A program made the position numbers and the translations under genes. Positions 1 through 64,000 of a stretch of DNA of 64,000 bases are shown piece by piece. The stretch covers positions 1-64,000 of the forward strand of contig JABWCF010000004.1 of assembly GCA_013359255.1 (NCBI GenBank), in the 5' to 3' direction. Source of the DNA: Flavobacteriales bacterium. GTDB taxonomy: Bacteria > Bacteroidota > Bacteroidia > Flavobacteriales_E > Vicingaceae. Below the pieces are notes generated by a model. That model ran no database searches, was not told the DNA's origin, and was given only the letters and a program-made list of their open reading frames with translations. Within the stretch, counting starts at the first letter, position 1. The number at the start of each line of letters is the position of its first letter.

Positions 1-172
1 TTTCTTCTCTGCTTCCTCTGCTGCTTTCTTTGCAGCGGCTTCTTCAGCCAGTTTTTTCTTCTCTGCTTCCTCTGCTGCTTTCTTTGCAGCGGCTTCTTCG
101 GCCAGTTTTTTCTTCTCTGCTTCCTCTGCTGCTTTCTTTGCAGCAGCTTCTTCGGCTAATCGTTTCGCTTCC
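1..172. repeat. 54-base tandem repeat, about three copies
   Basis: The string ctctgcttcctctgctgctt recurs starting at 7, 61 and 115, an exact period of 54 bases, and the array continues past the window edge. Copies differ only by a few bases (for example tcttcagcc versus tcttcggcc). The repeat is in frame with the minus-strand gene and encodes an 18-residue Glu/Ala/Lys unit, so copy-number changes keep the frame. Confidence 0.9.
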
Positions 173-702
173 GCTTCATCTGCTTTTCTTTTAGCATCAT
201 CAATTTTAGTTTGAGTATCAAATTGAGCCATCATTTTATCCAATTTAGCTTTTATACTATTCGTATAAGCTAAGTCCCAGTCTAGCTTTCCTGTAGATTT
301 TTGATATTTTGCTTTTCCTATAGGGTTGTTTTCTAAAAGAGAGAAATCCATACCTTTTTGGTCTTCAAATAAAGTCATCTCAATAAACATATTATTAACC
401 GACTTATGATCTTCTTCGGGAATAGAAGCTGTTTGAACAAGAACTTTTTTAGAAACAAAGCCTGGTTTCGAAAAAATAATCATGTAATCGGAACCCAGTG
501 GGGTTTGAAATTTAAACTTTCCGCTGCTTGTTGTTACGAATGTGGCAAAAGGTAATTTGTCTTGTTCTACAGTAATAGTAACCCCTTCAAGTTTTTTTTC
601 ACTAACAAAGTGTTTTACCACCCCATCTACGCTTATTAAAACTTGAGAATACATGGGCTTTATAAGGCCTAAAAACAGGTATAAAAAGATGATTTTTTTC
701 AT
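1..702 (-). CDS. Secreted repeat protein, carboxypeptidase-regulatory-like N-terminus (C-terminus off window)
   Basis: This gene is open at the left edge of the window, so only its first 234 codons are visible. Translation from the ATG at 702 gives a hydrophobic signal peptide ending near MYSQ. A domain of about 90 residues follows that looks like the carboxypeptidase-regulatory/CNA-B fold (SGKFKFQTPLGSDYMIIFSK, then KPGFVSKKVLV). After a linker, an Ala/Glu/Lys-rich charged segment begins at about residue 170. It is built from an 18-residue unit (54 bases) of the type AEEAAAKKAAEEAEKKKL, almost certainly helical or coiled coil. The likely location is periplasm or outer membrane. The function is unknown. 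A TonB- or TolA-like linker or an OmpA-type C-terminus beyond the edge is possible but not visible. Confidence 0.7.
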   Translation of the reverse strand, partial: MKKIIFLYLFLGLIKPMYSQVLISVDGVVKHFVSEKKLEGVTITVEQDKLPFATFVTTSSGKFKFQTPLGSDYMIIFSKPGFVSKKVLVQTASIPEEDHKSVNNMFIEMTLFEDQKGMDFSLLENNPIGKAKYQKSTGKLDWDLAYTNSIKAKLDKMMAQFDTQTKIDDAKRKADEAEAKRLAEEAAAKKAAEEAEKKKLAEEAAAKKAAEEAEKKKLAEEAAAKKAAEEAEKK

Positions 703-708
703 AGTGAC

Positions 709-716
709 CAAAATTA
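709..716 (-). promoter_or_regulatory. Probable -7 box TAATTTTG of the repeat-protein gene
   Basis: On the minus strand the sequence reads TAATTTTG, a match to the Bacteroidota -7 consensus TAnnTTTG. It ends 7 bases before the ATG at 702, which would place the transcription start on or next to the start codon (leaderless mRNA). No clear -33 TTTG is seen. Confidence 0.45.
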
Positions 717-764
717 ATAATTAATGATGTAAATCAGCGTATTATATATAAAATCAGAAAATAC

Positions 765-772
765 TATTTTTG
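765..772 (+). promoter_or_regulatory. Probable -7 box TATTTTTG of yajQ
   Basis: TATTTTTG matches the Bacteroidota TAnnTTTG -7 element and lies 17 bases upstream of the yajQ ATG, implying a 5' leader of about 10 bases. No convincing -33 TTTG is visible. Confidence 0.4.
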
Positions 773-788
773 AACAAAATCAAATCTT

Positions 789-1280
789 ATGCCTTCATTC
801 GATATTATTTCAAAAGTAGATATTCAGAAATTAGACAATGCTGTAAATGTGGTAAAGAAAGAATTGCTTACTCGCTATGATTTTAAGGGGACAGAAACTT
901 CGGTAGAACTAGATAAAAAAAACATTTTGCTTTTAGTCTCTACTTCTCACAGCATGGGTACCGGAGCTATCGTTGATATTATTATAAGCCGAAGCATGAA
1001 ACAGGGATTGGATGCCCGATTTTTCGATTTTTCGAAAGAAGAATACCCTTCAGGGAAAGTTATAAAAAAAGATATTCCGGTAAAAAATGGGATAGAGAGA
1101 GAAACAGCAAAGAAAATTGTGAAAATAATAAAGGATTCAGGAGCTAAAGTTCAGCCATCTATAATGGATAATCTGATAAGAGTAAGCGGAAAAAAAATAG
1201 ATGATTTGCAGGCTGTAATTGGTCTTCTAAAAGGAAATAATACCATAGATATTCCTCTGCAGTTCGAAAATTTTAAGTAA
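789..1280 (+). CDS. yajQ: YajQ family nucleotide-binding protein
   Basis: The 163-residue protein has the full length and the hallmark N-terminus of the YajQ/UPF0234 family (PSFDIISKVD, then RYDFKGT). The family folds as two ferredoxin-like domains. Proteins of this family bind nucleotides, and some bind cyclic di-GMP and act as effectors; others are reported to bind nucleic acid. It is cytoplasmic and a single-gene unit here, with its own promoter-like box. Family assignment is secure; whether this copy senses cyclic di-GMP is unknown. Confidence 0.93.
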   Translation: MPSFDIISKVDIQKLDNAVNVVKKELLTRYDFKGTETSVELDKKNILLLVSTSHSMGTGAIVDIIISRSMKQGLDARFFDFSKEEYPSGKVIKKDIPVKNGIERETAKKIVKIIKDSGAKVQPSIMDNLIRVSGKKIDDLQAVIGLLKGNNTIDIPLQFENFK

Positions 1281-1291
1281 TGGCGAAAGAA

Positions 1292-1417
1292 TCAAAAAAA
1301 CATACCGCGACTGTTGATATCGTGGTTTTGTGAATGATTGATATAGCCAGTTTTCCCTCCTCTTAGTAAAACTACAATAAGGGCAAAAACAATAACAATG
1401 ATTCCAATTAATAACAT
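1292..1417 (-). CDS. Small 41-residue membrane protein (hypothetical)
   Basis: The ATG at 1417 opens a 41-codon frame. It begins with a strongly hydrophobic segment (LLIGIIVIVFALIVVLL), followed by a short polar tail containing RGGKTGYINHS. One membrane span with a positively charged tail is what a real single-pass microprotein looks like. A longer frame from 1525 exists but would overlap the start of the phosphatase gene, and its extra residues look non-coding. No family is recognised. The gene may be spurious. Confidence 0.35.
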   Translation of the reverse strand: MLLIGIIVIVFALIVVLLRGGKTGYINHSQNHDINSRGMFF

Positions 1418-1498
1418 AAAAAACTCTTTTTGGTAGTTTAACGAGACAAAGGTACTAAAAGTTTCGACAAATTGAATTAAAATATAGATTAAATTTCC

Positions 1499-1996
1499 AT
1501 GAAAACAATCTTTCTTTTGCGTCATGCCAAATCAGACTGGTCTAACAATGAGCTTTTAGACTACGACCGTCCCTTAAATAAAAGAGGACAAAAAGACGCA
1601 TTTTTAATGAGTAAACTTTTTAAAGAGAAACTATCAAATGTAGATGCGATTTACAGTAGTACGGCCCTCAGAGCAGAACAAACGACACTTGTTTTTTCAA
1701 ATGAATTGAGAGTAAAAAAAGAGGATATATACTGGAAGAAAGAGATATACGACTATCACTACGAAATGCAAAAACTTATACATATTCTTTTAACTATCGA
1801 AAATAGATTTCATCAAATATTGTTTGTTGGGCATAATCCGGGAATAAGCGAAATGGCTTCATACTTGTGCGGAGAACTAAGCATTACAATGCCAACATGC
1901 TGTATTCTAAAAATAGAATTACAAATTAAGCATTGGGAAGAAATTAGTGCCCATTGCGGAAATTATATTTTTCAGGAGTACCCTAAAAAATACTAA
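1499..1996 (+). CDS. sixA: SixA-type phosphohistidine phosphatase
   Basis: The 165-residue protein starts with the histidine-phosphatase signature LLRHAKSDW, in which R8-H9 is the RHG-like catalytic motif; His9 would carry the phosphate. A second catalytic histidine lies in VGHNPG (His112). The RHAK variant and short length match SixA-like proteins, which remove phosphate from histidine in phosphorelay proteins. The true substrate here is not shown. It converges on the dehydrogenase gene downstream with only 16 bases between them. Confidence 0.85.
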   Translation: MKTIFLLRHAKSDWSNNELLDYDRPLNKRGQKDAFLMSKLFKEKLSNVDAIYSSTALRAEQTTLVFSNELRVKKEDIYWKKEIYDYHYEMQKLIHILLTIENRFHQILFVGHNPGISEMASYLCGELSITMPTCCILKIELQIKHWEEISAHCGNYIFQEYPKKY

Positions 1997-2012
1997 AATA
2001 AGTAAGCTACTG

Positions 2013-2900
2013 CTAACAAAACGAATTAGATACCACTAACTCCTTGTTTCCATGAGTGTATGAATAAAACCCTTCGCCAGACTTAACCCCCAATCTGCCG
2101 GCTGTTACCATATTTACTAATAGGGGGCAGGGGGCGTATTTTGGATTGCCGAAACCTTTGTACATTACCTCTAATATAGAAAGGCATACATCTAAACCAA
2201 TAAAATCGGCTAATTGTAATGGCCCCATAGGGTGAGCCATACCTAATTTCATCACATGGTCTATTTCGGCCACTCCGGCTACTCCTTCGTAGAGGGTATA
2301 AATACTTTCGTTTATCATGGGCATTAGAATTCGATTTGCAACAAAGCCCGGGTAATCGTTTACTTCTACCGGAGTTTTATTTAACCTTTTAGCAAGTTCC
2401 ATGATGCTAAAAGTAACTTCGTCCGAAGTGGCATAACCTCTTATTATTTCTACCAGTTTCATAACTGGTACAGGGTTCATAAAGTGCATGCCTATTATTT
2501 TTTCGGAACGCTTTGTTACAGAAGCTATTTTAGTTATAGAGATGGAGGATGTATTGGAGGCAAGTATGGTATCCGGCTTACAAATAGCATCTAATTCTTT
2601 AAAAATAGAGAGTTTAATTTCTGTATTTTCGGTGGCGGCTTCTATTACTAAATCGGCATTTTCTATTCCATTTTTAATAGAAGTAAATGTTTTTATGTTG
2701 CTGATTGTGTTTACTTTATCCGCTTCTTTAATATTTCCTTTAGAAACCATCCTGTCTAGATTTTTAGAAATAGTAGCCAAGCCTTTTTCTATTGCTTTTT
2801 CAGAAAGATCTATCATGGCTACATTAAAGCCATTTTGTGCAAATACATGCACAATACCATTTCCCATTGTTCCTGCTCCAATTACTGCTATATTTTTCAT
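2013..2900 (-). CDS. hbd: 3-hydroxybutyryl-CoA dehydrogenase
   Basis: The 295-residue protein has an N-terminal Rossmann NAD-binding motif GAGTMG (residues 8-13) and the family signature around GMHFMNPVPVMKLVEI with the catalytic histidine. The C-terminal helical domain includes GPLQLADFIGLDV. It interconverts 3-hydroxyacyl-CoA and 3-oxoacyl-CoA with NAD(P) in beta-oxidation or butyrate/amino-acid breakdown. At 295 residues it is the short monofunctional type, not the fused FadB type. It is the last gene of a minus-strand run, 54 bases after the sugar transferase; the link to that operon is probably positional. Confidence 0.92.
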   Translation of the reverse strand: MKNIAVIGAGTMGNGIVHVFAQNGFNVAMIDLSEKAIEKGLATISKNLDRMVSKGNIKEADKVNTISNIKTFTSIKNGIENADLVIEAATENTEIKLSIFKELDAICKPDTILASNTSSISITKIASVTKRSEKIIGMHFMNPVPVMKLVEIIRGYATSDEVTFSIMELAKRLNKTPVEVNDYPGFVANRILMPMINESIYTLYEGVAGVAEIDHVMKLGMAHPMGPLQLADFIGLDVCLSILEVMYKGFGNPKYAPCPLLVNMVTAGRLGVKSGEGFYSYTHGNKELVVSNSFC

Positions 2901-2954
2901 TTTTTTGTGTTTAAATTTAATCGCAAAAGTAAATAATAGAAATAAATAATACCC

Positions 2955-4373
2955 CTATTTTCCACTACCTTTTAAAACTATAAGGATTGTATAAATGAGT
3001 ATTTTAAAATCAACAAGCAGCGACATGTTTTCGATATACAAAATATCGTATTTTAGTCTTTCTATCATTTGTTCAACATTTTCGGCATAACCGTACTTTA
3101 CTTGACCCCAAGAGGTAATTCCTGGCCTAACTTTTAACAAGTGCCTGAAATGAGGGGCTCGTTCGGTAATTTGGTTAATATAGAATTGTCTTTCTGGTCT
3201 TGGCCCCACCAAGGACATTTCTCCAATTAATACATTGAAAAACTGTGGTATTTCGTCTAACCTTATTTTACGCATAAATTTCCCAAAAGGAGTAATTCTA
3301 TTGTCATTTACGCTCGATAATGCCGGACCATTTTTCTCTGCATCGATAAGCATAGACCTAAACTTAAAAATATAAAAAGGTTTTCCGTGGTGCCCAATTC
3401 TTTCCTGAACGTAAAAAATTGGGCCTTTAGAGGTAAGTTTAACTGCTAAAGCGGTAAAAAGGTATACCGGAGAAAAAACAATTAATACAAACAATGAAAA
3501 AAAGATATCTATCAGACGTTTAACTGATTGTTGCCAGGGTGGCATTATTTCGGCATTAATTACAATAAGAGGGGCACCAAATATAGCCGACATTTTAACT
3601 GAGCCGGACAATATATCGTACATGCCCGGAATTATCTTTATTAAGACTCCAGACCCTTCTAACTCGTTTATAATTCGCCATAAGTCTTTATGCTCAGAGG
3701 ATTCTATAGCTATAATAACCTCTTCGATTTTATTTTCTTCTACTACTTTTCTTAAGTCTTTGCAATTACCTAAGTGAGGTAAATAAGGGGTTAAAAGATG
3801 TTTTTCTTGTTCGTCTTTAACATGGGTAAAGCCAATAAATTTATTGCCCCATGATTTTTTTTCACCTTCCATTTCCTTGTAAAGATTCAAAGCTCTTTCG
3901 TTAGACCCTATGAGCAAGGTATTAAACCCTATCTGCCTGTTTTGAATACGCTTTACAGTATGTGTAGTAAGTATAACCCGAAATAAAAAGGTGAGAAAGA
4001 AGTGTAAAGAGAATAGAAAAATAAACGATTGATAATAGTTTTTATAGTTGGCAACCGTGTCGTCTAAAATAAAAAAGAAGAAGATAATAAGAATACCAAT
4101 TAATGAGATAAATAGAGTTTGCCCAAGTTCTTTTAGTCGAGACTTCCTGTAAATGTTTTTATATGTTCCGCTAATTGCATATAAGCCAAGCCATAATAAT
4201 GGAATAAATACAAGACCTACGTAAAAATTGGTGTCAAATTCAAGAGGTATTTCTATTCCGAATTTTTGTTGTTCGGGAACGGTTTTTCTGTAGATATAAA
4301 AAACTGCCCAGGCAGAAAAAGCACTAATGTAGTCTAATAAAACATATTTTAATACCTGCCATTTTTTGTTCAT
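2955..4373 (-). CDS. Polyprenyl-phosphate sugar phosphotransferase (exopolysaccharide initiation)
   Basis: The 472-residue protein has several predicted membrane spans in its first 130 residues, a nucleotide-binding-like middle region (TLLIGSNERALNLYKEM), and a C-terminal bacterial sugar-transferase domain from about residue 280. The latter shows KRLIDIFFS, the FKFRSM motif, LDEIPQF and SLVGPRPE. Such enzymes load the first sugar-phosphate onto undecaprenyl phosphate at the inner membrane for capsule, exopolysaccharide or O-antigen. It overlaps the upstream lipoprotein gene by one base. The sugar specificity cannot be read from the sequence. No polymerase or flippase gene lies nearby. Confidence 0.9.
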   Translation of the reverse strand: MNKKWQVLKYVLLDYISAFSAWAVFYIYRKTVPEQQKFGIEIPLEFDTNFYVGLVFIPLLWLGLYAISGTYKNIYRKSRLKELGQTLFISLIGILIIFFFFILDDTVANYKNYYQSFIFLFSLHFFLTFLFRVILTTHTVKRIQNRQIGFNTLLIGSNERALNLYKEMEGEKKSWGNKFIGFTHVKDEQEKHLLTPYLPHLGNCKDLRKVVEENKIEEVIIAIESSEHKDLWRIINELEGSGVLIKIIPGMYDILSGSVKMSAIFGAPLIVINAEIMPPWQQSVKRLIDIFFSLFVLIVFSPVYLFTALAVKLTSKGPIFYVQERIGHHGKPFYIFKFRSMLIDAEKNGPALSSVNDNRITPFGKFMRKIRLDEIPQFFNVLIGEMSLVGPRPERQFYINQITERAPHFRHLLKVRPGITSWGQVKYGYAENVEQMIERLKYDILYIENMSLLVDFKILIYTILIVLKGSGK

Positions 4374-5227
4374 CAGAAAGAAATAAGTTTGATATTATCC
4401 ATGTAAATATTAGCAGGAGAATCGGTTGAATTTCTGTTTAAGCCAAAAAAAACTAAAATAGGTGAATTGGGTTTTAAAGCCACTTTTTCGGTAAGATTAA
4501 CATATATCTTATTCCATGTTTCTGTTGGGTTTAGATACACTAAGGAATATTGATTGGCTGGAGCTGGATAATCGAAATAAATACCAACAATAAGCACTTG
4601 ATTTATTTTATAATTAAGTTCTAAAAAAACAGGTTTTTGAGAACGAGGAATATTGTTTTGAATAGGGGAGATAGCTTCAAATTTTAGTGTAGAATTATAC
4701 AAATATGCGGCTCCGGAAGAAGTGCCTTCAAAGGCCAACGGGTTGGTTACTATTTTAAACGATGTGTCGCTGTCGCTTGAATAGGTAAATGAAATTCCTG
4801 CCAGGTCAAAATCCTCTGTCCAATGAAAAATTGTTTCAGGTCTGTATGTAAACGATGGCTTTATATTAATCGTTTTATTTTCTTCTAAATCAATATATTC
4901 CGAATAGTCAGTATAAAAAGGATAGGCCGTTCTTGTATTAGCTATTCCGTTAACTTTAATACCTGCCTTTATGGTTATTTTGTGATTACCTTGTTCTAGA
5001 ATGGGAATTTTTACAGGTAGCTCAAATGCTCCAATAAAATCATCGTTTAAATAGACCCATATATCGGTGATTTTGTGTGAGGCAGATCCATGTGTTTGAT
5101 AATGGGTATTCACAAAAACACTATCGACAAAAAGGTAGGACGGAATTTTAGATTTAGAACATCCCCAAATGAAAGTTCCTGATAGAAACAGAAAAAAATA
5201 CATTTTTTTGCCCATAAACGCTCTCAA
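4373..5227 (-). CDS. Hypothetical lipoprotein, 284 residues
   Basis: The N-terminus has a short positive stretch, a hydrophobic core and a lipobox-like IWGC (cysteine at residue 23 of the longest frame), so the protein is probably lipidated. The start is uncertain: the ATG at 5215 (MGKKMYF) fits a signal peptide as well as the one at 5227. The body is rich in beta-strand sequence, and its C-terminal half may be a carbohydrate-binding-like beta-sandwich (paired aromatic residues around IFHWTEDFDLAG, final IYMDNIKLISF). I do not recognise a family. It sits between the oxidoreductase (46 bases upstream) and the sugar transferase (1-base overlap). Confidence 0.6.
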   Translation of the reverse strand: MRAFMGKKMYFFLFLSGTFIWGCSKSKIPSYLFVDSVFVNTHYQTHGSASHKITDIWVYLNDDFIGAFELPVKIPILEQGNHKITIKAGIKVNGIANTRTAYPFYTDYSEYIDLEENKTINIKPSFTYRPETIFHWTEDFDLAGISFTYSSDSDTSFKIVTNPLAFEGTSSGAAYLYNSTLKFEAISPIQNNIPRSQKPVFLELNYKINQVLIVGIYFDYPAPANQYSLVYLNPTETWNKIYVNLTEKVALKPNSPILVFFGLNRNSTDSPANIYMDNIKLISF

Positions 5228-5273
5228 ATCTGACCCGTTAACGCTGCAAAAATAAGATTATTGTTTAAACATG

Positions 5274-6266
5274 TTATTCTTCTGTCGAATGAGCTGTAAT
5301 TTTAAGTTTTTCAATTATTTGAATAGCTACCTGCAGGGCGTTTACGCCATCGTGTAAGGTTACCGGAGGTGTGGTATTGTTAATTATGGAAAGAGCGAAG
5401 TGGGTAAGTTCTTCCTTAATAGAATTAATGGATTCTATTTTAGGGTTTTCGAAATAAATTTGTTTTTTCCCTTTTTCGTTGCCAAGATCTATAGTAATAG
5501 AAAGTGGGTCTATCTCATTTTCCGATACATTTTTAAGTTTAACAATGCTTACTTCTTTATCTAAAAAATCAACAGAAATGTATGCGTCTCGCTGAAAAAA
5601 GCGAGATTTTCGCATGTTCTTAAGAGAAATACGGCTAGCTGTAAGATTTGCCACACATCCATTGTCAAATTCTATTCGGGCATTAGCAATATCGGGCGTG
5701 TCGCTCACTACAGCTACCCCGCTCGCACTTATTCTACGAATGTTTGATTTAACAATACTAAGCACTACGTCTATATCATGAATCATTAAATCTAATATGA
5801 CCGAAACATCTGTTCCTCTTGGGTTAAACTGGGCTAAGCGGTGCGTTTCTATAAACATTGGTTCCGTGCAATATGCCGAAGCGGCCAAGAATGCCGGATT
5901 AAATCGCTCCACATGACCAACCTGCACTTTCACATTTGCTTCTAGTGCAATGCGAAGTAAGGATTTTCCCTCATCAATAGTAGCCGTTACTGGTTTTTCG
6001 ATAAATAAGTGCTTGGAACTTTTTAATGCAAGTTTTGCATACTTAAAATGATGAATGGTTGGGGTTACAATATCTACGGCATCAACTTCATCTATTAATT
6101 CTTCAACGGTATCAAAACTTCTGATATTAAATTCTGTAGATACACTCTTCCTTACCAACTCGTTACTATCATAAAAACCTACTAATTGGAATAGCTCAAT
6201 TTCTTTCAGTAAACGCAAATGAATCTTACCTAAATGACCTGCTCCTACAACACCTATTTTTATCAT
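5274..6266 (-). CDS. Gfo/Idh/MocA family sugar oxidoreductase
   Basis: The 330-residue protein has an N-terminal Rossmann motif GVVGAGHLGKIH and the family EKP signature in FIEKPVTATIDEG. It is followed by GHVERFNP and a C-terminal alpha/beta domain including DLMIHDIDVVLSI. Members oxidise or reduce sugars and nucleotide sugars with NAD(P). Its position as first gene ahead of a lipoprotein and a sugar transferase suggests a role in making a surface-sugar precursor, but that is inference. A TACCTTTG box lies 18 bases upstream of the start. Confidence 0.85.
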   Translation of the reverse strand: MIKIGVVGAGHLGKIHLRLLKEIELFQLVGFYDSNELVRKSVSTEFNIRSFDTVEELIDEVDAVDIVTPTIHHFKYAKLALKSSKHLFIEKPVTATIDEGKSLLRIALEANVKVQVGHVERFNPAFLAASAYCTEPMFIETHRLAQFNPRGTDVSVILDLMIHDIDVVLSIVKSNIRRISASGVAVVSDTPDIANARIEFDNGCVANLTASRISLKNMRKSRFFQRDAYISVDFLDKEVSIVKLKNVSENEIDPLSITIDLGNEKGKKQIYFENPKIESINSIKEELTHFALSIINNTTPPVTLHDGVNALQVAIQIIEKLKITAHSTEE

Positions 6267-6283
6267 GATGAAAAAAATGAAAA

Positions 6284-6291
6284 CAAAGGTA
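6284..6291 (-). promoter_or_regulatory. Probable -7 box TACCTTTG of the oxidoreductase operon
   Basis: The minus strand reads TACCTTTG here, an exact TAnnTTTG match, 18 bases before the ATG at 6266. The short distance implies a leader of roughly 10-14 bases. Confidence 0.5.
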
Positions 6292-6419
6292 CAAGTTCAC
6301 TCATTTTATAAAGTAAAGAAGATATTCTTGTTATCAACAAATAGGTATTGATAATAGAACAAGAAACTGTAAAGTATGCGTAGTATTATTCTTTTCTTTT
6401 GTAATCGGAAAAAACGAAG

Positions 6420-7076
6420 ATGGAAGATAATTATAAACACAAAGGTCTGCGAAAAAAATTAGCTGAAATTGTAAAAAACAAAGGAATACTCAATAGTGCG
6501 GTGTTGGAAGCTATAGAAACCGTCCCCCGTCATTTGTTTTTTTCCGATTCGGCTTTTGCATACATTCATGCCTACGATGATAAAGCTTTTCCGATTGGTT
6601 CCGGACAAACTATTTCGCAACCATATACAGTGGCATTACAAACCGAATTATTAGAGTTAAACTCAGGCGAAAAAGTACTTGAAATTGGCACTGGTTCAGG
6701 TTATCAAACTGCTGTGCTTGCTTGTTTTGGGGTAAAAATTTATTCTATTGAGAGAGTAAAAACCTTATACGACAAAACGAGAGTTCTAATGGCAAAACTA
6801 AAAATACAAGCCAAATTGTTTTATGGTGATGGTTATTTAGGATTACCGACTTTTGCACCATTTGATAAAATTATTGCTACAGCAGGGGCACCTAGCATTC
6901 CTCCAGCTTTATTGCAGCAATTAAAAATAGGAGGTATAATGGTAATACCTGTAGGCGAAGGCAGTGAGCAAATTATGAAAAGGATTATTAAGAAGTCTGA
7001 AAACGAGTATGTTACGGAAGAACACGGTGTTTGTCGTTTTGTGCCTATGCTCGAAAAAAGGGTAGAAGAAAAATAA
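6420..7076 (+). CDS. pcm: Protein-L-isoaspartate O-methyltransferase
   Basis: The 218-residue protein shows the PCMT signatures: RHLFFSDSAF near residue 38, ISQPYTVALQTELL, then the SAM-binding motif LEIGTGSGYQTAVLA. It methylates isoaspartyl residues arising in ageing proteins, using S-adenosylmethionine, so that they can revert to aspartate. It is cytoplasmic and of normal family length. It stands alone between a divergent oxidoreductase operon and a beta-barrel gene. Confidence 0.93.
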   Translation: MEDNYKHKGLRKKLAEIVKNKGILNSAVLEAIETVPRHLFFSDSAFAYIHAYDDKAFPIGSGQTISQPYTVALQTELLELNSGEKVLEIGTGSGYQTAVLACFGVKIYSIERVKTLYDKTRVLMAKLKIQAKLFYGDGYLGLPTFAPFDKIIATAGAPSIPPALLQQLKIGGIMVIPVGEGSEQIMKRIIKKSENEYVTEEHGVCRFVPMLEKRVEEK

Positions 7077-7137
7077 AAAAGAAACCATAAAATAATATCC
7101 ATAAGTTTGAGTTCTTTTTTTGCAATAAAAAAATAAC

Positions 7138-7878
7138 ATGAAAAAAAACATATTCTTTATTTCCATTATCTCCTTTTTTGTTACAACTGCAATGCAAGCA
7201 CAAACAGATTCTGTAAAGGCCTATGAAGGAAACTGGGGAGTAGCACTCAATATTTCTGGAATGATTAATAACATAGGTTTAACTAATTTTAAAGACGTAA
7301 ATAATAATAATTCTGTACTCTTTAAACACTTTTTAAAAGATGATTTAGCCTTGCGTTTTGGTGTAGGTATTAAAACTGTGAGCGATAAATTTACCTCGGC
7401 TGATAGTGTAGGAACCATATTGGTAGAAGTAGATTCTATCTACAAGCGAAACGATATCTCTTTTTCTGCCGGAATAGAAAAGCATCTGGGAAAATCGAAA
7501 AGATTAGACCCCTATTTGGGAACAGAATTTTCGTTTGGTTTTATAGGAAGAGCCAAGGCCGATGCTACAACGAAACAATCTGATGTGAGTGGCACTTCTA
7601 CCTTGCAACGCATTATGCAACAAGACGGAGGAAGTGCTGTATCTTTAAATATGCTGGTAGGATTCAACTACTTTTTTTCCGATAAGCTTTCGCTAGGAGC
7701 AGAAACCGCATTGGGGTATTCATACCTTACCACAGGAGGCAACTACTCTATAAGCATAGTAGATACCCCAGTTAGTGGAACCGGGAATTCTTCTTTTAAC
7801 AGAGGAATAGCGAAGCAAACCAATGCAGGATTAAAAGTCTATTCATCTGCTGCACTCATTCTAAGCTTCTATTTCTAA
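7138..7878 (+). CDS. Outer-membrane beta-barrel protein
   Basis: The 246-residue protein has a clear signal peptide ending at MQAQ (about residue 22). Alternating hydrophobic strands follow (NWGVALNISGM, LALRFGVGIKTV, LDPYLGTEFSFGF), and the C-terminus ends in aromatic Phe-Tyr-Phe, as expected of a barrel recognised by the BAM machinery. Predicted 8- to 10-strand porin-like fold. Function is unknown. Confidence 0.75.
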   Translation: MKKNIFFISIISFFVTTAMQAQTDSVKAYEGNWGVALNISGMINNIGLTNFKDVNNNNSVLFKHFLKDDLALRFGVGIKTVSDKFTSADSVGTILVEVDSIYKRNDISFSAGIEKHLGKSKRLDPYLGTEFSFGFIGRAKADATTKQSDVSGTSTLQRIMQQDGGSAVSLNMLVGFNYFFSDKLSLGAETALGYSYLTTGGNYSISIVDTPVSGTGNSSFNRGIAKQTNAGLKVYSSAALILSFYF

Positions 7879-7948
7879 TTTTTAAATAGAACCTATACGT
7901 TTTTTCTATGTATCTTTAATTCCGCTTGATTAGAATAAGCAAAAAGAG

Positions 7949-9181
7949 ATGAAAAAATTTGATATTCCACTGTTTTACCGTAGTTCATTTATTACGCAAA
8001 TAAAAAATACTCGTTCCAAAGCCGATACCAGAAAAAAAGATTTTTCTCCTACAGTATTAGATTTTGGCCCTGTTCAGTTTTTTATGGCAAGGCATTTTGG
8101 CTTTTGCTATGGAGTAGAAAATGCTATAGATATAGCCTATAAAGCCATAGAAGAAAACCCCGGAAAACGCATCTTTCTGCTAAGTCAGATGATACACAAT
8201 CCCTTTGTAAACAAAGACCTTGAAAAAAACGGAATCCGCTTTATTATGGATACCAATGGCAAAATGTATATAAACTGGAGTGAGTTAACAAAAGAAGATG
8301 TTGTATTAATTCCGGCATTTGGCACTACCATAGAAATAGAGAACCAGTTAAAAGAAATGGGCATTACAACCGAGAAATATAATACCACTTGCCCTTTTGT
8401 AGAAAAAGTGTGGAATAAATCGAATATGTTAGGACATGAAAAATATACCATAATTATACATGGCAAACACAATCACGAAGAAACTAGAGCCACTTTTTCA
8501 CATGCACAACAAAACGCACCTTCTATTGTAATCAGAAATATTGCTGAAGCTAAATTGCTAGCAGACATTATACTCGGAAAAATAGATTCTAGCCAATTTG
8601 CTTTATTATTTAATAGTAGATATAGCAAAGGATTTGATGTAGAAAAAGATTTAACTAGGGTGGGTATCGTTAATCAAACTACCATGTTGGCCACAGAAAC
8701 ACAGCAAATAGCCGATTTTTTTAAGCAGATAATGATAAAAAAATATGGGATTGAAAATATACAAAACCATTTTTCCGATACACGTGATACATTGTGTTAC
8801 GCAACAAACGATAACCAAGAAGCCACCTATGCCCTACTGAATACTGAAGCTGATTTTGCTATTGTTGTAGGGGGGTACAATAGCTCGAACACTTCTCATA
8901 TCGTAGAATTATGCGAAGAAAAATTACCCACATATTTTATCAGCACGGTTAATGAAATAGAATCCTCTTCAGAAATAAATCATTACAATTTCCACAAAAA
9001 AGAAATGCTTAAAACAAGAGGGTTTATTTCGCCCAATAAAAATCCATTAAAAATCATACTTACTAGTGGTGCATCTTGCCCTGATACCATGGTAGAAGAT
9101 GTAATGGATAAAATACTTTCTTTTTTCGGAAGCACTAAAAGCAAAGATGATGTATTACAACAGTTTATAAAGAAAGGCTAA
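7949..9181 (+). CDS. ispH: 4-hydroxy-3-methylbut-2-enyl diphosphate reductase (long form)
   Basis: IspH makes IPP and DMAPP in the last step of the MEP isoprenoid pathway using a 4Fe-4S cluster. The three cluster cysteines are visible at C53 (FGFCYGVENA), C148 (NTTCPFVEK) and C377 (SGASCPDTMVED). At 410 residues it is about 100 longer than the E. coli enzyme; the extra length lies largely between the second and third cysteines and matches the long type common in Bacteroidota. It converges on ribE with a 4-base overlap of the coding ends. Confidence 0.94.
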   Translation: MKKFDIPLFYRSSFITQIKNTRSKADTRKKDFSPTVLDFGPVQFFMARHFGFCYGVENAIDIAYKAIEENPGKRIFLLSQMIHNPFVNKDLEKNGIRFIMDTNGKMYINWSELTKEDVVLIPAFGTTIEIENQLKEMGITTEKYNTTCPFVEKVWNKSNMLGHEKYTIIIHGKHNHEETRATFSHAQQNAPSIVIRNIAEAKLLADIILGKIDSSQFALLFNSRYSKGFDVEKDLTRVGIVNQTTMLATETQQIADFFKQIMIKKYGIENIQNHFSDTRDTLCYATNDNQEATYALLNTEADFAIVVGGYNSSNTSHIVELCEEKLPTYFISTVNEIESSSEINHYNFHKKEMLKTRGFISPNKNPLKIILTSGASCPDTMVEDVMDKILSFFGSTKSKDDVLQQFIKKG

Positions 9182-9786
9182 TGTTTTTTATAATCCGTTA
9201 TCGCTTGGTTCTTAAGTAAAGCACTCACGTATTTACCAATGATATCAAACTCCAGGTTTACTACACCGTCTTTTTGCAAAAATTTAAAAGTAGTGTTTGC
9301 ATGTGTGTAGGGAATTATACACACAGAAAATCTGTTTTGAAAAGAATCTACAACCGTTAAACTCACGCCATTTATAGTAATGGAACCTTTTTCTACAGTA
9401 ATATGCTCTTTGGGCTCGTACTCAAAAGAAAACATCCAACTGCCATGTAAAGAAGTTACCTCGGTACAAATAGCAATTTGGTCTATATGCCCTTGTACCA
9501 CATGTCCGTCAAACCGACCATTGGCAGGCATTGCTCTTTCAAGATTAACGAACTGCCCAACCTTAAGTGAACCCAGGTTTGTCTTTTCTAATGTTTCTTT
9601 TATAGCAGTTACAGTATAGCTGTTTTCACTTATATCTATTATGGTTAAGCATACTCCATTATGAGCTAAGCTTTGATCTATTTTTAACTCGTTTATAAAA
9701 GGGCAAGAAAGAGTAATGTGTAAATTCTGTTGTTCCTTTTTTAAGGCTATTACTTTTCCTGTTGCTTCTATAATTCCAGTGAACAT
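9178..9786 (-). CDS. ribE: Riboflavin synthase
   Basis: The 202-residue protein begins with the riboflavin-synthase signature MFTGIIEATG. It holds two lumazine-binding repeats: the first with NGVCLTI and RAMPANGRFDGHVVQGHID, the second with INGVSLTVVD. It dismutates two 6,7-dimethyl-8-ribityllumazine molecules into riboflavin. The other rib genes are not in the window. The start lies 4 bases from the stop side of the large secreted-protein gene upstream, so the two may be co-transcribed. Confidence 0.95.
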   Translation of the reverse strand: MFTGIIEATGKVIALKKEQQNLHITLSCPFINELKIDQSLAHNGVCLTIIDISENSYTVTAIKETLEKTNLGSLKVGQFVNLERAMPANGRFDGHVVQGHIDQIAICTEVTSLHGSWMFSFEYEPKEHITVEKGSITINGVSLTVVDSFQNRFSVCIIPYTHANTTFKFLQKDGVVNLEFDIIGKYVSALLKNQAITDYKKH

Positions 9787-9790
9787 TGTA

Positions 9791-12406
9791 TTATTTTGAA
9801 CCGAAAATCTGAATATTCCCTTTTAACACCCGTGAGGTAATTCCGTTAAATCTTTCTTCGTAAACGGTGCAGATGTAGTAGTAAACCCCACTACTGCATA
9901 AATTTCCAGTATCCTTGTCGGTTCCATCCCAATTAATATCAGGGTGAGTGGTTTCAAAAACCAATTTACCCCAACGATTGTATATTTTTAAATTAATAGC
10001 CTCTACGTACCGATAAGGAAAAGGAACGTATAAATCGTTTTTGCCGTCATTATTTCCCGGAGAAAAAACATTGGGTAACTCATAAACAGGGCAGTTATCA
10101 ACACAAGAACTGTCACTGAAAATACTCTCGTTGCCTGCCGAATCAATAGCAGTAACAGCATAGCAACCGGCTGCCGAACTTAGGTTGGAGTGAAAGAATA
10201 TTGTATCATTAGCCGGAGACAAGGAGGCAACAAACCTAAAATCGGTTTCGCGTGCAGGCAAAAAATAGATATTGTATTTTTCTACATCATCGGCACAAGC
10301 ATGGTTAGGGTTTGTCCATGAAAGAATATTTTCGAATTTCTCACAAGCCGATGTTACTGTGAGTGTGGGCGGACAAGGAGGTTCGTTATCGTATGGTATT
10401 CCACAGGCTATTTGCGAATAATTAACAAGGGGATAAGTTATGCCGGCTGAATTATATCCTCCTACGCTCTTTACCCTATAGCAGTAGTTTCGACCATTTA
10501 CTAAATGGGAATCTGTAAAATTTCGGGTAAGGCTGGTGCCCACAGAATCCCATCCCATGTTTTGATTTCTTCGGTAAACTACATAGTGAGTATTTATCCA
10601 TGGGGTGTTTTCCGTCCAAACAATATGAAGTTTCTCATCACCCGGGCTTGTACCTGAATAAATCGAAGAGGCATAATTCGATTTGCCCACCAAATCAAAT
10701 CCCGAATAAAAATCAACTCGGTATGAATAGGGAGTTCCTATGGTATTCAAAAGAGTATCAATAGTATATGTCGTATCATTTATACTCATAGTAGAGTCTA
10801 TTAACACAAAGGCCGCTCCGGTGTTATTAGTCGCTCTGTAAATTAGATATTTATATGGTCCTGGATACAGAATTGTATTGTGTTCAGTAGGTTTAGACCA
10901 ATCTAAATAAATTCCTCCATTAACAGTAGAGGTAGAGTCAACGCTAACATGTGTAATAATAGCAACATCTTTAATAAGGGTGTTACACGCTTCGTCTGAA
11001 GCATAACTTTCAGCCTCGTCTGGGAATATGGCAACTACTCTGTAGCAATATTCTCTTCCATGTATTAGACCTAAGCCGTTATTAGTATCAGTAAAGGATG
11101 TGTCGAGAAAAGAGGTAGTTGTGGCTATTAATTGGAAACCTGTGTAAGAAGGCACACCTGTTTCGCAGTATGCGGGGTTCCAGCCGGAAGGACCTTCTCG
11201 CCTGTACACTTTATATTTTACTACATTATTACATTCACTTTTATTCCACTTTATGTGCATATTGGTGGCCTGTGGGGTAACAGTAAGATTTTTAGGTTTT
11301 GGCCCAACAACCAGTATTTTTACGGTATAGTAAGAGGCCATAGTGTTTGGCGAGCCAATATCTTCGGCTTTAAAGGTTGCTTTGTATTGTTGTTTTTTTA
11401 CGTGAGAACACTCGGTTTGCCACAAAAACTGACCGGTTACAGAGGGGGCTGGTATTCCTGGAGCATTAAAAACAGCGGGGCTACTAGGTGCCATGAAGGG
11501 GTTATTTCCATTATTTTCGTTTCCTATTCCTCCTGTTATGGCAGTTAATAAAACATTATCCCCCTCGGGGTCGTTTGCAGTTACATTAAACTGCAAAAAA
11601 GTACCTGCTTCTACACATAGTTCATTATTTAATGTAGAGATTACTGGCGGGAAATTACTACAATTACCTATTATTATTTGCATATCCCTGACAACGCTCC
11701 CAATAAATTTCCCATTTCTATATTCTTTTATCAAAATCGCTATATTATAAAAACCCTGCTGCACGGGAACATTCCACGTAAGGTTTCCATCTTGATCTAT
11801 AGCAAAACCGGCTGGATAGGAGAAACTTTGAATAACATTTCCTTTATACCCCCTGCAATCTATCAAGGAGTATACCAAGAGGTCTCCATCGGGGTCAACT
11901 GCACCTGGGTTGTGCTGAAAAGGAACAAACACACAACCATTGTCAATAGGAGGGTTGTGCAAAACGGGAGAGTTATTAGGAGCTCCTCCAAAGGGTGAAA
12001 TAACTAATTCAGATTCTAAATAAAAAGGGATATCCACAGAGCCGGGCATATTTACCACACTAGCCACACGATTAGGGTCTGTAACACTTATTTTGTAGGT
12101 AAAAGGACCGGGAAAAACATGTTCCATCTCGTATACATTTTTCTGTATTAGATTAGGAACAATGCCAACAATTAGTACGCGAGGAATGGTATCCGTTTTA
12201 TTATTGTGCCCCCAATCAATTTCTAACTCAGGCCTGTCCGCAGGGCTAGTGGGGTCGGTGTAGGTGGTAACGGTAACTTTATATCTGAGTTCGCTCACAT
12301 GCGTGTAAGTTATTTCTCCTGCTCGGTTGTGTGTTGCAAAAAGCGAAAAGGAAGAAAAAAGAATAAAAAGCAGCAGAATAGATATTTTTCTTACTTTCAA
12401 AAGCAT
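9791..12406 (-). CDS. Large secreted protein with type B T9SS C-terminal domain
   Basis: The 871-residue protein has a signal peptide ending near SLFATHNRAGEITY. The middle contains PKD/cadherin-like segments (GAVDPDGDLLVYSL, TANDPEGDNVLL), then several fibronectin type III-like modules with repeated RVKS and YRVV strands. The C-terminus is the gliding-motility-associated domain: LPNVFSPGNNDGKNDLY, KIYNRWGKLVFE, GVYYYICTV. That domain directs secretion by the type IX system to the cell surface (type B sorting). It is probably a surface or extracellular adhesin or scaffold; no catalytic domain is seen. Confidence 0.88.
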   Translation of the reverse strand: MLLKVRKISILLLFILFSSFSLFATHNRAGEITYTHVSELRYKVTVTTYTDPTSPADRPELEIDWGHNNKTDTIPRVLIVGIVPNLIQKNVYEMEHVFPGPFTYKISVTDPNRVASVVNMPGSVDIPFYLESELVISPFGGAPNNSPVLHNPPIDNGCVFVPFQHNPGAVDPDGDLLVYSLIDCRGYKGNVIQSFSYPAGFAIDQDGNLTWNVPVQQGFYNIAILIKEYRNGKFIGSVVRDMQIIIGNCSNFPPVISTLNNELCVEAGTFLQFNVTANDPEGDNVLLTAITGGIGNENNGNNPFMAPSSPAVFNAPGIPAPSVTGQFLWQTECSHVKKQQYKATFKAEDIGSPNTMASYYTVKILVVGPKPKNLTVTPQATNMHIKWNKSECNNVVKYKVYRREGPSGWNPAYCETGVPSYTGFQLIATTTSFLDTSFTDTNNGLGLIHGREYCYRVVAIFPDEAESYASDEACNTLIKDVAIITHVSVDSTSTVNGGIYLDWSKPTEHNTILYPGPYKYLIYRATNNTGAAFVLIDSTMSINDTTYTIDTLLNTIGTPYSYRVDFYSGFDLVGKSNYASSIYSGTSPGDEKLHIVWTENTPWINTHYVVYRRNQNMGWDSVGTSLTRNFTDSHLVNGRNYCYRVKSVGGYNSAGITYPLVNYSQIACGIPYDNEPPCPPTLTVTSACEKFENILSWTNPNHACADDVEKYNIYFLPARETDFRFVASLSPANDTIFFHSNLSSAAGCYAVTAIDSAGNESIFSDSSCVDNCPVYELPNVFSPGNNDGKNDLYVPFPYRYVEAINLKIYNRWGKLVFETTHPDINWDGTDKDTGNLCSSGVYYYICTVYEERFNGITSRVLKGNIQIFGSK

Positions 12407-12427
12407 GGCATAAAGTTAAGAAAAAAA

Positions 12428-13552
12428 TTAGTACTCTATTTTTTGTATTTCCATATTTATAGGAATATTTCTGTATTCGTATTCTTGGTTACGAAGTTGT
12501 GGAGTGAATCCCGCTTCAGTTATAGCTTCTTGAATCCCTTCTGAAGTAAACCGATGAGGAGCTCCTGCAGCAGATACTACATTCTCCTCAATCATAATAG
12601 AGCCAAAATCGTTTGCTCCGGCATGTAAGCATATTTGTGCTACTTTTTTGCCCACAGTTAGCCAAGAAGCCTGAATGTTTTCTATATTAGGCAGCATAAT
12701 TCGGCAAAGAGAAATCATTCGAATGTATTCATCGGCCGTAACTTTGCTTGATATCCCTTTTAATCGTTTTAATAAGGTTCCATCATCTTGAAAAGGCCAA
12801 GGAATAAATGCAATAAAGCCCTTTGCATTTTCAGGTTTTTCGTTCTGCACCTGACGAATCCATATCAAGTGTTCGAATCTTTCTTCTATGGTTTCAATAT
12901 GCCCAAACATCATAGTGGCAGAAGTGGTCAGGCTTAGTTGATGGGCCGCTCTCATTACATCAAGCCATTCCTGCCCGCTGCATTTTCCCTTGGATATAAG
13001 TCGCCTCACTCTGTCGTTTAATATTTCGGCACCTGCACCCGGTAGCGAATCTAAACCGGCTTTTATTAGTTCTTTTAGCACCTCTGTGTGTGTTAAACCT
13101 TCCAGTTTACAGATATGGGCAATTTCAGGTGGCCCAAGAGCATGAAGTTTTATATTCGGGAACATTTTCTTTATTTGTGAAAAAGTTTCAACGTAAAAAC
13201 GCAAACCTAAATCGGGATGATGCCCTCCCTGTAAAAGAAGTTGCTCACCTCCATACCGAATGGTTTCTTCTATTTTTTGTTTATAGGTTTGCATATCGGT
13301 AATATACGATTCGGGATGACCAGGAACCCTATAGAAATTACAAAACTTGCAATTAGCAATACACACATTGGTAGTATTCAGGTTTCTATCAATAATCCAG
13401 GTAACTTTACCATCGGGCTTTTTAAATTTTCTTAGTTGGTTAGCGACATACATTAAATCTGCTGTGGTTGCATTTTTAAAAAGAAACACACCCTCGTTCT
13501 GAGATAACTCTTCAAAATGTAATGCTCGCTCTAACAATTGGTTTATATTCAT
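12428..13552 (-). CDS. mqnC: Cyclic dehypoxanthinyl futalosine synthase, radical SAM
   Basis: This radical SAM enzyme forms the cyclic intermediate of the futalosine menaquinone pathway. The cluster motif C64-x3-C68-x2-C71 lies in VCIANCKFCNFYR, preceded by WIIDRNLNTTN, the MqnC-type context rather than MqnE. GGEQLLLQGGHHPDLGL and SLPGAGAEIL are further family motifs. Length is 374 residues, as expected. No other mqn gene is in the window, so the pathway genes are scattered in this genome. It diverges from pepA with 58 bases between starts. Confidence 0.92.
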   Translation of the reverse strand: MNINQLLERALHFEELSQNEGVFLFKNATTADLMYVANQLRKFKKPDGKVTWIIDRNLNTTNVCIANCKFCNFYRVPGHPESYITDMQTYKQKIEETIRYGGEQLLLQGGHHPDLGLRFYVETFSQIKKMFPNIKLHALGPPEIAHICKLEGLTHTEVLKELIKAGLDSLPGAGAEILNDRVRRLISKGKCSGQEWLDVMRAAHQLSLTTSATMMFGHIETIEERFEHLIWIRQVQNEKPENAKGFIAFIPWPFQDDGTLLKRLKGISSKVTADEYIRMISLCRIMLPNIENIQASWLTVGKKVAQICLHAGANDFGSIMIEENVVSAAGAPHRFTSEGIQEAITEAGFTPQLRNQEYEYRNIPINMEIQKIEY

Positions 13553-13610
13553 CGAATAGGTATAAGAAACAAATTATGCTAATTTTACGGCTTCCAAAAT
13601 TACTAAAACT

Positions 13611-15050
13611 ATGTCAGCTAAAAACAAGAAAACCTCGAAAAAGGAAACTAATATTCCTCGTATAATTGTAGGCACCTCTGAAACAAAACTCTTAGAATCC
13701 GATTTGGGAAACGCTTTTCGTTTTGTATTAAGCGAACGCGAAAAAAATCCTGTTTTAGAAATACCCGGAACCCCTACTATATATATTGTAACCATTAAAG
13801 AAGAAGATACAACATACAAAACCAAAGAAAAAGCGAGACAAGCAGGAAGTGCGCTAGCGTCCATCCTAAAAAGAAGAAGCATCTCTTCAATTAATATCAG
13901 CAACAAATTAAAAAAGGCAGAGTGGTTTCTTTGTTTTATTGAGGGCTTACTGTTGGGAGCATATGCTTTCAGAAAGTATAAAACAACAAAAGAGAATTCA
14001 CTTTTCGAAAAATTTGAACACGATTGTGATTTTTTGAACGAAAAAGATTTGGAGGAATTACTAAATATAGTATATGCCACAGAGTTTGCCAGAGATTTAG
14101 TGAACGAAACACCTCAGTATCTAGATGCAGTAACTTTTGCCAATGAAATAAAAGAAGATATTATAAAATGTGGAGCAAAGGCTGAAATCCTTGGTAAAAA
14201 ACAAATCGAATCACTTAAAATGGGAGGGGTGCTTGCTGTGAATAGAGGAAGTGTACATCCTCCAACATTTACCATTTTAGAGTGGAAACCTAAAAATGCG
14301 AAAAATAAAAAGCCTGTTGTTTTAGTAGGTAAAGGAGTGGTTTATGATACCGGAGGATTAGATATTAAAACAGGGGGTAGTATGGCCACGATGAAGTGTG
14401 ATATGGCCGGGGCTGCAGCAGTAGCCGGCACTACGTTGGCTATAGCAAAGAACAAACTTCCAGTGCATATAGTTGCACTTATTCCTGCTACCGACAACCG
14501 TCCGAGTGGAAATGCTTATGCTGCTGGAGATGTAATTACCATGCATAACGGAAAAACAGTAGAAGTTCTAAATACTGATGCCGAAGGCAGAATGATACTG
14601 GCCGATGCTCTGAGTTATGCACAAAAATACAATCCGGAATTGGTAATAGATATGGCAACTCTTACCGGAGCAGCTGTTAGAGCCATTGGCGACATAGGAA
14701 TCGTAGCCATGGGAAATGTCGATGAAAACTGTATGAATGAACTTAAAACATCAGGAAACCACGTTTACGAACGCATTGCCGAAATGCCTTTTTGGGAAGA
14801 GTACGGAGAAATGATAAAATCAGAAATTGCCGATATTAAAAACATCGGAGGGGCTACTGCTGGTCAAATTACAGCCGGCAAATTTTTAGAACATTTCACC
14901 AAGTACCCATGGATTCACTTAGATATTGCCGGTCCGGCTTTTTTAGACAAAGCCTCGCATTACAGACCATCAGGAGGAACAGGAGTAGGAGTGAGACTGC
15001 TCTACAATTTTATTAAAAATAAATATGTAACTAACCAAACCAAAAAATGA
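13611..15050 (+). CDS. pepA: Leucyl aminopeptidase, M17 family
   Basis: The 479-residue protein has the M17 catalytic domain in its C-terminal half. Visible motifs are VGKGVVYDTGGLDIK (metal-binding Lys and Asp), MKCDMAGAAAV, and the signature NTDAEGRMILADAL. It is a two-metal cytoplasmic exopeptidase that removes N-terminal residues. The N-terminal 150 residues diverge from E. coli PepA, as is usual for the domain. It overlaps pdxA by 4 bases, so the two are translationally coupled. Confidence 0.92.
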   Translation: MSAKNKKTSKKETNIPRIIVGTSETKLLESDLGNAFRFVLSEREKNPVLEIPGTPTIYIVTIKEEDTTYKTKEKARQAGSALASILKRRSISSINISNKLKKAEWFLCFIEGLLLGAYAFRKYKTTKENSLFEKFEHDCDFLNEKDLEELLNIVYATEFARDLVNETPQYLDAVTFANEIKEDIIKCGAKAEILGKKQIESLKMGGVLAVNRGSVHPPTFTILEWKPKNAKNKKPVVLVGKGVVYDTGGLDIKTGGSMATMKCDMAGAAAVAGTTLAIAKNKLPVHIVALIPATDNRPSGNAYAAGDVITMHNGKTVEVLNTDAEGRMILADALSYAQKYNPELVIDMATLTGAAVRAIGDIGIVAMGNVDENCMNELKTSGNHVYERIAEMPFWEEYGEMIKSEIADIKNIGGATAGQITAGKFLEHFTKYPWIHLDIAGPAFLDKASHYRPSGGTGVGVRLLYNFIKNKYVTNQTKK

Positions 15051-16099
15051 GCGAAAAAATAAAAATAGGAATTACCTCGGGTGACATAAATGGCATTGGC
15101 ACAGAAATTATTATAAAAACATTAAACGATAATTTAATAACCGATTTGTGCACCCCCATTTATTATGGTTCATCAAAAGTTATTTCTTTCTACAAAAAAA
15201 CACTTGATTTACCCGACTTTAATTTCAATAAAATTAGAAGTGCTGATGAAGCGAACCCTAAAAAAAATAACCTCATAAATATTTGGGATGAAGAATTAAG
15301 TATTGAACCCGGCAAAAGCAATAACGCATTCGGAAAATACGCATACCATTCTCTAAAAACAGCTACAGATGATTTGTTGCAGGGTAAAATTCAAGCAATG
15401 GTAACCGCTCCGATAGATAAAAAAAATATTCAATCGAACGAATTTAATTTTTCCGGACACACCGAATATCTTGCCCATAGAGCTGAAGGAAACGCCCTTA
15501 TGGTTCTTTCTAGTGAAGAAATGAGGGTGGCACTGGTAACAGGTCATGTGCCACTCAGCGAAGTGTCAAAGAAAATAACCAAAGAAGTGGTAATAGAAAA
15601 GATTAAAAAACTAAATCAATCACTAATAACCGACTTCTCTATACGAAAGCCAAGAATTGCAGTACTAGGATTAAACCCTCATGCTGGCGATAACAATCTT
15701 ATCGGAAAAGAGGATAAAGAAATGATACTTCCGGCCATAGAAACTTCAAAATTGCAGGGTATTCTTGCCTTTGGCCCCTTTCCGTCCGATGGCTTTTTTG
15801 GAAATATGTTGCATAAAAAATACGATGCGGTACTAGCCATGTATCATGACCAAGGATTAACCCCTTTTAAATTGTCGAGTTTTGGAAACGGAGTAAACTA
15901 CACAGCCGGATTAAAAATAATTCGCACCTCGCCCGATCACGGTACGGCTTTCGATATTGCAGGCAAAAACAAAGCCAACGAAAATTCATTCCGGCAGGCA
16001 ATATACACAGCCATAGAAATTTATAAAAACAGAACATCCAACAATCAACTAGTTTCTAACCCTTTGCCATTTGCAAAAACAGGAGATAAGGATAATTAA
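15047..16099 (+). CDS. pdxA: 4-hydroxythreonine-4-phosphate dehydrogenase
   Basis: The 350-residue protein starts with the PdxA motif GITSGDINGIGTEII and contains TAPIDKKNI, FSGHTEYLA, the metal-binding histidine region ALVTGHVPLSEV, AMYHDQGLTPFK and RTSPDHGTAFDIAGK. It oxidises 4-hydroxythreonine 4-phosphate in the DXP-dependent pyridoxal phosphate pathway. Its ATG overlaps the pepA stop. SerC, 19 kb away in this window, acts in the same pathway. Confidence 0.95.
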   Translation: MSEKIKIGITSGDINGIGTEIIIKTLNDNLITDLCTPIYYGSSKVISFYKKTLDLPDFNFNKIRSADEANPKKNNLINIWDEELSIEPGKSNNAFGKYAYHSLKTATDDLLQGKIQAMVTAPIDKKNIQSNEFNFSGHTEYLAHRAEGNALMVLSSEEMRVALVTGHVPLSEVSKKITKEVVIEKIKKLNQSLITDFSIRKPRIAVLGLNPHAGDNNLIGKEDKEMILPAIETSKLQGILAFGPFPSDGFFGNMLHKKYDAVLAMYHDQGLTPFKLSSFGNGVNYTAGLKIIRTSPDHGTAFDIAGKNKANENSFRQAIYTAIEIYKNRTSNNQLVSNPLPFAKTGDKDN

Positions 16100-16148
16100 A
16101 AACCACTATCAATTTAACGAAAAGTATTGCAGGTTTTGAATAAATTGA

Positions 16149-16156
16149 TACATTTG
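16149..16156 (+). promoter_or_regulatory. Probable -7 box TACATTTG of the yceD-rpmF-lipid operon
   Basis: TACATTTG matches TAnnTTTG and lies 23 bases before the TTG start of yceD. A TTTG at 16135-16138 is only 10 bases upstream, too close to serve as the -33 element, so the -33 box is not identified. Confidence 0.4.
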
Positions 16157-16178
16157 CCCTCTTCAAAAACTAACAACA

Positions 16179-16691
16179 TTGAAGAAGTTAAGTGAATTTA
16201 TTATTCGGGCAGAGGGATTATCGCTAGGGAGCCATGATTTTAATTATTGCTTAAATGATACGTTCTTTACATTTTTTGAATTATCTGAAATTGTACTCAA
16301 CGGTGAAATTGCCGTTTCATTGAGGCTTACCAAGCATACCAATATGTTGCATTTGCAATTCAAGTTAAATGGCAAGATTACAACGTGCTGCGATAGATGC
16401 TTAGAACCATTGGAGATAGAAATAAAAGGAGAACCCTCGTTGATAGTAAAATATGGAGAAGAATTATTAGAAGAAACGGACGAAATTATGGTGATTCCAA
16501 GTGGAGAAAAGGAATTAGACATATCCTCATTTTTATATGAAACCGTCTATTTACTTATTCCACAAAGAAATATACATAAAGAAAACCAATGCAATCCCGA
16601 AGTAATTGAAAAACTAAACACACTGATAATCAAAGAAAAAAAAACGAATAACCCACAATGGGATATTTTAAAGAAATTAAAAAATAAATAA
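16179..16691 (+). CDS. yceD: YceD/DUF177 large-ribosomal-subunit-associated protein
   Basis: The 170-residue protein carries the DUF177 core: a CCDRCLEPLEIEIKGE segment with paired cysteines, then DEIMVIPSGEKELDISSFLYETVYLLIPQR. DUF177 genes sit directly before rpmF in very many bacteria, exactly as here, and the protein is linked to large-subunit rRNA or ribosome maturation. The only plausible start is a TTG at 16179, because no ATG precedes the conserved region in frame. It is the first gene of the operon running to accC. Confidence 0.85.
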   Translation: MKKLSEFIIRAEGLSLGSHDFNYCLNDTFFTFFELSEIVLNGEIAVSLRLTKHTNMLHLQFKLNGKITTCCDRCLEPLEIEIKGEPSLIVKYGEELLEETDEIMVIPSGEKELDISSFLYETVYLLIPQRNIHKENQCNPEVIEKLNTLIIKEKKTNNPQWDILKKLKNK

Positions 16692-16703
16692 ATCGATTAA
16701 ATT

Positions 16704-16895
16704 ATGCCACATCCAAAACGAAAACATTCCAAAACACGAAGGGATAAAAGACGCACACACTATAAAGCAGAGGCTCCCACAGTGGCTATTTGCCCCGCAA
16801 CAGGACAGCCTCATTTGTACCACAGAGCTCATTGGTTCGAAGGTAAACTCTATTACAAAGGCAAGGTTGTAATGGAAAAAGCTGTAGCAGTATAA
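16704..16895 (+). CDS. rpmF: Large-subunit ribosomal protein L32
   Basis: The 63-residue basic protein begins [20 protein letters not shown], the L32 signature, and continues [19 protein letters not shown]. It has only one of the cysteines found in zinc-binding L32 forms, so it is probably a zinc-independent version. It sits 12 bases after yceD and 25 bases before plsX, the conserved ribosome/lipid operon order. Confidence 0.96.
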
Positions 16896-16920
16896 CCTAC
16901 TTGTACCGCTTTTTTTACAT

Positions 16921-17865
16921 ATGAAAATAGCCCTTGATATAATGGGTGGTGATTATGCTCCATTGGAAACAACTAGAGGGGCCATCATTGCACAAAAAGA
17001 ATTGGCCGAACAAGGTGTTAAACTTGTTCTTTTAGGAGATAAACCATCTATAGAAGCCATTATCATAAAAGATGGAGCATCGATAAACGATTTTGAAATC
17101 ATTCATACCACCGAAGTAATCGGAATGGCTGAATCGCCAACTAGAGCCTTTACTCAAAAGCCTAATTCAAGTATTACTGTTGGCTTTGGTTTGCTAAAAT
17201 TAGGAAAAATACAAGCCTTTGCGAGTGCCGGAAATACCGGTGCCATGCTTGTAGGATCTGTTTATTCTGTTAAAAATATTCCTGGAGTTATTAGGCCGTG
17301 CATAACTTCTTTAGTGCCTAAAGTGGAAGGCGGATATAATATAATTTTAGATATTGGAGCAAATGCAGATTGTAAACCCGATGTACTTTATCAGTTTGGG
17401 ATTTTAGGTTCGCTCTACTCCAAATACGTACTAAATGTAACCAATCCAAAAGTAGGATTACTCAATATTGGCGAAGAAGACGAAAAAGGGAATTTAGTTT
17501 CTTTAGCGGCTCATCAGCTTATGAGAGAAGGTAAAGATTTTAATTTCGTAGGAAATGTAGAAAGTCGAGAATTGTTTAACAACAAAGCGGACGTAATCGT
17601 ATGCGATGGATTTACCGGAAACATAGTCTTAAAGCAAGCCGAAGCATTTTATGATGTGGCGATGAGAAGAGGAATTCAAGATGATTTTTTTTCGCGATTT
17701 AACTATGAAAACTATGGGGGTTCACCCATTTTGGGTATTAACTCTAACGTAATTGTTGGGCATGGTATTTCAAATGCAAAGGCTATAAAGAGTATGCTTC
17801 TTCTAAGTAAAAACGTAGCAGAAGCCAAACTATCAGAAATTATTAATAAAGCATTCAATGATTAA
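16921..17865 (+). CDS. plsX: Phosphate acyltransferase
   Basis: The 314-residue protein starts [14 protein letters not shown], the PlsX signature, with [13 protein letters not shown] and [11 protein letters not shown] motifs. It converts acyl-ACP to acyl phosphate for phosphatidic acid synthesis. The gene overlaps fabH by 8 bases, so translation is likely coupled. Position between rpmF and fabH is the classic arrangement. Confidence 0.96.
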
Positions 17866-18856
17866 AATAAATGCAGCTATAACCGGAGTTGAGGGGTATG
17901 TTCCCGAGTACGTTTTATCTAACAAAGAGTTAGAAAAAATGGTAGAAACAAACGATGAGTGGATTACAGAACGTACAGGTATTAAAGAAAGAAGAATTCT
18001 GAAAGGCGAAGGAAAAGGCACCTCTGATATGGCAGTTGTTGCTGTTCAAAACCTGCTTAATAAAAAAGCTATTAAAGCCGAAGAAATAGATTTACTCATT
18101 TGTGCTACCGTTACCCCAGATTTAGTATTTCCGGCTACCGCGAATATTATATGTGATAAGATAGGAGCAACCAAAGCGTGGGGATTTGATTTACAGGCCG
18201 CTTGTTCTAGCTTTATTTATGCATTGTATACCGCATCTCAATTTATTGAAACCGGACGATACAATAAAATTATTGTAGTAGGAGTGGATAAAATGTCTTC
18301 TATTATAGATTATACCGATAGATCTACGTGCATTATTTTTGGAGATGGGGGTGGAGCCGTATTGTTAGAACCCACTACCGATGGGTTGGGTATTCAGGAT
18401 TCAATAATGTATAGTGACGGATCCGGTCGTCATCATTTACATCAAAAAGCAGGAGGCTCTTGTTATCCGCCTTCTCATGAAACCATTGATAAAAAATGGC
18501 ACTACGTTTATCAGGAAGGACAGCCCGTTTTTAAAGCCGCTGTAAAAGGAATGGCCGATGTTTCAGCAGAAATAATGGAAAAGAATAATCTAAAATCTGA
18601 AGATGTAGCATGGTTGGTTCCGCACCAGGCAAATCTTCGAATAATAGATGCCACATCCCGAAGAATGGGTTTAAGTAACGATAAAGTGATGATAAATATT
18701 GAACGTTACGGTAACACTACATCGGGCACTATTCCACTTTGTTTATGGGAATGGGAAAAACAATTAAAAAAAGGAGATAACATCATCTTGTCAGCATTTG
18801 GTGGCGGTTTTACGTGGGGTGCCATTTATCTAAAATGGGCATACGATTCAAAATAA
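17858..18856 (+). CDS. fabH: 3-oxoacyl-ACP synthase III
   Basis: The 332-residue enzyme condenses acetyl-CoA with malonyl-ACP to start fatty acid synthesis. The catalytic triad is visible: Cys116 in [12 protein letters not shown], the histidine in VPHQANLRI, and the asparagine in [11 protein letters not shown]. The C-terminal [12 protein letters not shown] is also standard. A member of the yceD-to-accC operon. Confidence 0.96.
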
Positions 18857-18892
18857 ATTTATTACTTTCGGCAAATTGAAAAACTATAAGTT

Positions 18893-19390
18893 ATGAAAAT
18901 AAACGAAATTCAAGACCTTATAAAGTTTGTTTCTAAATCGGGCGTAAGCGAAGTAGAGTTAGAAATGAAAGATTTTAAAATAACCATTAAAACTTCTCAA
19001 AACGAGAAACAACGCACAGAACAAACTGTTTTTGTTCAGCAGGCAATTCCTGCCACGGCAACTCCTTCTGCTATTACAGCACAATCAACAGCCGCTGCCA
19101 GTCAAATGGTATCTACGCCTACTACAGCCGAAGCCGCAAATAATTCAAAATACATTACCATAAAATCGCCAATGATTGGCACTTTTTATCGAAAACCGGC
19201 TCCCGATAAAGCCCCTTTTACAGAAGTGGGTTCTGATGTAAAAAAAGGATCTGTAGTGTGCGTTATTGAAGCCATGAAATTATTCAATGAAATCGAATCG
19301 GAATTTTCGGGCAAAATCGTAAAGGTTTTAGTAGATGATAATTCTCCTGTTGAATACGATCAACCATTGTTTTTAGTAGATCCTGCATAA
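18893..19390 (+). CDS. accB: Biotin carboxyl carrier protein of acetyl-CoA carboxylase
   Basis: The 165-residue protein has a short N-terminal domain, an Ala/Thr/Pro-rich flexible linker (about residues 45-85) and a C-terminal biotinyl domain. The biotin-accepting lysine is K129 in the [10 protein letters not shown] motif. It carries biotin between AccC and the carboxyltransferase. It lies 2 bases before accC. A TACTTTCG box at 18863-18870, close to a -7 element, may give it an extra promoter inside the operon. Confidence 0.95.
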
Positions 19391-19392
19391 AA

Positions 19393-20778
19393 ATGGCAAA
19401 AAGAAAATCGATTAATAAATCGGGCGAAATGTTTAATAAAATATTAATCGCCAACCGTGGTGAAATTGCCATGCGTATTATTCGTACCTGCAAAGAAATG
19501 GGAATAAAAACAGTAGCGGTGTATTCTAGTGCCGATAAAGAAAGTTTGCCGGTTCGCTTTGCCGATGAGGCTGTTTGTATTGGTCCGTCAGCTAGCAAAG
19601 ATTCATACCTAAAAATGTCGAATATTATTGCTGCCGCAGAAATTACCAATGCAGATGCGATACATCCAGGATATGGCTTTTTATCGGAAAACGCAAAGTT
19701 CTCAAGAGTGTGCCAAGAACACCATTTCAAATTTATTGGTGCCACGCCCGAACAAATAGACGGAATGGGGGATAAGGCTACCGCAAAATCTACCATGAAA
19801 AAAGCTAAAGTGCCTGTTATTCCTGGCTCTGATGGATTGGTGGAAAATATCTCTGAAGCTAAAAAAATTGCTAAAGAAATAAAGTATCCTATCATTCTTA
19901 AAGCCACTGCAGGGGGGGGCGGAAAAGGCATGCGTGTAGTTTGGGAAGAAAAAGAACTTGAACATGCATGGGACGCAGCTAAGAAAGAATCGGGAGCAGC
20001 CTTTGGAAACGATGGCATTTACATGGAGAAATTTATTGAAGAACCCCGCCACATAGAAATTCAAGTAGCAGGCGACCAATACGGAGCTGCCTGCCATTTA
20101 TCAGAAAGAGATTGTTCAATACAAAGAAGACATCAAAAATTAGTAGAGGAAACCCCTTCACCATTTATGACACCAGATTTAAGAAAAAGAATGGGCGAAG
20201 CGGCTATTAAAGCGTGCAAAGCGATAAGTTACGAGGGGGTAGGAACCGTTGAGTTTCTAGTCGATAAACATCGTAATTTCTACTTTATGGAAATGAATAC
20301 ACGCATTCAGGTAGAACACACCATTACCGAAGAGGTAATAAATTACGACTTGATTAAGGAACAAATTAAAATTGCTGCGGGAGTACCCATTTCCGGAAAA
20401 AATTACGAACCTATTTTGCACTCCATACAATGTAGAATTAATGCCGAAGATCCTTTCAAAAATTTTGCTCCATGTCCTGGAAAAATCACAAATTATTATT
20501 CGCCCGGAGGACACGGAGTAAGGGTTGATTCGCATGTTTATGCAGGCTATGTTATTCCTCCATTTTACGATTCTATGATTTCCAAACTCATTACGGTAGC
20601 ACAAACCAGAGAAGAAGCAATTACAAAAATGGAAAGAGCTTTAGATGAGTATATTATTGAAGGAGTAAGAACAACCATTCCGTTTCATAAAGCTTTAATG
20701 AGAAACGAAGATTTTAGAAAAGGGAATTTTAATACAAAATTTTTAGAGAGCTTCGATTTTAGCTCAATGAAGGAGTAA
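19393..20778 (+). CDS. accC: Biotin carboxylase subunit of acetyl-CoA carboxylase
   Basis: The 461-residue ATP-grasp enzyme carboxylates the biotin on AccB. Motifs include [27 protein letters not shown], the glycine-rich ATP loop [25 protein letters not shown], and [14 protein letters not shown]. The family usually starts at the methionine of [12 protein letters not shown] (ATG at 19429); the frame from 19393 adds 12 basic residues and either start is possible. Last gene of the operon. Confidence 0.95.
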
Positions 20779-20825
20779 TATACAAAGGTCTTCTTTATAA
20801 TTTTAAAAATTTAACGTTCACTTAG

Positions 20826-20833
20826 TACCTTTG
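20826..20833 (+). promoter_or_regulatory. Probable -7 box TACCTTTG, near-leaderless
   Basis: TACCTTTG is an exact TAnnTTTG match and ends only 5 bases before the ATG at 20839. The predicted transcription start falls on or beside the start codon, so the mRNA would have essentially no leader and no ribosome binding site. Confidence 0.5.
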
Positions 20834-20838
20834 AGGGT

Positions 20839-21642
20839 ATGTTTAAGTTATTTGTATATCTGGTTATTATTGTCCCAACCTTGTTGGCGGGTATTTTAGT
20901 TACCATCTATTCATTTCAGGAACACCTCATATTTTACCCCGACAAGCTAAGCGATGCACATCCGTTCAATTTTAATTCATTATTTGAAGAATTGAATATC
21001 GAGGTAGAAAAAAATGTAACATTAAATGCAATACATTTCAAAACGACCAATCCAAAAGGTTTAATTTTTTACCACCATGGTAATGCTGGTAATTTGCAAA
21101 CATGGGGAACAGCCTCCGCTATATTCTTAAAGCTTGGATTCGATGTTTTTATGTACGATTACCGAGGATATGGTAAAAGTAAAGGCGAAATAAAACACGA
21201 AAGAGAATTGCATGCCGATGCCAAGTTTTTATATTCATACCTTCTAAAACAATATAAAGAAGAAGAAATTGTTTTGTTTGGAGCCTCTTTAGGAACAGGA
21301 ATTGCAGCTAAACTAGCAGCAGAGAAGAGTCCAAATAAATTAATTTTAGAAACACCTTACTACAATTTTTATCAGGTGGCTAAATTTCACTATCCTTATC
21401 TACCCACGTCATGGTTGCTAAAATATAAACTACGCACCGACCGATATCTTAAAGACGTGAAATGCCCTGTTTACCTTATACATGGTACCGAAGATTTAGT
21501 TGTTCCCTACGAATCGAGTTTAAAGTTAAAAAAAATAAAACCCGATGCCCAACTAATTGCTATAGAAAATGGCTCTCACAGCAATTTAGATAGTTTTGAT
21601 ACTTACCTTAAGCAACTTTACAAGATTTTTTCCGTTGAATAG
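20839..21642 (+). CDS. Alpha/beta hydrolase, membrane-anchored
   Basis: The 267-residue protein begins with a single hydrophobic span (residues 3-25) and then an alpha/beta hydrolase domain. The oxyanion segment is FYHHGNAGNLQTW, the nucleophile elbow is FGASLGTG, and the catalytic aspartate and histidine are likely in HGTEDLVVP and ENGSHSNLD. It resembles the Bem46/YfhR-like group that carries an N-terminal anchor. The active site probably faces the periplasm. The substrate is unknown. Confidence 0.82.
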   Translation: MFKLFVYLVIIVPTLLAGILVTIYSFQEHLIFYPDKLSDAHPFNFNSLFEELNIEVEKNVTLNAIHFKTTNPKGLIFYHHGNAGNLQTWGTASAIFLKLGFDVFMYDYRGYGKSKGEIKHERELHADAKFLYSYLLKQYKEEEIVLFGASLGTGIAAKLAAEKSPNKLILETPYYNFYQVAKFHYPYLPTSWLLKYKLRTDRYLKDVKCPVYLIHGTEDLVVPYESSLKLKKIKPDAQLIAIENGSHSNLDSFDTYLKQLYKIFSVE

Positions 21643-21664
21643 TTTAATTGTTCAACAAATGTAA

Positions 21665-22398
21665 ATGCTCAATTTCGTTAGTTTATTTATCGCAATTATT
21701 TGTGTTTGGCTTAACAAAGCCTACTCTCAAGATACCTTGTTATTAAAAAATAAAAAAGCAGAAGTTGTTAAAGTAACCGAAATCGGCATAAAAACGATTT
21801 CGGTTAGTAAGTATTCGAATTTAGAAGGACCTCTCTATATTATAGAAAAAGATAAAGTTGAAAAAATAATCTACAGTAACGGCATTATAGAGAAAAGCGT
21901 TGAAACTAAAACATTTGAACTTAAACTTAACAAGATTCAAATTATAGCTAGCGATTTACTTATACCCAGAATAACCTGCACTTATGAGCGATTATTTTTT
22001 AAAGGACTTCTCGGGCTTGAAATACCATTTATGTTTTCTTTGGAGAATTACTTTTCATTTGACATCCCTTTTGATGGATTTATAAACGATGAATTCTTAT
22101 ACTCTGCCGGTTTAAATGTTAATTTTTATCCTCTTAAACAAAGAAATGTATCGTATTTTATTGGTCCTGGTTTTAGAACAGGTAAAACTTTTTTTACCGA
22201 TATGATTTCACTCACCAAAATAGTATAAAATATGAAAACTTATTCTACCATATTTATATTACAAATGGGGTGGTAGCTAATCTTACAAAATCATTTGGTA
22301 TCTCTTCTTTTATATCCGTAGGGCTGAGAGAAGAGATTGGATTTGGTGCAGCATATCCAATGCCGTTATGGGGCACGCTAGTTAATTTAAGGTTTTAG
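21665..22398 (+). pseudogene. Outer-membrane beta-barrel gene frameshifted at a T7 run
   Basis: The first frame gives 187 residues and stops at 22228. It parallels the downstream paralogue from the signal peptide (KAYSQDT versus NLFAQDT) through FYPLKQRNVSYFIGPGFR. The missing C-terminal part is intact in the -1 frame: after the run of seven T (22189-22195) that frame reads through TNGVVANLTKSFGISSF and ISVGLREEIGFG to a stop at 22396-22398, aligning with TNGVLINTGKYFAFSSYFSVGAREVIG of the paralogue. So a one-base change in the homopolymer, a sequencing error, or slippage on T-TTT-TTT explains the break. Predicted periplasmic domain plus outer-membrane barrel; function unknown. Confidence 0.85.
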
Positions 22399-22451
22399 AA
22401 GTTAATTATTAAAAATCAATTACTGTTTACATACAATTAAAATATTCCTAT

Positions 22452-23186
22452 ATGTTTAGATGCTGTATATGGTCAATACTATTTTGGGTTAGCTTTTCAA
22501 ACTTGTTTGCACAAGATACTATTGTTTTTAATAAAAACATTATTGAAGAAGTAAAAATTTTAGAAATAGGTACAAAAACGATTAAATATAAAAAAACAAG
22601 TTTTTTAGACGGCCCAGATTATATTGTGTCTAAGATTGATGTTAGAAAAATAATATTAAGCAATGGAGACGTAGAAGAATATACACCAATGGATTTTTAC
22701 GGCACCAAAAACAGAATTTCTTTTGTTGTTACGTCATTACTTTCTGCACGCTATACAATCATGTACGAAAGGTTGTTGTTAAATGGAAAGTTAGGTGTTC
22801 AAATACCACTTGTTTTATCGGCCGAAAGTTATAGAATGGCGTATGATTTTGTAGATAATTATGTAGACTATGAGCATATTTTTGCAAGTGGAGTAAACCT
22901 TAATTTTTATCCGCAGGGACAAAAGAAAGTATCTTATTACTTAGGAGGAACATTTAGAAGCGGTTTGGTTGAAGGATATGAACGTGGCAACTACGATTGG
23001 TGGGGAGGGAACACAAGAGTAAACCGCACTTTTTATGGAGCTTATTTTACAAACGGAGTACTTATAAACACAGGAAAATATTTTGCATTCTCCTCTTACT
23101 TCTCAGTTGGGGCAAGAGAAGTAATAGGAGAAGGGCCAGCAGTAGTCAATGGTCTTTTTGGCGTTGTTCTGAATGTAAAGTTTTAA
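22452..23186 (+). CDS. Outer-membrane beta-barrel protein, intact paralogue
   Basis: The 244-residue protein has a signal peptide ending near NLFAQD. A small N-terminal domain follows (EEVKILEIGTKTIKYKKTSF, DGPDYIVSKIDVRKI), seen in many Bacteroidota proteins ahead of a barrel. The barrel itself ends VVLNVKF. It is the tandem paralogue of the broken gene upstream. Its stop overlaps the end of the convergent transketolase gene by 4 bases. No function is known. Confidence 0.75.
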   Translation: MFRCCIWSILFWVSFSNLFAQDTIVFNKNIIEEVKILEIGTKTIKYKKTSFLDGPDYIVSKIDVRKIILSNGDVEEYTPMDFYGTKNRISFVVTSLLSARYTIMYERLLLNGKLGVQIPLVLSAESYRMAYDFVDNYVDYEHIFASGVNLNFYPQGQKKVSYYLGGTFRSGLVEGYERGNYDWWGGNTRVNRTFYGAYFTNGVLINTGKYFAFSSYFSVGAREVIGEGPAVVNGLFGVVLNVKF

Positions 23187-24142
23187 CTATTTTTTCTTTT
23201 TATTGCCTTCTCGGCAGCACTAACAATTGCTTCTGAAGTAAGACCATATTTTTGCATTAATTGTTCCGGAGTACCACTTTCGCCAAAACAATCATTAACT
23301 GCAACAAATTCGTGAGGCACAGGAAATTTTTCTGATAAAAGTTGAGCAATGGAATCGCCAAGCCCTCCATTTTTTTGATGCTCTTCGGCAGTTACCACAC
23401 AATTTGTTTTTTTTGTTGACATCAAAATTGCTTCTTCATCGAGAGGTTTAATAGTGTGAATATTGATTATTTCTGCACTAATTCCTTTTTCTGCTAAAAT
23501 TGTTCCTGCCTTTATAGCTTCCCACACAAGGTGACCTGTGGCAATAATACTCACATCAGTTCCGGGGTTTAATAATAATGCTTTGCCTATTACAAACTCG
23601 GTATTTTCAGAGATAAAAACAGGCACTTTAGGGCGGCCGAATCGTAAGTATACCGGTCCGTTATGCTGAGCAATGGCAATGGTAGCAGCTTTGGTTTGAT
23701 TGAAATCGCATGGATTTATCACTGTCATTCCCGGTAACATCTTCATTAAACCAATATCTTCTAGAATTTGATGTGTAGCACCGTCTTCGCCAAGAGTTAA
23801 ACCAGCGTGTGAGGCACATATTTTTACATTTTTTTCTGAATAGGCTACGGATTGCCGTATTTGGTCGTACACTCTTCCGGTAGAAAAATTAGCAAATGTT
23901 CCTGTAAATGGAATTTTTCCGCCAATGGTAAGTCCAGCTGCAATACCAATCATATTGGCTTCGGCAATACCCGTTTGAAAAAAACGCTCCGGGAAATTCT
24001 TTTTAAAATCATCCATTTTTAACGATCCGATTAAATCGGCACACAAGGCTACCACGTTAGGGTTTATTTTGCCTAGTTCATTTAAACCTTCTCCAAAGCC
24101 GGAGCGGGTGTCTTTATTACCTAAAATTTCGTACTTTTTCAT
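23183..24142 (-). CDS. Transketolase, C-terminal half (split enzyme)
   Basis: The 319-residue protein is the pyrimidine-binding plus C-terminal half of transketolase. Visible motifs are GIAEANMIGIAAGL (cofactor-activating glutamate), HAGLTLGEDGATHQ and YLRFGRPKVPVF. With the N-terminal half at 25538-26389 it forms one thiamine-diphosphate enzyme of the pentose phosphate pathway. Split transketolases are common in Bacteroidota and archaea, so this is not a broken gene. Unusually, a VWA-domain gene lies between the two halves. A distinction from a DXPS-like protein cannot be fully excluded. Confidence 0.9.
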   Translation of the reverse strand: MKKYEILGNKDTRSGFGEGLNELGKINPNVVALCADLIGSLKMDDFKKNFPERFFQTGIAEANMIGIAAGLTIGGKIPFTGTFANFSTGRVYDQIRQSVAYSEKNVKICASHAGLTLGEDGATHQILEDIGLMKMLPGMTVINPCDFNQTKAATIAIAQHNGPVYLRFGRPKVPVFISENTEFVIGKALLLNPGTDVSIIATGHLVWEAIKAGTILAEKGISAEIINIHTIKPLDEEAILMSTKKTNCVVTAEEHQKNGGLGDSIAQLLSEKFPVPHEFVAVNDCFGESGTPEQLMQKYGLTSEAIVSAAEKAIKRKNS

Positions 24143-24158
24143 AGTTTAACAAATGGTG

Positions 24159-25538
24159 CTAAAATTTAACTTGTGAGGAAGAACCTGCTTTAATTACAAA
24201 AGGTATCTCTTTGCTGTAAATTACTTGTTTAGAATTTGCCGATCTGTAAACAGCTCTATACTGCCCGGGTTGCAATACAATAGTTTCTCTGGTAGAGTAT
24301 TCGTTTAAATTACATACCCATTTTAATTCGTTGTTTTCTTCTACATAAATACTTCCGTAGCCCTTATTGTTGCTGTAAACCGTAACCATTCCGGGTGCAG
24401 GTATTTCTACTTTGGTGGTATGGCTTTGCGATACAGGAACCGCCTTCACATAAGTTCTTGGCAGAGTTAATATTTCTAAATCGTATTCACCTACAATGTA
24501 TTTTTGAGTAAAATCAATATCGTGTACTGCGAGGGTTTGCATATCGCCTTTTTTTCTAATAATTGCTTTTAAGTTGGTGTATTCATTTATGCCATTTATT
24601 TTTAAATGAATGCTGCCTTGAGGGGCATCTAAACCAATGATATTGTGCTTGCCAGGAACGATAGTTATATTGTCTTTAGTAACTTGAGGAATAGTATGAA
24701 CTACGAGCTTGTAGGTTCCAAGTGGGTCGATGGGAATGGTATCTGGATTTCCTTTATGGTTAATGGTATGAATAAAATTATAGCGTATTTGTTTTGAGAA
24801 ACTATCGTAAAAAGTCATATTTACGTCTGTTTCGCTTGGATTTCCGTGTATGTCGAGTAAATTTACCTGCACCGTAGTATTATTCATGGCCTGAGAAATT
24901 ACAACATTTAATGCATTTTGAAATGCAACGGATGTTTCGGTATTATAAAAATTCCCCACACATTTAAATGCATCAGCCACTTCTACACTAAGCGACATGC
25001 CTATTACAAAGGGTTTTAACACTACTCCATTTCTTTGTAAAGCAAGGGATATAGCACAGGGATCGCCATCACATTCTTCTATGCCATCGGTTATTAAAAT
25101 AATTATATTCCGGCAGTTTGTACAAGGAGGAAAATCGTTGGCCGATTTTTCTAATGAGTAGGCAATAGGGGTAGTTCCTTTAGGAATAATGGATTTTATT
25201 TTTTCAATTATTTGATTGTGATTTTTTGCGGCAAAAGCAACTTCTAACTTTGTGTCCTTACAGTCTCTTTGTCCGGCAGCAAGCGGACTTTGATGTCCAT
25301 ATAACCTTAGGGCCAATTCTAAATTCTCCACGTTTCTTAGGCTATCAACGGCTTTGGTAAGCAATCTTTTGGCTACAATCATTTTTTGTTCATTACCCCA
25401 TAATCCATACATGCTTTGAGAGCAATCTAATACAAATAAAATTCTTGTTTTTTGAGGCGTGTTGTTTTGTGTATAGCAATCATTTATTCTTGCAATAAGA
25501 AATAGAAAAAGAAATATATTGATTGCTTTGTATCTCAT
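24159..25538 (-). CDS. Secreted VWA-domain protein
   Basis: The 459-residue protein has an N-terminal hydrophobic signal (IFLFLFLIARI) and a von Willebrand factor A domain at about residues 30-215. The metal site is near complete: DCSQS (DxSxS), the threonine in KGTTPIAY, and ITDGIEE. The second half is beta-rich, with PEGA-like repeats. The VWA domain carries cysteines at CTNC and CDGDPC. It is probably a periplasmic or surface metal-dependent binding protein. It starts one base from the stop of the N-terminal transketolase gene and ends 16 bases before the C-terminal half, so all three are one transcript. Confidence 0.82.
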   Translation of the reverse strand: MRYKAINIFLFLFLIARINDCYTQNNTPQKTRILFVLDCSQSMYGLWGNEQKMIVAKRLLTKAVDSLRNVENLELALRLYGHQSPLAAGQRDCKDTKLEVAFAAKNHNQIIEKIKSIIPKGTTPIAYSLEKSANDFPPCTNCRNIIILITDGIEECDGDPCAISLALQRNGVVLKPFVIGMSLSVEVADAFKCVGNFYNTETSVAFQNALNVVISQAMNNTTVQVNLLDIHGNPSETDVNMTFYDSFSKQIRYNFIHTINHKGNPDTIPIDPLGTYKLVVHTIPQVTKDNITIVPGKHNIIGLDAPQGSIHLKINGINEYTNLKAIIRKKGDMQTLAVHDIDFTQKYIVGEYDLEILTLPRTYVKAVPVSQSHTTKVEIPAPGMVTVYSNNKGYGSIYVEENNELKWVCNLNEYSTRETIVLQPGQYRAVYRSANSKQVIYSKEIPFVIKAGSSSQVKF

Positions 25539-26389
25539 TATTTATAATCGCCAAGTGTTTCTTCTAGTTGAGCAAGTGCAGTTTTTAGCTGTTCATCGTT
25601 AGGTGGTGATCCGTGCCATTTATGTGTTCCCATCATAAAATCTACCCCTTGCCCCATTTCTGTGTGCATTAGAATAACAACGGGCTTTTGTTTGCCTAAG
25701 TATGTTTGTGCTTTTTCTATTGTAGTAATTAAGTTTTCCATATTATTGCCATTCATCTCTAACACCTCCCAGCCAAAAGCTTGCCATTTTTCTTTAAGAT
25801 TGCCTAAACTCATTACCTCATCGGTACTTCCATCAATTTGCTTTTTATTGTAATCTATGGTAGCAATTAAATTATCTACCTTGTGGTGGGCGGCAAACAT
25901 GGCTGCCTCCCAAATTTGGCCTTCTTGTAATTCTCCATCGCCATGTAGTGTGTAAACAATACATTTATCATTGTTTAATTTTTTTGTAAGGGCAGCGCCA
26001 ATTCCAACAGAAAGCCCTTGCCCCAATGAGCCTGATGCAATACGAATACCGGGTAAATAATCGTGTGTGGTTGGATGGCCTTGTAAACGGGTATTTATTT
26101 TTCTGAAGGTTGCAAGTTCGCTTATTTCAAAATATCCGGAACGAGCAAGTACACTGTAAAGAGCCGGAGAGATATGTCCATTCGAGAGAATAAAAATATC
26201 TTCGTTTTTACCATCCATTGTAAATTTTTTTGGTTGGTGTTTTAGAAAATGGAAATACATGGCTACAAGATAGTCCGTACAACCAAGTGAACCTCCTGGA
26301 TGCCCAGATTGAACGGCATGAACCATTCGCAAAATATCTCTTCTTACTTGACTTGAAAGTTGTTTCAGATAAGTTATATCAGGCTTCAT
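25538..26389 (-). CDS. Transketolase, N-terminal half (split enzyme)
   Basis: The 283-residue protein is the thiamine-diphosphate-binding half. It shows HAVQSGHPGGSLGCTD, ILSNGHISPALYSVL, GSLGQGLSVGIGAAL and the diphosphate motif HGDGELQEGQIWEA (GDG...). It pairs with the C-terminal half at 23183-24142. It is the first gene of the three-gene unit and overlaps the VWA gene by one base. Confidence 0.92.
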   Translation of the reverse strand: MKPDITYLKQLSSQVRRDILRMVHAVQSGHPGGSLGCTDYLVAMYFHFLKHQPKKFTMDGKNEDIFILSNGHISPALYSVLARSGYFEISELATFRKINTRLQGHPTTHDYLPGIRIASGSLGQGLSVGIGAALTKKLNNDKCIVYTLHGDGELQEGQIWEAAMFAAHHKVDNLIATIDYNKKQIDGSTDEVMSLGNLKEKWQAFGWEVLEMNGNNMENLITTIEKAQTYLGKQKPVVILMHTEMGQGVDFMMGTHKWHGSPPNDEQLKTALAQLEETLGDYK

Positions 26390-26503
26390 AAAATTTTCTT
26401 TTTAAGTAGTTTCCAAAAGTAAATTTTATTCGAGTAGCCGCTTTTTTTCTGTTGATAACTTTAGGTAATCGTTGAAAAGGAAAAAATGTAAAACGGAAAT
26501 CTA

Positions 26504-27631
26504 TTATTGTTTTACCATTTTAATAGCCCTATGATTGTAATCAGGAAGTAAAAAGTAAACACCTTTTTCTTCTAATTCAATAGTAATCTGTTGGTCGTTT
26601 GTAGATATGGAGTAAACCAACATCCCAAGAGTATTGTAAACATTTATATTCCTAGTTTCGTTGTTATTAAACCAAACAGAAAAGGTATTGTTCGAAGGGT
26701 TTGGGAAAACTCTTATCGTGTTGGGCTGAATTTTAATATTTATGTTGTTTAGTTGATCTAGTTTATACTGACTAAAAAATCTCCATATTTCTTTGCTTGC
26801 ACTAAAATCCATATTTGTTATGTTAATATTTACAGGGGCTCCAGGCCATGAGTGGCCTCCTCCAATAATTTTATATAATTCAACAGAAGAGTTGTTTGTG
26901 CCATTTTGGTATGCATAATGTTCGGCCACACAACCGTCAGTAGGTACAATATCGGGAAGTAAATTGTAAATAGGAGTAGGGGAACAATTGTTAAAATTTA
27001 CCCAAAAATTTACCAAGGTATCTACATGCACAAAGGCAAGATTGCCCACGTAAGGAACGGTAGCATCAAGTGTGCCATGTATTTGCATTACCGGGGTGGG
27101 TTTTGGCGGAGTGCAAGTGCCAAAATAAAAATGAGTCATCGTTCCGGTAACTGAAGCTATTGCAGTAATGCGGTTTCCTAAGAAACAGGCTAATTGATAG
27201 CTCATAAAACCACCGTTACTCATTCCGGTACTGTATATACGGGTTGTATCTATATTATAATAGGCGGAAACGGTATCTATTAGTGCAGAAATAAAACCAA
27301 TATCATCAACTGATGAGCCTCCGAATGTATTCCAAAAGCGTTTGTTGCTTCCGTCAAAACTACCGTTGGGTGCAACAATAATAAAATTGGCCGTGTCTGC
27401 AATGGGCCTAAAATCTCCATAAACTTCTTGAGCCGAATTTACAGATCCATAACCGTGTAAATTAAATACTAATGGAACCGGATTTATACCGTTGTAAACG
27501 GAAGGAATATAAATGCGATAATCTCTAGAGATACCCCCATATAGAAAACTATCTACCACTGTAGTTTGCGAATACATATTGGTTAAAACAAAAAGCAGAA
27601 AAAAAGAAGATAGGAGTGATTTTAAATTCAT
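26504..27631 (-). CDS. Secreted PHB-depolymerase/feruloyl-esterase-like hydrolase with type A T9SS tag
   Basis: The 375-residue protein has a signal peptide ending at NMYSQ and an alpha/beta hydrolase domain of the LpqC/poly(3-hydroxybutyrate) depolymerase group. The segments VFNLHGYGS, YSTGMSNGGFMSYQ (nucleophile serine), HGTLDATVPYVG (aspartate) and GGGHSWPGAP (histidine) mark the active site. The last 75 residues are a type A sorting domain (FPNPSNNTFSV, NVYNTLGMLV) for type IX secretion. The substrate, an ester of plant or polymer origin, is not determinable. Confidence 0.87.
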   Translation of the reverse strand: MNLKSLLSSFFLLFVLTNMYSQTTVVDSFLYGGISRDYRIYIPSVYNGINPVPLVFNLHGYGSVNSAQEVYGDFRPIADTANFIIVAPNGSFDGSNKRFWNTFGGSSVDDIGFISALIDTVSAYYNIDTTRIYSTGMSNGGFMSYQLACFLGNRITAIASVTGTMTHFYFGTCTPPKPTPVMQIHGTLDATVPYVGNLAFVHVDTLVNFWVNFNNCSPTPIYNLLPDIVPTDGCVAEHYAYQNGTNNSSVELYKIIGGGHSWPGAPVNINITNMDFSASKEIWRFFSQYKLDQLNNINIKIQPNTIRVFPNPSNNTFSVWFNNNETRNINVYNTLGMLVYSISTNDQQITIELEEKGVYFLLPDYNHRAIKMVKQ

Positions 27632-27715
27632 TATTGACTTAATTGGCTTTAACTACAAAACTAATAGTAATTAACCAGCTAAAATTTATCGCTTCAGAAA
27701 TATCCAAATATAAAC

Positions 27716-27723
27716 TATCTTCG
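27716..27723 (+). promoter_or_regulatory. Possible -7 box TATCTTCG
   Basis: TATCTTCG differs by one base from TAnnTTTG and lies 19 bases upstream of the ATG at 27743. The same TTCG ending is found in the stronger promoter at 31139-31146. Confidence 0.35.
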
Positions 27724-27742
27724 TAACAGTTATTCTTGTATA

Positions 27743-28336
27743 ATGAGAGATTATCCAAAGTATCTATTTAGTATTTTCTCGTTGATTTGGTTTGTTTTAG
27801 CCATCAATCCAAGTTATCGGTTTGATTGGTTTCTGGAAAATATACTGGTTTTTGTATTCGGTATTTTATTAGTAAAAACACATCGAAAATACCCGCTTTC
27901 AAACAAATCGTATACCCTTATCTTTTTATTTTCCGTTTTCCATATTATTGGAGCACATTATACTTATTCTGAAGTTCCATTTTCAAGCAAATTAAGTGAA
28001 ATGATGGGCTTAGAGAGAAATTATTACGATCGGTTTATTCATTTTATTTTCGGGTTATTTATTACACTTCCGATGCGTAATTTACTTGAATTGCTTTCAA
28101 AAATAAGCGGTTGGTGGCTATACATATTAACAACAGCCATTATGATTAGTTTTGGAGAGATGTATGAGTTGTTGGAATGGTTCACTGCAATGATTGTATC
28201 GCCAGAGGCTGGCATGGCATTTTTAGGGGCACAAGGAGATTTATTTGATGCACAAAAAGATATATTTTGTAATCTCTCCGGCATTTTTATTGCCCTGTTG
28301 GTTTATTTTGTAACAAAGAAAAAGAGTTCGTTATAG
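27743..28336 (+). CDS. DUF2238/YjdF family membrane protein
   Basis: The 197-residue protein has about five to six hydrophobic spans. It contains the family pattern with GAHYTYSEVPF and YYDRFIHFIFGLF, then GEMYELLEWF and the polar motif GAQGDLFDAQKDIFCN near the end. The family is an inner-membrane protein of unknown function with conserved acidic residues in the last loop. It is followed 4 bases later by the DUF3089 lipoprotein, so they form an operon. Confidence 0.82.
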   Translation: MRDYPKYLFSIFSLIWFVLAINPSYRFDWFLENILVFVFGILLVKTHRKYPLSNKSYTLIFLFSVFHIIGAHYTYSEVPFSSKLSEMMGLERNYYDRFIHFIFGLFITLPMRNLLELLSKISGWWLYILTTAIMISFGEMYELLEWFTAMIVSPEAGMAFLGAQGDLFDAQKDIFCNLSGIFIALLVYFVTKKKSSL

Positions 28337-28340
28337 TATT

Positions 28341-29399
28341 ATGATTTTTAAATACAGTTTTGTTTTTATTGTTTTAATTTCCGCCACTTCTTGTATAAGA
28401 ATTACGTACACTAAACCCTGTTACCCTTTCGAATCATACCAAGCATCTCTGGAACCTGATTATGCTAAGGAATCTTCATGGGCAGCATTGCCTAACAGAA
28501 AGGATAATGCCGATTTAGTGCCCGATAACTCATTGTTAAAGAATAGTCAGGATAGCGCTTTGGCTGATGTCTTTTATATTCATCCAACTTCGTACAACGG
28601 AGAAGAGTGGAATGCTTCTATTGAAAATAAGAAAATAAACAAAAGAACAGATAATCTTGCCATTCGGCATCAGGCAAGTATCTTTAATGAGAGTTGCAAA
28701 ATTTACGCACCACGTTACAGGCAAGCAACACTATACAGTTTTATTGACCAATTTAATAATGGAGAAAAAGCAATCGATTTAGCCTATCAAGATATTAAAA
28801 GAGCTTTTGAATATTATTTAAACCATTGGAATAAAAACAGACCTATTATTATAGCAGCACATAGCCAAGGCACGGCTCATGCTTTGCAATTAATAAAAGA
28901 TTATTTTGATGGCACACCTCTTGGCGAACAATTAGTGGTAGCTTATCTTGTAGGAATACCCATAAGAAAAGATGCTTTTTTAACTATTGCTCCATGTAAT
29001 TATGCAGAAGAAACAGGCTGTTTTGTGAGTTGGATTACATTTGCCTGGAATAAAAAATCAAAGAAATTTGAACATGTTTACAAAACAAATCTCCCTCTTT
29101 ACCAATACAACCATAATTCCATCAATTGCACAAATCCATTAAGTTGGACTAACGATACCATTTATCAAGCTAAAACTAAAAACAAAGGTTCTGTTCCAGC
29201 ATCATTTAAAAAAATAGAGAAGCAGGTTTGCGATGCACAATCTTATGATGGTGTGTTGTGGATACATTTGCATAAAAATATAGGATATCCTTCGTTTCCT
29301 AACGGAAATTTCCATCCCGTAGATTATAATTTATTTTACATGAATATTAGAGAAAATGTAAAACAACGAATAGACACCTACTTTAAATCCAAAAATTAA
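28341..29399 (+). CDS. DUF3089 alpha/beta-hydrolase lipoprotein
   Basis: The 352-residue protein has a lipobox ending at SATSC (Cys18), so it is likely an outer-membrane lipoprotein. The body matches DUF3089: DVFYIHPTSYNGEEWNA, IYAPRYRQATLYSF, and a lipase-like elbow IIIAAHSQGTAHAL with the presumed nucleophile serine. A histidine near the C-terminus (LWIHLHKNIGYPSFPNGNFHPVDYN) could complete the site. It is probably an esterase of unknown substrate. Confidence 0.8.
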   Translation: MIFKYSFVFIVLISATSCIRITYTKPCYPFESYQASLEPDYAKESSWAALPNRKDNADLVPDNSLLKNSQDSALADVFYIHPTSYNGEEWNASIENKKINKRTDNLAIRHQASIFNESCKIYAPRYRQATLYSFIDQFNNGEKAIDLAYQDIKRAFEYYLNHWNKNRPIIIAAHSQGTAHALQLIKDYFDGTPLGEQLVVAYLVGIPIRKDAFLTIAPCNYAEETGCFVSWITFAWNKKSKKFEHVYKTNLPLYQYNHNSINCTNPLSWTNDTIYQAKTKNKGSVPASFKKIEKQVCDAQSYDGVLWIHLHKNIGYPSFPNGNFHPVDYNLFYMNIRENVKQRIDTYFKSKN

Positions 29400-29423
29400 T
29401 TTGGAATATAAGTATCTTTTTCT

Positions 29424-31103
29424 TTAAGATAAGCCTGTAATTTTTCCTTGGTTATCAATATCCATACCTTCCGAGGCCGGAATAGCAGGAAGTCCAGGCA
29501 TTCGCATCATATCGCCTAAAATAGGAATAATGAAACCCGCTCCTGCTGCAAATTCAAACTCACGAATGGTAACAGAAAAATTAGTGGGTCGTCCTATTTT
29601 ACTTTCATTATCGGAAAAAGATTTTTGCGTTTTAGCCATGCACAATGGGAATTTATCCATGCCTAAATCATAGATTCTTTTTAAATCGGTGCGGGCTTTT
29701 GCAGCATATTCTACACTGCTTGCTCCATAAATTTCTTTTGCAATGGTTTCTATTTTCTTTTCTATCGGCCAACTCCAATCGTATAAAGCTTTATAACTAT
29801 TTCTGCCCGACTGTATTTCTTCAACCACTGCTTTTGCTAATTCCATCATACCATTACCTCCCTTTGCAAAACCTTCTGCTCGCACTGCCTTAACGCCTAG
29901 TTTAGCACAGCGTTCTTGCACCAATTTAATTTCTTCATCGGAATCGGTGGGGAAATGATTTACAGCTACTACCGGATAGTAACCGAATTTAATCATGTTC
30001 TCAATATGTTTTTCTAGATTGGCTACACCAATCTCCACCCTTTTAATATCGGGTGTATTGTATTCTTCTTTTTTTGCTCCGCCATGATGCCGCAGAGCTC
30101 TGATTGTTGCAACCAATACTACTGCCTTCGGACGGAGTCCCGAAGCCCCACATTTAATATTTAAGAATTTCTCGGCACCTAAATCTGCCCCAAATCCAGC
30201 TTCGGTAATTACGTATTCTGAAAGAGACAATCCGGTCTTAGTAGCAATTATAGTGTTAGTTCCTTGGGCAATATTGGCAAAAGGGCCACCATGAATAATA
30301 GCAGGATTGCCCTCTAAAGTCTGTACCAAGTTAGGTTTTATGGCATCTTTTAGCAATAGGGCCATAGCACCTTGAGCATTTAAATCTCTAGCATAAATAG
30401 GTTTTTTATCAAAAGTAGAACCGATGTAAATGTTGCCCAATTTTTCTTTTAAGTCTTCGATATTTTTGCTCATGCACAAAATAGCCATCACTTCTGATGC
30501 GGGAGTAATATTAAAACCATTTTCTCGAGGAATACCATTTGCTGTGCCACCAATACCAATTATAATGTGTCGTAGAGATCGGTCATTCATATCAATTACT
30601 CTTTTCCAAACAATGGTACGCGGATCTATATTTAAACTTCTGCTCTTGTTCTGAATGTTATTATCAATGAGTGCGGCCAATAAATTATTAGCTTTCTCAA
30701 TCGCATTAAAATCACCGGTAAAATGTAGGTTTATATCTTCCATAGGAATAACCTGTGCATACCCCCCTCCTGCAGCACCTCCTTTAATACCGAAAACAGG
30801 GCCCAATGATGGTTCTCTCAACACAACTGTTGCCTGTTTGCCAATTTTGTTTAATCCTTCGGTTAGCCCTATCGAAGTAGTGGTTTTACCCTCTCCGGCT
30901 GGGGTAGGAGTTATCGCTGTAACCAATACTAAATGATGTTGTTTGATTTTGTCTTCATTTATGAGCGTAAGCGGAAGTTTTGCTTTATACTTTCCAAAGT
31001 GTTCTAAGTGGTCTACATCAACATTTAATTTTGCAGCAATTTCGTTGATGTGTTTAATCTTCGCATTTTGAGCTATTTCTAAGTCTGTAGGAAATGTGGC
31101 CAT
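29424..31103 (-). CDS. fhs: Formate--tetrahydrofolate ligase
   Basis: The 559-residue protein carries the family motifs TPAGEGKTTTSIGLTEGL (P-loop), LREPSLGPVFGIKGGAAGGGY, FTGDFNAI and FGADLGAEKFLNIK. It makes 10-formyl-tetrahydrofolate from formate and ATP for purine and formyl-methionine synthesis. It is full length and a single-gene unit, divergent from the secreted DUF2341 gene. Confidence 0.97.
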   Translation of the reverse strand: MATFPTDLEIAQNAKIKHINEIAAKLNVDVDHLEHFGKYKAKLPLTLINEDKIKQHHLVLVTAITPTPAGEGKTTTSIGLTEGLNKIGKQATVVLREPSLGPVFGIKGGAAGGGYAQVIPMEDINLHFTGDFNAIEKANNLLAALIDNNIQNKSRSLNIDPRTIVWKRVIDMNDRSLRHIIIGIGGTANGIPRENGFNITPASEVMAILCMSKNIEDLKEKLGNIYIGSTFDKKPIYARDLNAQGAMALLLKDAIKPNLVQTLEGNPAIIHGGPFANIAQGTNTIIATKTGLSLSEYVITEAGFGADLGAEKFLNIKCGASGLRPKAVVLVATIRALRHHGGAKKEEYNTPDIKRVEIGVANLEKHIENMIKFGYYPVVAVNHFPTDSDEEIKLVQERCAKLGVKAVRAEGFAKGGNGMMELAKAVVEEIQSGRNSYKALYDWSWPIEKKIETIAKEIYGASSVEYAAKARTDLKRIYDLGMDKFPLCMAKTQKSFSDNESKIGRPTNFSVTIREFEFAAGAGFIIPILGDMMRMPGLPAIPASEGMDIDNQGKITGLS

Positions 31104-31115
31104 AGGTTGGAATTT

Positions 31116-31146
31116 TTTGGCAATTTATAAAAAAAATATAACTTCG
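31116..31146 (+). promoter_or_regulatory. Promoter: TTTG - 19 bases - TAACTTCG
   Basis: A -33 TTTG at 31116-31119 and a -7 TAACTTCG at 31139-31146 are separated by 19 bases, the standard layout for the Bacteroidota primary sigma factor. The -7 box has one change (TTCG for TTTG). The ATG of the DUF2341 gene follows 19 bases later. Confidence 0.55.
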
Positions 31147-31165
31147 TAAGTAAATATAAAAATAT

Positions 31166-32803
31166 ATGAAAAAGATTATTCTGTTTAATATTATTGGTCT
31201 GTTGACAAATAGCACGTTATTCTCTCAATTAAATGGGTGGGAATTTAAAGTACCAGTAAAAATATATGAGAAATCGGGGGTAAGTCTCTCTCAGTTTCAG
31301 GTGCCAATTTATTTTGACACACAAACCCCTATACAAGCAGGAGATATGCAATCAAAAGGTGAAGATATTCGCTTTTCGAGCGATTGTGACGGAAATAACT
31401 TGTTGCTGCATTATATAGATTCGGGCATTAATTCGTCTAATACAAAAATTTGGGTAAGAGTTCCTTCTATCCCTGCAAATGATTCGTTAACGATATTTAT
31501 TTTTTACGGAAATCCATTAGCTCCTCAAACTAGCAACATCAACACATTCGATGGGCAACATTCTTCTACCGATAGTGTAGTAGTGGCTTCAATCAATTCT
31601 GTTGTCTCTAATTCCCAACGAGGGTTTCGGTTTACGGTTAACCAAAAAATGCTTGTGGGGGCACTTGGCAAAAGAGAACCCACTGGTACAGCAAGAATCA
31701 TTACCATTTTCGATTTTAATTCTCAGGCTAAATTAGCTCAGGACACGGTGCCTATTGGAGTAGTAGGACAGTATAATTACAAAATGTTGAACCAACCTAT
31801 TTGGTTAAATGCAGGACAACAGTATATTTTATCTCAGTTTCAGGCATTAAATGACGGGTATTATTATGGCACTTCAACTCAAAGTGGACAGCATCTTACC
31901 TATAATGATATGCGTTATTGTAACAGTTGCAACCAAAATACGTTTCCTACCAGTTCTTTAGGAAATATGCACTATGGAACGCCTGATTTTTGGTATTATG
32001 TATACAAAATAGCCAGTATAGCACCTTCTTATGTAATAGGGAATATAAGCCCTACTACACCCGTAGTAACCGTACTATCAAACGATACCCTTTGCGAAGG
32101 AGACACTGCTTTTTTAGAATCCAATTTTGTAAATGGTGCAACTTATCAATGGTTGCTCAATTCGAACATCATTAATGGAGCTGTTTCTCAACAATATGAT
32201 GCAACCTCTACAGGGAATTATGCTGTAGTTATTACCGACCAATTGGGTTGTAAGGATACTTCTGCCAGTGTAAGTATTGTAGTAAATGCCTTACCCAATG
32301 CAACTATAACTCCTATTGGTTCTATTTGCAGCAATGCTCCAGCTGTAACTTTAAATGCAGCAACTCCAGGAGGAATATGGAGTGGTAATGGAATTACAAA
32401 TGTAAACACAGGCGAATTTGACCCTTCTGTTGCGGGAGCAGGCACACATATTATTTCTTATTCTGTTACGGATAATATAACAGGTTGTACCGGAGAAGAT
32501 ACATTGAGCATTGTTGTTCTTGATTGTACCGGAATAAATGAAAGCGGCTTAAAAGCAGATGTTTCAATTTTCCCAAATCCAAGCAATGGAAATTTTACAA
32601 TATCCATTCAATCTGAAATAGAACAAAATTTGCAAATTCAAATACTAAATAACAACGGTCAAAAAGTTAAAACATTAGATAGAAAAATAATTTCAGGCCA
32701 AAATAAAATCGAAATTAATTTAACTGATTTCTCTAAAGGCAATTATTTGATTAATATCCTTAACGGTATAGGGGTGCAATCTTATTCTGTTATATTGAGA
32801 TAA
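31166..32803 (+). CDS. Secreted DUF2341 protein with type A T9SS tag
   Basis: The 545-residue protein has a signal peptide ending near TLFSQ. A DUF2341 domain spans about residues 25-120 (WEFKVPVKIYEK, IRFSSDCDGNNLL, IWVRVPSIPANDSLTIFIFYGNP). A long beta-rich region and Ig-like segments follow (LCEGDTAFLES, GAVSQQYDATSTGNY), and a type A sorting domain closes the protein (FPNPSNGNFTI, KGNYLINIL). It is exported and anchored or released by the type IX system, probably as a glycan- or particle-binding protein. The next gene starts directly after its stop. Confidence 0.85.
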   Translation: MKKIILFNIIGLLTNSTLFSQLNGWEFKVPVKIYEKSGVSLSQFQVPIYFDTQTPIQAGDMQSKGEDIRFSSDCDGNNLLLHYIDSGINSSNTKIWVRVPSIPANDSLTIFIFYGNPLAPQTSNINTFDGQHSSTDSVVVASINSVVSNSQRGFRFTVNQKMLVGALGKREPTGTARIITIFDFNSQAKLAQDTVPIGVVGQYNYKMLNQPIWLNAGQQYILSQFQALNDGYYYGTSTQSGQHLTYNDMRYCNSCNQNTFPTSSLGNMHYGTPDFWYYVYKIASIAPSYVIGNISPTTPVVTVLSNDTLCEGDTAFLESNFVNGATYQWLLNSNIINGAVSQQYDATSTGNYAVVITDQLGCKDTSASVSIVVNALPNATITPIGSICSNAPAVTLNAATPGGIWSGNGITNVNTGEFDPSVAGAGTHIISYSVTDNITGCTGEDTLSIVVLDCTGINESGLKADVSIFPNPSNGNFTISIQSEIEQNLQIQILNNNGQKVKTLDRKIISGQNKIEINLTDFSKGNYLINILNGIGVQSYSVILR

Positions 32804-33310
32804 ATGAAAATTAAAACCATATTTAAGATAATGAGAACATTATTCATCTGTTTTGTCGTAGCCTTACTCTATTCTTCTTGTAAGAAGAAAACCATTCACA
32901 AGTGTTATCCTGAATATTCATCGGCCACTGTAAATGGAAATAATTGGATGGGAAAAGTAGAGGTAATTTTTAAGAAAAACATTTTGGGTGATAATATGAG
33001 CATTAAATCTTTTTCATTTTTTAACCCCAAAGACAGTACGGTAATAGACATTATATTTTACGGCACCCAAGATGGCAGCAAAGGCCAAGTTCTAACAGAA
33101 AATGATGCGGTGTTTATATATAGAAAAGGTGGAGCCTCGCCTTTCTATTATTCTACCGAATACCCTATATTAAACACCTACGGCAAACTCTCCTTTACCG
33201 ATTTTGATGATGGATATGGAATGGAAGGGACATTCGAGTTTATTGCCCATAAAACCGATAGTTCAGAAACTTCTGTTCAAAACGGTTTCTTTTCGGCTGT
33301 AGATAAGTAA
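32804..33310 (+). CDS. Small lipoprotein, hypothetical
   Basis: The 168-residue frame begins with two possible methionines; the second (ATG at 32831) places the hydrophobic stretch and lipobox YSSC in normal position. The body has a beta-sandwich look with ATVNGNNWMGK near the start, a pattern found in small Bacteroidota lipoproteins of unknown role (DUF6252-like, not confirmed). It begins immediately after the stop of the secreted protein upstream, so it is co-transcribed. A perfect bidirectional terminator follows. Confidence 0.6.
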   Translation: MKIKTIFKIMRTLFICFVVALLYSSCKKKTIHKCYPEYSSATVNGNNWMGKVEVIFKKNILGDNMSIKSFSFFNPKDSTVIDIIFYGTQDGSKGQVLTENDAVFIYRKGGASPFYYSTEYPILNTYGKLSFTDFDDGYGMEGTFEFIAHKTDSSETSVQNGFFSAVDK

Positions 33311-33317
33311 TAGATAT

Positions 33318-33367
33318 TTATTAAAACAAGAAAAGCACAGAATTCTGTGCTTTTCTTGTTTTAATAA
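33318..33367. terminator. Bidirectional intrinsic terminator, 50-base perfect palindrome
   Basis: The centre is GAATTC at 33340-33345 and every pair matches out to 33318/33367, giving a 50-base perfect inverted repeat. The stem has a GC-containing core (AAGCACAG) and runs of T on both strands. It lies between two convergent genes, the lipoprotein (ends 33310) and rpmE (ends 33379), so it terminates both. Confidence 0.9.
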
Positions 33368-33378
33368 TATAGAAAAAT

Positions 33379-33630
33379 TTATCCTTTTTTGGCGTAACGC
33401 TTCTTAAATTTGTCAATTCTACCTGCAGTATCCACTAATTGAGATTTGCCGGTATAAAAAGGGTGAGAAGTGTGCGATATTTCTAATTTAACAACAGGAT
33501 ACTCGTTCCCATCTTCCCATACAATAGTATCTTTTGTTTGTGCAGAAGAACGACACAAAAAAGTGTAATCGTTACTCATATCTTTAAAAACTACCAATCT
33601 GTAGCTCTCCGGATGTATTCCTTTTTTCAT
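33379..33630 (-). CDS. rpmE2: Large-subunit ribosomal protein L31, type B
   Basis: The 83-residue protein starts [21 protein letters not shown] and ends [14 protein letters not shown]. The [16 protein letters not shown] segment is the L31 signature. It lacks the CxxC zinc cysteines of type A L31 and has the longer type B form, usually linked with zinc-sparing. No zinc-regulator site was identified upstream, so regulation is unknown. The fur-family gene lies 7 kb away. Confidence 0.95.
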
Positions 33631-33703
33631 AGATGCTTTTATTTTTTAAGGCTGCAAATGTAATAATTATTGAATTAAACCGCAACAATTAATTTCAAAT
33701 TTA

Positions 33704-33711
33704 TACTTTTG
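33704..33711 (+). promoter_or_regulatory. Probable -7 box TACTTTTG
   Basis: TACTTTTG matches TAnnTTTG 13 bases upstream of the ATG at 33725. No -33 TTTG is found at normal spacing. Confidence 0.4.
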
Positions 33712-33724
33712 ACAATCAAAACCA

Positions 33725-34579
33725 ATGACTTTGAAAATAAAACCATTCTTGCTTGGACTGCTTTTTACAGCCCTTTTGACTAATGCAAATGCTCAGAAGA
33801 GTAACCTAACATTAGGCCCTGAAATAGGAGCACTGTTAGAACCTCTCCGCAGCACGGAAGCCTTAGGAAATCACTTTCATTTAGGAATAAATGGAGGTTT
33901 GCACCTAAAATATGATGTGAGTAGTAATTTTTCGGTTAGTTTTAGAACATTAGCTTCTACCAGAAAAAAAAGTTTTTTTTACGAATCCTCTTTTAGAGAG
34001 GAGGGACGCATTAATGAATGGATTAAATCTTTTGGGCCCATGTTTGGTGTAGATACAAACTTTTTACTTTTAGACACAAATGGCAACTTTATAAAAATTA
34101 CAACCTACAATAAATATAATGGCTCACATAAACAGCTTTTTATAGATTTTCCGCTTACTGCCAATTATAAATATCAAAATTTTTCGGTGTATGGCGGTTT
34201 TTACTTAAGTTTATTGCTTAGAAACGAAACAGTTACCGAAACCTATAGTGAAACCCCTGCTCTAGACTTGATTAACACAGATTCTTTTCCGGAGATAAAC
34301 TTAATTATTAAACTTCTTTTTCCAAACCACAGGCAAACGGAGGTTAATTACAACGTTTCAAAAACCAATATACTTACTGTTGACTATGGTCTTTTGGTAG
34401 GAACCAGTTACCACGTGAATCAACTTTATTTTTACGCCCGTTACATGATGGGAATTCCCGATTACCGTGTTGAAACAAATGGAGAAGATAAATATGCCAA
34501 TCATTTAATACAGTTTGGAATTGGTTTTAACTTTCCGCTTTCTGGCAATACCGGCAAAAACGTTCCTAGTTTAGAGTAA
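33725..34579 (+). CDS. Outer-membrane beta-barrel protein
   Basis: The 284-residue protein has a signal peptide ending at NANAQ and many amphipathic strands (LGPEIGALLEPL, FSVSFRTLAS, FSVYGGFYLSLLL, LIQFGIGFNF). It resembles the PorT-like or outer-membrane-beta-barrel group, but no specific family is recognised. It is a single gene ending in a terminator-like hairpin. Confidence 0.7.
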   Translation: MTLKIKPFLLGLLFTALLTNANAQKSNLTLGPEIGALLEPLRSTEALGNHFHLGINGGLHLKYDVSSNFSVSFRTLASTRKKSFFYESSFREEGRINEWIKSFGPMFGVDTNFLLLDTNGNFIKITTYNKYNGSHKQLFIDFPLTANYKYQNFSVYGGFYLSLLLRNETVTETYSETPALDLINTDSFPEINLIIKLLFPNHRQTEVNYNVSKTNILTVDYGLLVGTSYHVNQLYFYARYMMGIPDYRVETNGEDKYANHLIQFGIGFNFPLSGNTGKNVPSLE

Positions 34580-34598
34580 ATTAGAATAAACATGATTA

Positions 34599-34625
34599 AT
34601 AAAAAGAAATTAAATTTCTTTTTAT
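34599..34625. terminator. AT-rich hairpin terminator
   Basis: Two perfect 13-base arms (34599-34611 and 34613-34625) flank one base. The hairpin carries T runs in its 3' arm and lies 20 bases after the barrel gene. It precedes the serC -7 box, so it separates the two units. Confidence 0.65.
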
Positions 34626-34640
34626 GTTATTCGTAAAATA

Positions 34641-34648
34641 TAAATTTG
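34641..34648 (+). promoter_or_regulatory. Probable -7 box TAAATTTG of the serC operon
   Basis: TAAATTTG matches TAnnTTTG and lies 19 bases upstream of the serC ATG. It follows the hairpin terminator at 34599-34625. No -33 TTTG is clear. Confidence 0.45.
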
Positions 34649-34667
34649 CCGACTAATCATAAAAAAC

Positions 34668-35744
34668 ATGCTTACAAAAATTCACAATTTTAGTGCAGGC
34701 CCAGGAATATTACCGGCCGAAGTAATGAAAAAAGCATCTGAAGCTTGTATAAATTTTAAAAATTCAGGCCTATCCTTGCTCGAAATATCGCATCGAAGCA
34801 AAGATTATGTAGAAGTAATGGACGAGGCTCGTTCTATTATTAAACAACTATTAGAATTAGGGAATGATTACGAAGTGCTTTATTTGGGTGGTGGGGCTAG
34901 TTTGCAGTTTGGTATGGTGCCTTACAATTTGTTAAGTGATAGTGGATATGCGGCATACGTAAATACCGGTACATGGGCCAGTAAGGCTATACAAGAAGCT
35001 CAAAAAATAGGAAGAGTAAGTGTAATTGCAAGTTCGGAAGATAAAAACTTCAGTTATATTCCCAAAAAATATACCATTCCAAGTGATGCCGATTATTTGC
35101 ACATTACATCTAACAATACCATTTATGGCACACAAATTAAGGAATTTCCGAAAAGTAATATTCCAGTAGTTTGTGATATGTCTTCCGATATTTTTAGCCG
35201 AAAAGTAGATGCAAACCAATTTGCACTTATTTATGCCGGTGCTCAAAAAAACATGGGACCAGCCGGAGTAACATTAGTTGTAATTAGAAAAGATATGGTA
35301 GGAAGAACTACTCGAAAAAAACTCTCTATGCTCGATTATGCTGTACACATCAAAGGCGAGAGCATGTATAATACTCCTCCTGTTTTTCCGGTATACGTAG
35401 TATTAGAAACCCTAAAGTGGCTTCAGGCAAATGGAGGAATTGCTTGGATAGAAAAAATGAATAATGCCAAAGCAGAATTACTGTACAACGAAATTGATAC
35501 AAATCCCCTTTTTTATGGAACTGCGGCAAAAGAAGATCGCTCTTACATGAATGTTTGTTTTTTACTACACAAACCCGAACTAGAAACTATATTTGAAAAA
35601 ACAACCAAAGAAGCGGGCATAAGTGGAATAAAAGGCCACCGCTCAGTAGGTGGATACAGAGCCTCTATTTATAATGCCATGCCAATAGAAAGCGTAAAAG
35701 TGCTAACTGAAATAATGAAAGAATTTGCAATTAAACATGGATAA
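34668..35744 (+). CDS. serC: Phosphoserine aminotransferase
   Basis: The 358-residue pyridoxal-phosphate enzyme shows HNFSAGPGILP at the N-terminus, GGGASLQFGM, and the cofactor lysine in YAGAQKNMGPAG. It transaminates 3-phosphohydroxypyruvate to phosphoserine and also serves pyridoxal phosphate synthesis upstream of PdxA. It overlaps serA by 8 bases. Confidence 0.96.
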   Translation: MLTKIHNFSAGPGILPAEVMKKASEACINFKNSGLSLLEISHRSKDYVEVMDEARSIIKQLLELGNDYEVLYLGGGASLQFGMVPYNLLSDSGYAAYVNTGTWASKAIQEAQKIGRVSVIASSEDKNFSYIPKKYTIPSDADYLHITSNNTIYGTQIKEFPKSNIPVVCDMSSDIFSRKVDANQFALIYAGAQKNMGPAGVTLVVIRKDMVGRTTRKKLSMLDYAVHIKGESMYNTPPVFPVYVVLETLKWLQANGGIAWIEKMNNAKAELLYNEIDTNPLFYGTAAKEDRSYMNVCFLLHKPELETIFEKTTKEAGISGIKGHRSVGGYRASIYNAMPIESVKVLTEIMKEFAIKHG

Positions 35745-36705
35745 GATAAAAATTTTAGCAAACGATGGAATAGATGATTCCGGAAAAAAAATACTGGAAG
35801 AGGCCGGTTTTGTGGTTATTACCGATACCAAGTCCGCATTAGAATTACCCTCGTTTATAAATCAGCAAAACATACAAGTACTGCTGGTAAGAAGTGCTAC
35901 AAAAGTTAGAAAAGAATTGATAGATGAGTGTGCCAGTTTAAAAATTATTGGTAGGGGAGGAGTAGGGATGGATAATATCGATGTTGCTTATGCGAAAGAA
36001 AAAGGAATAGAAGTAATAAACACTCCTGCGGCTTCTTCTCAATCGGTGGCCGAATTAGTTTTCGCTCATTTATTTTCTTGCGTTCGTTTTTTACACCAGT
36101 CGAATGTGGCTATGCACCATGTTGAAAATTGCCACTTCAACGAACTGAAAAAATCTTATTCAAAAGGAATTGAGTTGAGAGGAAAGACTCTGGGTATAAT
36201 AGGTTTTGGCCGCATTGGTCAATCGTTGGCTTCATACGCTTTGGGCTGTGGAATGAAAGTGCTTGCATACGATCCTTTTGTAGAAAAAGGAGTAATTAAA
36301 ATTGCAATAGAAGAACAAACTCCCATAGAGATAACTATAAAAACAAAATCCTTCGATGAAGTGCTAACTACCTCTGATTTTATTTCATTACATGTGCCTA
36401 TGCCAAACAATGGCCAGCCCATTATAGGAGAGCCTGAGATTAAAAAAATGAAAAAAGGAATCATTCTAATAAACGCATCAAGAGGAGGCATCGTTGATGA
36501 AATCGCTTTATTAAACGCCATTCATTCTAATCATATATATGCAGCTGCATTAGATGTTTTCAATAATGAACCGGAACCTTCGCTACACATTTTATCAAAT
36601 AAAAACATCTCGCTAAGTCCGCATATTGGAGCCTCTACTATTGAAGCCCAAGAAAGAATAGGAGCAGAATTAGCCGAAAAAATTATAGCCTTCTTTAGTA
36701 AATAA
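35737..36705 (+). CDS. serA: D-3-phosphoglycerate dehydrogenase
   Basis: The enzyme has the NAD-binding motif GIIGFGRIGQSLA, the substrate/catalytic residues in INASRGGIVDE, and the catalytic histidine in SPHIGASTIEA. It lacks the C-terminal ACT domain of E. coli SerA, so it is the short form, probably without serine feedback by that domain. I chose the ATG at 35737 (MDKIKI), because the longer frame needs a TTG start at 35725. It overlaps serC by 8 bases and ends directly before the DUF1015 gene. Confidence 0.93.
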   Translation: MDKIKILANDGIDDSGKKILEEAGFVVITDTKSALELPSFINQQNIQVLLVRSATKVRKELIDECASLKIIGRGGVGMDNIDVAYAKEKGIEVINTPAASSQSVAELVFAHLFSCVRFLHQSNVAMHHVENCHFNELKKSYSKGIELRGKTLGIIGFGRIGQSLASYALGCGMKVLAYDPFVEKGVIKIAIEEQTPIEITIKTKSFDEVLTTSDFISLHVPMPNNGQPIIGEPEIKKMKKGIILINASRGGIVDEIALLNAIHSNHIYAAALDVFNNEPEPSLHILSNKNISLSPHIGASTIEAQERIGAELAEKIIAFFSK

Positions 36706-37944
36706 ATGGCAAGCATTACTCCCTTTAAAGCCGTTCGTCCGGCCAAAGATAAATCGCACCTTGTTCCTTCGCGTTCAAATATATCGTATACCAAAAAAGA
36801 TTTAAACGAGAAACTAAGTGGAAACCCGTTTACCTTTCTGCATATTCTTCATCCCGATTTTCACTTACCCGATAAATCAAAGCCGGGCTCATTACTTCGA
36901 ATGCAACGCATCAAAGAAAAGTATGATTATTTTATTCAAAAGGAAATTTTGCTGCGAGATACAACTCCCTCTTTGTACGTTTACAATCAGCAAAAAAACG
37001 GTATTTCGCACATAGGTATTATAGCCAGTACTTCTGTTGACGAATATTTGAGTAAGCAAATAAAAAAACACGAAGATACTTTAGCCCAAAGAGAAATAAA
37101 ACTAAAAGAATACCTCTCTAACGTGTCATTACATGCAGAGCCGGTTTGCTTATTTTACGAGAAAAATACAGAGATTCAAAAATTAATAGAACAAACAACA
37201 CAAGCTCATCCTGAGTATGATTTTACCACTACCGACTGGATAAGACACACCTTATGGATGGTAAGTAAAGAAGAAGAAATTCAAAAGTTTCAGTCAGCTT
37301 TTAAACAGGTGGAAACTCTTTTTATTGCCGATGGGCATCACCGTTTAGCCGCATCTACTCTATATTGCAAAGAACAACGAGCATTAAACCCACACTATAC
37401 AGGATTAGAACCTTTTAATTATTTTTTAAGTATTCTTTTTTCAGAAGAGCAACTAAGAATATACCGATACAACCGAATGGTTAAGTTAGATGATTTTTTT
37501 AGTGTAGCCGAGTTATTAGAGAAAATAAAACAATACTTTATCATAACTAAAATCGAAGAAGGCTTTATGCCAGAACAACACACGCTTGCCGGATTATTTA
37601 TACAAAATCAGTGGTATAAATTAGAAATTAAACCGGAGTTTCTCTCAAATTTCAAAAAACACGAAATTATTTCAACAAACATTATAGACAAATATTTGTT
37701 TACTCCCATTTTAGGCATAACAGATTTGCGAAACGACAAAAGAGTGCAGTTTATTAGCGGAAACGAAGGCATAGAAAACCTAATAAAAAAAATGAAAAGA
37801 ACCGAATCTCAAATGGCTTTTACCTTTTGCAGGGTAGAAATAGAAAAAATAAAAACGTACGCTTTACAGAATGAAGTTATGCCACCCAAAAGCACATGGA
37901 TAGAGCCTAAGCTAAGAAGCGGATTTACTATTTATGAACTATAA
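36706..37944 (+). CDS. DUF1015 family protein
   Basis: The 412-residue protein shows the family pattern: ITPFKAVRPAKDK at the start, FLHILHPDF, SLYVYNQ, and the conserved IADGHHRLAAS. The family (SerC-operon-associated) is found beside serA/serC in many bacteria, as here, and its role is not established. It directly abuts serA. Confidence 0.88.
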   Translation: MASITPFKAVRPAKDKSHLVPSRSNISYTKKDLNEKLSGNPFTFLHILHPDFHLPDKSKPGSLLRMQRIKEKYDYFIQKEILLRDTTPSLYVYNQQKNGISHIGIIASTSVDEYLSKQIKKHEDTLAQREIKLKEYLSNVSLHAEPVCLFYEKNTEIQKLIEQTTQAHPEYDFTTTDWIRHTLWMVSKEEEIQKFQSAFKQVETLFIADGHHRLAASTLYCKEQRALNPHYTGLEPFNYFLSILFSEEQLRIYRYNRMVKLDDFFSVAELLEKIKQYFIITKIEEGFMPEQHTLAGLFIQNQWYKLEIKPEFLSNFKKHEIISTNIIDKYLFTPILGITDLRNDKRVQFISGNEGIENLIKKMKRTESQMAFTFCRVEIEKIKTYALQNEVMPPKSTWIEPKLRSGFTIYEL

Positions 37945-37956
37945 CAAAAACTAAAA

Positions 37957-38913
37957 ATGCGATTTACGATAATTACCACATTCTTTTGTTTGAGTTTTTT
38001 CTTGGCTCAGTCGCAAGTATTGGAAGCAGAAAAAAAAATAAAAGAAGTAAATAAAGACTCCATAGAAGGATGGAAAACCGGAGGTATTTTAGGAATAAAC
38101 TTTAGTCAAACTGCTTTAGTAAACTGGTCGGCAGGTGGGCAAAATTCTATTGCAGTAGGAGGCTTGCTCAATTTATTTGCCAATTACAAAAAAGGCAATT
38201 CTGCTTTCGATAACTCTTTAGATGCAGGTTTTGGAATGATTCGGCAAGGCGATAATGCCCAATTTATTAAATCGGACGATAAACTCGATATTACCTCCAA
38301 ATACGGGCAATTTGCCTTTAAAAACTGGTATTATGCCGGCTTGTTAAACTTTAAATCGCAGATGGCTCCCGGTTACAATATGCCAAACGATTCGGTTAAA
38401 ATATCCGATTTTTTAGCTCCCGGTTATTTATTAATAGCCTTAGGAATGGATTATAAACCTAGCAAAAACCTTAATCTCTTCGTGGCACCGTTAACCGGAA
38501 AAATTACCTTTGTAAATAATCAGCAACTTGCTAATGCCGGAGCTTTTGGAGTAAAACCTGCCGAATATGATAATATGGGTACTCTATTAAAAAAAGGAGA
38601 AAAAATGAGGTATGAATACGGAGGATATGTCCGTTTGTTTTTTAAACAAAGTCTAATGGAAAATGTAACTTTTCAAACCAAACTCGATTTGTTCTCTAAT
38701 TATCTAAACAATCCACAAAATATTGATGTGTATTGGGAAAGCTTATTAACTCTTAAAGTAAACAAGTTTATTACCACCAGCGTTACTGCAACTCTTATAT
38801 ACGATCACGATATCGATATTCCAACATATAATGCAGATAAAACAATCAAATCAATTGGTCCCCGCACCCAATTCAAAGAAGTATTGGCGGTAGGGATTTC
38901 TTTTAAATTTTAA
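37957..38913 (+). CDS. DUF3078 family outer-membrane protein
   Basis: The 318-residue protein has a signal peptide ending at QSQ and the DUF3078 pattern (WKTGGILGINFSQTALVNWSAGGQNS, split by GLLNLFANYKKG). The segment then continues DKLDITSKYGQ and barrel-like strands, ending AVGISFKF. It is a Bacteroidota-specific family of unknown function, predicted in the outer membrane. It follows the DUF1015 gene by 12 bases and precedes mscL by 12. Confidence 0.85.
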   Translation: MRFTIITTFFCLSFFLAQSQVLEAEKKIKEVNKDSIEGWKTGGILGINFSQTALVNWSAGGQNSIAVGGLLNLFANYKKGNSAFDNSLDAGFGMIRQGDNAQFIKSDDKLDITSKYGQFAFKNWYYAGLLNFKSQMAPGYNMPNDSVKISDFLAPGYLLIALGMDYKPSKNLNLFVAPLTGKITFVNNQQLANAGAFGVKPAEYDNMGTLLKKGEKMRYEYGGYVRLFFKQSLMENVTFQTKLDLFSNYLNNPQNIDVYWESLLTLKVNKFITTSVTATLIYDHDIDIPTYNADKTIKSIGPRTQFKEVLAVGISFKF

Positions 38914-38925
38914 AACTATATTACA

Positions 38926-39342
38926 ATGAAAATTTTAAATGAATTTAAAACCTTTGCCACACGTGGCAATGTAGTAGATTTAGCCGTAGGGGTTATTATA
39001 GGTGGGGCATTCGGAAAAATTGTAGCCTCATTAGTAAACGATATTATTATGCCTCCCATTGGAGTATTAATTGGCGGGGTAAGTTTTACCGATTTATCTT
39101 TTACATTATTAGAAGCTGTAAAAGATGAAAACAACAACGTAATTAAAGAAGCAGTTAATTTAAATTACGGCATGTTTATTCAAAATATTTTCGATTTTAC
39201 AATCATTGCATTTTCTGTATTTCTGCTTATCAAGGGCATTAACAGGCTCAAGAAAAAAGAAGAAGAGAAACCCGCTGCACCAGCCGAGCCACCCGCACAA
39301 GAAAAATTACTTGCCGAAATACGAGATTTACTTAAAAAGTAA
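38926..39342 (+). CDS. mscL: Large-conductance mechanosensitive channel
   Basis: The 138-residue protein has the MscL N-terminus ([21 protein letters not shown]), followed by [18 protein letters not shown] in the first membrane helix, a periplasmic loop and a second helix ([18 protein letters not shown]). A charged C-terminal bundle follows. It opens under membrane tension to relieve osmotic shock. Confidence 0.96.
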
Positions 39343-39377
39343 ACCCTTTGAAGAGTAAGAAATGTATATTTTATTTA

Positions 39378-39385
39378 TAACTTTG
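39378..39385 (+). promoter_or_regulatory. Probable -7 box TAACTTTG upstream of yggS
   Basis: TAACTTTG matches TAnnTTTG exactly. It lies 30 bases before the yggS ATG, giving a leader of about 25 bases. The nearest upstream TTTG (39347-39350) is 27 bases away, too far for a normal -33 element. Confidence 0.4.
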
Positions 39386-39415
39386 GTTGAGTACATTTTC
39401 TATCTTCATCAGTAA

Positions 39416-40078
39416 ATGATTTCCGAAAACCTTAATAACCTAAAAAAGCGGGTTGGAAACCAAGTTACAATAGTAGCTGTTTCTAAAAAAAAATCGCCTG
39501 AAATGATTTTGGAAGCGTATCAAACTGGACACAGACACTTCGGGGAAAACTATGTTCAAGAACTCTGTGAAAAAAATGAAAAATTACCCCACGATATCCA
39601 CTGGCATTTTATAGGGCATTTGCAAACCAACAAGGTAAAACAAATAGCCTCATTCATCTATTTAATACATGCAGTAGACAGCTTTAAATTGCTGAAAGAA
39701 ATTAATAAGCAGGCGCAAATTAATAACAGAAAAATCAATGTTCTTTTGCAAGTACACATTGCTCAGGAAGAAACAAAATTCGGACTAAATAAGGCAGAAT
39801 TATACGCCATTATAGGAAGTGATGAACTAAAAAAAATGGAAAATATTAGTATACTAGGATTAATGGGTATGGCTTCTAACACCGAGAATACAGAAATTAT
39901 TGAAAAAGAATTTAAAGAGTTAAATGAAATTTATTCAGAAATAAAAAAAAGAAGATTATTAAATTTGGATTTTAAAATACTCAGCATGGGTATGAGTAGC
40001 GACTATCACTTAGCCATTAGAGAAGGCTCGAACATGCTTCGTATTGGCAGTACTATTTTTGGAGAAAGAATTAATTAA
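39416..40078 (+). CDS. yggS: YggS family pyridoxal-phosphate homeostasis protein
   Basis: The 220-residue protein has the fold-type III PLP-binding motif VAVSKKKSPEMI (Schiff-base lysine), the FGENYVQE and HFIGHLQTNKVK motifs, and LSMGMSSDYHLAI. It binds pyridoxal phosphate without known enzymatic activity and balances vitamin B6 and amino-acid pools. It precedes the HEAT-repeat gene by 4 bases. Confidence 0.95.
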   Translation: MISENLNNLKKRVGNQVTIVAVSKKKSPEMILEAYQTGHRHFGENYVQELCEKNEKLPHDIHWHFIGHLQTNKVKQIASFIYLIHAVDSFKLLKEINKQAQINNRKINVLLQVHIAQEETKFGLNKAELYAIIGSDELKKMENISILGLMGMASNTENTEIIEKEFKELNEIYSEIKKRRLLNLDFKILSMGMSSDYHLAIREGSNMLRIGSTIFGERIN

Positions 40079-40082
40079 ACCT

Positions 40083-40601
40083 ATGAGCGAAAATAAAAAA
40101 GTTAAAACCTTAATTGAGAAATTGTCAAGCGGTTCGGATACAACCGTTATTGAAGCGGTAAACGAATTACGAAACTACGGAAACGCAGAAGTAATTGCCC
40201 CAATAATTGAAACATTAGTAAGCCACCCGAGCGAAAGAGTAAAAAGCGAAATCATAGACTTTTTATTTGATTTACAATCGGAAGAAGCTCTAAAACCCCT
40301 CATTACAGCTATAGCTGATAAACGAAATAAAGAGTATAAAAACACCCTAATTTCTGCACTTTGGCACTCTTCATTAGATGCCAGCGACCACTTAACATTT
40401 CTTATAGAACAAGCCATTTCCGGAGATTATCTTACCTGTTTGGAGGTGCTTACTGTGGTAGAAAATTTAGAAGGCCCTTTTGATAACAGTGAATTAGAAG
40501 AATTAATTCAGTTACTAAATGAAAAAAAGAGAAAGAATCCGGAAACTACCGATATGTTGGAACAAATTGAATCGGTATTAAAAAACTTTCTTTTAGATTA
40601 A
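40083..40601 (+). CDS. HEAT-repeat protein
   Basis: Starting at the ATG at 40083 (MSENKK) the protein is 172 residues. It consists of helical pairs typical of HEAT/PBS-lyase-type repeats: AVNELRNYGNAEVIAPIIETL and DFLFDLQSEEALKPLITAI. The frame can be extended to 40044 but that would run into yggS. It is probably a protein-protein scaffold. It sits between yggS and the fur-family gene in what appears to be one operon. Confidence 0.75.
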   Translation: MSENKKVKTLIEKLSSGSDTTVIEAVNELRNYGNAEVIAPIIETLVSHPSERVKSEIIDFLFDLQSEEALKPLITAIADKRNKEYKNTLISALWHSSLDASDHLTFLIEQAISGDYLTCLEVLTVVENLEGPFDNSELEELIQLLNEKKRKNPETTDMLEQIESVLKNFLLD

Positions 40602-40604
40602 TAA

Positions 40605-41021
40605 ATGACTGACCCTGTTAAACTTCTTCTTGTAAAAAATCTTAGGGTTACACCATGCCGTAAAAAAGTGCTTGAAATTTTTGCACGAAAAAACAGAGCT
40701 CTTTCTCATGTTGAAATTGAAAATGAAATCAACAACGAATTCGACCGTGTAACTCTTTACAGAACCCTTAGCACATATACTCAAACCGGAGTGTTGCATA
40801 AAGTGCCTAACGATACAGGATCTGCAAAATTTGCACTTTGCAAGGATCATTGCGATAAGCACATTCACCATGATGAGCATGTGCATTTCAAATGTGTAAA
40901 ATGCCACACCATAAAATGTATTAACAACGTAGATGTTCCTGAAATTTCACTACCCAAAGGCTACCTTATCCATTCTGCGGGTTTAATTATAGAAGGTATT
41001 TGTCCACTCTGCAATAAATAG
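40605..41021 (+). CDS. Fur-family transcriptional regulator
   Basis: The 138-residue protein has an N-terminal winged helix (NLRVTPCRKKVLEIF, ALSHVEIENEI, DRVTLYRTLSTY). The C-terminal metal-binding half has histidines in HCDKHIHHDEHVHFKCVKC and a second CxxC in CPLC. The two CxxC pairs indicate a structural zinc. Whether it senses iron (Fur), zinc (Zur) or peroxide (PerR) is not clear from the sequence. It ends 2 bases from the convergent lptF gene. Confidence 0.9.
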   Translation: MTDPVKLLLVKNLRVTPCRKKVLEIFARKNRALSHVEIENEINNEFDRVTLYRTLSTYTQTGVLHKVPNDTGSAKFALCKDHCDKHIHHDEHVHFKCVKCHTIKCINNVDVPEISLPKGYLIHSAGLIIEGICPLCNK

Positions 41022-41022
41022 T

Positions 41023-42099
41023 TTACTTAGGGGCGATTTTAAGCAAATACAACGAAAGAATCAGATACAAGAGATTGGGTGTCCAAACGGCTACTACCGG
41101 AGCCAAACCGGCATTAGTACTAAAAGTAGTTGATACTTGCATAAATAATATATAGGAAAAACTAATAAATATACCTAGTCCTATATGTGCTCCAATACCC
41201 CCTCGTACCTTGCGACTGGCAATTGAAACACCTATAAGGGTTAAGACAAAAGTAGCAAATGGAAAAGCTGCCCTTCTATATTTTTCAATTTCGTAGTATT
41301 CAATTCCTTCCGATCCTTTAAATTTTTCTTCTTCAATAAATTTATTAAGTTGGTTGTAATCCATCATTTCCATTACGTTTTCCCTACGTGTAAAATCCGA
41401 AGGAAAAATATTAATAGTGGTGTCTTTTTGGTAACCGGTTGTAATCTTTTCTTCTAATCCGTTTATTTCTCGTACAATGAAATTGTTTATTTTCCACTTG
41501 TTAAGAGTAGAATCCCACTGTATAAAATCAGATAGAATTTTATAGGTTAATTTATTTTCTTTAAACTGCTCTAAAGAAAATTTATAGCCTACATTGGTTA
41601 AGTTATTATAACTTTCAAAGTATACATAGGTATCGGGGGCTATTTGTTTATGAATATTTCGGTCGTAATTTCTGTATGGGTTTCGAATATAAGCCTCTTC
41701 GAATTCTAATCTTTTTTTATTGGCATGAGGTATTAAGAAGTTATTTAAATAAAACGACAAACAAGCTAAAATTCCGGCACAAATTAAATAAGGCATAAGT
41801 AATCGTTTAAAACTGATACCGCTGGCCAATATAGAAACAATCTCGGTGTTGTAGGCCATTTTTGAAGTAAAATAGATAACCGAAATAAAAATAAAAAGTG
41901 GACTAAAAAGATTGGCGAAGTAGGGAATAAAGTTAAAATAGTAATCAAACACAATGGCATTGAAAGGTGCTTTTCTTGAAATAAAATCTTCAATCTTTTC
42001 GGAAATATCAAAAACTACAGCAATAGAAACAATAAGAGCTATTGATAGAAAAAAAGTGCCTAAAAATTTTACAATAATATATTGGTCTAAAATTTTCAA
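41023..42099 (-). CDS. LptF/LptG-type permease
   Basis: The 358-residue protein has about six membrane spans in two blocks (residues 10-120 and 275-355), around a large periplasmic domain, as in YjgP/YjgQ. It starts MKILDQYIIVKFLGTFF, the family pattern. LptF and LptG move lipopolysaccharide out of the inner membrane with LptB. Whether it is LptF or LptG cannot be told from one gene. It overlaps tgt by 4 bases. Confidence 0.9.
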   Translation of the reverse strand: MKILDQYIIVKFLGTFFLSIALIVSIAVVFDISEKIEDFISRKAPFNAIVFDYYFNFIPYFANLFSPLFIFISVIYFTSKMAYNTEIVSILASGISFKRLLMPYLICAGILACLSFYLNNFLIPHANKKRLEFEEAYIRNPYRNYDRNIHKQIAPDTYVYFESYNNLTNVGYKFSLEQFKENKLTYKILSDFIQWDSTLNKWKINNFIVREINGLEEKITTGYQKDTTINIFPSDFTRRENVMEMMDYNQLNKFIEEEKFKGSEGIEYYEIEKYRRAAFPFATFVLTLIGVSIASRKVRGGIGAHIGLGIFISFSYILFMQVSTTFSTNAGLAPVVAVWTPNLLYLILSLYLLKIAPK

Positions 42100-43226
42100 A
42101 GGCGTTGTGTTACTTGTTTAACCATTTTATTTTTCCATTCATAAAATGTTTGATTCAGTATATTCTTTCGGGCTTCTTTTACAAGCCAAAGATAAAAAGA
42201 AAGATTATGAAGTGTGGCAATTTGTGCCCCAAGAATTTCTTTGGATACCATTAAATGCCGTAAATAAGCTTTACTAAATGCGGTATCGACATAACACGTT
42301 CCATTTACATCGATAGGGCTTAAGTCATTTTTCCATTTTTCGTTACGTATGTTTATTATTCCTTCTGAAGTAAACAACATTCCGTTACGTGCATTTCGGG
42401 TAGGCATTACACAATCAAACATATCTATGCCCAATGCAATATTTTCTAGTATATTGGCAGGCGTGCCAACTCCCATCAGGTAACGGGGTTTATTACTCGG
42501 AAGGATAGAGCAAACTAAATCGCACATTTCGTACATAATATCATCGGGTTCTCCAACCGATAACCCTCCTATAGCATTTCCCTCCCTGTTAAACGATGCT
42601 ATAATTTCGGCCGATTCTTTTCTTAAATCCTTATAAACGCTTCCCTGAACAATAGGGAAGAGGCTTTGCGAATAGCCATAAAACGGTTCTGTTTTATCGA
42701 AATGAGAGCAACCTCTTTCAAGCCAATGATGGGTAAGCTGCATAGATTTTTTGGCATATCTCAAATCGCAGGGGTAGGGAGTACATTCATCGAAAGCCAT
42801 CACAATGTCTGCTCCAATGATTCGTTGAATATCCATTACATTTTCGGGTGAAAAAAAATGTTTTGAACCATCAATATGCGAAGAAAATTTTACCCCTTCT
42901 TCTTTTATTTTTCTGCGGTGTGCAAGTGAGTACACCTGATATCCGCCACTATCAGTTAAAATAGGTTTTTTCCAATTCATAAAAGAATGTAAGCCACCTG
43001 CATTTTTTAACAAATCTGTTCCTGGCCTCAAATAAAGATGATAGGTATTTCCTAAAATAATCTCCGCTTTTACATCGTTGATTAATTCGCGTTGCTGAAC
43101 GGCTTTAACCGTTCCGGCTGTACCCACGGGCATAAAAATGGGCGTTTCAATATTGCCATGAGCCGTTTCTATTAATCCTGCACGTGCATTCGAATTTTTA
43201 TCTTTTTGTTGAAGTGTGAATTTCAT
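42096..43226 (-). CDS. tgt: tRNA-guanine transglycosylase
   Basis: The enzyme exchanges guanine for queuine precursor at position 34 of specific tRNAs. Motifs visible are TPIFMPVGTAGTVKAV, TDSGGYQVYSLA (catalytic aspartate region), GGLSVGEP and MGVGTPANILE. I use the ATG at 43226 (MKFTLQQ), because upstream codons to 43340 lack conservation. The zinc site is unusual: the usual CxCxxC segment reads GTCYVD here, so only the middle cysteine is kept. The downstream histidine in ATLHNL is present. It overlaps lptF by 4 bases. Confidence 0.93.
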   Translation of the reverse strand: MKFTLQQKDKNSNARAGLIETAHGNIETPIFMPVGTAGTVKAVQQRELINDVKAEIILGNTYHLYLRPGTDLLKNAGGLHSFMNWKKPILTDSGGYQVYSLAHRRKIKEEGVKFSSHIDGSKHFFSPENVMDIQRIIGADIVMAFDECTPYPCDLRYAKKSMQLTHHWLERGCSHFDKTEPFYGYSQSLFPIVQGSVYKDLRKESAEIIASFNREGNAIGGLSVGEPDDIMYEMCDLVCSILPSNKPRYLMGVGTPANILENIALGIDMFDCVMPTRNARNGMLFTSEGIINIRNEKWKNDLSPIDVNGTCYVDTAFSKAYLRHLMVSKEILGAQIATLHNLSFYLWLVKEARKNILNQTFYEWKNKMVKQVTQRL

Positions 43227-43285
43227 TGTTGATAAGATACCCTTAAGGGGCTGCCAAAGATACATAAAAGCAGGGCAAAGTATTT

Positions 43286-43293
43286 TAACTTTG
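43286..43293 (+). promoter_or_regulatory. Probable -7 box TAACTTTG
   Basis: TAACTTTG is an exact match to TAnnTTTG. It is 16 bases before the ATG at 43310, so the leader would be about 10 bases. It drives the glycosyltransferase-sigma factor-rsmG operon. Confidence 0.45.
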
Positions 43294-43309
43294 TCGTAAG
43301 GCAGAACCG

Positions 43310-44443
43310 ATGAGTCCATTCCACTTAGATATAAATACAAAAAATATTTTTCTACTCCTTTTTTTGGTATTTTCTTTAGTTCAGTTATTCTATTATTTTA
43401 TTTTCTATTTTCGATTTGCCTTCTATAAAAAAACAAACTCCGGATTTTGGAATACCCCTCCGGTATCGGTTATTGTATGTGCACGAAACGAAAGAGAAAA
43501 TTTATTGAATAATCTTCCGCTATTACTTGCTCAAGACTATAAACACTTCGAAATAATTGTAGTAAACGACAATTCAAAAGATGATACAGACGATGTATTA
43601 AAAGCGTTTTGCCAACAATATAAAAACATTAAGGTCGTAAAAGTGCCTGAAAACGAACGATTTTATTTTAGTAAAAAACTAGCCTTAACCTTGGGTATAA
43701 AAGCTGCTCAGTACGAAATTTTACTGCTTACTGATGCCGATTGTAAACCTTTTTCCAAAAATTGGATTCGATGTATGACGGAAAATATGGTAGATAAAAA
43801 GGAAATAGTATTAGGATACAGTGCGTATGAAAAAAAGAAAGGCCTCTTAAACCTACTCATCCGTTTTGACACTTTTAATACGGCTGTAAATTATATTTCT
43901 TTTGCATTGGCAGGAATGCCGTACATGGGAGTAGGCCGAAATCTGAGTTACAAAAAATCATTATTTTTTAAACACAAAGGGTTTGCTTCACACCAACACA
44001 TTCAATCGGGTGATGATGATTTATTTGTGAATGAGGTTGCTAATAAAAATAACACAAGCATTTGTATACATTCTGATGGATTTACATTATCGCAGCCTAA
44101 ACATACATGGTCTGAGTGGTTTTTTCAGAAAAAGAGACATTTAAGTGCCGGGATACATTACCATCCTTTTCATAAAATACTATTATTTTTATATCCGTTT
44201 ACTTTGCTCTGTTTTATCATTACCTTTGTGGTATTGGTGTTTATGAAGTATATGTTATACATCGTTTTGTCGGTATTTTTTACACGGTATTTGGTACAGC
44301 TTTTAGCGTTTTTTAAAATCTCCGATAAAATAGGCGATAGAGATATTCTTTTATTTTTACCTTTTTTGGAGATAGCACACTTTTCAATTCAACCCCTATT
44401 TATGTTAAGCAACTTAATTAGCCGAAAAAATAAATGGAAATAA
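43310..44443 (+). CDS. Family 2 glycosyltransferase, membrane-bound
   Basis: The 377-residue protein has an N-terminal span (residues 13-34), a GT-A domain with VSVIVCARNERENL, VNDNSKDDTDDVL and LLTDADCKPFSKNW (DxD-like), and two or three C-terminal spans. It resembles inner-membrane glycosyltransferases of the polysaccharide or glycolipid type. The sugar and acceptor are unknown. It overlaps the sigma-factor gene by 10 bases, so they are coupled. Confidence 0.88.
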   Translation: MSPFHLDINTKNIFLLLFLVFSLVQLFYYFIFYFRFAFYKKTNSGFWNTPPVSVIVCARNERENLLNNLPLLLAQDYKHFEIIVVNDNSKDDTDDVLKAFCQQYKNIKVVKVPENERFYFSKKLALTLGIKAAQYEILLLTDADCKPFSKNWIRCMTENMVDKKEIVLGYSAYEKKKGLLNLLIRFDTFNTAVNYISFALAGMPYMGVGRNLSYKKSLFFKHKGFASHQHIQSGDDDLFVNEVANKNNTSICIHSDGFTLSQPKHTWSEWFFQKKRHLSAGIHYHPFHKILLFLYPFTLLCFIITFVVLVFMKYMLYIVLSVFFTRYLVQLLAFFKISDKIGDRDILLFLPFLEIAHFSIQPLFMLSNLISRKNKWK

Positions 44444-45042
44444 ACGAAAACTTTTCGCCTAAAGCGAAACGCGATTTTTACTTGGTAATCAAAGCTCGTG
44501 ATGAGGGTGACCAAAAAGCCTTTGCGGATTTAATGGGATATTATCGAGACACTATTTATTTTATGATGCTTAAAATGGTAAACGATACTGATGATGCCGA
44601 AGATTTAACCATTGAAGCTTTTGGGAAAGCCTTTAATCGCTTATCGCAATACACACCCAATTTTGCTTTCAGCACTTGGCTGTTTAAGATTGCCTCAAAC
44701 AATTGCATCGATTTTATCAGAAAAAAAAGATTGCAAACTCTTTCTATCGATCAACCTTTTGAAGATGATGAGGGAGGAGAGTTTTCTCTTAATATAGAAT
44801 CTAGAACATTAGACCCTGAAGAAAAATTTATTAAAAAACAAAAAATAGAAATGATGCGGGTTGTTGTTGAAAGATTAAAACCCCGTTATAAAAATTTAAT
44901 CGTTTTGCGTTACTTTAAAGAATACTCTTACGAAGAAATTTCTAAAGAAATGGACCTACCATTAGGAACTGTGAAAGCTCAGCTGTTCCGTGCCAGAGAA
45001 TTTTTGTACCAAATTATTAAACACAATAAAGGTGGTATTTAA
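44434..45042 (+). CDS. ECF-type RNA polymerase sigma factor
   Basis: The 202-residue protein has sigma region 2 (AFADLMGYYRDTIYFMMLKMV, trimmed here by a conserved DAEDLTIEAFGKAF) and region 4 (PRYKNLIVLRYFKEYSYEEI, continuing KEMDLPLGTVKAQLFRARE). It belongs to the extracytoplasmic-function group. No anti-sigma gene is adjacent, so its control is unclear. It overlaps the end of rsmG's start by one base and the glycosyltransferase by 10 bases. Confidence 0.92.
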   Translation: MEINENFSPKAKRDFYLVIKARDEGDQKAFADLMGYYRDTIYFMMLKMVNDTDDAEDLTIEAFGKAFNRLSQYTPNFAFSTWLFKIASNNCIDFIRKKRLQTLSIDQPFEDDEGGEFSLNIESRTLDPEEKFIKKQKIEMMRVVVERLKPRYKNLIVLRYFKEYSYEEISKEMDLPLGTVKAQLFRAREFLYQIIKHNKGGI

Positions 45043-45680
45043 TGCAAATGCATGATAATATCTCGGTTATTCTAAACTATTTTCCGGAATTAAACTCCCA
45101 ACAAAAAATGCAGTTTAATGCCCTAAAAGGCATTTACACAGAGTGGAACTCAAAAATAAATGTAATATCGCGTAAAGACATGGAGTATTTTTATACTCAC
45201 CATGTATTACATTCCTTAGGAATTGCTAAAGCAGTTAAATTTTCAAATTATTCAAAAATACTCGATTTAGGTACGGGTGGCGGGTTTCCTGGTATACCAT
45301 TAGCTATTTTATTTCCTGAAGCTCATTTTCATTTAGTTGATTCTATCGGTAAAAAAATTAAAGTGGTAAACGAAGTAATTTATGCCTTGAATCTAACAAA
45401 TGTGCAAACTTCGCATTGCAGAGTAGAACTAGTAAATGAGAAATTTAATTTCATTGTAAGCAGAGCGGTTGCTCCGGTAAAAGATATTACAAACTGGACT
45501 AAAAATAAATTTCTAAAATCAAGTGCCGGGTATGTTTCCAATGGATACTTCCTGCTTAAAGGAGGAAATTTAACCGAAGAAATAATAGAGGCAAAAGCGA
45601 AGGCACGTTTTTATAACCTAAACGACTATTTTAAAGAAGATTTTTTTGATAATAAAAAGGTGGTTTACATTAAAGGATAG
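45042..45680 (+). CDS. rsmG: 16S rRNA (guanine527-N7)-methyltransferase
   Basis: The 212-residue protein is RsmG (GidB). It shows the N-terminal WNSKINVISRKDMEYFYTHH, the SAM motif ILDLGTGGGFPGIPLAILFP and the later FIVSRAVAPV. It methylates G527 of 16S rRNA, and its loss gives low-level streptomycin resistance in other bacteria. The ATG at 45048 is an equally good start. It is the last gene before the defence island. Confidence 0.94.
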   Translation: MQMHDNISVILNYFPELNSQQKMQFNALKGIYTEWNSKINVISRKDMEYFYTHHVLHSLGIAKAVKFSNYSKILDLGTGGGFPGIPLAILFPEAHFHLVDSIGKKIKVVNEVIYALNLTNVQTSHCRVELVNEKFNFIVSRAVAPVKDITNWTKNKFLKSSAGYVSNGYFLLKGGNLTEEIIEAKAKARFYNLNDYFKEDFFDNKKVVYIKG

Positions 45681-45713
45681 GAGTAGAATTTTGTGAAATT
45701 CCAAGATTTATAT

Positions 45714-45742
45714 TTAACATAATATTAATTATAAGACAAAAC
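45714..45742 (+). repeat. TTATAAGACAAA repeat, copy A (left edge of island)
   Basis: The sequence TTAACATAAT, 5 bases, TTATAAGACAAA, then ACG lies 33 bases after rsmG. The two half-motifs also occur together at 57308-57337 (copy D), just before the MOSC gene, in the same orientation. Copies B and C lie nearby in reverse orientation. A and B form an imperfect inverted repeat with a loop of about 30 bases. Possible roles are a mobile-element boundary, a recombination site or a regulatory palindrome. Confidence 0.55.
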
Positions 45743-45753
45743 GATATTCTTTT

Positions 45754-45933
45754 TTAGTGGTATGTTTTTAGTTCGTTTTTTCTTATAATTCTTATTATGT
45801 CTCCACTTCGTTTCGCCCTAGCGGGTAAATAGAACGCACCATCCAACGCTTCTAATTTTTCGTATTCAATATAATTCTGCACAAATTTAAAAATATTGAA
45901 TTCTAAAGCGATTAGATTTATTCGGTATATCAT
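45754..45933 (-). CDS. Possible 59-residue ORF inside the repeat cluster
   Basis: A minus-strand ATG at 45933 opens a 59-codon frame (MIYRINLIALEFNIFKF, ending RKNELKTYH) to a TAA at 45754-45756. It has no recognised domain. Its start overlaps repeat copy C and its end runs through copy B, so it may be a chance reading of repeat DNA (part reads PARAKRSGD). Low confidence that it is a gene. Confidence 0.2.
   Translation of the reverse strand: MIYRINLIALEFNIFKFVQNYIEYEKLEALDGAFYLPARAKRSGDIIRIIRKNELKTYH
45774..45801 (-). repeat. TTATAAGA repeat, copy B (inverted)
   Basis: On the minus strand the sequence reads GACATAATAAGAATTATAAG followed by AAAAAACG. It is the inverted partner of copy A, with one change in the TTATAAGACAAA half (TTATAAGAAAAA). 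Confidence 0.5.
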
Positions 45934-45959
45934 TTTGTCTTATAATTAGACATTATGTG
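45933..45959 (-). repeat. TTATAAGACAAA repeat, copy C (inverted)
   Basis: On the minus strand the sequence reads CACATAATGTCTAATTATAA then GACAAAA, again ACATAAT plus TTATAAGACAAA with a 6-base spacer. It lies directly upstream of the 59-residue ORF start, where it could also act as a promoter. Confidence 0.5.
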
Positions 45960-46369
45960 TAAATAGCCGCACATTGCCTTGCTTTTTTTAAAAATTTATT
46001 CTTTTGCCCTCGCTCAAAAAAATTATGTGGTAGTTCACTTGCATACAAAAAATGCGTTTGCCTTAATAATTTTAAGGCTTTAATTCGCATTTTTCTATGC
46101 TGCGTTCACTGTCGTTTCTTTTTCTTTTTTCTTGATAAAAAAGAAACAAAAAATCAAGAAAGAAATATGCTATCTACGCTCTCTGTACAAATGCTAGTAA
46201 TACTATTAAAGTAGTTCCGATTATTATCGGAAAACGTAAACGCCTTTCATGTATTACTAAGCATTTGCACATTCACAGCCAAACGCTTGCCCGCATTTCT
46301 TTCCTGCCAACACGCATTTCTATTTAATAATTTTAGATAATTATGTTAAATAAAAACTTAGAGTAATGG
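45960..46369. other. Non-coding hairpin-rich region at left of island
   Basis: No gene is seen in this stretch. It contains several nested inverted repeats. One pair is 46048-46056 with 46086-46094, holding an inner pair 46060-46066 with 46072-46078. A second is TTCTTGAT (46129-46136) with ATCAAGAA (46153-46160). A third is an imperfect 19/20-base pair, 46185-46203 with 46251-46270, holding TTCCGA/TCGGAA at 46215-46232. It could be a structured RNA or a cluster of repeat elements. The TTGATAAAAAAGAAACAAAAA string resembles intergenic repeats I recall from other Bacteroidota genomes (from memory, unchecked). Confidence 0.45.
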
Positions 46370-46424
46370 TTACATATTACTTAAAGCAAACTTGCTTAAC
46401 TCTGGAATAGCTTTGGTTAATTCA
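46370..46424 (-). pseudogene. 3' stub of a 144-residue-type gene
   Basis: On the minus strand this reads LELTKAIPELSKFALSNM and stop (TAA at 46370-46372). It matches the end of the intact 144-residue protein (FTKGIPELSKFALNNILNEL), including 16 identical bases TTAAAGCAAACTTGCT (46381-46396 versus 47268-47283, plus strand). It has no start of its own; the AbiV gene stops at its border. The matching 5' stub is at 49468-49515. Confidence 0.8.
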
Positions 46425-47255
46425 AGATTTTTTAGTTATATACTTTTCACCAATAGAATTTATTTTTGGAATACTTTTATCTACAAATTTTTCCCATTCC
46501 TTACTTTCTATAATATCTCGTTTGAAATTATCTAATTTTCCTGCCATTGTTTGAAACAGTTTTCCTCTCTTTTTTTTTACTACATTAATAGTTTTTTGAA
46601 CTCCAAACGACAACTCTTTAATTGAGTTTACATCTTTAGAGAATCTCTTTTTTTCTTCTCCTTTATTCCACCATTCACTTTCTAAAATTGAGGATAGATT
46701 AAAAGATATCCAATGAATACAATTCAATTTTTCTTTTATATCTTCATAATCTTTTTTAGACATATCAGTTGGAGTGTTTCCTCTTAAAACATCTACATAT
46801 AATCCCTTTTGTCGATTATTTTCAATATCTCTATAGAATTCTATTTTTTCACTAAAAGAATCTATTTTTTCGACAAGCCAGCTCTTAAGTTGCTTAATAT
46901 TTTCTGGGTTATTAAATAAATCTATCATTGCTTCTGGTCTTGGGTCTTTTTTAATAAGAACAAGCACTTTTTCTAAATCCTTTATTATTTCATTAAAACA
47001 CTCTACAAAAAAACCAATGTAATGTCTAAAATGGTGTTGTGTGAAAATATATTCAATTTCATTTAAATTACCCAGTGGCACTCCTAAATCAATTAATTGA
47101 AGCGTAACTGCTTTACTTCTTTCTTCAAATGCTGTAACCAAAATAGAGCTAGCTGTTCCATAACTACCTTTGTTGGCTAGATGTTCTGCGTCATCTAACT
47201 TATCCTTTGCATTTTTTATGCATTCTTCAATCTTTAATTTTATATTATAATTCAT
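46422..47255 (-). CDS. abiV: AbiV family abortive-infection protein
   Basis: The 277-residue protein matches the AbiV family. It has the N-terminal helical pattern LANKGSYGTASSILVTAFEE followed by RSKA, a QHHFRHY segment, and the conserved NRQKGLYVDV. AbiV in lactococci blocks phage growth by interfering with phage translation after binding a phage protein. Here it is the last gene of the second defence cassette and overlaps the 144-residue gene by 11 bases. Its end runs directly into a gene stub, so its C-terminus may have been set by the insertion. Confidence 0.82.
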   Translation of the reverse strand: MNYNIKLKIEECIKNAKDKLDDAEHLANKGSYGTASSILVTAFEERSKAVTLQLIDLGVPLGNLNEIEYIFTQHHFRHYIGFFVECFNEIIKDLEKVLVLIKKDPRPEAMIDLFNNPENIKQLKSWLVEKIDSFSEKIEFYRDIENNRQKGLYVDVLRGNTPTDMSKKDYEDIKEKLNCIHWISFNLSSILESEWWNKGEEKKRFSKDVNSIKELSFGVQKTINVVKKKRGKLFQTMAGKLDNFKRDIIESKEWEKFVDKSIPKINSIGEKYITKKS

Positions 47256-47679
47256 TCAATATATTATTTAAAGCAAACTTGCTCAATTCTGGAATTCCTT
47301 TAGTAAATACTTTGATTTCCCAGTTAGAGAACTGTTTGAAGCGTTCGCCTTGGTCGTTATCGATAAAAATGTAATTATCGGGTTTTGCGAGTTGTGTTGA
47401 AGGGATTAAATACAAAACTGGTTCAATGTCTTTCATAAACAGCACCAACGCCACCCAAAGGTTGTCTTTTGGTTCTCCTAAAACTTCTTTTGAGATTTTA
47501 ACGCTCCGTTCTGTTTCTAAATTAATGGGTTGTAAATACAATTCGTGATAATTACCTGCTTTGGTTTTGACAATAAAATCTACTCCCTCTCTCCCACTCT
47601 CGTTTTGGAAAACATCTAACCTTGTTCGCATTAATTCAAGCTTGGTAAAGTGTTGGGCGTATTTGTAGAGTTTATCCAA
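47245..47679 (-). CDS. 144-residue protein, possible degenerate PD-(D/E)XK fold (intact copy)
   Basis: I do not recognise the family with certainty. Residues 30-55 (GREGVDFIVKTKAGNYHELYLQPIN) have the D...E-x-Q/K rhythm of DUF4365-like restriction-endonuclease folds, but the lysine is not in the usual place. The rest predicts alternating strands and helices, ending IPELSKFALNNILNEL. The start codon is TTG at 47677-47679; the next methionine is residue 17. The gene lies 5 bases after the 271-residue gene. Stubs of a close relative lie on both sides of the cassette, so this protein is tied to the island's history. Confidence 0.5.
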   Translation of the reverse strand: MDKLYKYAQHFTKLELMRTRLDVFQNESGREGVDFIVKTKAGNYHELYLQPINLETERSVKISKEVLGEPKDNLWVALVLFMKDIEPVLYLIPSTQLAKPDNYIFIDNDQGERFKQFSNWEIKVFTKGIPELSKFALNNILNEL

Positions 47680-47684
47680 TTAAT

Positions 47685-48500
47685 TTAAAAATCAAGTTTT
47701 GTTTGAATTTCAATATTAGGATGAAAAGTTCCAATTATCATAAATGGATTTCTACCAGTAAAATGATGAACTTGTGTTGTTCCTAAGTAGAAATATAAAT
47801 CTTTTGTTTTTGCAAAATCATTAAAATACTTTTTCTTAACATCTTCACAGGCAAGTTTCTCATTCCCGTTATGTCTTCTAAAACTGTTCCAAAACAAAGC
47901 TCCAACTTCCCAGTCCTCAATCATCATTCTACGTTTTGTACCATCTGTACCTTCAAAAACATAACTGAACTTATAGGGTAATTTTTTTACAACTTCAAAC
48001 TGACTCTTATCTTCAAACATATTCATTTGTTTAAGTTGTTCAGTTTTTGATTTATCCCATTCTCTTTCTACTTCTTCCCAAACAAAATCGTGAATGATTG
48101 TAGGTTTAAATACAGCCAATGAAGTACAAATTGATTTGTCTTTTGCTTCTTGAATAAGAAATTCCATGTCTTCATAAACTTTATTAAGAACAATCTCTTT
48201 TCTTGCTTGCCAATTATTTGTTGTTTCAATGTGCCCAACAACTTTTATTGGATTTTCTACTTCAATATTAACTGGTCTATGACTTTCAGGTCTGAAATCA
48301 CTTTTATTTTTGGTTAAATCTACTTCAACCCAATCATACTTTTTGTATTGATTTACGTAATCCAAAGTTCTAAAAGGGATTGGATATAATCGAATCCAAT
48401 TACCATCCTCTGTAAATCCAGCAGTACAAACTAATTCATCATACTTTTTTGAAATGGTAGGATACGTTTTAACCGTTATAAGAACACGAGTTTTTGCCAT
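47685..48500 (-). CDS. Unrecognised 271-residue cytoplasmic protein
   Basis: The protein has no signal peptide or membrane span. It opens KTRVLITVKTYPTISKKYDE, then GNWIRLYPIPFRTLD, WVEVDL, and HDFVWEEVEREWDKSK, and ends FTGRNPFMIIGTFHPN. The conserved look of these blocks suggests a real family that I cannot name; I associate it with DUF488 genes only because of its neighbour here. It lies 3 bases after the DUF488 gene and 5 bases before the 144-residue gene, so all are co-transcribed. Confidence 0.55.
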   Translation of the reverse strand: MAKTRVLITVKTYPTISKKYDELVCTAGFTEDGNWIRLYPIPFRTLDYVNQYKKYDWVEVDLTKNKSDFRPESHRPVNIEVENPIKVVGHIETTNNWQARKEIVLNKVYEDMEFLIQEAKDKSICTSLAVFKPTIIHDFVWEEVEREWDKSKTEQLKQMNMFEDKSQFEVVKKLPYKFSYVFEGTDGTKRRMMIEDWEVGALFWNSFRRHNGNEKLACEDVKKKYFNDFAKTKDLYFYLGTTQVHHFTGRNPFMIIGTFHPNIEIQTKLDF

Positions 48501-48503
48501 TCA

Positions 48504-49400
48504 TCATAAATGTTGTATCGGAATATTCCAATTGGGTTGGTTGGCGAGAGCTTTTACAACTCTACCTCTATGACACATACATTCTGTTGCTTCAAAACAA
48601 GTTAATGCAACTCGATTGTATTTTTTTAGTAAATCATTGATGCTCAATAAATGTTCTTTATTTTCTACTAAAACCGTTTTTTCATATTCCTTAAAAAGCA
48701 CTTGGTAATCGTTTAAAGTATTTAAGGCTTGTCTTTTTTCGGAAATAATACCCAATTCAGGTATGTGCAAATACTTTATACCTACATTTTCGCAAGCATG
48801 TTTTAATTGGTTTTTTGAAAAACCATACTTCATACTTAATGGATTTTTCCGAACATCGCATAATAACTTTACATCATTAATAATCAAATGATTTATGTAT
48901 GTTTCTAGCGATTTACCTTCATAACCAATGCTAAACAATTTGGTTTCGGTAAAAGTTCGTTTTTGTTTTTCAACTTTCTCTAGTTCTGTTTTTGTTAAAA
49001 CCTGATGAGCTATTTCACTTTTAATGGCAAAATAAGGGTAATTCCTGTAAGTATATTTAATCAATTCTTCCCGAGACATTTCAGTATAAGCACTTTTCAA
49101 TTTTACCATTAAAGCTTTGTCTTTTTTGCTTAATGTTATTGTAAAATCTTCATCAGTACTTTTTACCCATTGTGGCGAATTGGCATTTTTACTTTCTTGT
49201 ACTAAACCGTATTTTCCGAGAGTTTTTAAATCTTGGTTGGCTTGAAAAGAGTAACAACCGTATTTGTAAGGTACAAAATCAAATGCCTTTTTCTCTTGCC
49301 ATCTGGTGTAAATAAATAGCAATTTTTGAAGACTTGTTTTGTTCAGTTGCCCATCAAAGTTCTCCAAAAGTGAAAGCAATATTTTTCTACGGTAGTACAT
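48504..49400 (-). CDS. DUF488 protein with an N-terminal DUF4065-like domain
   Basis: The first 90 residues (KILLSLLENFDGQLNKTSLQ, then KLLFIYTRW and FDFVPYKYGCYSF) resemble the DUF4065/SocA (Panacea) fold seen in antitoxins. The C-terminal half is DUF488: FSIGYEGKSLETYINHL, LLCDVRKNPLSMKYGFSK, YLHIPELGI, and the cysteine-rich CFEATECMCHRGRVV. DUF488 is often found in defence and stress loci; its activity is unknown. It has its own TACCTTTG box ending 4 bases before the ATG, so it is the first gene of a separate cassette. Confidence 0.75.
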   Translation of the reverse strand: MYYRRKILLSLLENFDGQLNKTSLQKLLFIYTRWQEKKAFDFVPYKYGCYSFQANQDLKTLGKYGLVQESKNANSPQWVKSTDEDFTITLSKKDKALMVKLKSAYTEMSREELIKYTYRNYPYFAIKSEIAHQVLTKTELEKVEKQKRTFTETKLFSIGYEGKSLETYINHLIINDVKLLCDVRKNPLSMKYGFSKNQLKHACENVGIKYLHIPELGIISEKRQALNTLNDYQVLFKEYEKTVLVENKEHLLSINDLLKKYNRVALTCFEATECMCHRGRVVKALANQPNWNIPIQHL

Positions 49401-49404
49401 GCTA

Positions 49405-49412
49405 CAAAGGTA
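49405..49412 (-). promoter_or_regulatory. Probable -7 box TACCTTTG of the DUF488-AbiV cassette
   Basis: The minus strand reads TACCTTTG, an exact TAnnTTTG match, ending 4 bases before the ATG at 49400. The transcript would be leaderless or nearly so. It shows the cassette can be transcribed on its own. Confidence 0.5.
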
Positions 49413-49454
49413 CTAACTCTTTATTGAAAGTAATTGTAAAATTAAATGAAACGC

Positions 49455-49470
49455 TAACAATTAATTGTTA
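49455..49470. promoter_or_regulatory. Perfect 16-base palindrome TAACAATTAATTGTTA
   Basis: The palindrome TAACAATTAATTGTTA lies 43 bases upstream of the DUF488 -7 box and overlaps the stop codon of the 5' stub. It could be an operator for the cassette or a mark of the insertion junction. Confidence 0.35.
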
Positions 49471-49515
49471 AAATAGCTTGGTAAAGTGTTGGGCGTATTT
49501 GTAGATTTTTTGCAT
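49468..49515 (-). pseudogene. 5' stub of a 144-residue-type gene
   Basis: The ATG at 49513-49515 directly follows the GHKL gene's stop codon and reads MQKIYKYAQHFTKLF then TAA. It matches the start of the intact copy (MDKLYKYAQHFTKLE). Thirty bases are identical (49476-49505 versus 47640-47669). The reading is cut after codon 14, at which point the DNA becomes unrelated. With the 3' stub at 46370-46424 it shows where a gene was split. Confidence 0.85.
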
Positions 49516-51540
49516 TTATTTTTCCGATATATCAATAATTTGTTTTGTAACACCATTAGATGAAGCAACATCTAATTTTACACCTTTTAATTGTAGTTCT
49601 TCCTTAATTGCATTTTTATCAAATTCTAATTTTTCTAAAAGGTAGCTATGTTTGATTTCAAATGTTCTAAATAAATCATCCCAAGTCATTGCATATATTT
49701 CATATTTGCCTGCTTGATGAACTAAAAATCTTTTTCCTTTATCTTTAAATGCTTCATACTGTTTTTCTATATAATCATCAACTTTATTACTTATTACATA
49801 AAACTTCCATCTTCTTGTTTGACTATTAAATTGCTCTTCTTTCATGATAAAATCTAAATAATCATCAATTTGTCTGAATTGCTCTTTTCCAATTGTTACC
49901 GTAGGTCTTTTTAATTCAACCATGATATTTTCTTCTAATTCATATTCCGAATCATGTGTATCTGGAATATTTCTCTTTCGACACATAAAAATATCAGGTC
50001 GTTTTTTCCAATCGTAAGACTTTAATTTTTGAGGCTCTTTAACATCGTCAATTATATGTAGATACTCACCTAATAATTGCTGAAAATTTTGGTCGGCAGA
50101 GGCTAAATGATATTGCTCTCCAAACAACCAATAACTTTCTTCAATTGCTTTTTGAATGTGATTTCTCTCAGTTGTAAACTTCTTTAATTCAAAAACTAAT
50201 GTTTTTAAAAGAGCGACTACTTTAGCTCGATTCTCAATAAGTTTAATTGTTGCCAATATTTTTGAAAAACTACTTTTCCTTAAAACACTCACAAGTTCGC
50301 TCCTTTCTTCTTTTGAAAGTTGTACAATGCCTTCTACTATTTCAAGAATATTTTCCCTTTCATCAGTATCTAATAAAAGGTTAAGAAAACCTAAAAAGGT
50401 TTTTTCTTGCTCTGCCCTTAATCCTTTGAAAACTTTAGGTTGTACACAATACAACTCTTTAACAACATTTATTAAATCTTTCTTTCGTTCTAAATCGTAC
50501 TTGTTGTTTGCAAATTTTGGAAATACTCCTTTTGCTTCAAAACGCTGTACTAACTCCTCAGCTGCATTTCCTCTAATAAAATCCTTTTGTTTCCTGAATA
50601 AATACTCATTCAAATCGTTCATTAATGCCTTGAACAATTTATTATTTTTGTTTCCGCTAAATAAATCATTTCTTTCAGATTCATCACTACTTAACTCAAA
50701 AGCATTAAAAAAATCCGATTCTATAAAAACGCTGTGGTGAAAATCAATAGCATTGTTATTATAGGATGTCAATTTCTTAGCTACTTCCCTTTTCTCTTGA
50801 TTAAGAAAATAGTAATAGTATTTGTCTCCAATGCTATGAGACCATCTTAGATAAGTAATTAAAAACTTATGTTCTTTTTGCTCTTCATCCTTAATAATTA
50901 ATTCTTTTTTATCGTTATCAGGAATCAAATAGTCATATTCAATAGGTTCTCCATTTATTTCTAAAGTATAACCAGCGTCTTTATTTAAAAATAGAAACCA
51001 TCCAAATTCTTTAGCCAAATAATCTTTAAATTCTTGGTTTGAAAAGGAATAAGCTGTTACTTCAAACAATTGTTCAAGTATTACTTCTGTTCCTGTTTGT
51101 TTTGATTTTGAAACCTTTTTATTCTGATCTTCAAACTCATCTTTCTTAGTTTTAGAAATGACAATATCATATTCTAAAAACTTATTATCTTTTTTATAAA
51201 CCGTATGCCAAGTGGCTTTGCCTGCAAATGTTGAAAATGCAAAACGACCTTTTCCTTTCTTCCCTCTATTATATGAAGACCTTTGAAAAGAATTGCGTTT
51301 TACTGAATCCAAAAACTTTCCGAAAGTTTGACTAAGGTTTTCAAACTCTATTCCTTCTCCATTATCAGCAATAACCAATTTTGTTATATGGTCAACTTCA
51401 TTGGATTCAAAGCGAATATCAATCTTAGTTGCTTTTGCATCATATCCATTCCATATTAATTCTGATACAGCTTGTTTGTAGTCTTTTGGCAAACCTGCCG
51501 ATTCAATACTACTATCACTAATATTTGCTTTATTTTTCAT
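49516..51540 (-). CDS. GHKL ATPase with C-terminal PD-(D/E)XK-like nuclease motif
   Basis: The 674-residue protein has a Bergerat ATP-binding fold at the N-terminus: the N-box E27/N31/D34 (SELIWNGYDAKAT), D59-N-G-E-G63 (IADNGEGIE), and RGKKGKGRFAFS for the lid. A long helical middle follows. The C-terminal region has D516 in RPDIFMCRKRN and E542-x-K544 in MVELKRPTV, the D...ExK pattern of a PD-(D/E)XK nuclease, resembling the DUF4263 (Shedu) nuclease. The family is not one I can name. It is the third gene of the operon, 16 bases after the RloC-like gene. It may be an ATP-gated nuclease; this is inferred. Confidence 0.75.
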   Translation of the reverse strand: MKNKANISDSSIESAGLPKDYKQAVSELIWNGYDAKATKIDIRFESNEVDHITKLVIADNGEGIEFENLSQTFGKFLDSVKRNSFQRSSYNRGKKGKGRFAFSTFAGKATWHTVYKKDNKFLEYDIVISKTKKDEFEDQNKKVSKSKQTGTEVILEQLFEVTAYSFSNQEFKDYLAKEFGWFLFLNKDAGYTLEINGEPIEYDYLIPDNDKKELIIKDEEQKEHKFLITYLRWSHSIGDKYYYYFLNQEKREVAKKLTSYNNNAIDFHHSVFIESDFFNAFELSSDESERNDLFSGNKNNKLFKALMNDLNEYLFRKQKDFIRGNAAEELVQRFEAKGVFPKFANNKYDLERKKDLINVVKELYCVQPKVFKGLRAEQEKTFLGFLNLLLDTDERENILEIVEGIVQLSKEERSELVSVLRKSSFSKILATIKLIENRAKVVALLKTLVFELKKFTTERNHIQKAIEESYWLFGEQYHLASADQNFQQLLGEYLHIIDDVKEPQKLKSYDWKKRPDIFMCRKRNIPDTHDSEYELEENIMVELKRPTVTIGKEQFRQIDDYLDFIMKEEQFNSQTRRWKFYVISNKVDDYIEKQYEAFKDKGKRFLVHQAGKYEIYAMTWDDLFRTFEIKHSYLLEKLEFDKNAIKEELQLKGVKLDVASSNGVTKQIIDISEK

Positions 51541-51556
51541 ATAAATTTTATCTTAT

Positions 51557-53851
51557 TTAGTTTAACCCTCCTAAATACTTTAATTGACCAGGGAATTTAT
51601 TTTCAATTAAACCTAGTAACTCTTCGGTTGCTAATTTTAAAGCATCAGAATCAATTGGGTCTTCATAATTATTGAAATCCTCATGTATATAATCGTCAGC
51701 AACCAATTTTAGATTTACAGGCATTTCTTCTAACCCAAATATTTGCTCAATATTTTCTTGGGATAAATCATAAAAATGGAAACTACAAACCGTCTCTAAA
51801 ACTTTTCTTAAATCAATTCCTACATTATCTTCAATAGTTCCTTTTTTAAACTCTGTTAATCGTTGTAAAGAAGTCATATATTCCGATAGTTTATTCCCGT
51901 TATTTTTGATTAATTCAATTTTATCTAGTCTTTTAATTAAATTATAGAAATTACTGTTTTTCTTGAAAACATTACTATTTAAAATATTATAAAATTGTAG
52001 GTTATGAGTAGTAATTATAATTTGAGGGTTAACAAGATTACCCTTGTTCTCGTAAACTTCTTGATAAATTTTGGGTAATGATTTTAGCACAGAAGCTATT
52101 CCGTGAAGGTAGTTATAACTAATACTAGAAATAGGGTCATCAATTATAAAAGATGTATTAGCAAAATCTTCGTACTTATTAATTTTTTGAATTGTTTGTG
52201 CTAAAAAATAAGTAAATGCTATAACAGATTTTTCACCTTGACTTATTAACTTAGTTTTTTTAGAAATATCATAATTTTTATGAAGTTGTAATTTTAACTC
52301 AAACTCTCCATCAACCTTATATTTATCTAATCCAATTTTCTTTAGCAATTTGTTTTGAAGGTCTGAAATTGCTTGTTTCTTTTCTTTTGTTTTCGACTTT
52401 GACTTTTCAACTATTATCTCGTCATTAGTTTTTTTAATCTCTGACTTTAACCTTTCAATTTCTTTCCTGATTGCTTCACACTCTTTATGGTATTGAACTA
52501 ATTCATATTCAACAATGTCTTTTCTCAGTTCAGTTTTTCTTGCAGCAGTACTGGTTAATTTCGTATTGATAGTATTTATTAAAGTATTATTCTTTGTTAC
52601 AGATTCGTTGTAGTTATTGATAAAAGCGTTTATTTTTTCTGATATTTTCTTTATATCCTGAGTTTTTTCATTGAAATCATTTTCCAAATCCTTTTTCTTA
52701 TTCTTAATTACCTCAATCAAATCTTCAATATCAGTTTGTATGCTTGATATATTTTTTACTTCATTCCAATTATTAGTAACAGCAAGTGTCTTAGATAAAG
52801 AAGCGATATTCTTATCAAGCCCAGCATCAATTATTATTTGGTTTCTCTTAATTGTATTAATTACATTGTTTAAACTCTCTTCAAATTCATTCAGCTTAGA
52901 AATAGTCTTGCTTTTTTCTGAGTCAATATATTCTTGGTAAATTTTAACAATATCAATATTTGATACACTTTGTCTGCAAAATGGGCATTTTTCATCTGAA
53001 CAATGGTTTAGACCATCTTCTATCCACTTTTTGGTAACTTTTTCAATATGTTCTTCAACCTCTTTTTGTATATCTTCAAATTTGAAACTTTTGTGAATAT
53101 TGTTCGTCACTAAATCATTAAAAGCAATATCATTTAGTTTTGATAAAACATTTTTTATTTTATCGTTTTCATCAATACTCTCAATATCCTTAAAAGTATT
53201 CTTTGGATTACTTTCTCCTAATTTTGCTTGTAATTCACTTATTACATCTGTTTTATAAAAATTTTCTTCAGATAAAATTTGATCATAAGTATTTCCTTTT
53301 GCTCCGTATTCTTTCTTAAAAGTTTTTAGTCGGTCAGAAATTCCAGTTTGAATTTTCTCCTTTTCTAATTTAAGTAGTTTTTCATGTTCCCCCTTCTGTT
53401 TTTCAAGCGACTTAATCTTTATTTCATTTGAATCAACAGTTCCAACAACTATTTCTCCGTTGTGTTTTTTATTCTCACAAAAATCAGGAACATCAATATT
53501 TTGTTTCAAAAAATCTTCATTATAAACAAAGAAAAATTTTGAATTTGGTACTTCAACTTTTTGCTCGCTTATGATTGTACCATCAATCAGTTCAATTTCA
53601 AATTGTATTTTCTCATGTTTATCTGTTGCTTCAACAGAAATTAAATCATTTAGCTGCTCAATATCTATTTTGTCCGACTGTAGAAAAGATAACAATCTAG
53701 AAATAGTTGTTTTTCCAGTACCATTTAAAGCATAAATAATTGCATTTTTAATTTTACCCGATTCGCCTTTGCTATTTGCAGTTAAATCATTTAATGATTG
53801 GAAATCAATTAGATTTCTAATGTTTTTTATTTTTTTGATTGATTTTATCAT
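51557..53851 (-). CDS. RloC/PrrC-like AAA_13 ATPase, putative anticodon nuclease
   Basis: The 764-residue protein has a Walker A loop (YALNGTGKT, residues 40-48), ABC signature (LISQGEKSVIAF), Walker B (FIIDDPISS) and H-loop (IIITTHNLQF). Two coiled-coil arms flank a zinc-hook CPFC (C289, C292), preceded by His283-Cys284. The C-terminal domain has R682 and E686 (LRKVLETV) and a histidine at 723 (DYIHED), matching the Arg-x3-Glu...His triad of the PrrC/RloC tRNA anticodon nuclease. A zinc hook is the mark of RloC rather than PrrC. The start overlaps the methylase stop by 4 bases, so the two are translationally coupled. Nuclease activity is inferred. Confidence 0.8.
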   Translation of the reverse strand: MIKSIKKIKNIRNLIDFQSLNDLTANSKGESGKIKNAIIYALNGTGKTTISRLLSFLQSDKIDIEQLNDLISVEATDKHEKIQFEIELIDGTIISEQKVEVPNSKFFFVYNEDFLKQNIDVPDFCENKKHNGEIVVGTVDSNEIKIKSLEKQKGEHEKLLKLEKEKIQTGISDRLKTFKKEYGAKGNTYDQILSEENFYKTDVISELQAKLGESNPKNTFKDIESIDENDKIKNVLSKLNDIAFNDLVTNNIHKSFKFEDIQKEVEEHIEKVTKKWIEDGLNHCSDEKCPFCRQSVSNIDIVKIYQEYIDSEKSKTISKLNEFEESLNNVINTIKRNQIIIDAGLDKNIASLSKTLAVTNNWNEVKNISSIQTDIEDLIEVIKNKKKDLENDFNEKTQDIKKISEKINAFINNYNESVTKNNTLINTINTKLTSTAARKTELRKDIVEYELVQYHKECEAIRKEIERLKSEIKKTNDEIIVEKSKSKTKEKKQAISDLQNKLLKKIGLDKYKVDGEFELKLQLHKNYDISKKTKLISQGEKSVIAFTYFLAQTIQKINKYEDFANTSFIIDDPISSISYNYLHGIASVLKSLPKIYQEVYENKGNLVNPQIIITTHNLQFYNILNSNVFKKNSNFYNLIKRLDKIELIKNNGNKLSEYMTSLQRLTEFKKGTIEDNVGIDLRKVLETVCSFHFYDLSQENIEQIFGLEEMPVNLKLVADDYIHEDFNNYEDPIDSDALKLATEELLGLIENKFPGQLKYLGGLN

Positions 53852-56800
53852 ACTTCCTCCTCCACAATTTTAATTTCTTCTTCTGTTAACCCATAAAGCT
53901 GATAAACCATTTTATCAATCTCCCCATCTACCCTATTGATTTCCGATTTTAATTCCTGAGCTTTTTGTTTCTGCTCATTGAAATATTGCATCCATTCGGC
54001 TTCTTCCGATAAACTCAACTGTACTTTGGCTTTTTTCAATTCTTTTAAAAAGTCCTTAAACTCCAATCCATACCAGTTTTGCAACTTGGTTGTGAGTTTT
54101 TCGATTTCAAATTTGCTTTGGAGTAAAGTGATTACTTGATTGATATTTTTGTGAAATTCAATTGTTTTTTGAATGATATCGTCTACTTTTTGAGCTATCT
54201 CTTTTTCAGTATTGGTTGTAGGAATTTGTATGGGAAATTTCCTAATATCTCCAATCAGCACTTTAGGAAAAGTAGTCCTTTTTCCTTTAGGTGAAGTTTT
54301 CAGATTGTACCATGAAATCAAAGTAGAATTAATTACTGCAAGGAGATACTTGTCTGATAGTTTACTAATATTAATACATGAAATTATACCTGGGTCATGA
54401 TATAATTCTTCTTCAAAAATAGCAGCAGAAATTCTTGGCGGATTACCTCCAGTTATCTCCTGTATCAATATTCTATTGCTATTAAAATATTTTGGCTTTC
54501 TTGGTCTGTGAAGCCAATTACCATATTTAAGGTATTCTTTATTACTTAAATCTATCCCAAATCTCTTTATTGCCCTACCTTGAACCCATATACCATATTC
54601 GTCATTTTCTTTAATATTACTATGGTAAATACGTTCTTTAATTTGCTCTTTTGTCAAATGTTCTGTCGAGTAAGGAACTATACCTTGACAAACATCTAAG
54701 AAATCTTCTCCCCTTTTCGATTTCTTTTCAATTTTGTTGATAATCTTAATATCTCTATCGTCCTGCCAAATTTGAAATTGTTTATCATCAGACTTCCTCC
54801 AATTTTCAATATCGGCTTTTTGGGAGTTACTAAAATCATAAAATATATCAATAGACTTTGATTCTACATGGAAAATTTCACATTGCGAATTTTCAACTTG
54901 TTTTGTTAATATAAATACAATAGGATTTACACTTGCATCTTCAAAAACCGTGTATTTATATGTTACAATTATATTTATTCCATAATGTTTGAGAACATGT
55001 TCTCTTACTTTTTTGGCTTGTGGTATGTTTATCCATGTATCAGGAGTTATGAACCCAAGTTTCCCATTTCTTTTTAGTAGGGAATTTACTAATTCAATAA
55101 AGAAAAAATATATTTCATAATTACCTTGAAAAGTCTCAAAATTGGAGGAAACAAATTGCTTCGTTTCATTATCCATATAAGCTCCATAAGGTGGATTTCC
55201 AATAATTACATCAAAACCACCTTTTTCAAAAACAGTTGGAAACTCCTTTTGCCAGTTAAAAGCCTTCTCCCCTGCTACGCATGGGTCGTCAATTAAAGAG
55301 TTTCCGCATTTAATGTTGTTGTTTAAACTGGTTAGTTTTCTGCCTTTTTGTGCAGTTCTGAGCCACAACGAAAGTTTGGCTATATCAACGCTTTCATCGT
55401 TAATATCAACGCCAAAAATATTTTTTTCTAAAATGTGGTTTTCTACTCCCGGAAACTCAAAAGCGTGTCCCAACAATTGCGATTCTAACTCGTCAATGTA
55501 GGTGTGTTCTTCTATCAAAAACTCCAAAGCTTGGTTTAAAAAAGCACCGCTACCACAAGCAGGGTCGCAAATGGTAATGTTCAACAACCAATTTCGGTAG
55601 GTTTGCAGGTTTTCGTCTAATATCTTTACGGTATCTTTTTTTCGGTTTTGTCTGCCTTTGGCGTATTCTTCATCAACAATACCCAATTCGGTTTTCTTTT
55701 CTTCGCAAAGTTTGCCAACGGTATTTTCTACAATGTATTTGGTAATGTATTTTGGCGTATAAAAAACTCCGTCTTTTTTTCGTTTGCTTTTGCTTTTATC
55801 CAGTTCTTGCCCTTCAATTTCGGCAGTGATGTGTTCAATTTCGTTGAGCGAGTTTTCAAAAATATGTCCGAGTATGTTCACATCTACTTCACTTTGAAAA
55901 TCGTATTTGGTTAGTTTCATTACGTTTGGATGCAACATTTCATCATCCAACACAATGTTGTCTAACACTTCATCGGGCAGAAACAAACCACCGTTGTAAG
56001 CAAAAATATCATCAACCGTTTTTTGTCCTTTTCGCCCTTTATCAATGTAACTAAAATACTGTTTAAAAATGTCGTACAAAGGTTTGTAGGCATCTTCTTG
56101 TTTCAATACTTCCCAACGGTTTACAATTCGTGAAATAGAATTTGGAGGCAACAAACCGCTATCTTCGGCAAAAAAGATAAACAAATAACGGTCGAGCAAT
56201 TTCTGTGTTTTCTTGAAGAGTAGTAATTTATCTTTTGCACGACTGTTCTTTACCATGTTTTGCCACATATCATTTCTGAAAGTAGCATAATCTTTATACA
56301 ATTGTTTGGTGATTTTTTCTTCTTCGAGTAAACTTTCCTCTTTTACTTTTAGCGGAACGCCATTCAGTAAATTGTCGGCTCTTAAACACAGCCAAAGCAA
56401 TTGAAATTCAGTTTCGGTAAGTGTAAAAAGGTTGAATTCTAAATGCTCTACCGAATGATGAATAAAGAAACGTAGTTTTTCAAAATTGGAAGTAATGACA
56501 TACACACAACCTGTTTGGTTGTTTTTGTAATTAAATGCCTGAACATTTATTTTATCTAAATCTTTGGTGTCCGTTCCTTTCAGTTCTATAACACCCAAGG
56601 CTTTCCCATTTTGCAGAATAGCACCATCGGCTTTTTTCGCACCTTTTTCGTTTTTTAATTCAGTAGTTAAATTAAAATTCGGTTGTGGATTTAAAGTATA
56701 ACCCAAAATATCAACAAACAATTCACGCAAAAAGCCTTCTTGAAATTGTTCCTCTTTGGCATCTCTAATATTTTGCTGTATGGCAGGATTATGAAAATAA

Positions 56801-56889
56801 GCAGTAAACTTTTGGTAAGCAGCTTTAACCGCTTCCGTATCCTGTCCGTTCAGGTGTTTATTGAGTACCGAATTTTGAAAAAATGCCAT
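53848..56889 (-). CDS. Type IIG-like restriction-modification enzyme (single chain)
   Basis: The 1013-residue protein combines an N-terminal PD-(D/E)XK nuclease (D88...E102-x-K104 in VIELKG), a helical connector, and an adenine N6-methyltransferase. Motif I is CDPACGSGAFL (D442-G448) and motif IV is GNPPYG (N565-Y568). The last 350 residues are the target-recognition domain and a helical tail (Eco57I/TaqI-like C-terminus). This is the order of a type IIG/IIL enzyme in one chain. It is also like PglX of BREX, but the nuclease end argues against that and no other BREX gene is present. First gene of the operon. Base composition changes within the target-recognition part. Confidence 0.88.
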   Translation of the reverse strand: MAFFQNSVLNKHLNGQDTEAVKAAYQKFTAYFHNPAIQQNIRDAKEEQFQEGFLRELFVDILGYTLNPQPNFNLTTELKNEKGAKKADGAILQNGKALGVIELKGTDTKDLDKINVQAFNYKNNQTGCVYVITSNFEKLRFFIHHSVEHLEFNLFTLTETEFQLLWLCLRADNLLNGVPLKVKEESLLEEEKITKQLYKDYATFRNDMWQNMVKNSRAKDKLLLFKKTQKLLDRYLFIFFAEDSGLLPPNSISRIVNRWEVLKQEDAYKPLYDIFKQYFSYIDKGRKGQKTVDDIFAYNGGLFLPDEVLDNIVLDDEMLHPNVMKLTKYDFQSEVDVNILGHIFENSLNEIEHITAEIEGQELDKSKSKRKKDGVFYTPKYITKYIVENTVGKLCEEKKTELGIVDEEYAKGRQNRKKDTVKILDENLQTYRNWLLNITICDPACGSGAFLNQALEFLIEEHTYIDELESQLLGHAFEFPGVENHILEKNIFGVDINDESVDIAKLSLWLRTAQKGRKLTSLNNNIKCGNSLIDDPCVAGEKAFNWQKEFPTVFEKGGFDVIIGNPPYGAYMDNETKQFVSSNFETFQGNYEIYFFFIELVNSLLKRNGKLGFITPDTWINIPQAKKVREHVLKHYGINIIVTYKYTVFEDASVNPIVFILTKQVENSQCEIFHVESKSIDIFYDFSNSQKADIENWRKSDDKQFQIWQDDRDIKIINKIEKKSKRGEDFLDVCQGIVPYSTEHLTKEQIKERIYHSNIKENDEYGIWVQGRAIKRFGIDLSNKEYLKYGNWLHRPRKPKYFNSNRILIQEITGGNPPRISAAIFEEELYHDPGIISCINISKLSDKYLLAVINSTLISWYNLKTSPKGKRTTFPKVLIGDIRKFPIQIPTTNTEKEIAQKVDDIIQKTIEFHKNINQVITLLQSKFEIEKLTTKLQNWYGLEFKDFLKELKKAKVQLSLSEEAEWMQYFNEQKQKAQELKSEINRVDGEIDKMVYQLYGLTEEEIKIVEEEV

Positions 56890-56998
56890 TTAATTTGTGC
56901 TGTATTTAAGGTCAGAAATTGAACCCGAAAGATACAGATTAATTGATATTTTACCCTGATTTTTAAAGAGAATTTATTAAGGCAAAGTAAGATGATTT

Positions 56999-57076
56999 GG
57001 GCGTGCCCTAAAGGTCGGGCTATCCGCTATATCTTTCTGTGAAAAACAGAAAGGATGCCGCTTCTATCCCTCACGC
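56999..57076. repeat. REP-like palindromic element
   Basis: The element begins GGGCGTGCCCTAAAGGTCGG and ends CTATCCCTCACGC. Its ends pair (GCGTG with CACGC, GGG with CCC) and it has a central hairpin CTTTCTGT...ACAGAAAG. Similar GGGCGTGCCC...TATCC...TCACGC sequences are a familiar dispersed repeat in Bacteroidota genomes as I recall them, and in other phyla REPs are moved by RAYT transposases. Only one full copy is in this window. Confidence 0.55.
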
Positions 57077-57270
57077 AGCTAAAAAATAAGTAAAGCTGAA
57101 TTGTAGTGCAACGAAAATCATTCACACTAATAAAATAAAAAAGACGTGAATAAAAAGCTTTACCCATTTTTCGCTAAAAGAAAGCGGTATATAAGCGTTA
57201 AAAATTTGCTTTAAGTGAACCGCAAATTTTCAACCCTTACATGATTTATTTTTAATAATTTTTTTTGCCC

Positions 57271-57296
57271 TTTTTAAAGAATTAATTCTTTAAAAA
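57271..57296. terminator. 26-base perfect AT-rich palindrome, possible terminator of the MOSC gene
   Basis: TTTTTAAAGAATTAATTCTT followed by TAAAAA is a perfect inverted repeat. It lies 55 bases downstream of the MOSC gene's stop (57352, minus strand) and ends in T on both strands, so it could terminate that gene. Confidence 0.45.
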
Positions 57297-57307
57297 CCTA
57301 AGCTATA

Positions 57308-57337
57308 TTAACATAATGCAATCCATTATAAGACAAA
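57308..57337 (+). repeat. TTATAAGACAAA repeat, copy D (right edge of island)
   Basis: TTAACATAAT, 8 bases, TTATAAGACAAA. The two half-motifs match copy A (45714-45742) in the same orientation, and the copy lies 14 bases from the end of the MOSC gene. The differing spacers (5 versus 8 bases) argue against a simple recombination site of fixed length. Confidence 0.55.
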
Positions 57338-57351
57338 TGAAAAAAATAAAA

Positions 57352-57792
57352 TTATTCTATAATTCTCACATAATCTCCCTCAGAAACAACTCCTTCTACA
57401 ATTACTTTGGCATAAACCCCAGCTCTATTATTTTTAGATAATGCTTCTTTTAAGCCTACATAAACTTCGTTAAACTCATCAGAAGGAATAATATCTCCGG
57501 TAATCTCAATTTTAAAATTACCGATGGTTATCATTTTTCCAATGCTACTTTTTAAATCAAAACCTTGTAATAACAAATTAGCGTTCGTTTTAGTCCAATG
57601 TAGCTTTTGCCCTAAATCTTTGCACACCTCATTCCACGATTCTTCAGACAAGATTGAAATTTGTTTTTCTTTATCCAACTTACCTCTGTAATCATCGGCT
57701 ACACCAAACCTAAAAGAAACTCTTGCCGAAGCATATACGGTTATATCCTCTGTGGGCCGACTGATTCCGGCTATTCCTATTACTTTTCCCAT
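57352..57792 (-). CDS. MOSC domain protein lacking the usual cysteine
   Basis: The 146-residue protein has the MOSC pattern: VSFRFGVADDYRGKLDKEKQ, NANLLLQGFDLKSSIGKMIT, and a C-terminal RAGVYAKVIVEGVVSEGDYV. MOSC domains move sulfur to molybdenum cofactor or act on hydroxylamines, usually with a conserved cysteine in the motif after the fourth strand. Here that place reads GDIIPSDEFNEVY, with no cysteine, so sulfur transfer is doubtful. It diverges from dapD. Confidence 0.75.
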   Translation of the reverse strand: MGKVIGIAGISRPTEDITVYASARVSFRFGVADDYRGKLDKEKQISILSEESWNEVCKDLGQKLHWTKTNANLLLQGFDLKSSIGKMITIGNFKIEITGDIIPSDEFNEVYVGLKEALSKNNRAGVYAKVIVEGVVSEGDYVRIIE

Positions 57793-57832
57793 GTTTCAAA
57801 ACTACGTATTTTATAGTATTTAATTTTTACTA

Positions 57833-57861
57833 TTTGTGCAAATGAGTAAAATGTATCTTTG
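57833..57861 (+). promoter_or_regulatory. Promoter of dapD: TTTG - 17 bases - TATCTTTG
   Basis: A -33 TTTG at 57833-57836 and an exact -7 TATCTTTG at 57854-57861 are separated by 17 bases. The dapD ATG follows 19 bases later. This is the clearest two-box promoter on the right side of the window. Confidence 0.55.
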
Positions 57862-57880
57862 TATCAAAATATAAATTAAA

Positions 57881-58699
57881 ATGACAGAGTTAAGAGCCCA
57901 AATTGAAAACGCATGGGATAATCGCGAATTGCTTAAAGACACTAACATACAGATGGCTATACATGAGGTTATCGAAAAACTAGAGAAAGGTTCTATAAGG
58001 GTGGCCGAGCCGGTAAATGATGATTCTTGGCGGGTAAATGAATGGATAAAAAAAGCGGTGGTAATGTATTTTCCCATACAAAAAATGGAAACCCTGCATG
58101 CCGGCCCTCTTGAATTTTATGATAAAATGAAATTAAAATCAAATTATGCAGCATTAGGAATTCGTGTTGTGCCTCATGCAGTAGCTCGTTATGGGGCATT
58201 TATTGCCTCGGGAGTTATTTTAATGCCATCGTATGTAAATATTGGTGCATATGTAGATAGTGGCACCATGGTAGATACTTGGGCAACTGTAGGCTCCTGT
58301 GCTCAGATTGGGAAAAATGTGCATTTGAGTGGAGGGGTTGGAATTGGTGGTGTGCTAGAACCTTTGCAGGCTGCCCCAGTTATTATTGAAGATAACTGTT
58401 TTATAGGCTCCAGATGCATTGTGGTAGAAGGCGTAAGAGTTAGAAAAGAAGCTGTGTTAGGAGCGAATGTAGTACTCACTCAATCTACCAAAATAATTGA
58501 TGTTACAGGGAATTCTCCTGTTGAATATAAATCAGAGGTTCCTGAACGATCTGTTGTAATACCCGGTTCTTATACCAAAAAATTTATGGCTGGCGAGTTT
58601 CAGGTGCCTTGTGCTTTAATTATTGGACAACGCAAACCTAGCACTGATTTAAAAACATCTTTAAACAATGCGTTACGTGAGTATAATGTTGCGGTGTAA
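57881..58699 (+). CDS. dapD: Tetrahydrodipicolinate N-succinyltransferase
   Basis: The 272-residue protein has the N-terminal domain and a left-handed beta-helix of hexapeptide repeats (MPSYVNIGAYVDSGTMVDTW, then GSCAQIGKNVHLSGGVGIGG). It also carries the PVEYKSEVPERSVVIPGS segment. It succinylates tetrahydrodipicolinate in the succinylase branch of lysine and diaminopimelate synthesis. The stop is directly followed by the next gene's ATG. Confidence 0.96.
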   Translation: MTELRAQIENAWDNRELLKDTNIQMAIHEVIEKLEKGSIRVAEPVNDDSWRVNEWIKKAVVMYFPIQKMETLHAGPLEFYDKMKLKSNYAALGIRVVPHAVARYGAFIASGVILMPSYVNIGAYVDSGTMVDTWATVGSCAQIGKNVHLSGGVGIGGVLEPLQAAPVIIEDNCFIGSRCIVVEGVRVRKEAVLGANVVLTQSTKIIDVTGNSPVEYKSEVPERSVVIPGSYTKKFMAGEFQVPCALIIGQRKPSTDLKTSLNNALREYNVAV

Positions 58700-59692
58700 A
58701 TGAAAAAAGTATTAATAATACAAACTTCTTATTTAGGCGATGTTATTTTAGCCACTCCTTTAATCGAGAAACTAAAGAGAAAGTACCCCTCACTCAAAAT
58801 TGATTTTTTACTGAGAAAAGGAAATGAAAATTTACTCAAAAATCATCCTCTTTTAAATGAACTTATAATTTGGGATAAACAAAAAAATAAATACCAACAT
58901 CTTAAAAAAGTTTCTCAGCAAGTACACAAAAACCACTATGATGCAGTTTTTAATTTACATCGCTTCGCTTCTTCGGGTTTAATTACCGCTTTTTCGGGAG
59001 CTAAACACAAAATAGGATTCGATAAAAATCCATTATCTTTTTTATATACCGTAAAAGTAAAACACGATTTAGAAAATAATAAACATGAGGTAGAGAGGAA
59101 TATTGCACTCTTAAAAGGGTTTACAGATACTCTTCTTGAAAGACCGGCTCTGTATCCTTCGGTAAATGACTATAAAAAAATGGAGTCGTATACCACGAAT
59201 CCATTTATTTGCATCGCTCCCGGGTCTGTTTGGTTTACCAAACAACTTCCTAAAGAAAAATGGGTTGAATTAGTGAATTTAACCCATTTTTCTTATACTA
59301 TAATTTTTATAGGATCAACAAACGATTCCTCTCTTTCCGAAAAAATTATTTCCGAAAGTCAACCTAAAAAATTTATAAATCTTTGCGGAAAAATCTCTCT
59401 TTTAGAATCTGCTGCTCTTATGCACAAGGCAAAAATGAATTACGTAAATGATTCGGCTCCTTTACATATTGCCTCGGCAATGAATACCCCTGTTACTGCT
59501 TTTTTCTGTTCTACCCTACCCTCTTTTGGTTTCGGCCCTCTGTCTGATAACCGTAATATAGCAGAGATTTCAACCACTTTGCCTTGTAGGCCTTGTGGTT
59601 TACATGGTAAAGCCGAGTGCCCCGAAAAACACTTTAAATGTGGCAAAGAAATAAATATAAAGGGATTTGCATTAGTTCACAACGCTTCCTAA
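58700..59692 (+). CDS. Family 9 glycosyltransferase (heptosyltransferase-like)
   Basis: The 330-residue protein has GT-B fold features: IIQTSYLGDVILATPLIEKL at the start, FNLHRFASSGLI, CIAPGSVWFTKQLPKEKW and NDSAPLHIASAMNTPVTAFF. The group adds heptose or related sugars to lipopolysaccharide core. It starts one base after dapD and ends 21 bases past the end of the convergent YfiR-like gene. The acceptor is not known. Confidence 0.88.
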   Translation: MKKVLIIQTSYLGDVILATPLIEKLKRKYPSLKIDFLLRKGNENLLKNHPLLNELIIWDKQKNKYQHLKKVSQQVHKNHYDAVFNLHRFASSGLITAFSGAKHKIGFDKNPLSFLYTVKVKHDLENNKHEVERNIALLKGFTDTLLERPALYPSVNDYKKMESYTTNPFICIAPGSVWFTKQLPKEKWVELVNLTHFSYTIIFIGSTNDSSLSEKIISESQPKKFINLCGKISLLESAALMHKAKMNYVNDSAPLHIASAMNTPVTAFFCSTLPSFGFGPLSDNRNIAEISTTLPCRPCGLHGKAECPEKHFKCGKEINIKGFALVHNAS

Positions 59693-60211
59693 TGCTAGTA
59701 AGGAGTTGGCTATTTTTAGATTATGATTTTCCAGCACCTTTTTATTTACATCAAAATGTAGTGCATCGTTTTCTAAAGTAACAAAGCTAAGTGCGGCACC
59801 TTTTTTAGCTAAGCCTTCTCTTTCGCCAATTAATAGAACCGGTTTGTTTTTATATTTTTCTTTTAAAATTTTAATACTGCTACTTTTGTGCGAACATATA
59901 TAAATTAGGTTACAATCACTAATGCTCTCTGCATCGGCATACTGTTTTACAACCATTCTTTTTCCGCGTATTCTTTTGTTTTGAGAAAGATATTGCAATT
60001 CTTTAAGCACCGGAGAATCGCCTATTACCGCAATCTTAAAATCTTCTTCAGGATTCAAGTCCGGCCAGTCTATGTACTTAATAAAATTATATACAAACAG
60101 TGAGTATGATTTGTAGTTTACTTCTTGAGCATTTGTTTCTTTGCTAAAAGAAAATAGAAGTATAAAAAATACCAATAAATAAAAGGGGGTTATATTTAGG
60201 TATCTAATCAT
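59672..60211 (-). CDS. YfiR family (DUF4154) periplasmic protein
   Basis: The 179-residue protein has a hydrophobic signal peptide (PFYLLVFFILLF) and the DUF4154 core: YNFIKYIDWPDLN, FKIAVIGDSPVLKEL, CNLIYICSHKSSS, KKGAALSFVTLEN and FDVNKKVLENHNLKIANSLLAL, shown here in short pieces. In Pseudomonas, YfiR holds a diguanylate cyclase inactive in the periplasm. Here the partner is the TonB-dependent receptor, whose stop overlaps its start by 4 bases; no cyclase gene is adjacent. Confidence 0.85.
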   Translation of the reverse strand: MIRYLNITPFYLLVFFILLFSFSKETNAQEVNYKSYSLFVYNFIKYIDWPDLNPEEDFKIAVIGDSPVLKELQYLSQNKRIRGKRMVVKQYADAESISDCNLIYICSHKSSSIKILKEKYKNKPVLLIGEREGLAKKGAALSFVTLENDALHFDVNKKVLENHNLKIANSLLALGSVVN

Positions 60212-62349
60212 TCTACGTTTTCATTTTTAGTTTTACGCTTAAAATGATAGGAAACTCGCACTATTACTTCTCGAGAAGCACCCGGCAATGGGGCATGCAT
60301 ACCATAGTAGGGTTGTATAAAAGGATTTTTCTCATTGAGTAAATTATACACCCCTACACCAAAATCTAAATTTTCAGTAAAAAGATGTTGATATAAAAAA
60401 TACAAATTAAAAAGTAGTATGGGTTTAAATTGGCTAAGTATTAGGTTTCCTGATGTATCGATTGCGGTATAACCGTATCGCACCGACCTAAGTTGCATTG
60501 TTGTGTTAATGCTAAATTTTCTGGTTATATTATAACTCTCGGTAAGATTTATCTGATGTGCCGGAAAGGCAAGTAGCATTTTACTATTTTCTTCCATCAT
60601 GTTGTCGGAAATATTTTCTTTTCCTTTAACGGTGTAAAAAGAATAGTTTAACCAAAATGAATTATACGTATTTTTCATTCGTATTTCAAGTTCTATCCCT
60701 CTTGTTCCCGCTTTTCCAAAGTTGGTATATCTGTCGGAAAGGGTAAATTCATCGTAATAGTAAACAATAGGGTTAAGAGTAATGATGTCGTATATATTTG
60801 CAGTAAAAAACAATTTACGGGTAAGCTGTGTGCCTATTTCAGCTTCAATAACCTGTGTATATTCCGGTTTAACCGATGCAATACTTAAATTGATATTTTC
60901 TACAGAAGGTGCTCTGAATGAATTGCTATATAAAACTTTAAAATTTATGCGATTTATTTTTTTTGTTAATCCCACTCTAGGTACAAAAGCATCTCCGAAA
61001 GTACTGTGTATATCATAGCGGGCACCTAATATTAGGTTTACAATACGGTGTTTTGCTAAACCCTGTATAAAATAAGAAGTATTGTTAAACGAAATAGTGT
61101 TTTTGCCGTTAATAAAATAACTACTGTCGGTTTTTTCTTTTGCTTCATCTAGGTAGTGCTCTACTCCTGCTACAATATTTATCTTTCTTGAAAGATTCCA
61201 TGAAGCACTAAGATTCCCTCGATACCGAACTATCTCTTTATGGTAGTTTCCAGTAAGAGAATCATCTTCTACTGTTTTCCATGGTGTTTGATTTTTAATA
61301 TTAATCTTGGGAGTAATCGTAAGTTGGTTATTTATTTTCCATACGTATTTAATTTCATTATAAAATCCGGAAAAAGTTTGCCAATAGGGTCTTGTAACAA
61401 TTGCATCGTATCCGTCTTGTACTTTTAGTTGGTACAAATCTGCAATGCTTCTTATTTGCAACCCTTTATATGTAATGCCTAAGTTATACGAAGAAGATTT
61501 TATATTCGAATGATTAGCCATATTGTATGCACTTCCGAATACATCTGTATATTCTGCATCACTGCGTATGGCTTCGGATAAATTAGCGAATAAAGAAATA
61601 TCAAAATCTTTCCATTTATCTCCGGCTGCTAAACTTATGTTTTTACGACCGATAGCGTCTAGCATTTGGCCAATTACTCCATTGGCCGATATTCCTTGTA
61701 TATCCTCACCTCCAAAGGTTATAATATTGATTACTCCATATTCGGCATACCCTCCATTTACGGCAGAGCCCGGCCCCCTTATTGCTTCTATCCTTTTAAT
61801 ATTATTGATGGGGTAATGATTTCCAAACTGAGTGGTTCCAAATAAATTTTCATTCATTTCTTGCCCGTCAATCAGCAACAATATTTTACCTTCGTGCGCC
61901 CAGTTTCCTCTAATCCCAATACCTACAACACCTTCCACATCCATCCCAAATTCAAATCCGGGCAACATTCTCAACACATCTATTAAATCGCGGGCTCCCG
62001 ATTTTTTTATTTCTTCGGCAGTAATTAAAGAAACAATGTTGGGCGATTCTCTGTAACTCATTGGTTTTTGAGAAGCCGATATAATAAGTGAATTGATTAG
62101 TTCTTCTAATTCACTTGAAGGGGTATAGGCTTTTAATTTAAGTAATTGTTCTAAAGACATCTCATAGATATCTACGCTATCAATCTTAACAGAATCTTTC
62201 ACCGTTTGAGCCTTCGGTTCTGAAAGCGAAAATATAAACAGCAATAAGATTAAACAACAAACGAATTTTATATTAATAAGTTCTTTTTCCAATTTTTTAT
62301 CTGAATTTTCAAATATAAATAAAGATTGATACATTCTTCGCAAATACAC
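60208..62349 (-). CDS. TonB-dependent receptor
   Basis: The 713-residue protein has a plug domain (SPNIVSLITAEEIKKSGARD, LIDVLRMLPGFEF, GKILLLIDGQEMN, IKRIEAIRGPGSAVNGGYAE) and a C-terminal beta-barrel ending VIVRVSYHFKR. The signal peptide is buried after an unlikely N-terminal extension; a start near the CLILLLFIFSL segment is probable. It takes up siderophores, sugars or vitamins across the outer membrane. It is co-transcribed with the YfiR-like gene; the ligand is unknown. Confidence 0.9.
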   Translation of the reverse strand: MYLRRMYQSLFIFENSDKKLEKELINIKFVCCLILLLFIFSLSEPKAQTVKDSVKIDSVDIYEMSLEQLLKLKAYTPSSELEELINSLIISASQKPMSYRESPNIVSLITAEEIKKSGARDLIDVLRMLPGFEFGMDVEGVVGIGIRGNWAHEGKILLLIDGQEMNENLFGTTQFGNHYPINNIKRIEAIRGPGSAVNGGYAEYGVINIITFGGEDIQGISANGVIGQMLDAIGRKNISLAAGDKWKDFDISLFANLSEAIRSDAEYTDVFGSAYNMANHSNIKSSSYNLGITYKGLQIRSIADLYQLKVQDGYDAIVTRPYWQTFSGFYNEIKYVWKINNQLTITPKINIKNQTPWKTVEDDSLTGNYHKEIVRYRGNLSASWNLSRKINIVAGVEHYLDEAKEKTDSSYFINGKNTISFNNTSYFIQGLAKHRIVNLILGARYDIHSTFGDAFVPRVGLTKKINRINFKVLYSNSFRAPSVENINLSIASVKPEYTQVIEAEIGTQLTRKLFFTANIYDIITLNPIVYYYDEFTLSDRYTNFGKAGTRGIELEIRMKNTYNSFWLNYSFYTVKGKENISDNMMEENSKMLLAFPAHQINLTESYNITRKFSINTTMQLRSVRYGYTAIDTSGNLILSQFKPILLFNLYFLYQHLFTENLDFGVGVYNLLNEKNPFIQPYYGMHAPLPGASREVIVRVSYHFKRKTKNENVE

Positions 62350-62396
62350 TTGTTTTGCCTAGAACAAAAAAAATAATTGACTGTTTAACAGGAATA

Positions 62397-63065
62397 ATGA
62401 CTCTAAGCAAGAAACAAAGATACAAAAGGCTCATAGAACACTTCAGTTCTAAAATGCCCAATGCAGAAACAGAACTTAAATATAAAAATCCTTACCAATT
62501 ATTGGTAGCTGTAATTCTTTCGGCACAGTGCACCGATAAAAGGGTAAATCTGGTAACCCCTATTTTCTTTAAACAATTTCCAACAGCAAAAATGTTGGCC
62601 ACAGCAAAGCCGGAAGAAGTATATTCATTCATAAAAAGCATCAGCTACCCAAACAATAAAGCAAAGCACTTAGTATCAATGGCTAAAATGCTCGTAAATG
62701 AATTTAAAAACAAAGTCCCTTCTGATATCGATTTGCTGCAAAAACTGCCTGGAGTAGGTCGTAAAACAGCCAATGTAATAGCATCTGTTGTTTACAACAA
62801 ACCGGCTATGGCTGTAGATACACATGTTTTCAGGGTTTCCGCTCGTATTGGCTTAACAACCAATGCCAAAACTCCTCTTGAAACCGAAAAACAGCTAACT
62901 ACTTATTTACCTGAAAAAATAATTGCAAAAGCTCACCATTGGTTAATCTTACACGGACGGTATGTGTGCGTAGCCCGTAATCCTAAATGTGCGATTTGCG
63001 AGTTAAAACCATTTTGCAAATACTACAGTGAAATTTTTCTGAAAAAACCGACTGTTGAAAACTAA
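62397..63065 (+). CDS. nth: Endonuclease III
   Basis: From the ATG at 62397 (with AGGA just upstream) the protein is about 222 residues. It shows ILSAQCTDKRVN, the helix-hairpin-helix LPGVGRKTANVIA with the catalytic lysine, the aspartate in MAVDTHVFRV, and the 4Fe-4S cysteines C-x6-C-x2-C-x5-C in CVARNPKCAICELKPFC. It removes oxidised pyrimidines in base-excision repair. The longer frame to 62355 needs a TTG start and adds nothing conserved. Confidence 0.95.
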   Translation: MTLSKKQRYKRLIEHFSSKMPNAETELKYKNPYQLLVAVILSAQCTDKRVNLVTPIFFKQFPTAKMLATAKPEEVYSFIKSISYPNNKAKHLVSMAKMLVNEFKNKVPSDIDLLQKLPGVGRKTANVIASVVYNKPAMAVDTHVFRVSARIGLTTNAKTPLETEKQLTTYLPEKIIAKAHHWLILHGRYVCVARNPKCAICELKPFCKYYSEIFLKKPTVEN

Positions 63066-63129
63066 AAACCCATGTTTTCTTTAATCAAGAATAAACTTTT
63101 CGCTACTTTGTAATTGCTTCGTTATACCT

Positions 63130-63594
63130 ATGAAAAAACTATCCGAAGGAGAATCTATTCCCTCTATTTCGCTTTTGAATTCAAACGGAAAATTCGTTTC
63201 TCTTCAATCCTTTCGAGGCAAAAAAATAATTCTGTTTTTTTATCCAAAAGATATGACTCCTGGCTGCACTACTGAAGCATGTAATTTGCGGGATAATTAC
63301 GCGGTACTTCAAAGCAAAGGGTTTGAAATTATTGGCATCAGTACCGACAACGAAACCAGTCACACAAAATTTGCCAGTAAATACCAATTACCCTATTTCC
63401 TCCTTTCAGATATAAACAAAGATGCCGTAAATGCCTTTGGTGTTTGGGGCGAGAAAAAATTTATGGGCAAAACATACCACGGCACTTTCAGAACTACTTT
63501 TATTGTTGATGAAAATGGCGTAATTTTAAACCGAATTGATAAAGTAGATACAAAAAATCATTCCCAACAAATTTTAAAACTAATTAGTAACTAA
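63130..63594 (+). CDS. bcp: Peroxiredoxin Q/BCP
   Basis: The 154-residue protein carries the BCP signature: FYPKDMTPGCTTEACNLRDN, where the first cysteine is the peroxidatic and the second (five residues on) the resolving cysteine, and GTFRTTFIVDENG. It reduces hydrogen peroxide and lipid peroxides using thioredoxin. It lies 15 bases before recA on the same strand. Confidence 0.95.
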   Translation: MKKLSEGESIPSISLLNSNGKFVSLQSFRGKKIILFFYPKDMTPGCTTEACNLRDNYAVLQSKGFEIIGISTDNETSHTKFASKYQLPYFLLSDINKDAVNAFGVWGEKKFMGKTYHGTFRTTFIVDENGVILNRIDKVDTKNHSQQILKLISN

Positions 63595-63609
63595 TAAACT
63601 AAATATACT

Positions 63610-64000
63610 ATGAGTGCCGAAACTAAAGAACTAAACAAAGAAAAATTAAAAGCCCTACAGCTTACTATGGATAAGCTGGAAAAAACATTCGGAAAAGGAA
63701 GTATTATGAAGTTGGGCGATGAAGTAGCGGTTGACCAATCTCTTGAAATTATCCCTACAGGTTCCCTTACTCTCGATATTGCACTAGGTATTGGAGGGCT
63801 TCCCAAAGGAAGAATAATTGAAATATACGGACCTGAATCATCGGGTAAAACTACCTTGGCCATACATGCCATTGCCGAAGCTCAAAAACGAGGAGGTATT
63901 GCCGCCATTATAGATGCAGAGCATGCATTCGATCGTTTTTATGCCGAAAAACTTGGGGTAGATACCGAAAATCTACTCATTTCTCAACCCGATAATGGAG
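63610..64000 (+). CDS. recA: RecA recombinase, first 130 residues (3' end off window)
   Basis: The frame opens at the ATG at 63610 ([16 protein letters not shown]) and is still open at the edge. Motifs are [16 protein letters not shown], the Walker A loop [12 protein letters not shown], and [20 protein letters not shown]. RecA binds single-stranded DNA, drives homologous recombination and triggers LexA self-cleavage in organisms with an SOS system. No LexA site was identified in the short 15-base gap after bcp, so the promoter may lie upstream of bcp. Confidence 0.97.

Follow-up and report, generated by a model that had tools for sequence, protein, structure and literature searches.

The window, by which we mean the whole 64,000-nt stretch of DNA analysed here, carries on its minus strand a type IIG restriction-modification (R-M) gene followed by a gene for an ABC-type ATPase that resembles the anticodon nuclease RloC. 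Both genes, their coordinates, their strand and their 4-base overlap had been given correctly in the initial annotation of this DNA. The IIG stop and the RloC-like start share the letters ATGA (...GAAGTATGATAAAATC), and we infer that the RloC-like gene is read by translational coupling to the IIG gene. Beyond this pair, and absent from the initial annotation, the same strand continues with genes for a GHKL ATPase, PDC-M19A and PDC-M19B proteins, x144 and AbiV, and the whole run is flanked by dif-like sites. The features are as follows.

about 57306..57336, minus strand: modified dif-like site with a 9-nt spacer, in direct orientation, at one end of the island
53848..56889, minus strand: type IIG restriction-modification enzyme, 1013 aa
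51557..53851, minus strand: RloC-like ABC-ATPase (AAA_13 gene), 764 aa
51560..51934, minus strand: predicted anticodon-nuclease/HEPN C-terminal domain (residues 640-764 of the RloC-like protein)
49516..51540, minus strand: GHKL/HATPase_c_3 protein, 674 aa, with a weak HSDR_N-like region
49475..49522, minus strand: x144 5' remnant, directly after the HATPase gene
48504..49400, minus strand: PDC-M19A, DUF488 domain protein
47685..48500, minus strand: PDC-M19B protein
47245..47679, minus strand: x144, a 144-aa family-specific gene
46422..47255, minus strand: AbiV (HEPN_AbiV) protein
46374..46421, minus strand: x144 3' remnant, directly after abiV
45937..45963, plus strand: inverted dif-like site, about 220 nt from dif
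45712..45739, minus strand: chromosomal dif, TTGTCTTATAA-TTAATA-TTATGTTAAAT (11-6-11), at the other end of the island

Anatomy of the IIG and RloC-like proteins

The IIG protein matches Eco57I (1e-43), TaqI_C (3.3e-13) and, weakly, HSDR_N in Pfam, and REase_MTase_IIG (1e-298) in PADLOC. Its N-terminus contains D88...E102-L-K104, which looks PD-(D/E)xK-like, N6-methyltransferase motifs are present at residues 442-448 (DPACGSG) and 565-568 (NPPY), and the target-recognition domain (TRD) is TaqI_C. The protein combines a predicted nuclease, N6-methyltransferase and target recognition in a single chain, which is the definition of a type IIG R-M enzyme.

Davidov and Kaufmann defined RloC by its ABC motifs, a CxxC zinc hook, a C-terminal R-x3-E-x36-52-H motif and a length of 658-897 aa (PMC2610378), and the window protein displays every one of these sequence features. 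Like RloC of Geobacillus kaustophilus and Acinetobacter baylyi, it has an ABC ATPase split by a CxxC zinc-hook coiled coil, and its C-terminal motif and size lie within the published ranges. The complete ABC-type ATPase set that had been claimed for it is present (Walker A N43..G46-K47-T48, S537-G539, DD571-572 and H616), and N43/G46/K47, S537/G539, D571/D572 and H616 are conserved among aligned relatives; the first Walker A glycine is replaced by Ala, as in 4/14 relatives, one of them a PrrC. Every residue of the hook (C289-PF-C292) and of the C-terminal triad (R682-x3-E686-x36-H723) also sits where it had been reported. The CxxC is kept in 46/46 proteins of alignment A3 and is flanked on both sides by long helices in a structure model, and zinc binding is predicted. 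Two positions next to the triad are unusual for RloC and set the window protein apart from it: I679 replaces a conserved N three residues ahead of R682, and I722 replaces the Ser preceding H723.

The triad is conserved in close homologues, a point on which the initial annotation had made its reading depend: R682, E686 and H723 are invariant in all five members of the closest subfamily, which consists of plasmid, viral and Bacteroidota relatives at 24-25% identity. Across 15 aligned proteins the R and the E are each found in 15/15 and the H in 13/15, and in a set of 46, most of them encoded on viral contigs, the R and the E are kept in 41/46 and the H in 28/46. Some of these mostly viral relatives form an apparent subgroup with a degenerate triad; that of the window protein is intact. 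The triad residues are also the sole invariant columns across 25 C-terminal domains, a partly circular result, as these domains were selected mostly for an intact triad.

Profile searches place the protein in the RloC family. The whole protein matches AAA_13 in Pfam (1.7e-43) and both PDC-S06 (2.5e-83) and PrrC (5.5e-16) in PADLOC, with the PrrC profile covering residues 514-732. Taken by themselves, the last 125 aa match PDC-S06 (1.8e-8, profile positions 627-747 of 752), and a C-terminal profile of mainstream RloC gives a weak 10.2 bits, compared with 7.8 for the best of 500 shuffles and 9.5 for a real PrrC. Judged by sequence, the match of the protein to its profiles is far above chance. 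Single-protein scans of genome contigs and viral contigs found no close RloC relatives, and a scan with the closest subfamily gave only one locus (L195). Sequence searches of the PDB matched Rad50, AriA and coiled coils but no structure of PrrC or RloC. PrrC itself is about 340-420 aa long, hookless and located in a type I hsd locus; the window protein has 764 aa and a hook, and the island contains no hsd genes. The RloC layout proposed at the outset is supported by this anatomy and by the PDC-S06 and PrrC matches, and we accept the ATPase as an RloC-family protein with predicted tRNA cleavage.

In a model of the whole protein (pLDDT 71, poor at the zinc-hook apex), the ABC head has a fold that resembles Rad50/SMC heads (Z up to 17.8). 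The C-terminal domain, modeled separately (pLDDT 83), is all helical. Foldseek gave no match to it below E 1, and none reaches E 0.001; in a structural second look the best 13 matches are HEPN-domain proteins, including Las1, HepT toxins and Csm6. The structure prediction proposed as a check thus returned a HEPN-like domain, but at Z of at most 7.6, below the level that the tool considers safe for helical bundles. RloC and PrrC are assigned to HEPN in the available part of a published survey (PMC3710099), and the HEPN-like model agrees with this assignment, short of proof.

The position behind the IIG family

We surveyed the neighbourhoods of 89 loci of the IIG family, with the downstream count limited to loci with at least 1 kb following. 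A same-strand ORF lies within 60 nt downstream of the IIG gene in 51/76 loci, compared with 10/72 upstream. PADLOC model counts (slot 208, upstream 47) are inflated by redundant models and are not per gene, and were not used as a test. The 49 downstream proteins fall into 46 unrelated groups; occupants include nSTAND3, GmrSD, DUF4238, DUF2971, OLD-like (OLD/GajA), SIR2_2, Mrr_cat and ApeA HEPN proteins, as well as Abi_2, RhuM, HD phosphohydrolase and Swt1-type HEPN proteins. An exact 4-nt overlap behind the IIG gene is found in seven loci, the window included, and nSTAND3, DUF4238 and DUF2971 proteins are among the genes so joined.

Among the IIG genes of the class survey, the one most similar to that of the window along the full length (locus L086) has an nSTAND3 gene behind it with the same 4-nt overlap. 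Outside the TRD the two IIG genes share about 88% nucleotide identity, which starts 3 nt before the start codon of the IIG gene, is interrupted by the TRD, resumes at the 3' end and stops 10 nt beyond the IIG stop. We read these limits as a probable recombination boundary.

RloC-like genes are also located about 2 kb behind two other IIG genes of the family, with one main gene between in each case. Both belong to a different PDC-S06 subfamily from the window protein.

L155:5248-7446: RloC-like gene behind IIG
L160:15132-17381: RloC-like gene behind IIG

Since L155 and L160 have RloC-like genes loosely behind the enzyme and L086, the nearest relative, has nSTAND3, the gene pair for which a neighbourhood survey had been suggested is recurrent but not fixed. 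A link of RloC homologues to R-M genes is likewise seen at L155 and L160 but not on plasmids, where none of the inspected relatives lies beside R-M genes. From these neighbourhoods, the position behind the IIG gene is a variable plug-in slot for unrelated effectors, of which RloC would be one option. Because many occupants have no known family, the slot may be a place to seek new abortive-infection genes.

An island between two dif sites

The pair is held in an 11.6-kb island (45712-57336), between the chromosomal dif and a modified dif copy beyond the IIG gene. The dif core has a single 0-mismatch copy in the genome, and its right arm is identical to the one in the dif of E. coli. Most genomes of this Flavobacteriales family have one occurrence of the motif, and a reversed control has no match in nearly all of them. 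The cumulative GC skew of the window reaches its maximum close to dif, its later fall coming partly from the one-strand genes of the island. Most island-bearing relatives have a counterpart of the inverted site 84-432 nt from dif. A long-spacer site lies to the same side of dif as in the window in 8 of the 13 genomes for which more than 12 kb was available, whereas 5.5 Mb of unrelated control loci contain the pattern once. The other five genomes (G012, G021, G023, G024 and G026) have neither the long-spacer site nor the inverted site near dif, and some related genomes have an empty dif site. The dif end of the window (45700-45975) folds as single-stranded DNA better than shuffles do (z -4.4); a folded hairpin as a general property of dif ends was dropped after an ungapped complementarity test in 12 genomes was not significant.

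Integrative mobile elements of the IMEX type, such as GGI and LME-1, are described as bounded by a wild-type dif on one side and by a modified copy on the other (PMC9765430). The island likewise has a dif copy at each end and no recombinase of its own, as Pfam found no integrase among its genes. Unlike the known elements, it carries defence genes as cargo, and it is IMEX-like on the strength of its sequence. This organization suggests that the island may be mobile by means of host XerCD; a position at dif would account for the movement of pairs that lack an integrase, and it defines their ends exactly.

The x144 gene occurs in R-M/effector islands at the dif of related genomes, and the window has, besides the intact gene, two remnants of it, as if modules had been inserted by recombination between copies. 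The GHKL HATPase was considered as an obligate partner and rejected, its homologues adjoining neither RloC nor IIG genes of the window type. A congeneric genome has, at the corresponding chromosomal place and with 91.6% syntenic DNA on one side, an MmeI-type enzyme that overlaps a NACHT protein by 4 nt and is followed by x144 and AbiV. In another genus, HsdR-HsdS-PrrC-HsdM and then x144 lie beside the same kind of site.

Proposed guarding and coupling, and the wider pattern

The operon link between the RloC-like gene and the type IIG gene, as originally proposed, is supported. We found no description of RloC coupled to a type IIG enzyme in the literature searched, but linkage of RloC to R-M systems has been reported, for type I/III in 8 of 73 cases (PMC2610378), and the window pair differs from these in overlapping a type IIG gene. 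HEPN families are generally linked to R-M in the available part of the HEPN survey (PMC3710099), where HEPN effectors, RloC-like ones included, are encoded with R-M systems as multi-pronged defence; that part does not describe a IIG enzyme with a single position for interchangeable effectors, or a location at dif.

In published work, DNA breaks switch RloC on by way of the protein's own ATPase, and the R-M system of A. baylyi does not silence it (PMC3874168). Because RloC in the literature has its own switch and goes unsilenced by R-M, an autonomous second line would fit better than a guard relation. We consider it probable that the locus is a two-layer anti-phage cassette at dif, in which a self-regulated, DNA-end-sensing RloC is coupled to the IIG gene without being its dedicated guard. 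What is observed here is the anatomy of the genes with their motifs and family assignment, the variability of the slot and the boundaries of the island; to this the explanation adds a presumed trigger, tRNA cleavage, translational coupling and XerCD mobility. The IIG enzyme would modify host DNA and cut unmodified phage DNA, and the RloC-family protein would be made from the next gene by translational coupling. The Rad50-like ATPase of this protein and the coiled coil with its zinc hook would keep the C-terminal HEPN RNase inactive in the absence of a trigger, which would be DNA ends or breaks produced by the IIG enzyme itself or by phage; activated RloC would then cut tRNA anticodons, so that translation and phage growth stop.

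The initial annotation had instead given the IIG enzyme the role that EcoprrI has towards PrrC, that of a guarded partner which keeps RloC inactive and frees it when a phage inhibitor strikes. That precedent, a 4-nt overlap that could set the ratio of the two proteins, the RloC-like genes behind the IIGs of L155 and L160 and the pairing of HsdRSM with PrrC on the dif island of a related genome all speak for such an arrangement, and a predicted HEPN anticodon nuclease does adjoin an R-M system in both cases. PrrC, however, is short, hookless and housed in type I hsd loci, whereas the window partner is a single-chain IIG enzyme. A closely similar IIG bears the unrelated nSTAND3 effector, the slot is heterogeneous, the RloCs of L155 and L160 are of another subfamily with an intervening gene, and RloC has a switch of its own. 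We do not retain the guard relation for this pair and think it quite unlikely. Also unlikely in our view is that the two are independent defence genes, placed on one transcript of a defence island but functionally uncoupled: defence genes do cluster, the same run includes HATPase, M19AB and AbiV genes that look separately acquired, and the plasmid RloC relatives keep no R-M neighbours, but mere co-location sits poorly with the strong downstream-versus-upstream asymmetry of the slot and its repeated exact overlaps.

It is less probable than either that the ABC-HEPN effector is inactive or cuts another RNA and is hence no anticodon nuclease. I679 and I722, the degenerate triads of several related viral proteins and a best structural match of Z 7.6 for the C-terminal domain would be in keeping with this; the intact R, E and H, their x36 spacing inside the published 36-52 (PMC2610378) and the invariance of the triad in the closest subfamily argue against it.

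If the two-layer cassette is right, type IIG enzymes join those of type I/III as partners of RloC, and the pair is one case of a general rule in which a conserved restriction gene is joined to an exchangeable backup effector. The greater interest lies in this wider picture of an island anchored at dif with a plug-in position for effectors. We regard as evenly balanced the broader proposal that dif in this Flavobacteriales family is a landing place for modules of an R-M system and a second-line killer (IIG+RloC, MmeI+NACHT and HsdRSM+PrrC), and that in a widespread IIG family of Bacteroidota the stop codon of the enzyme is a standard exchange point for unrelated abortive-infection effectors; restriction and suicide would then be inherited together as a unit. 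Among three further dif modules (L327 5699-18982, L325 8410-18992 and L339 7627-18962), one genome has an apparent C5-methyltransferase cluster and two have apparent RND/metal efflux genes, identities that were read by eye from the translations.
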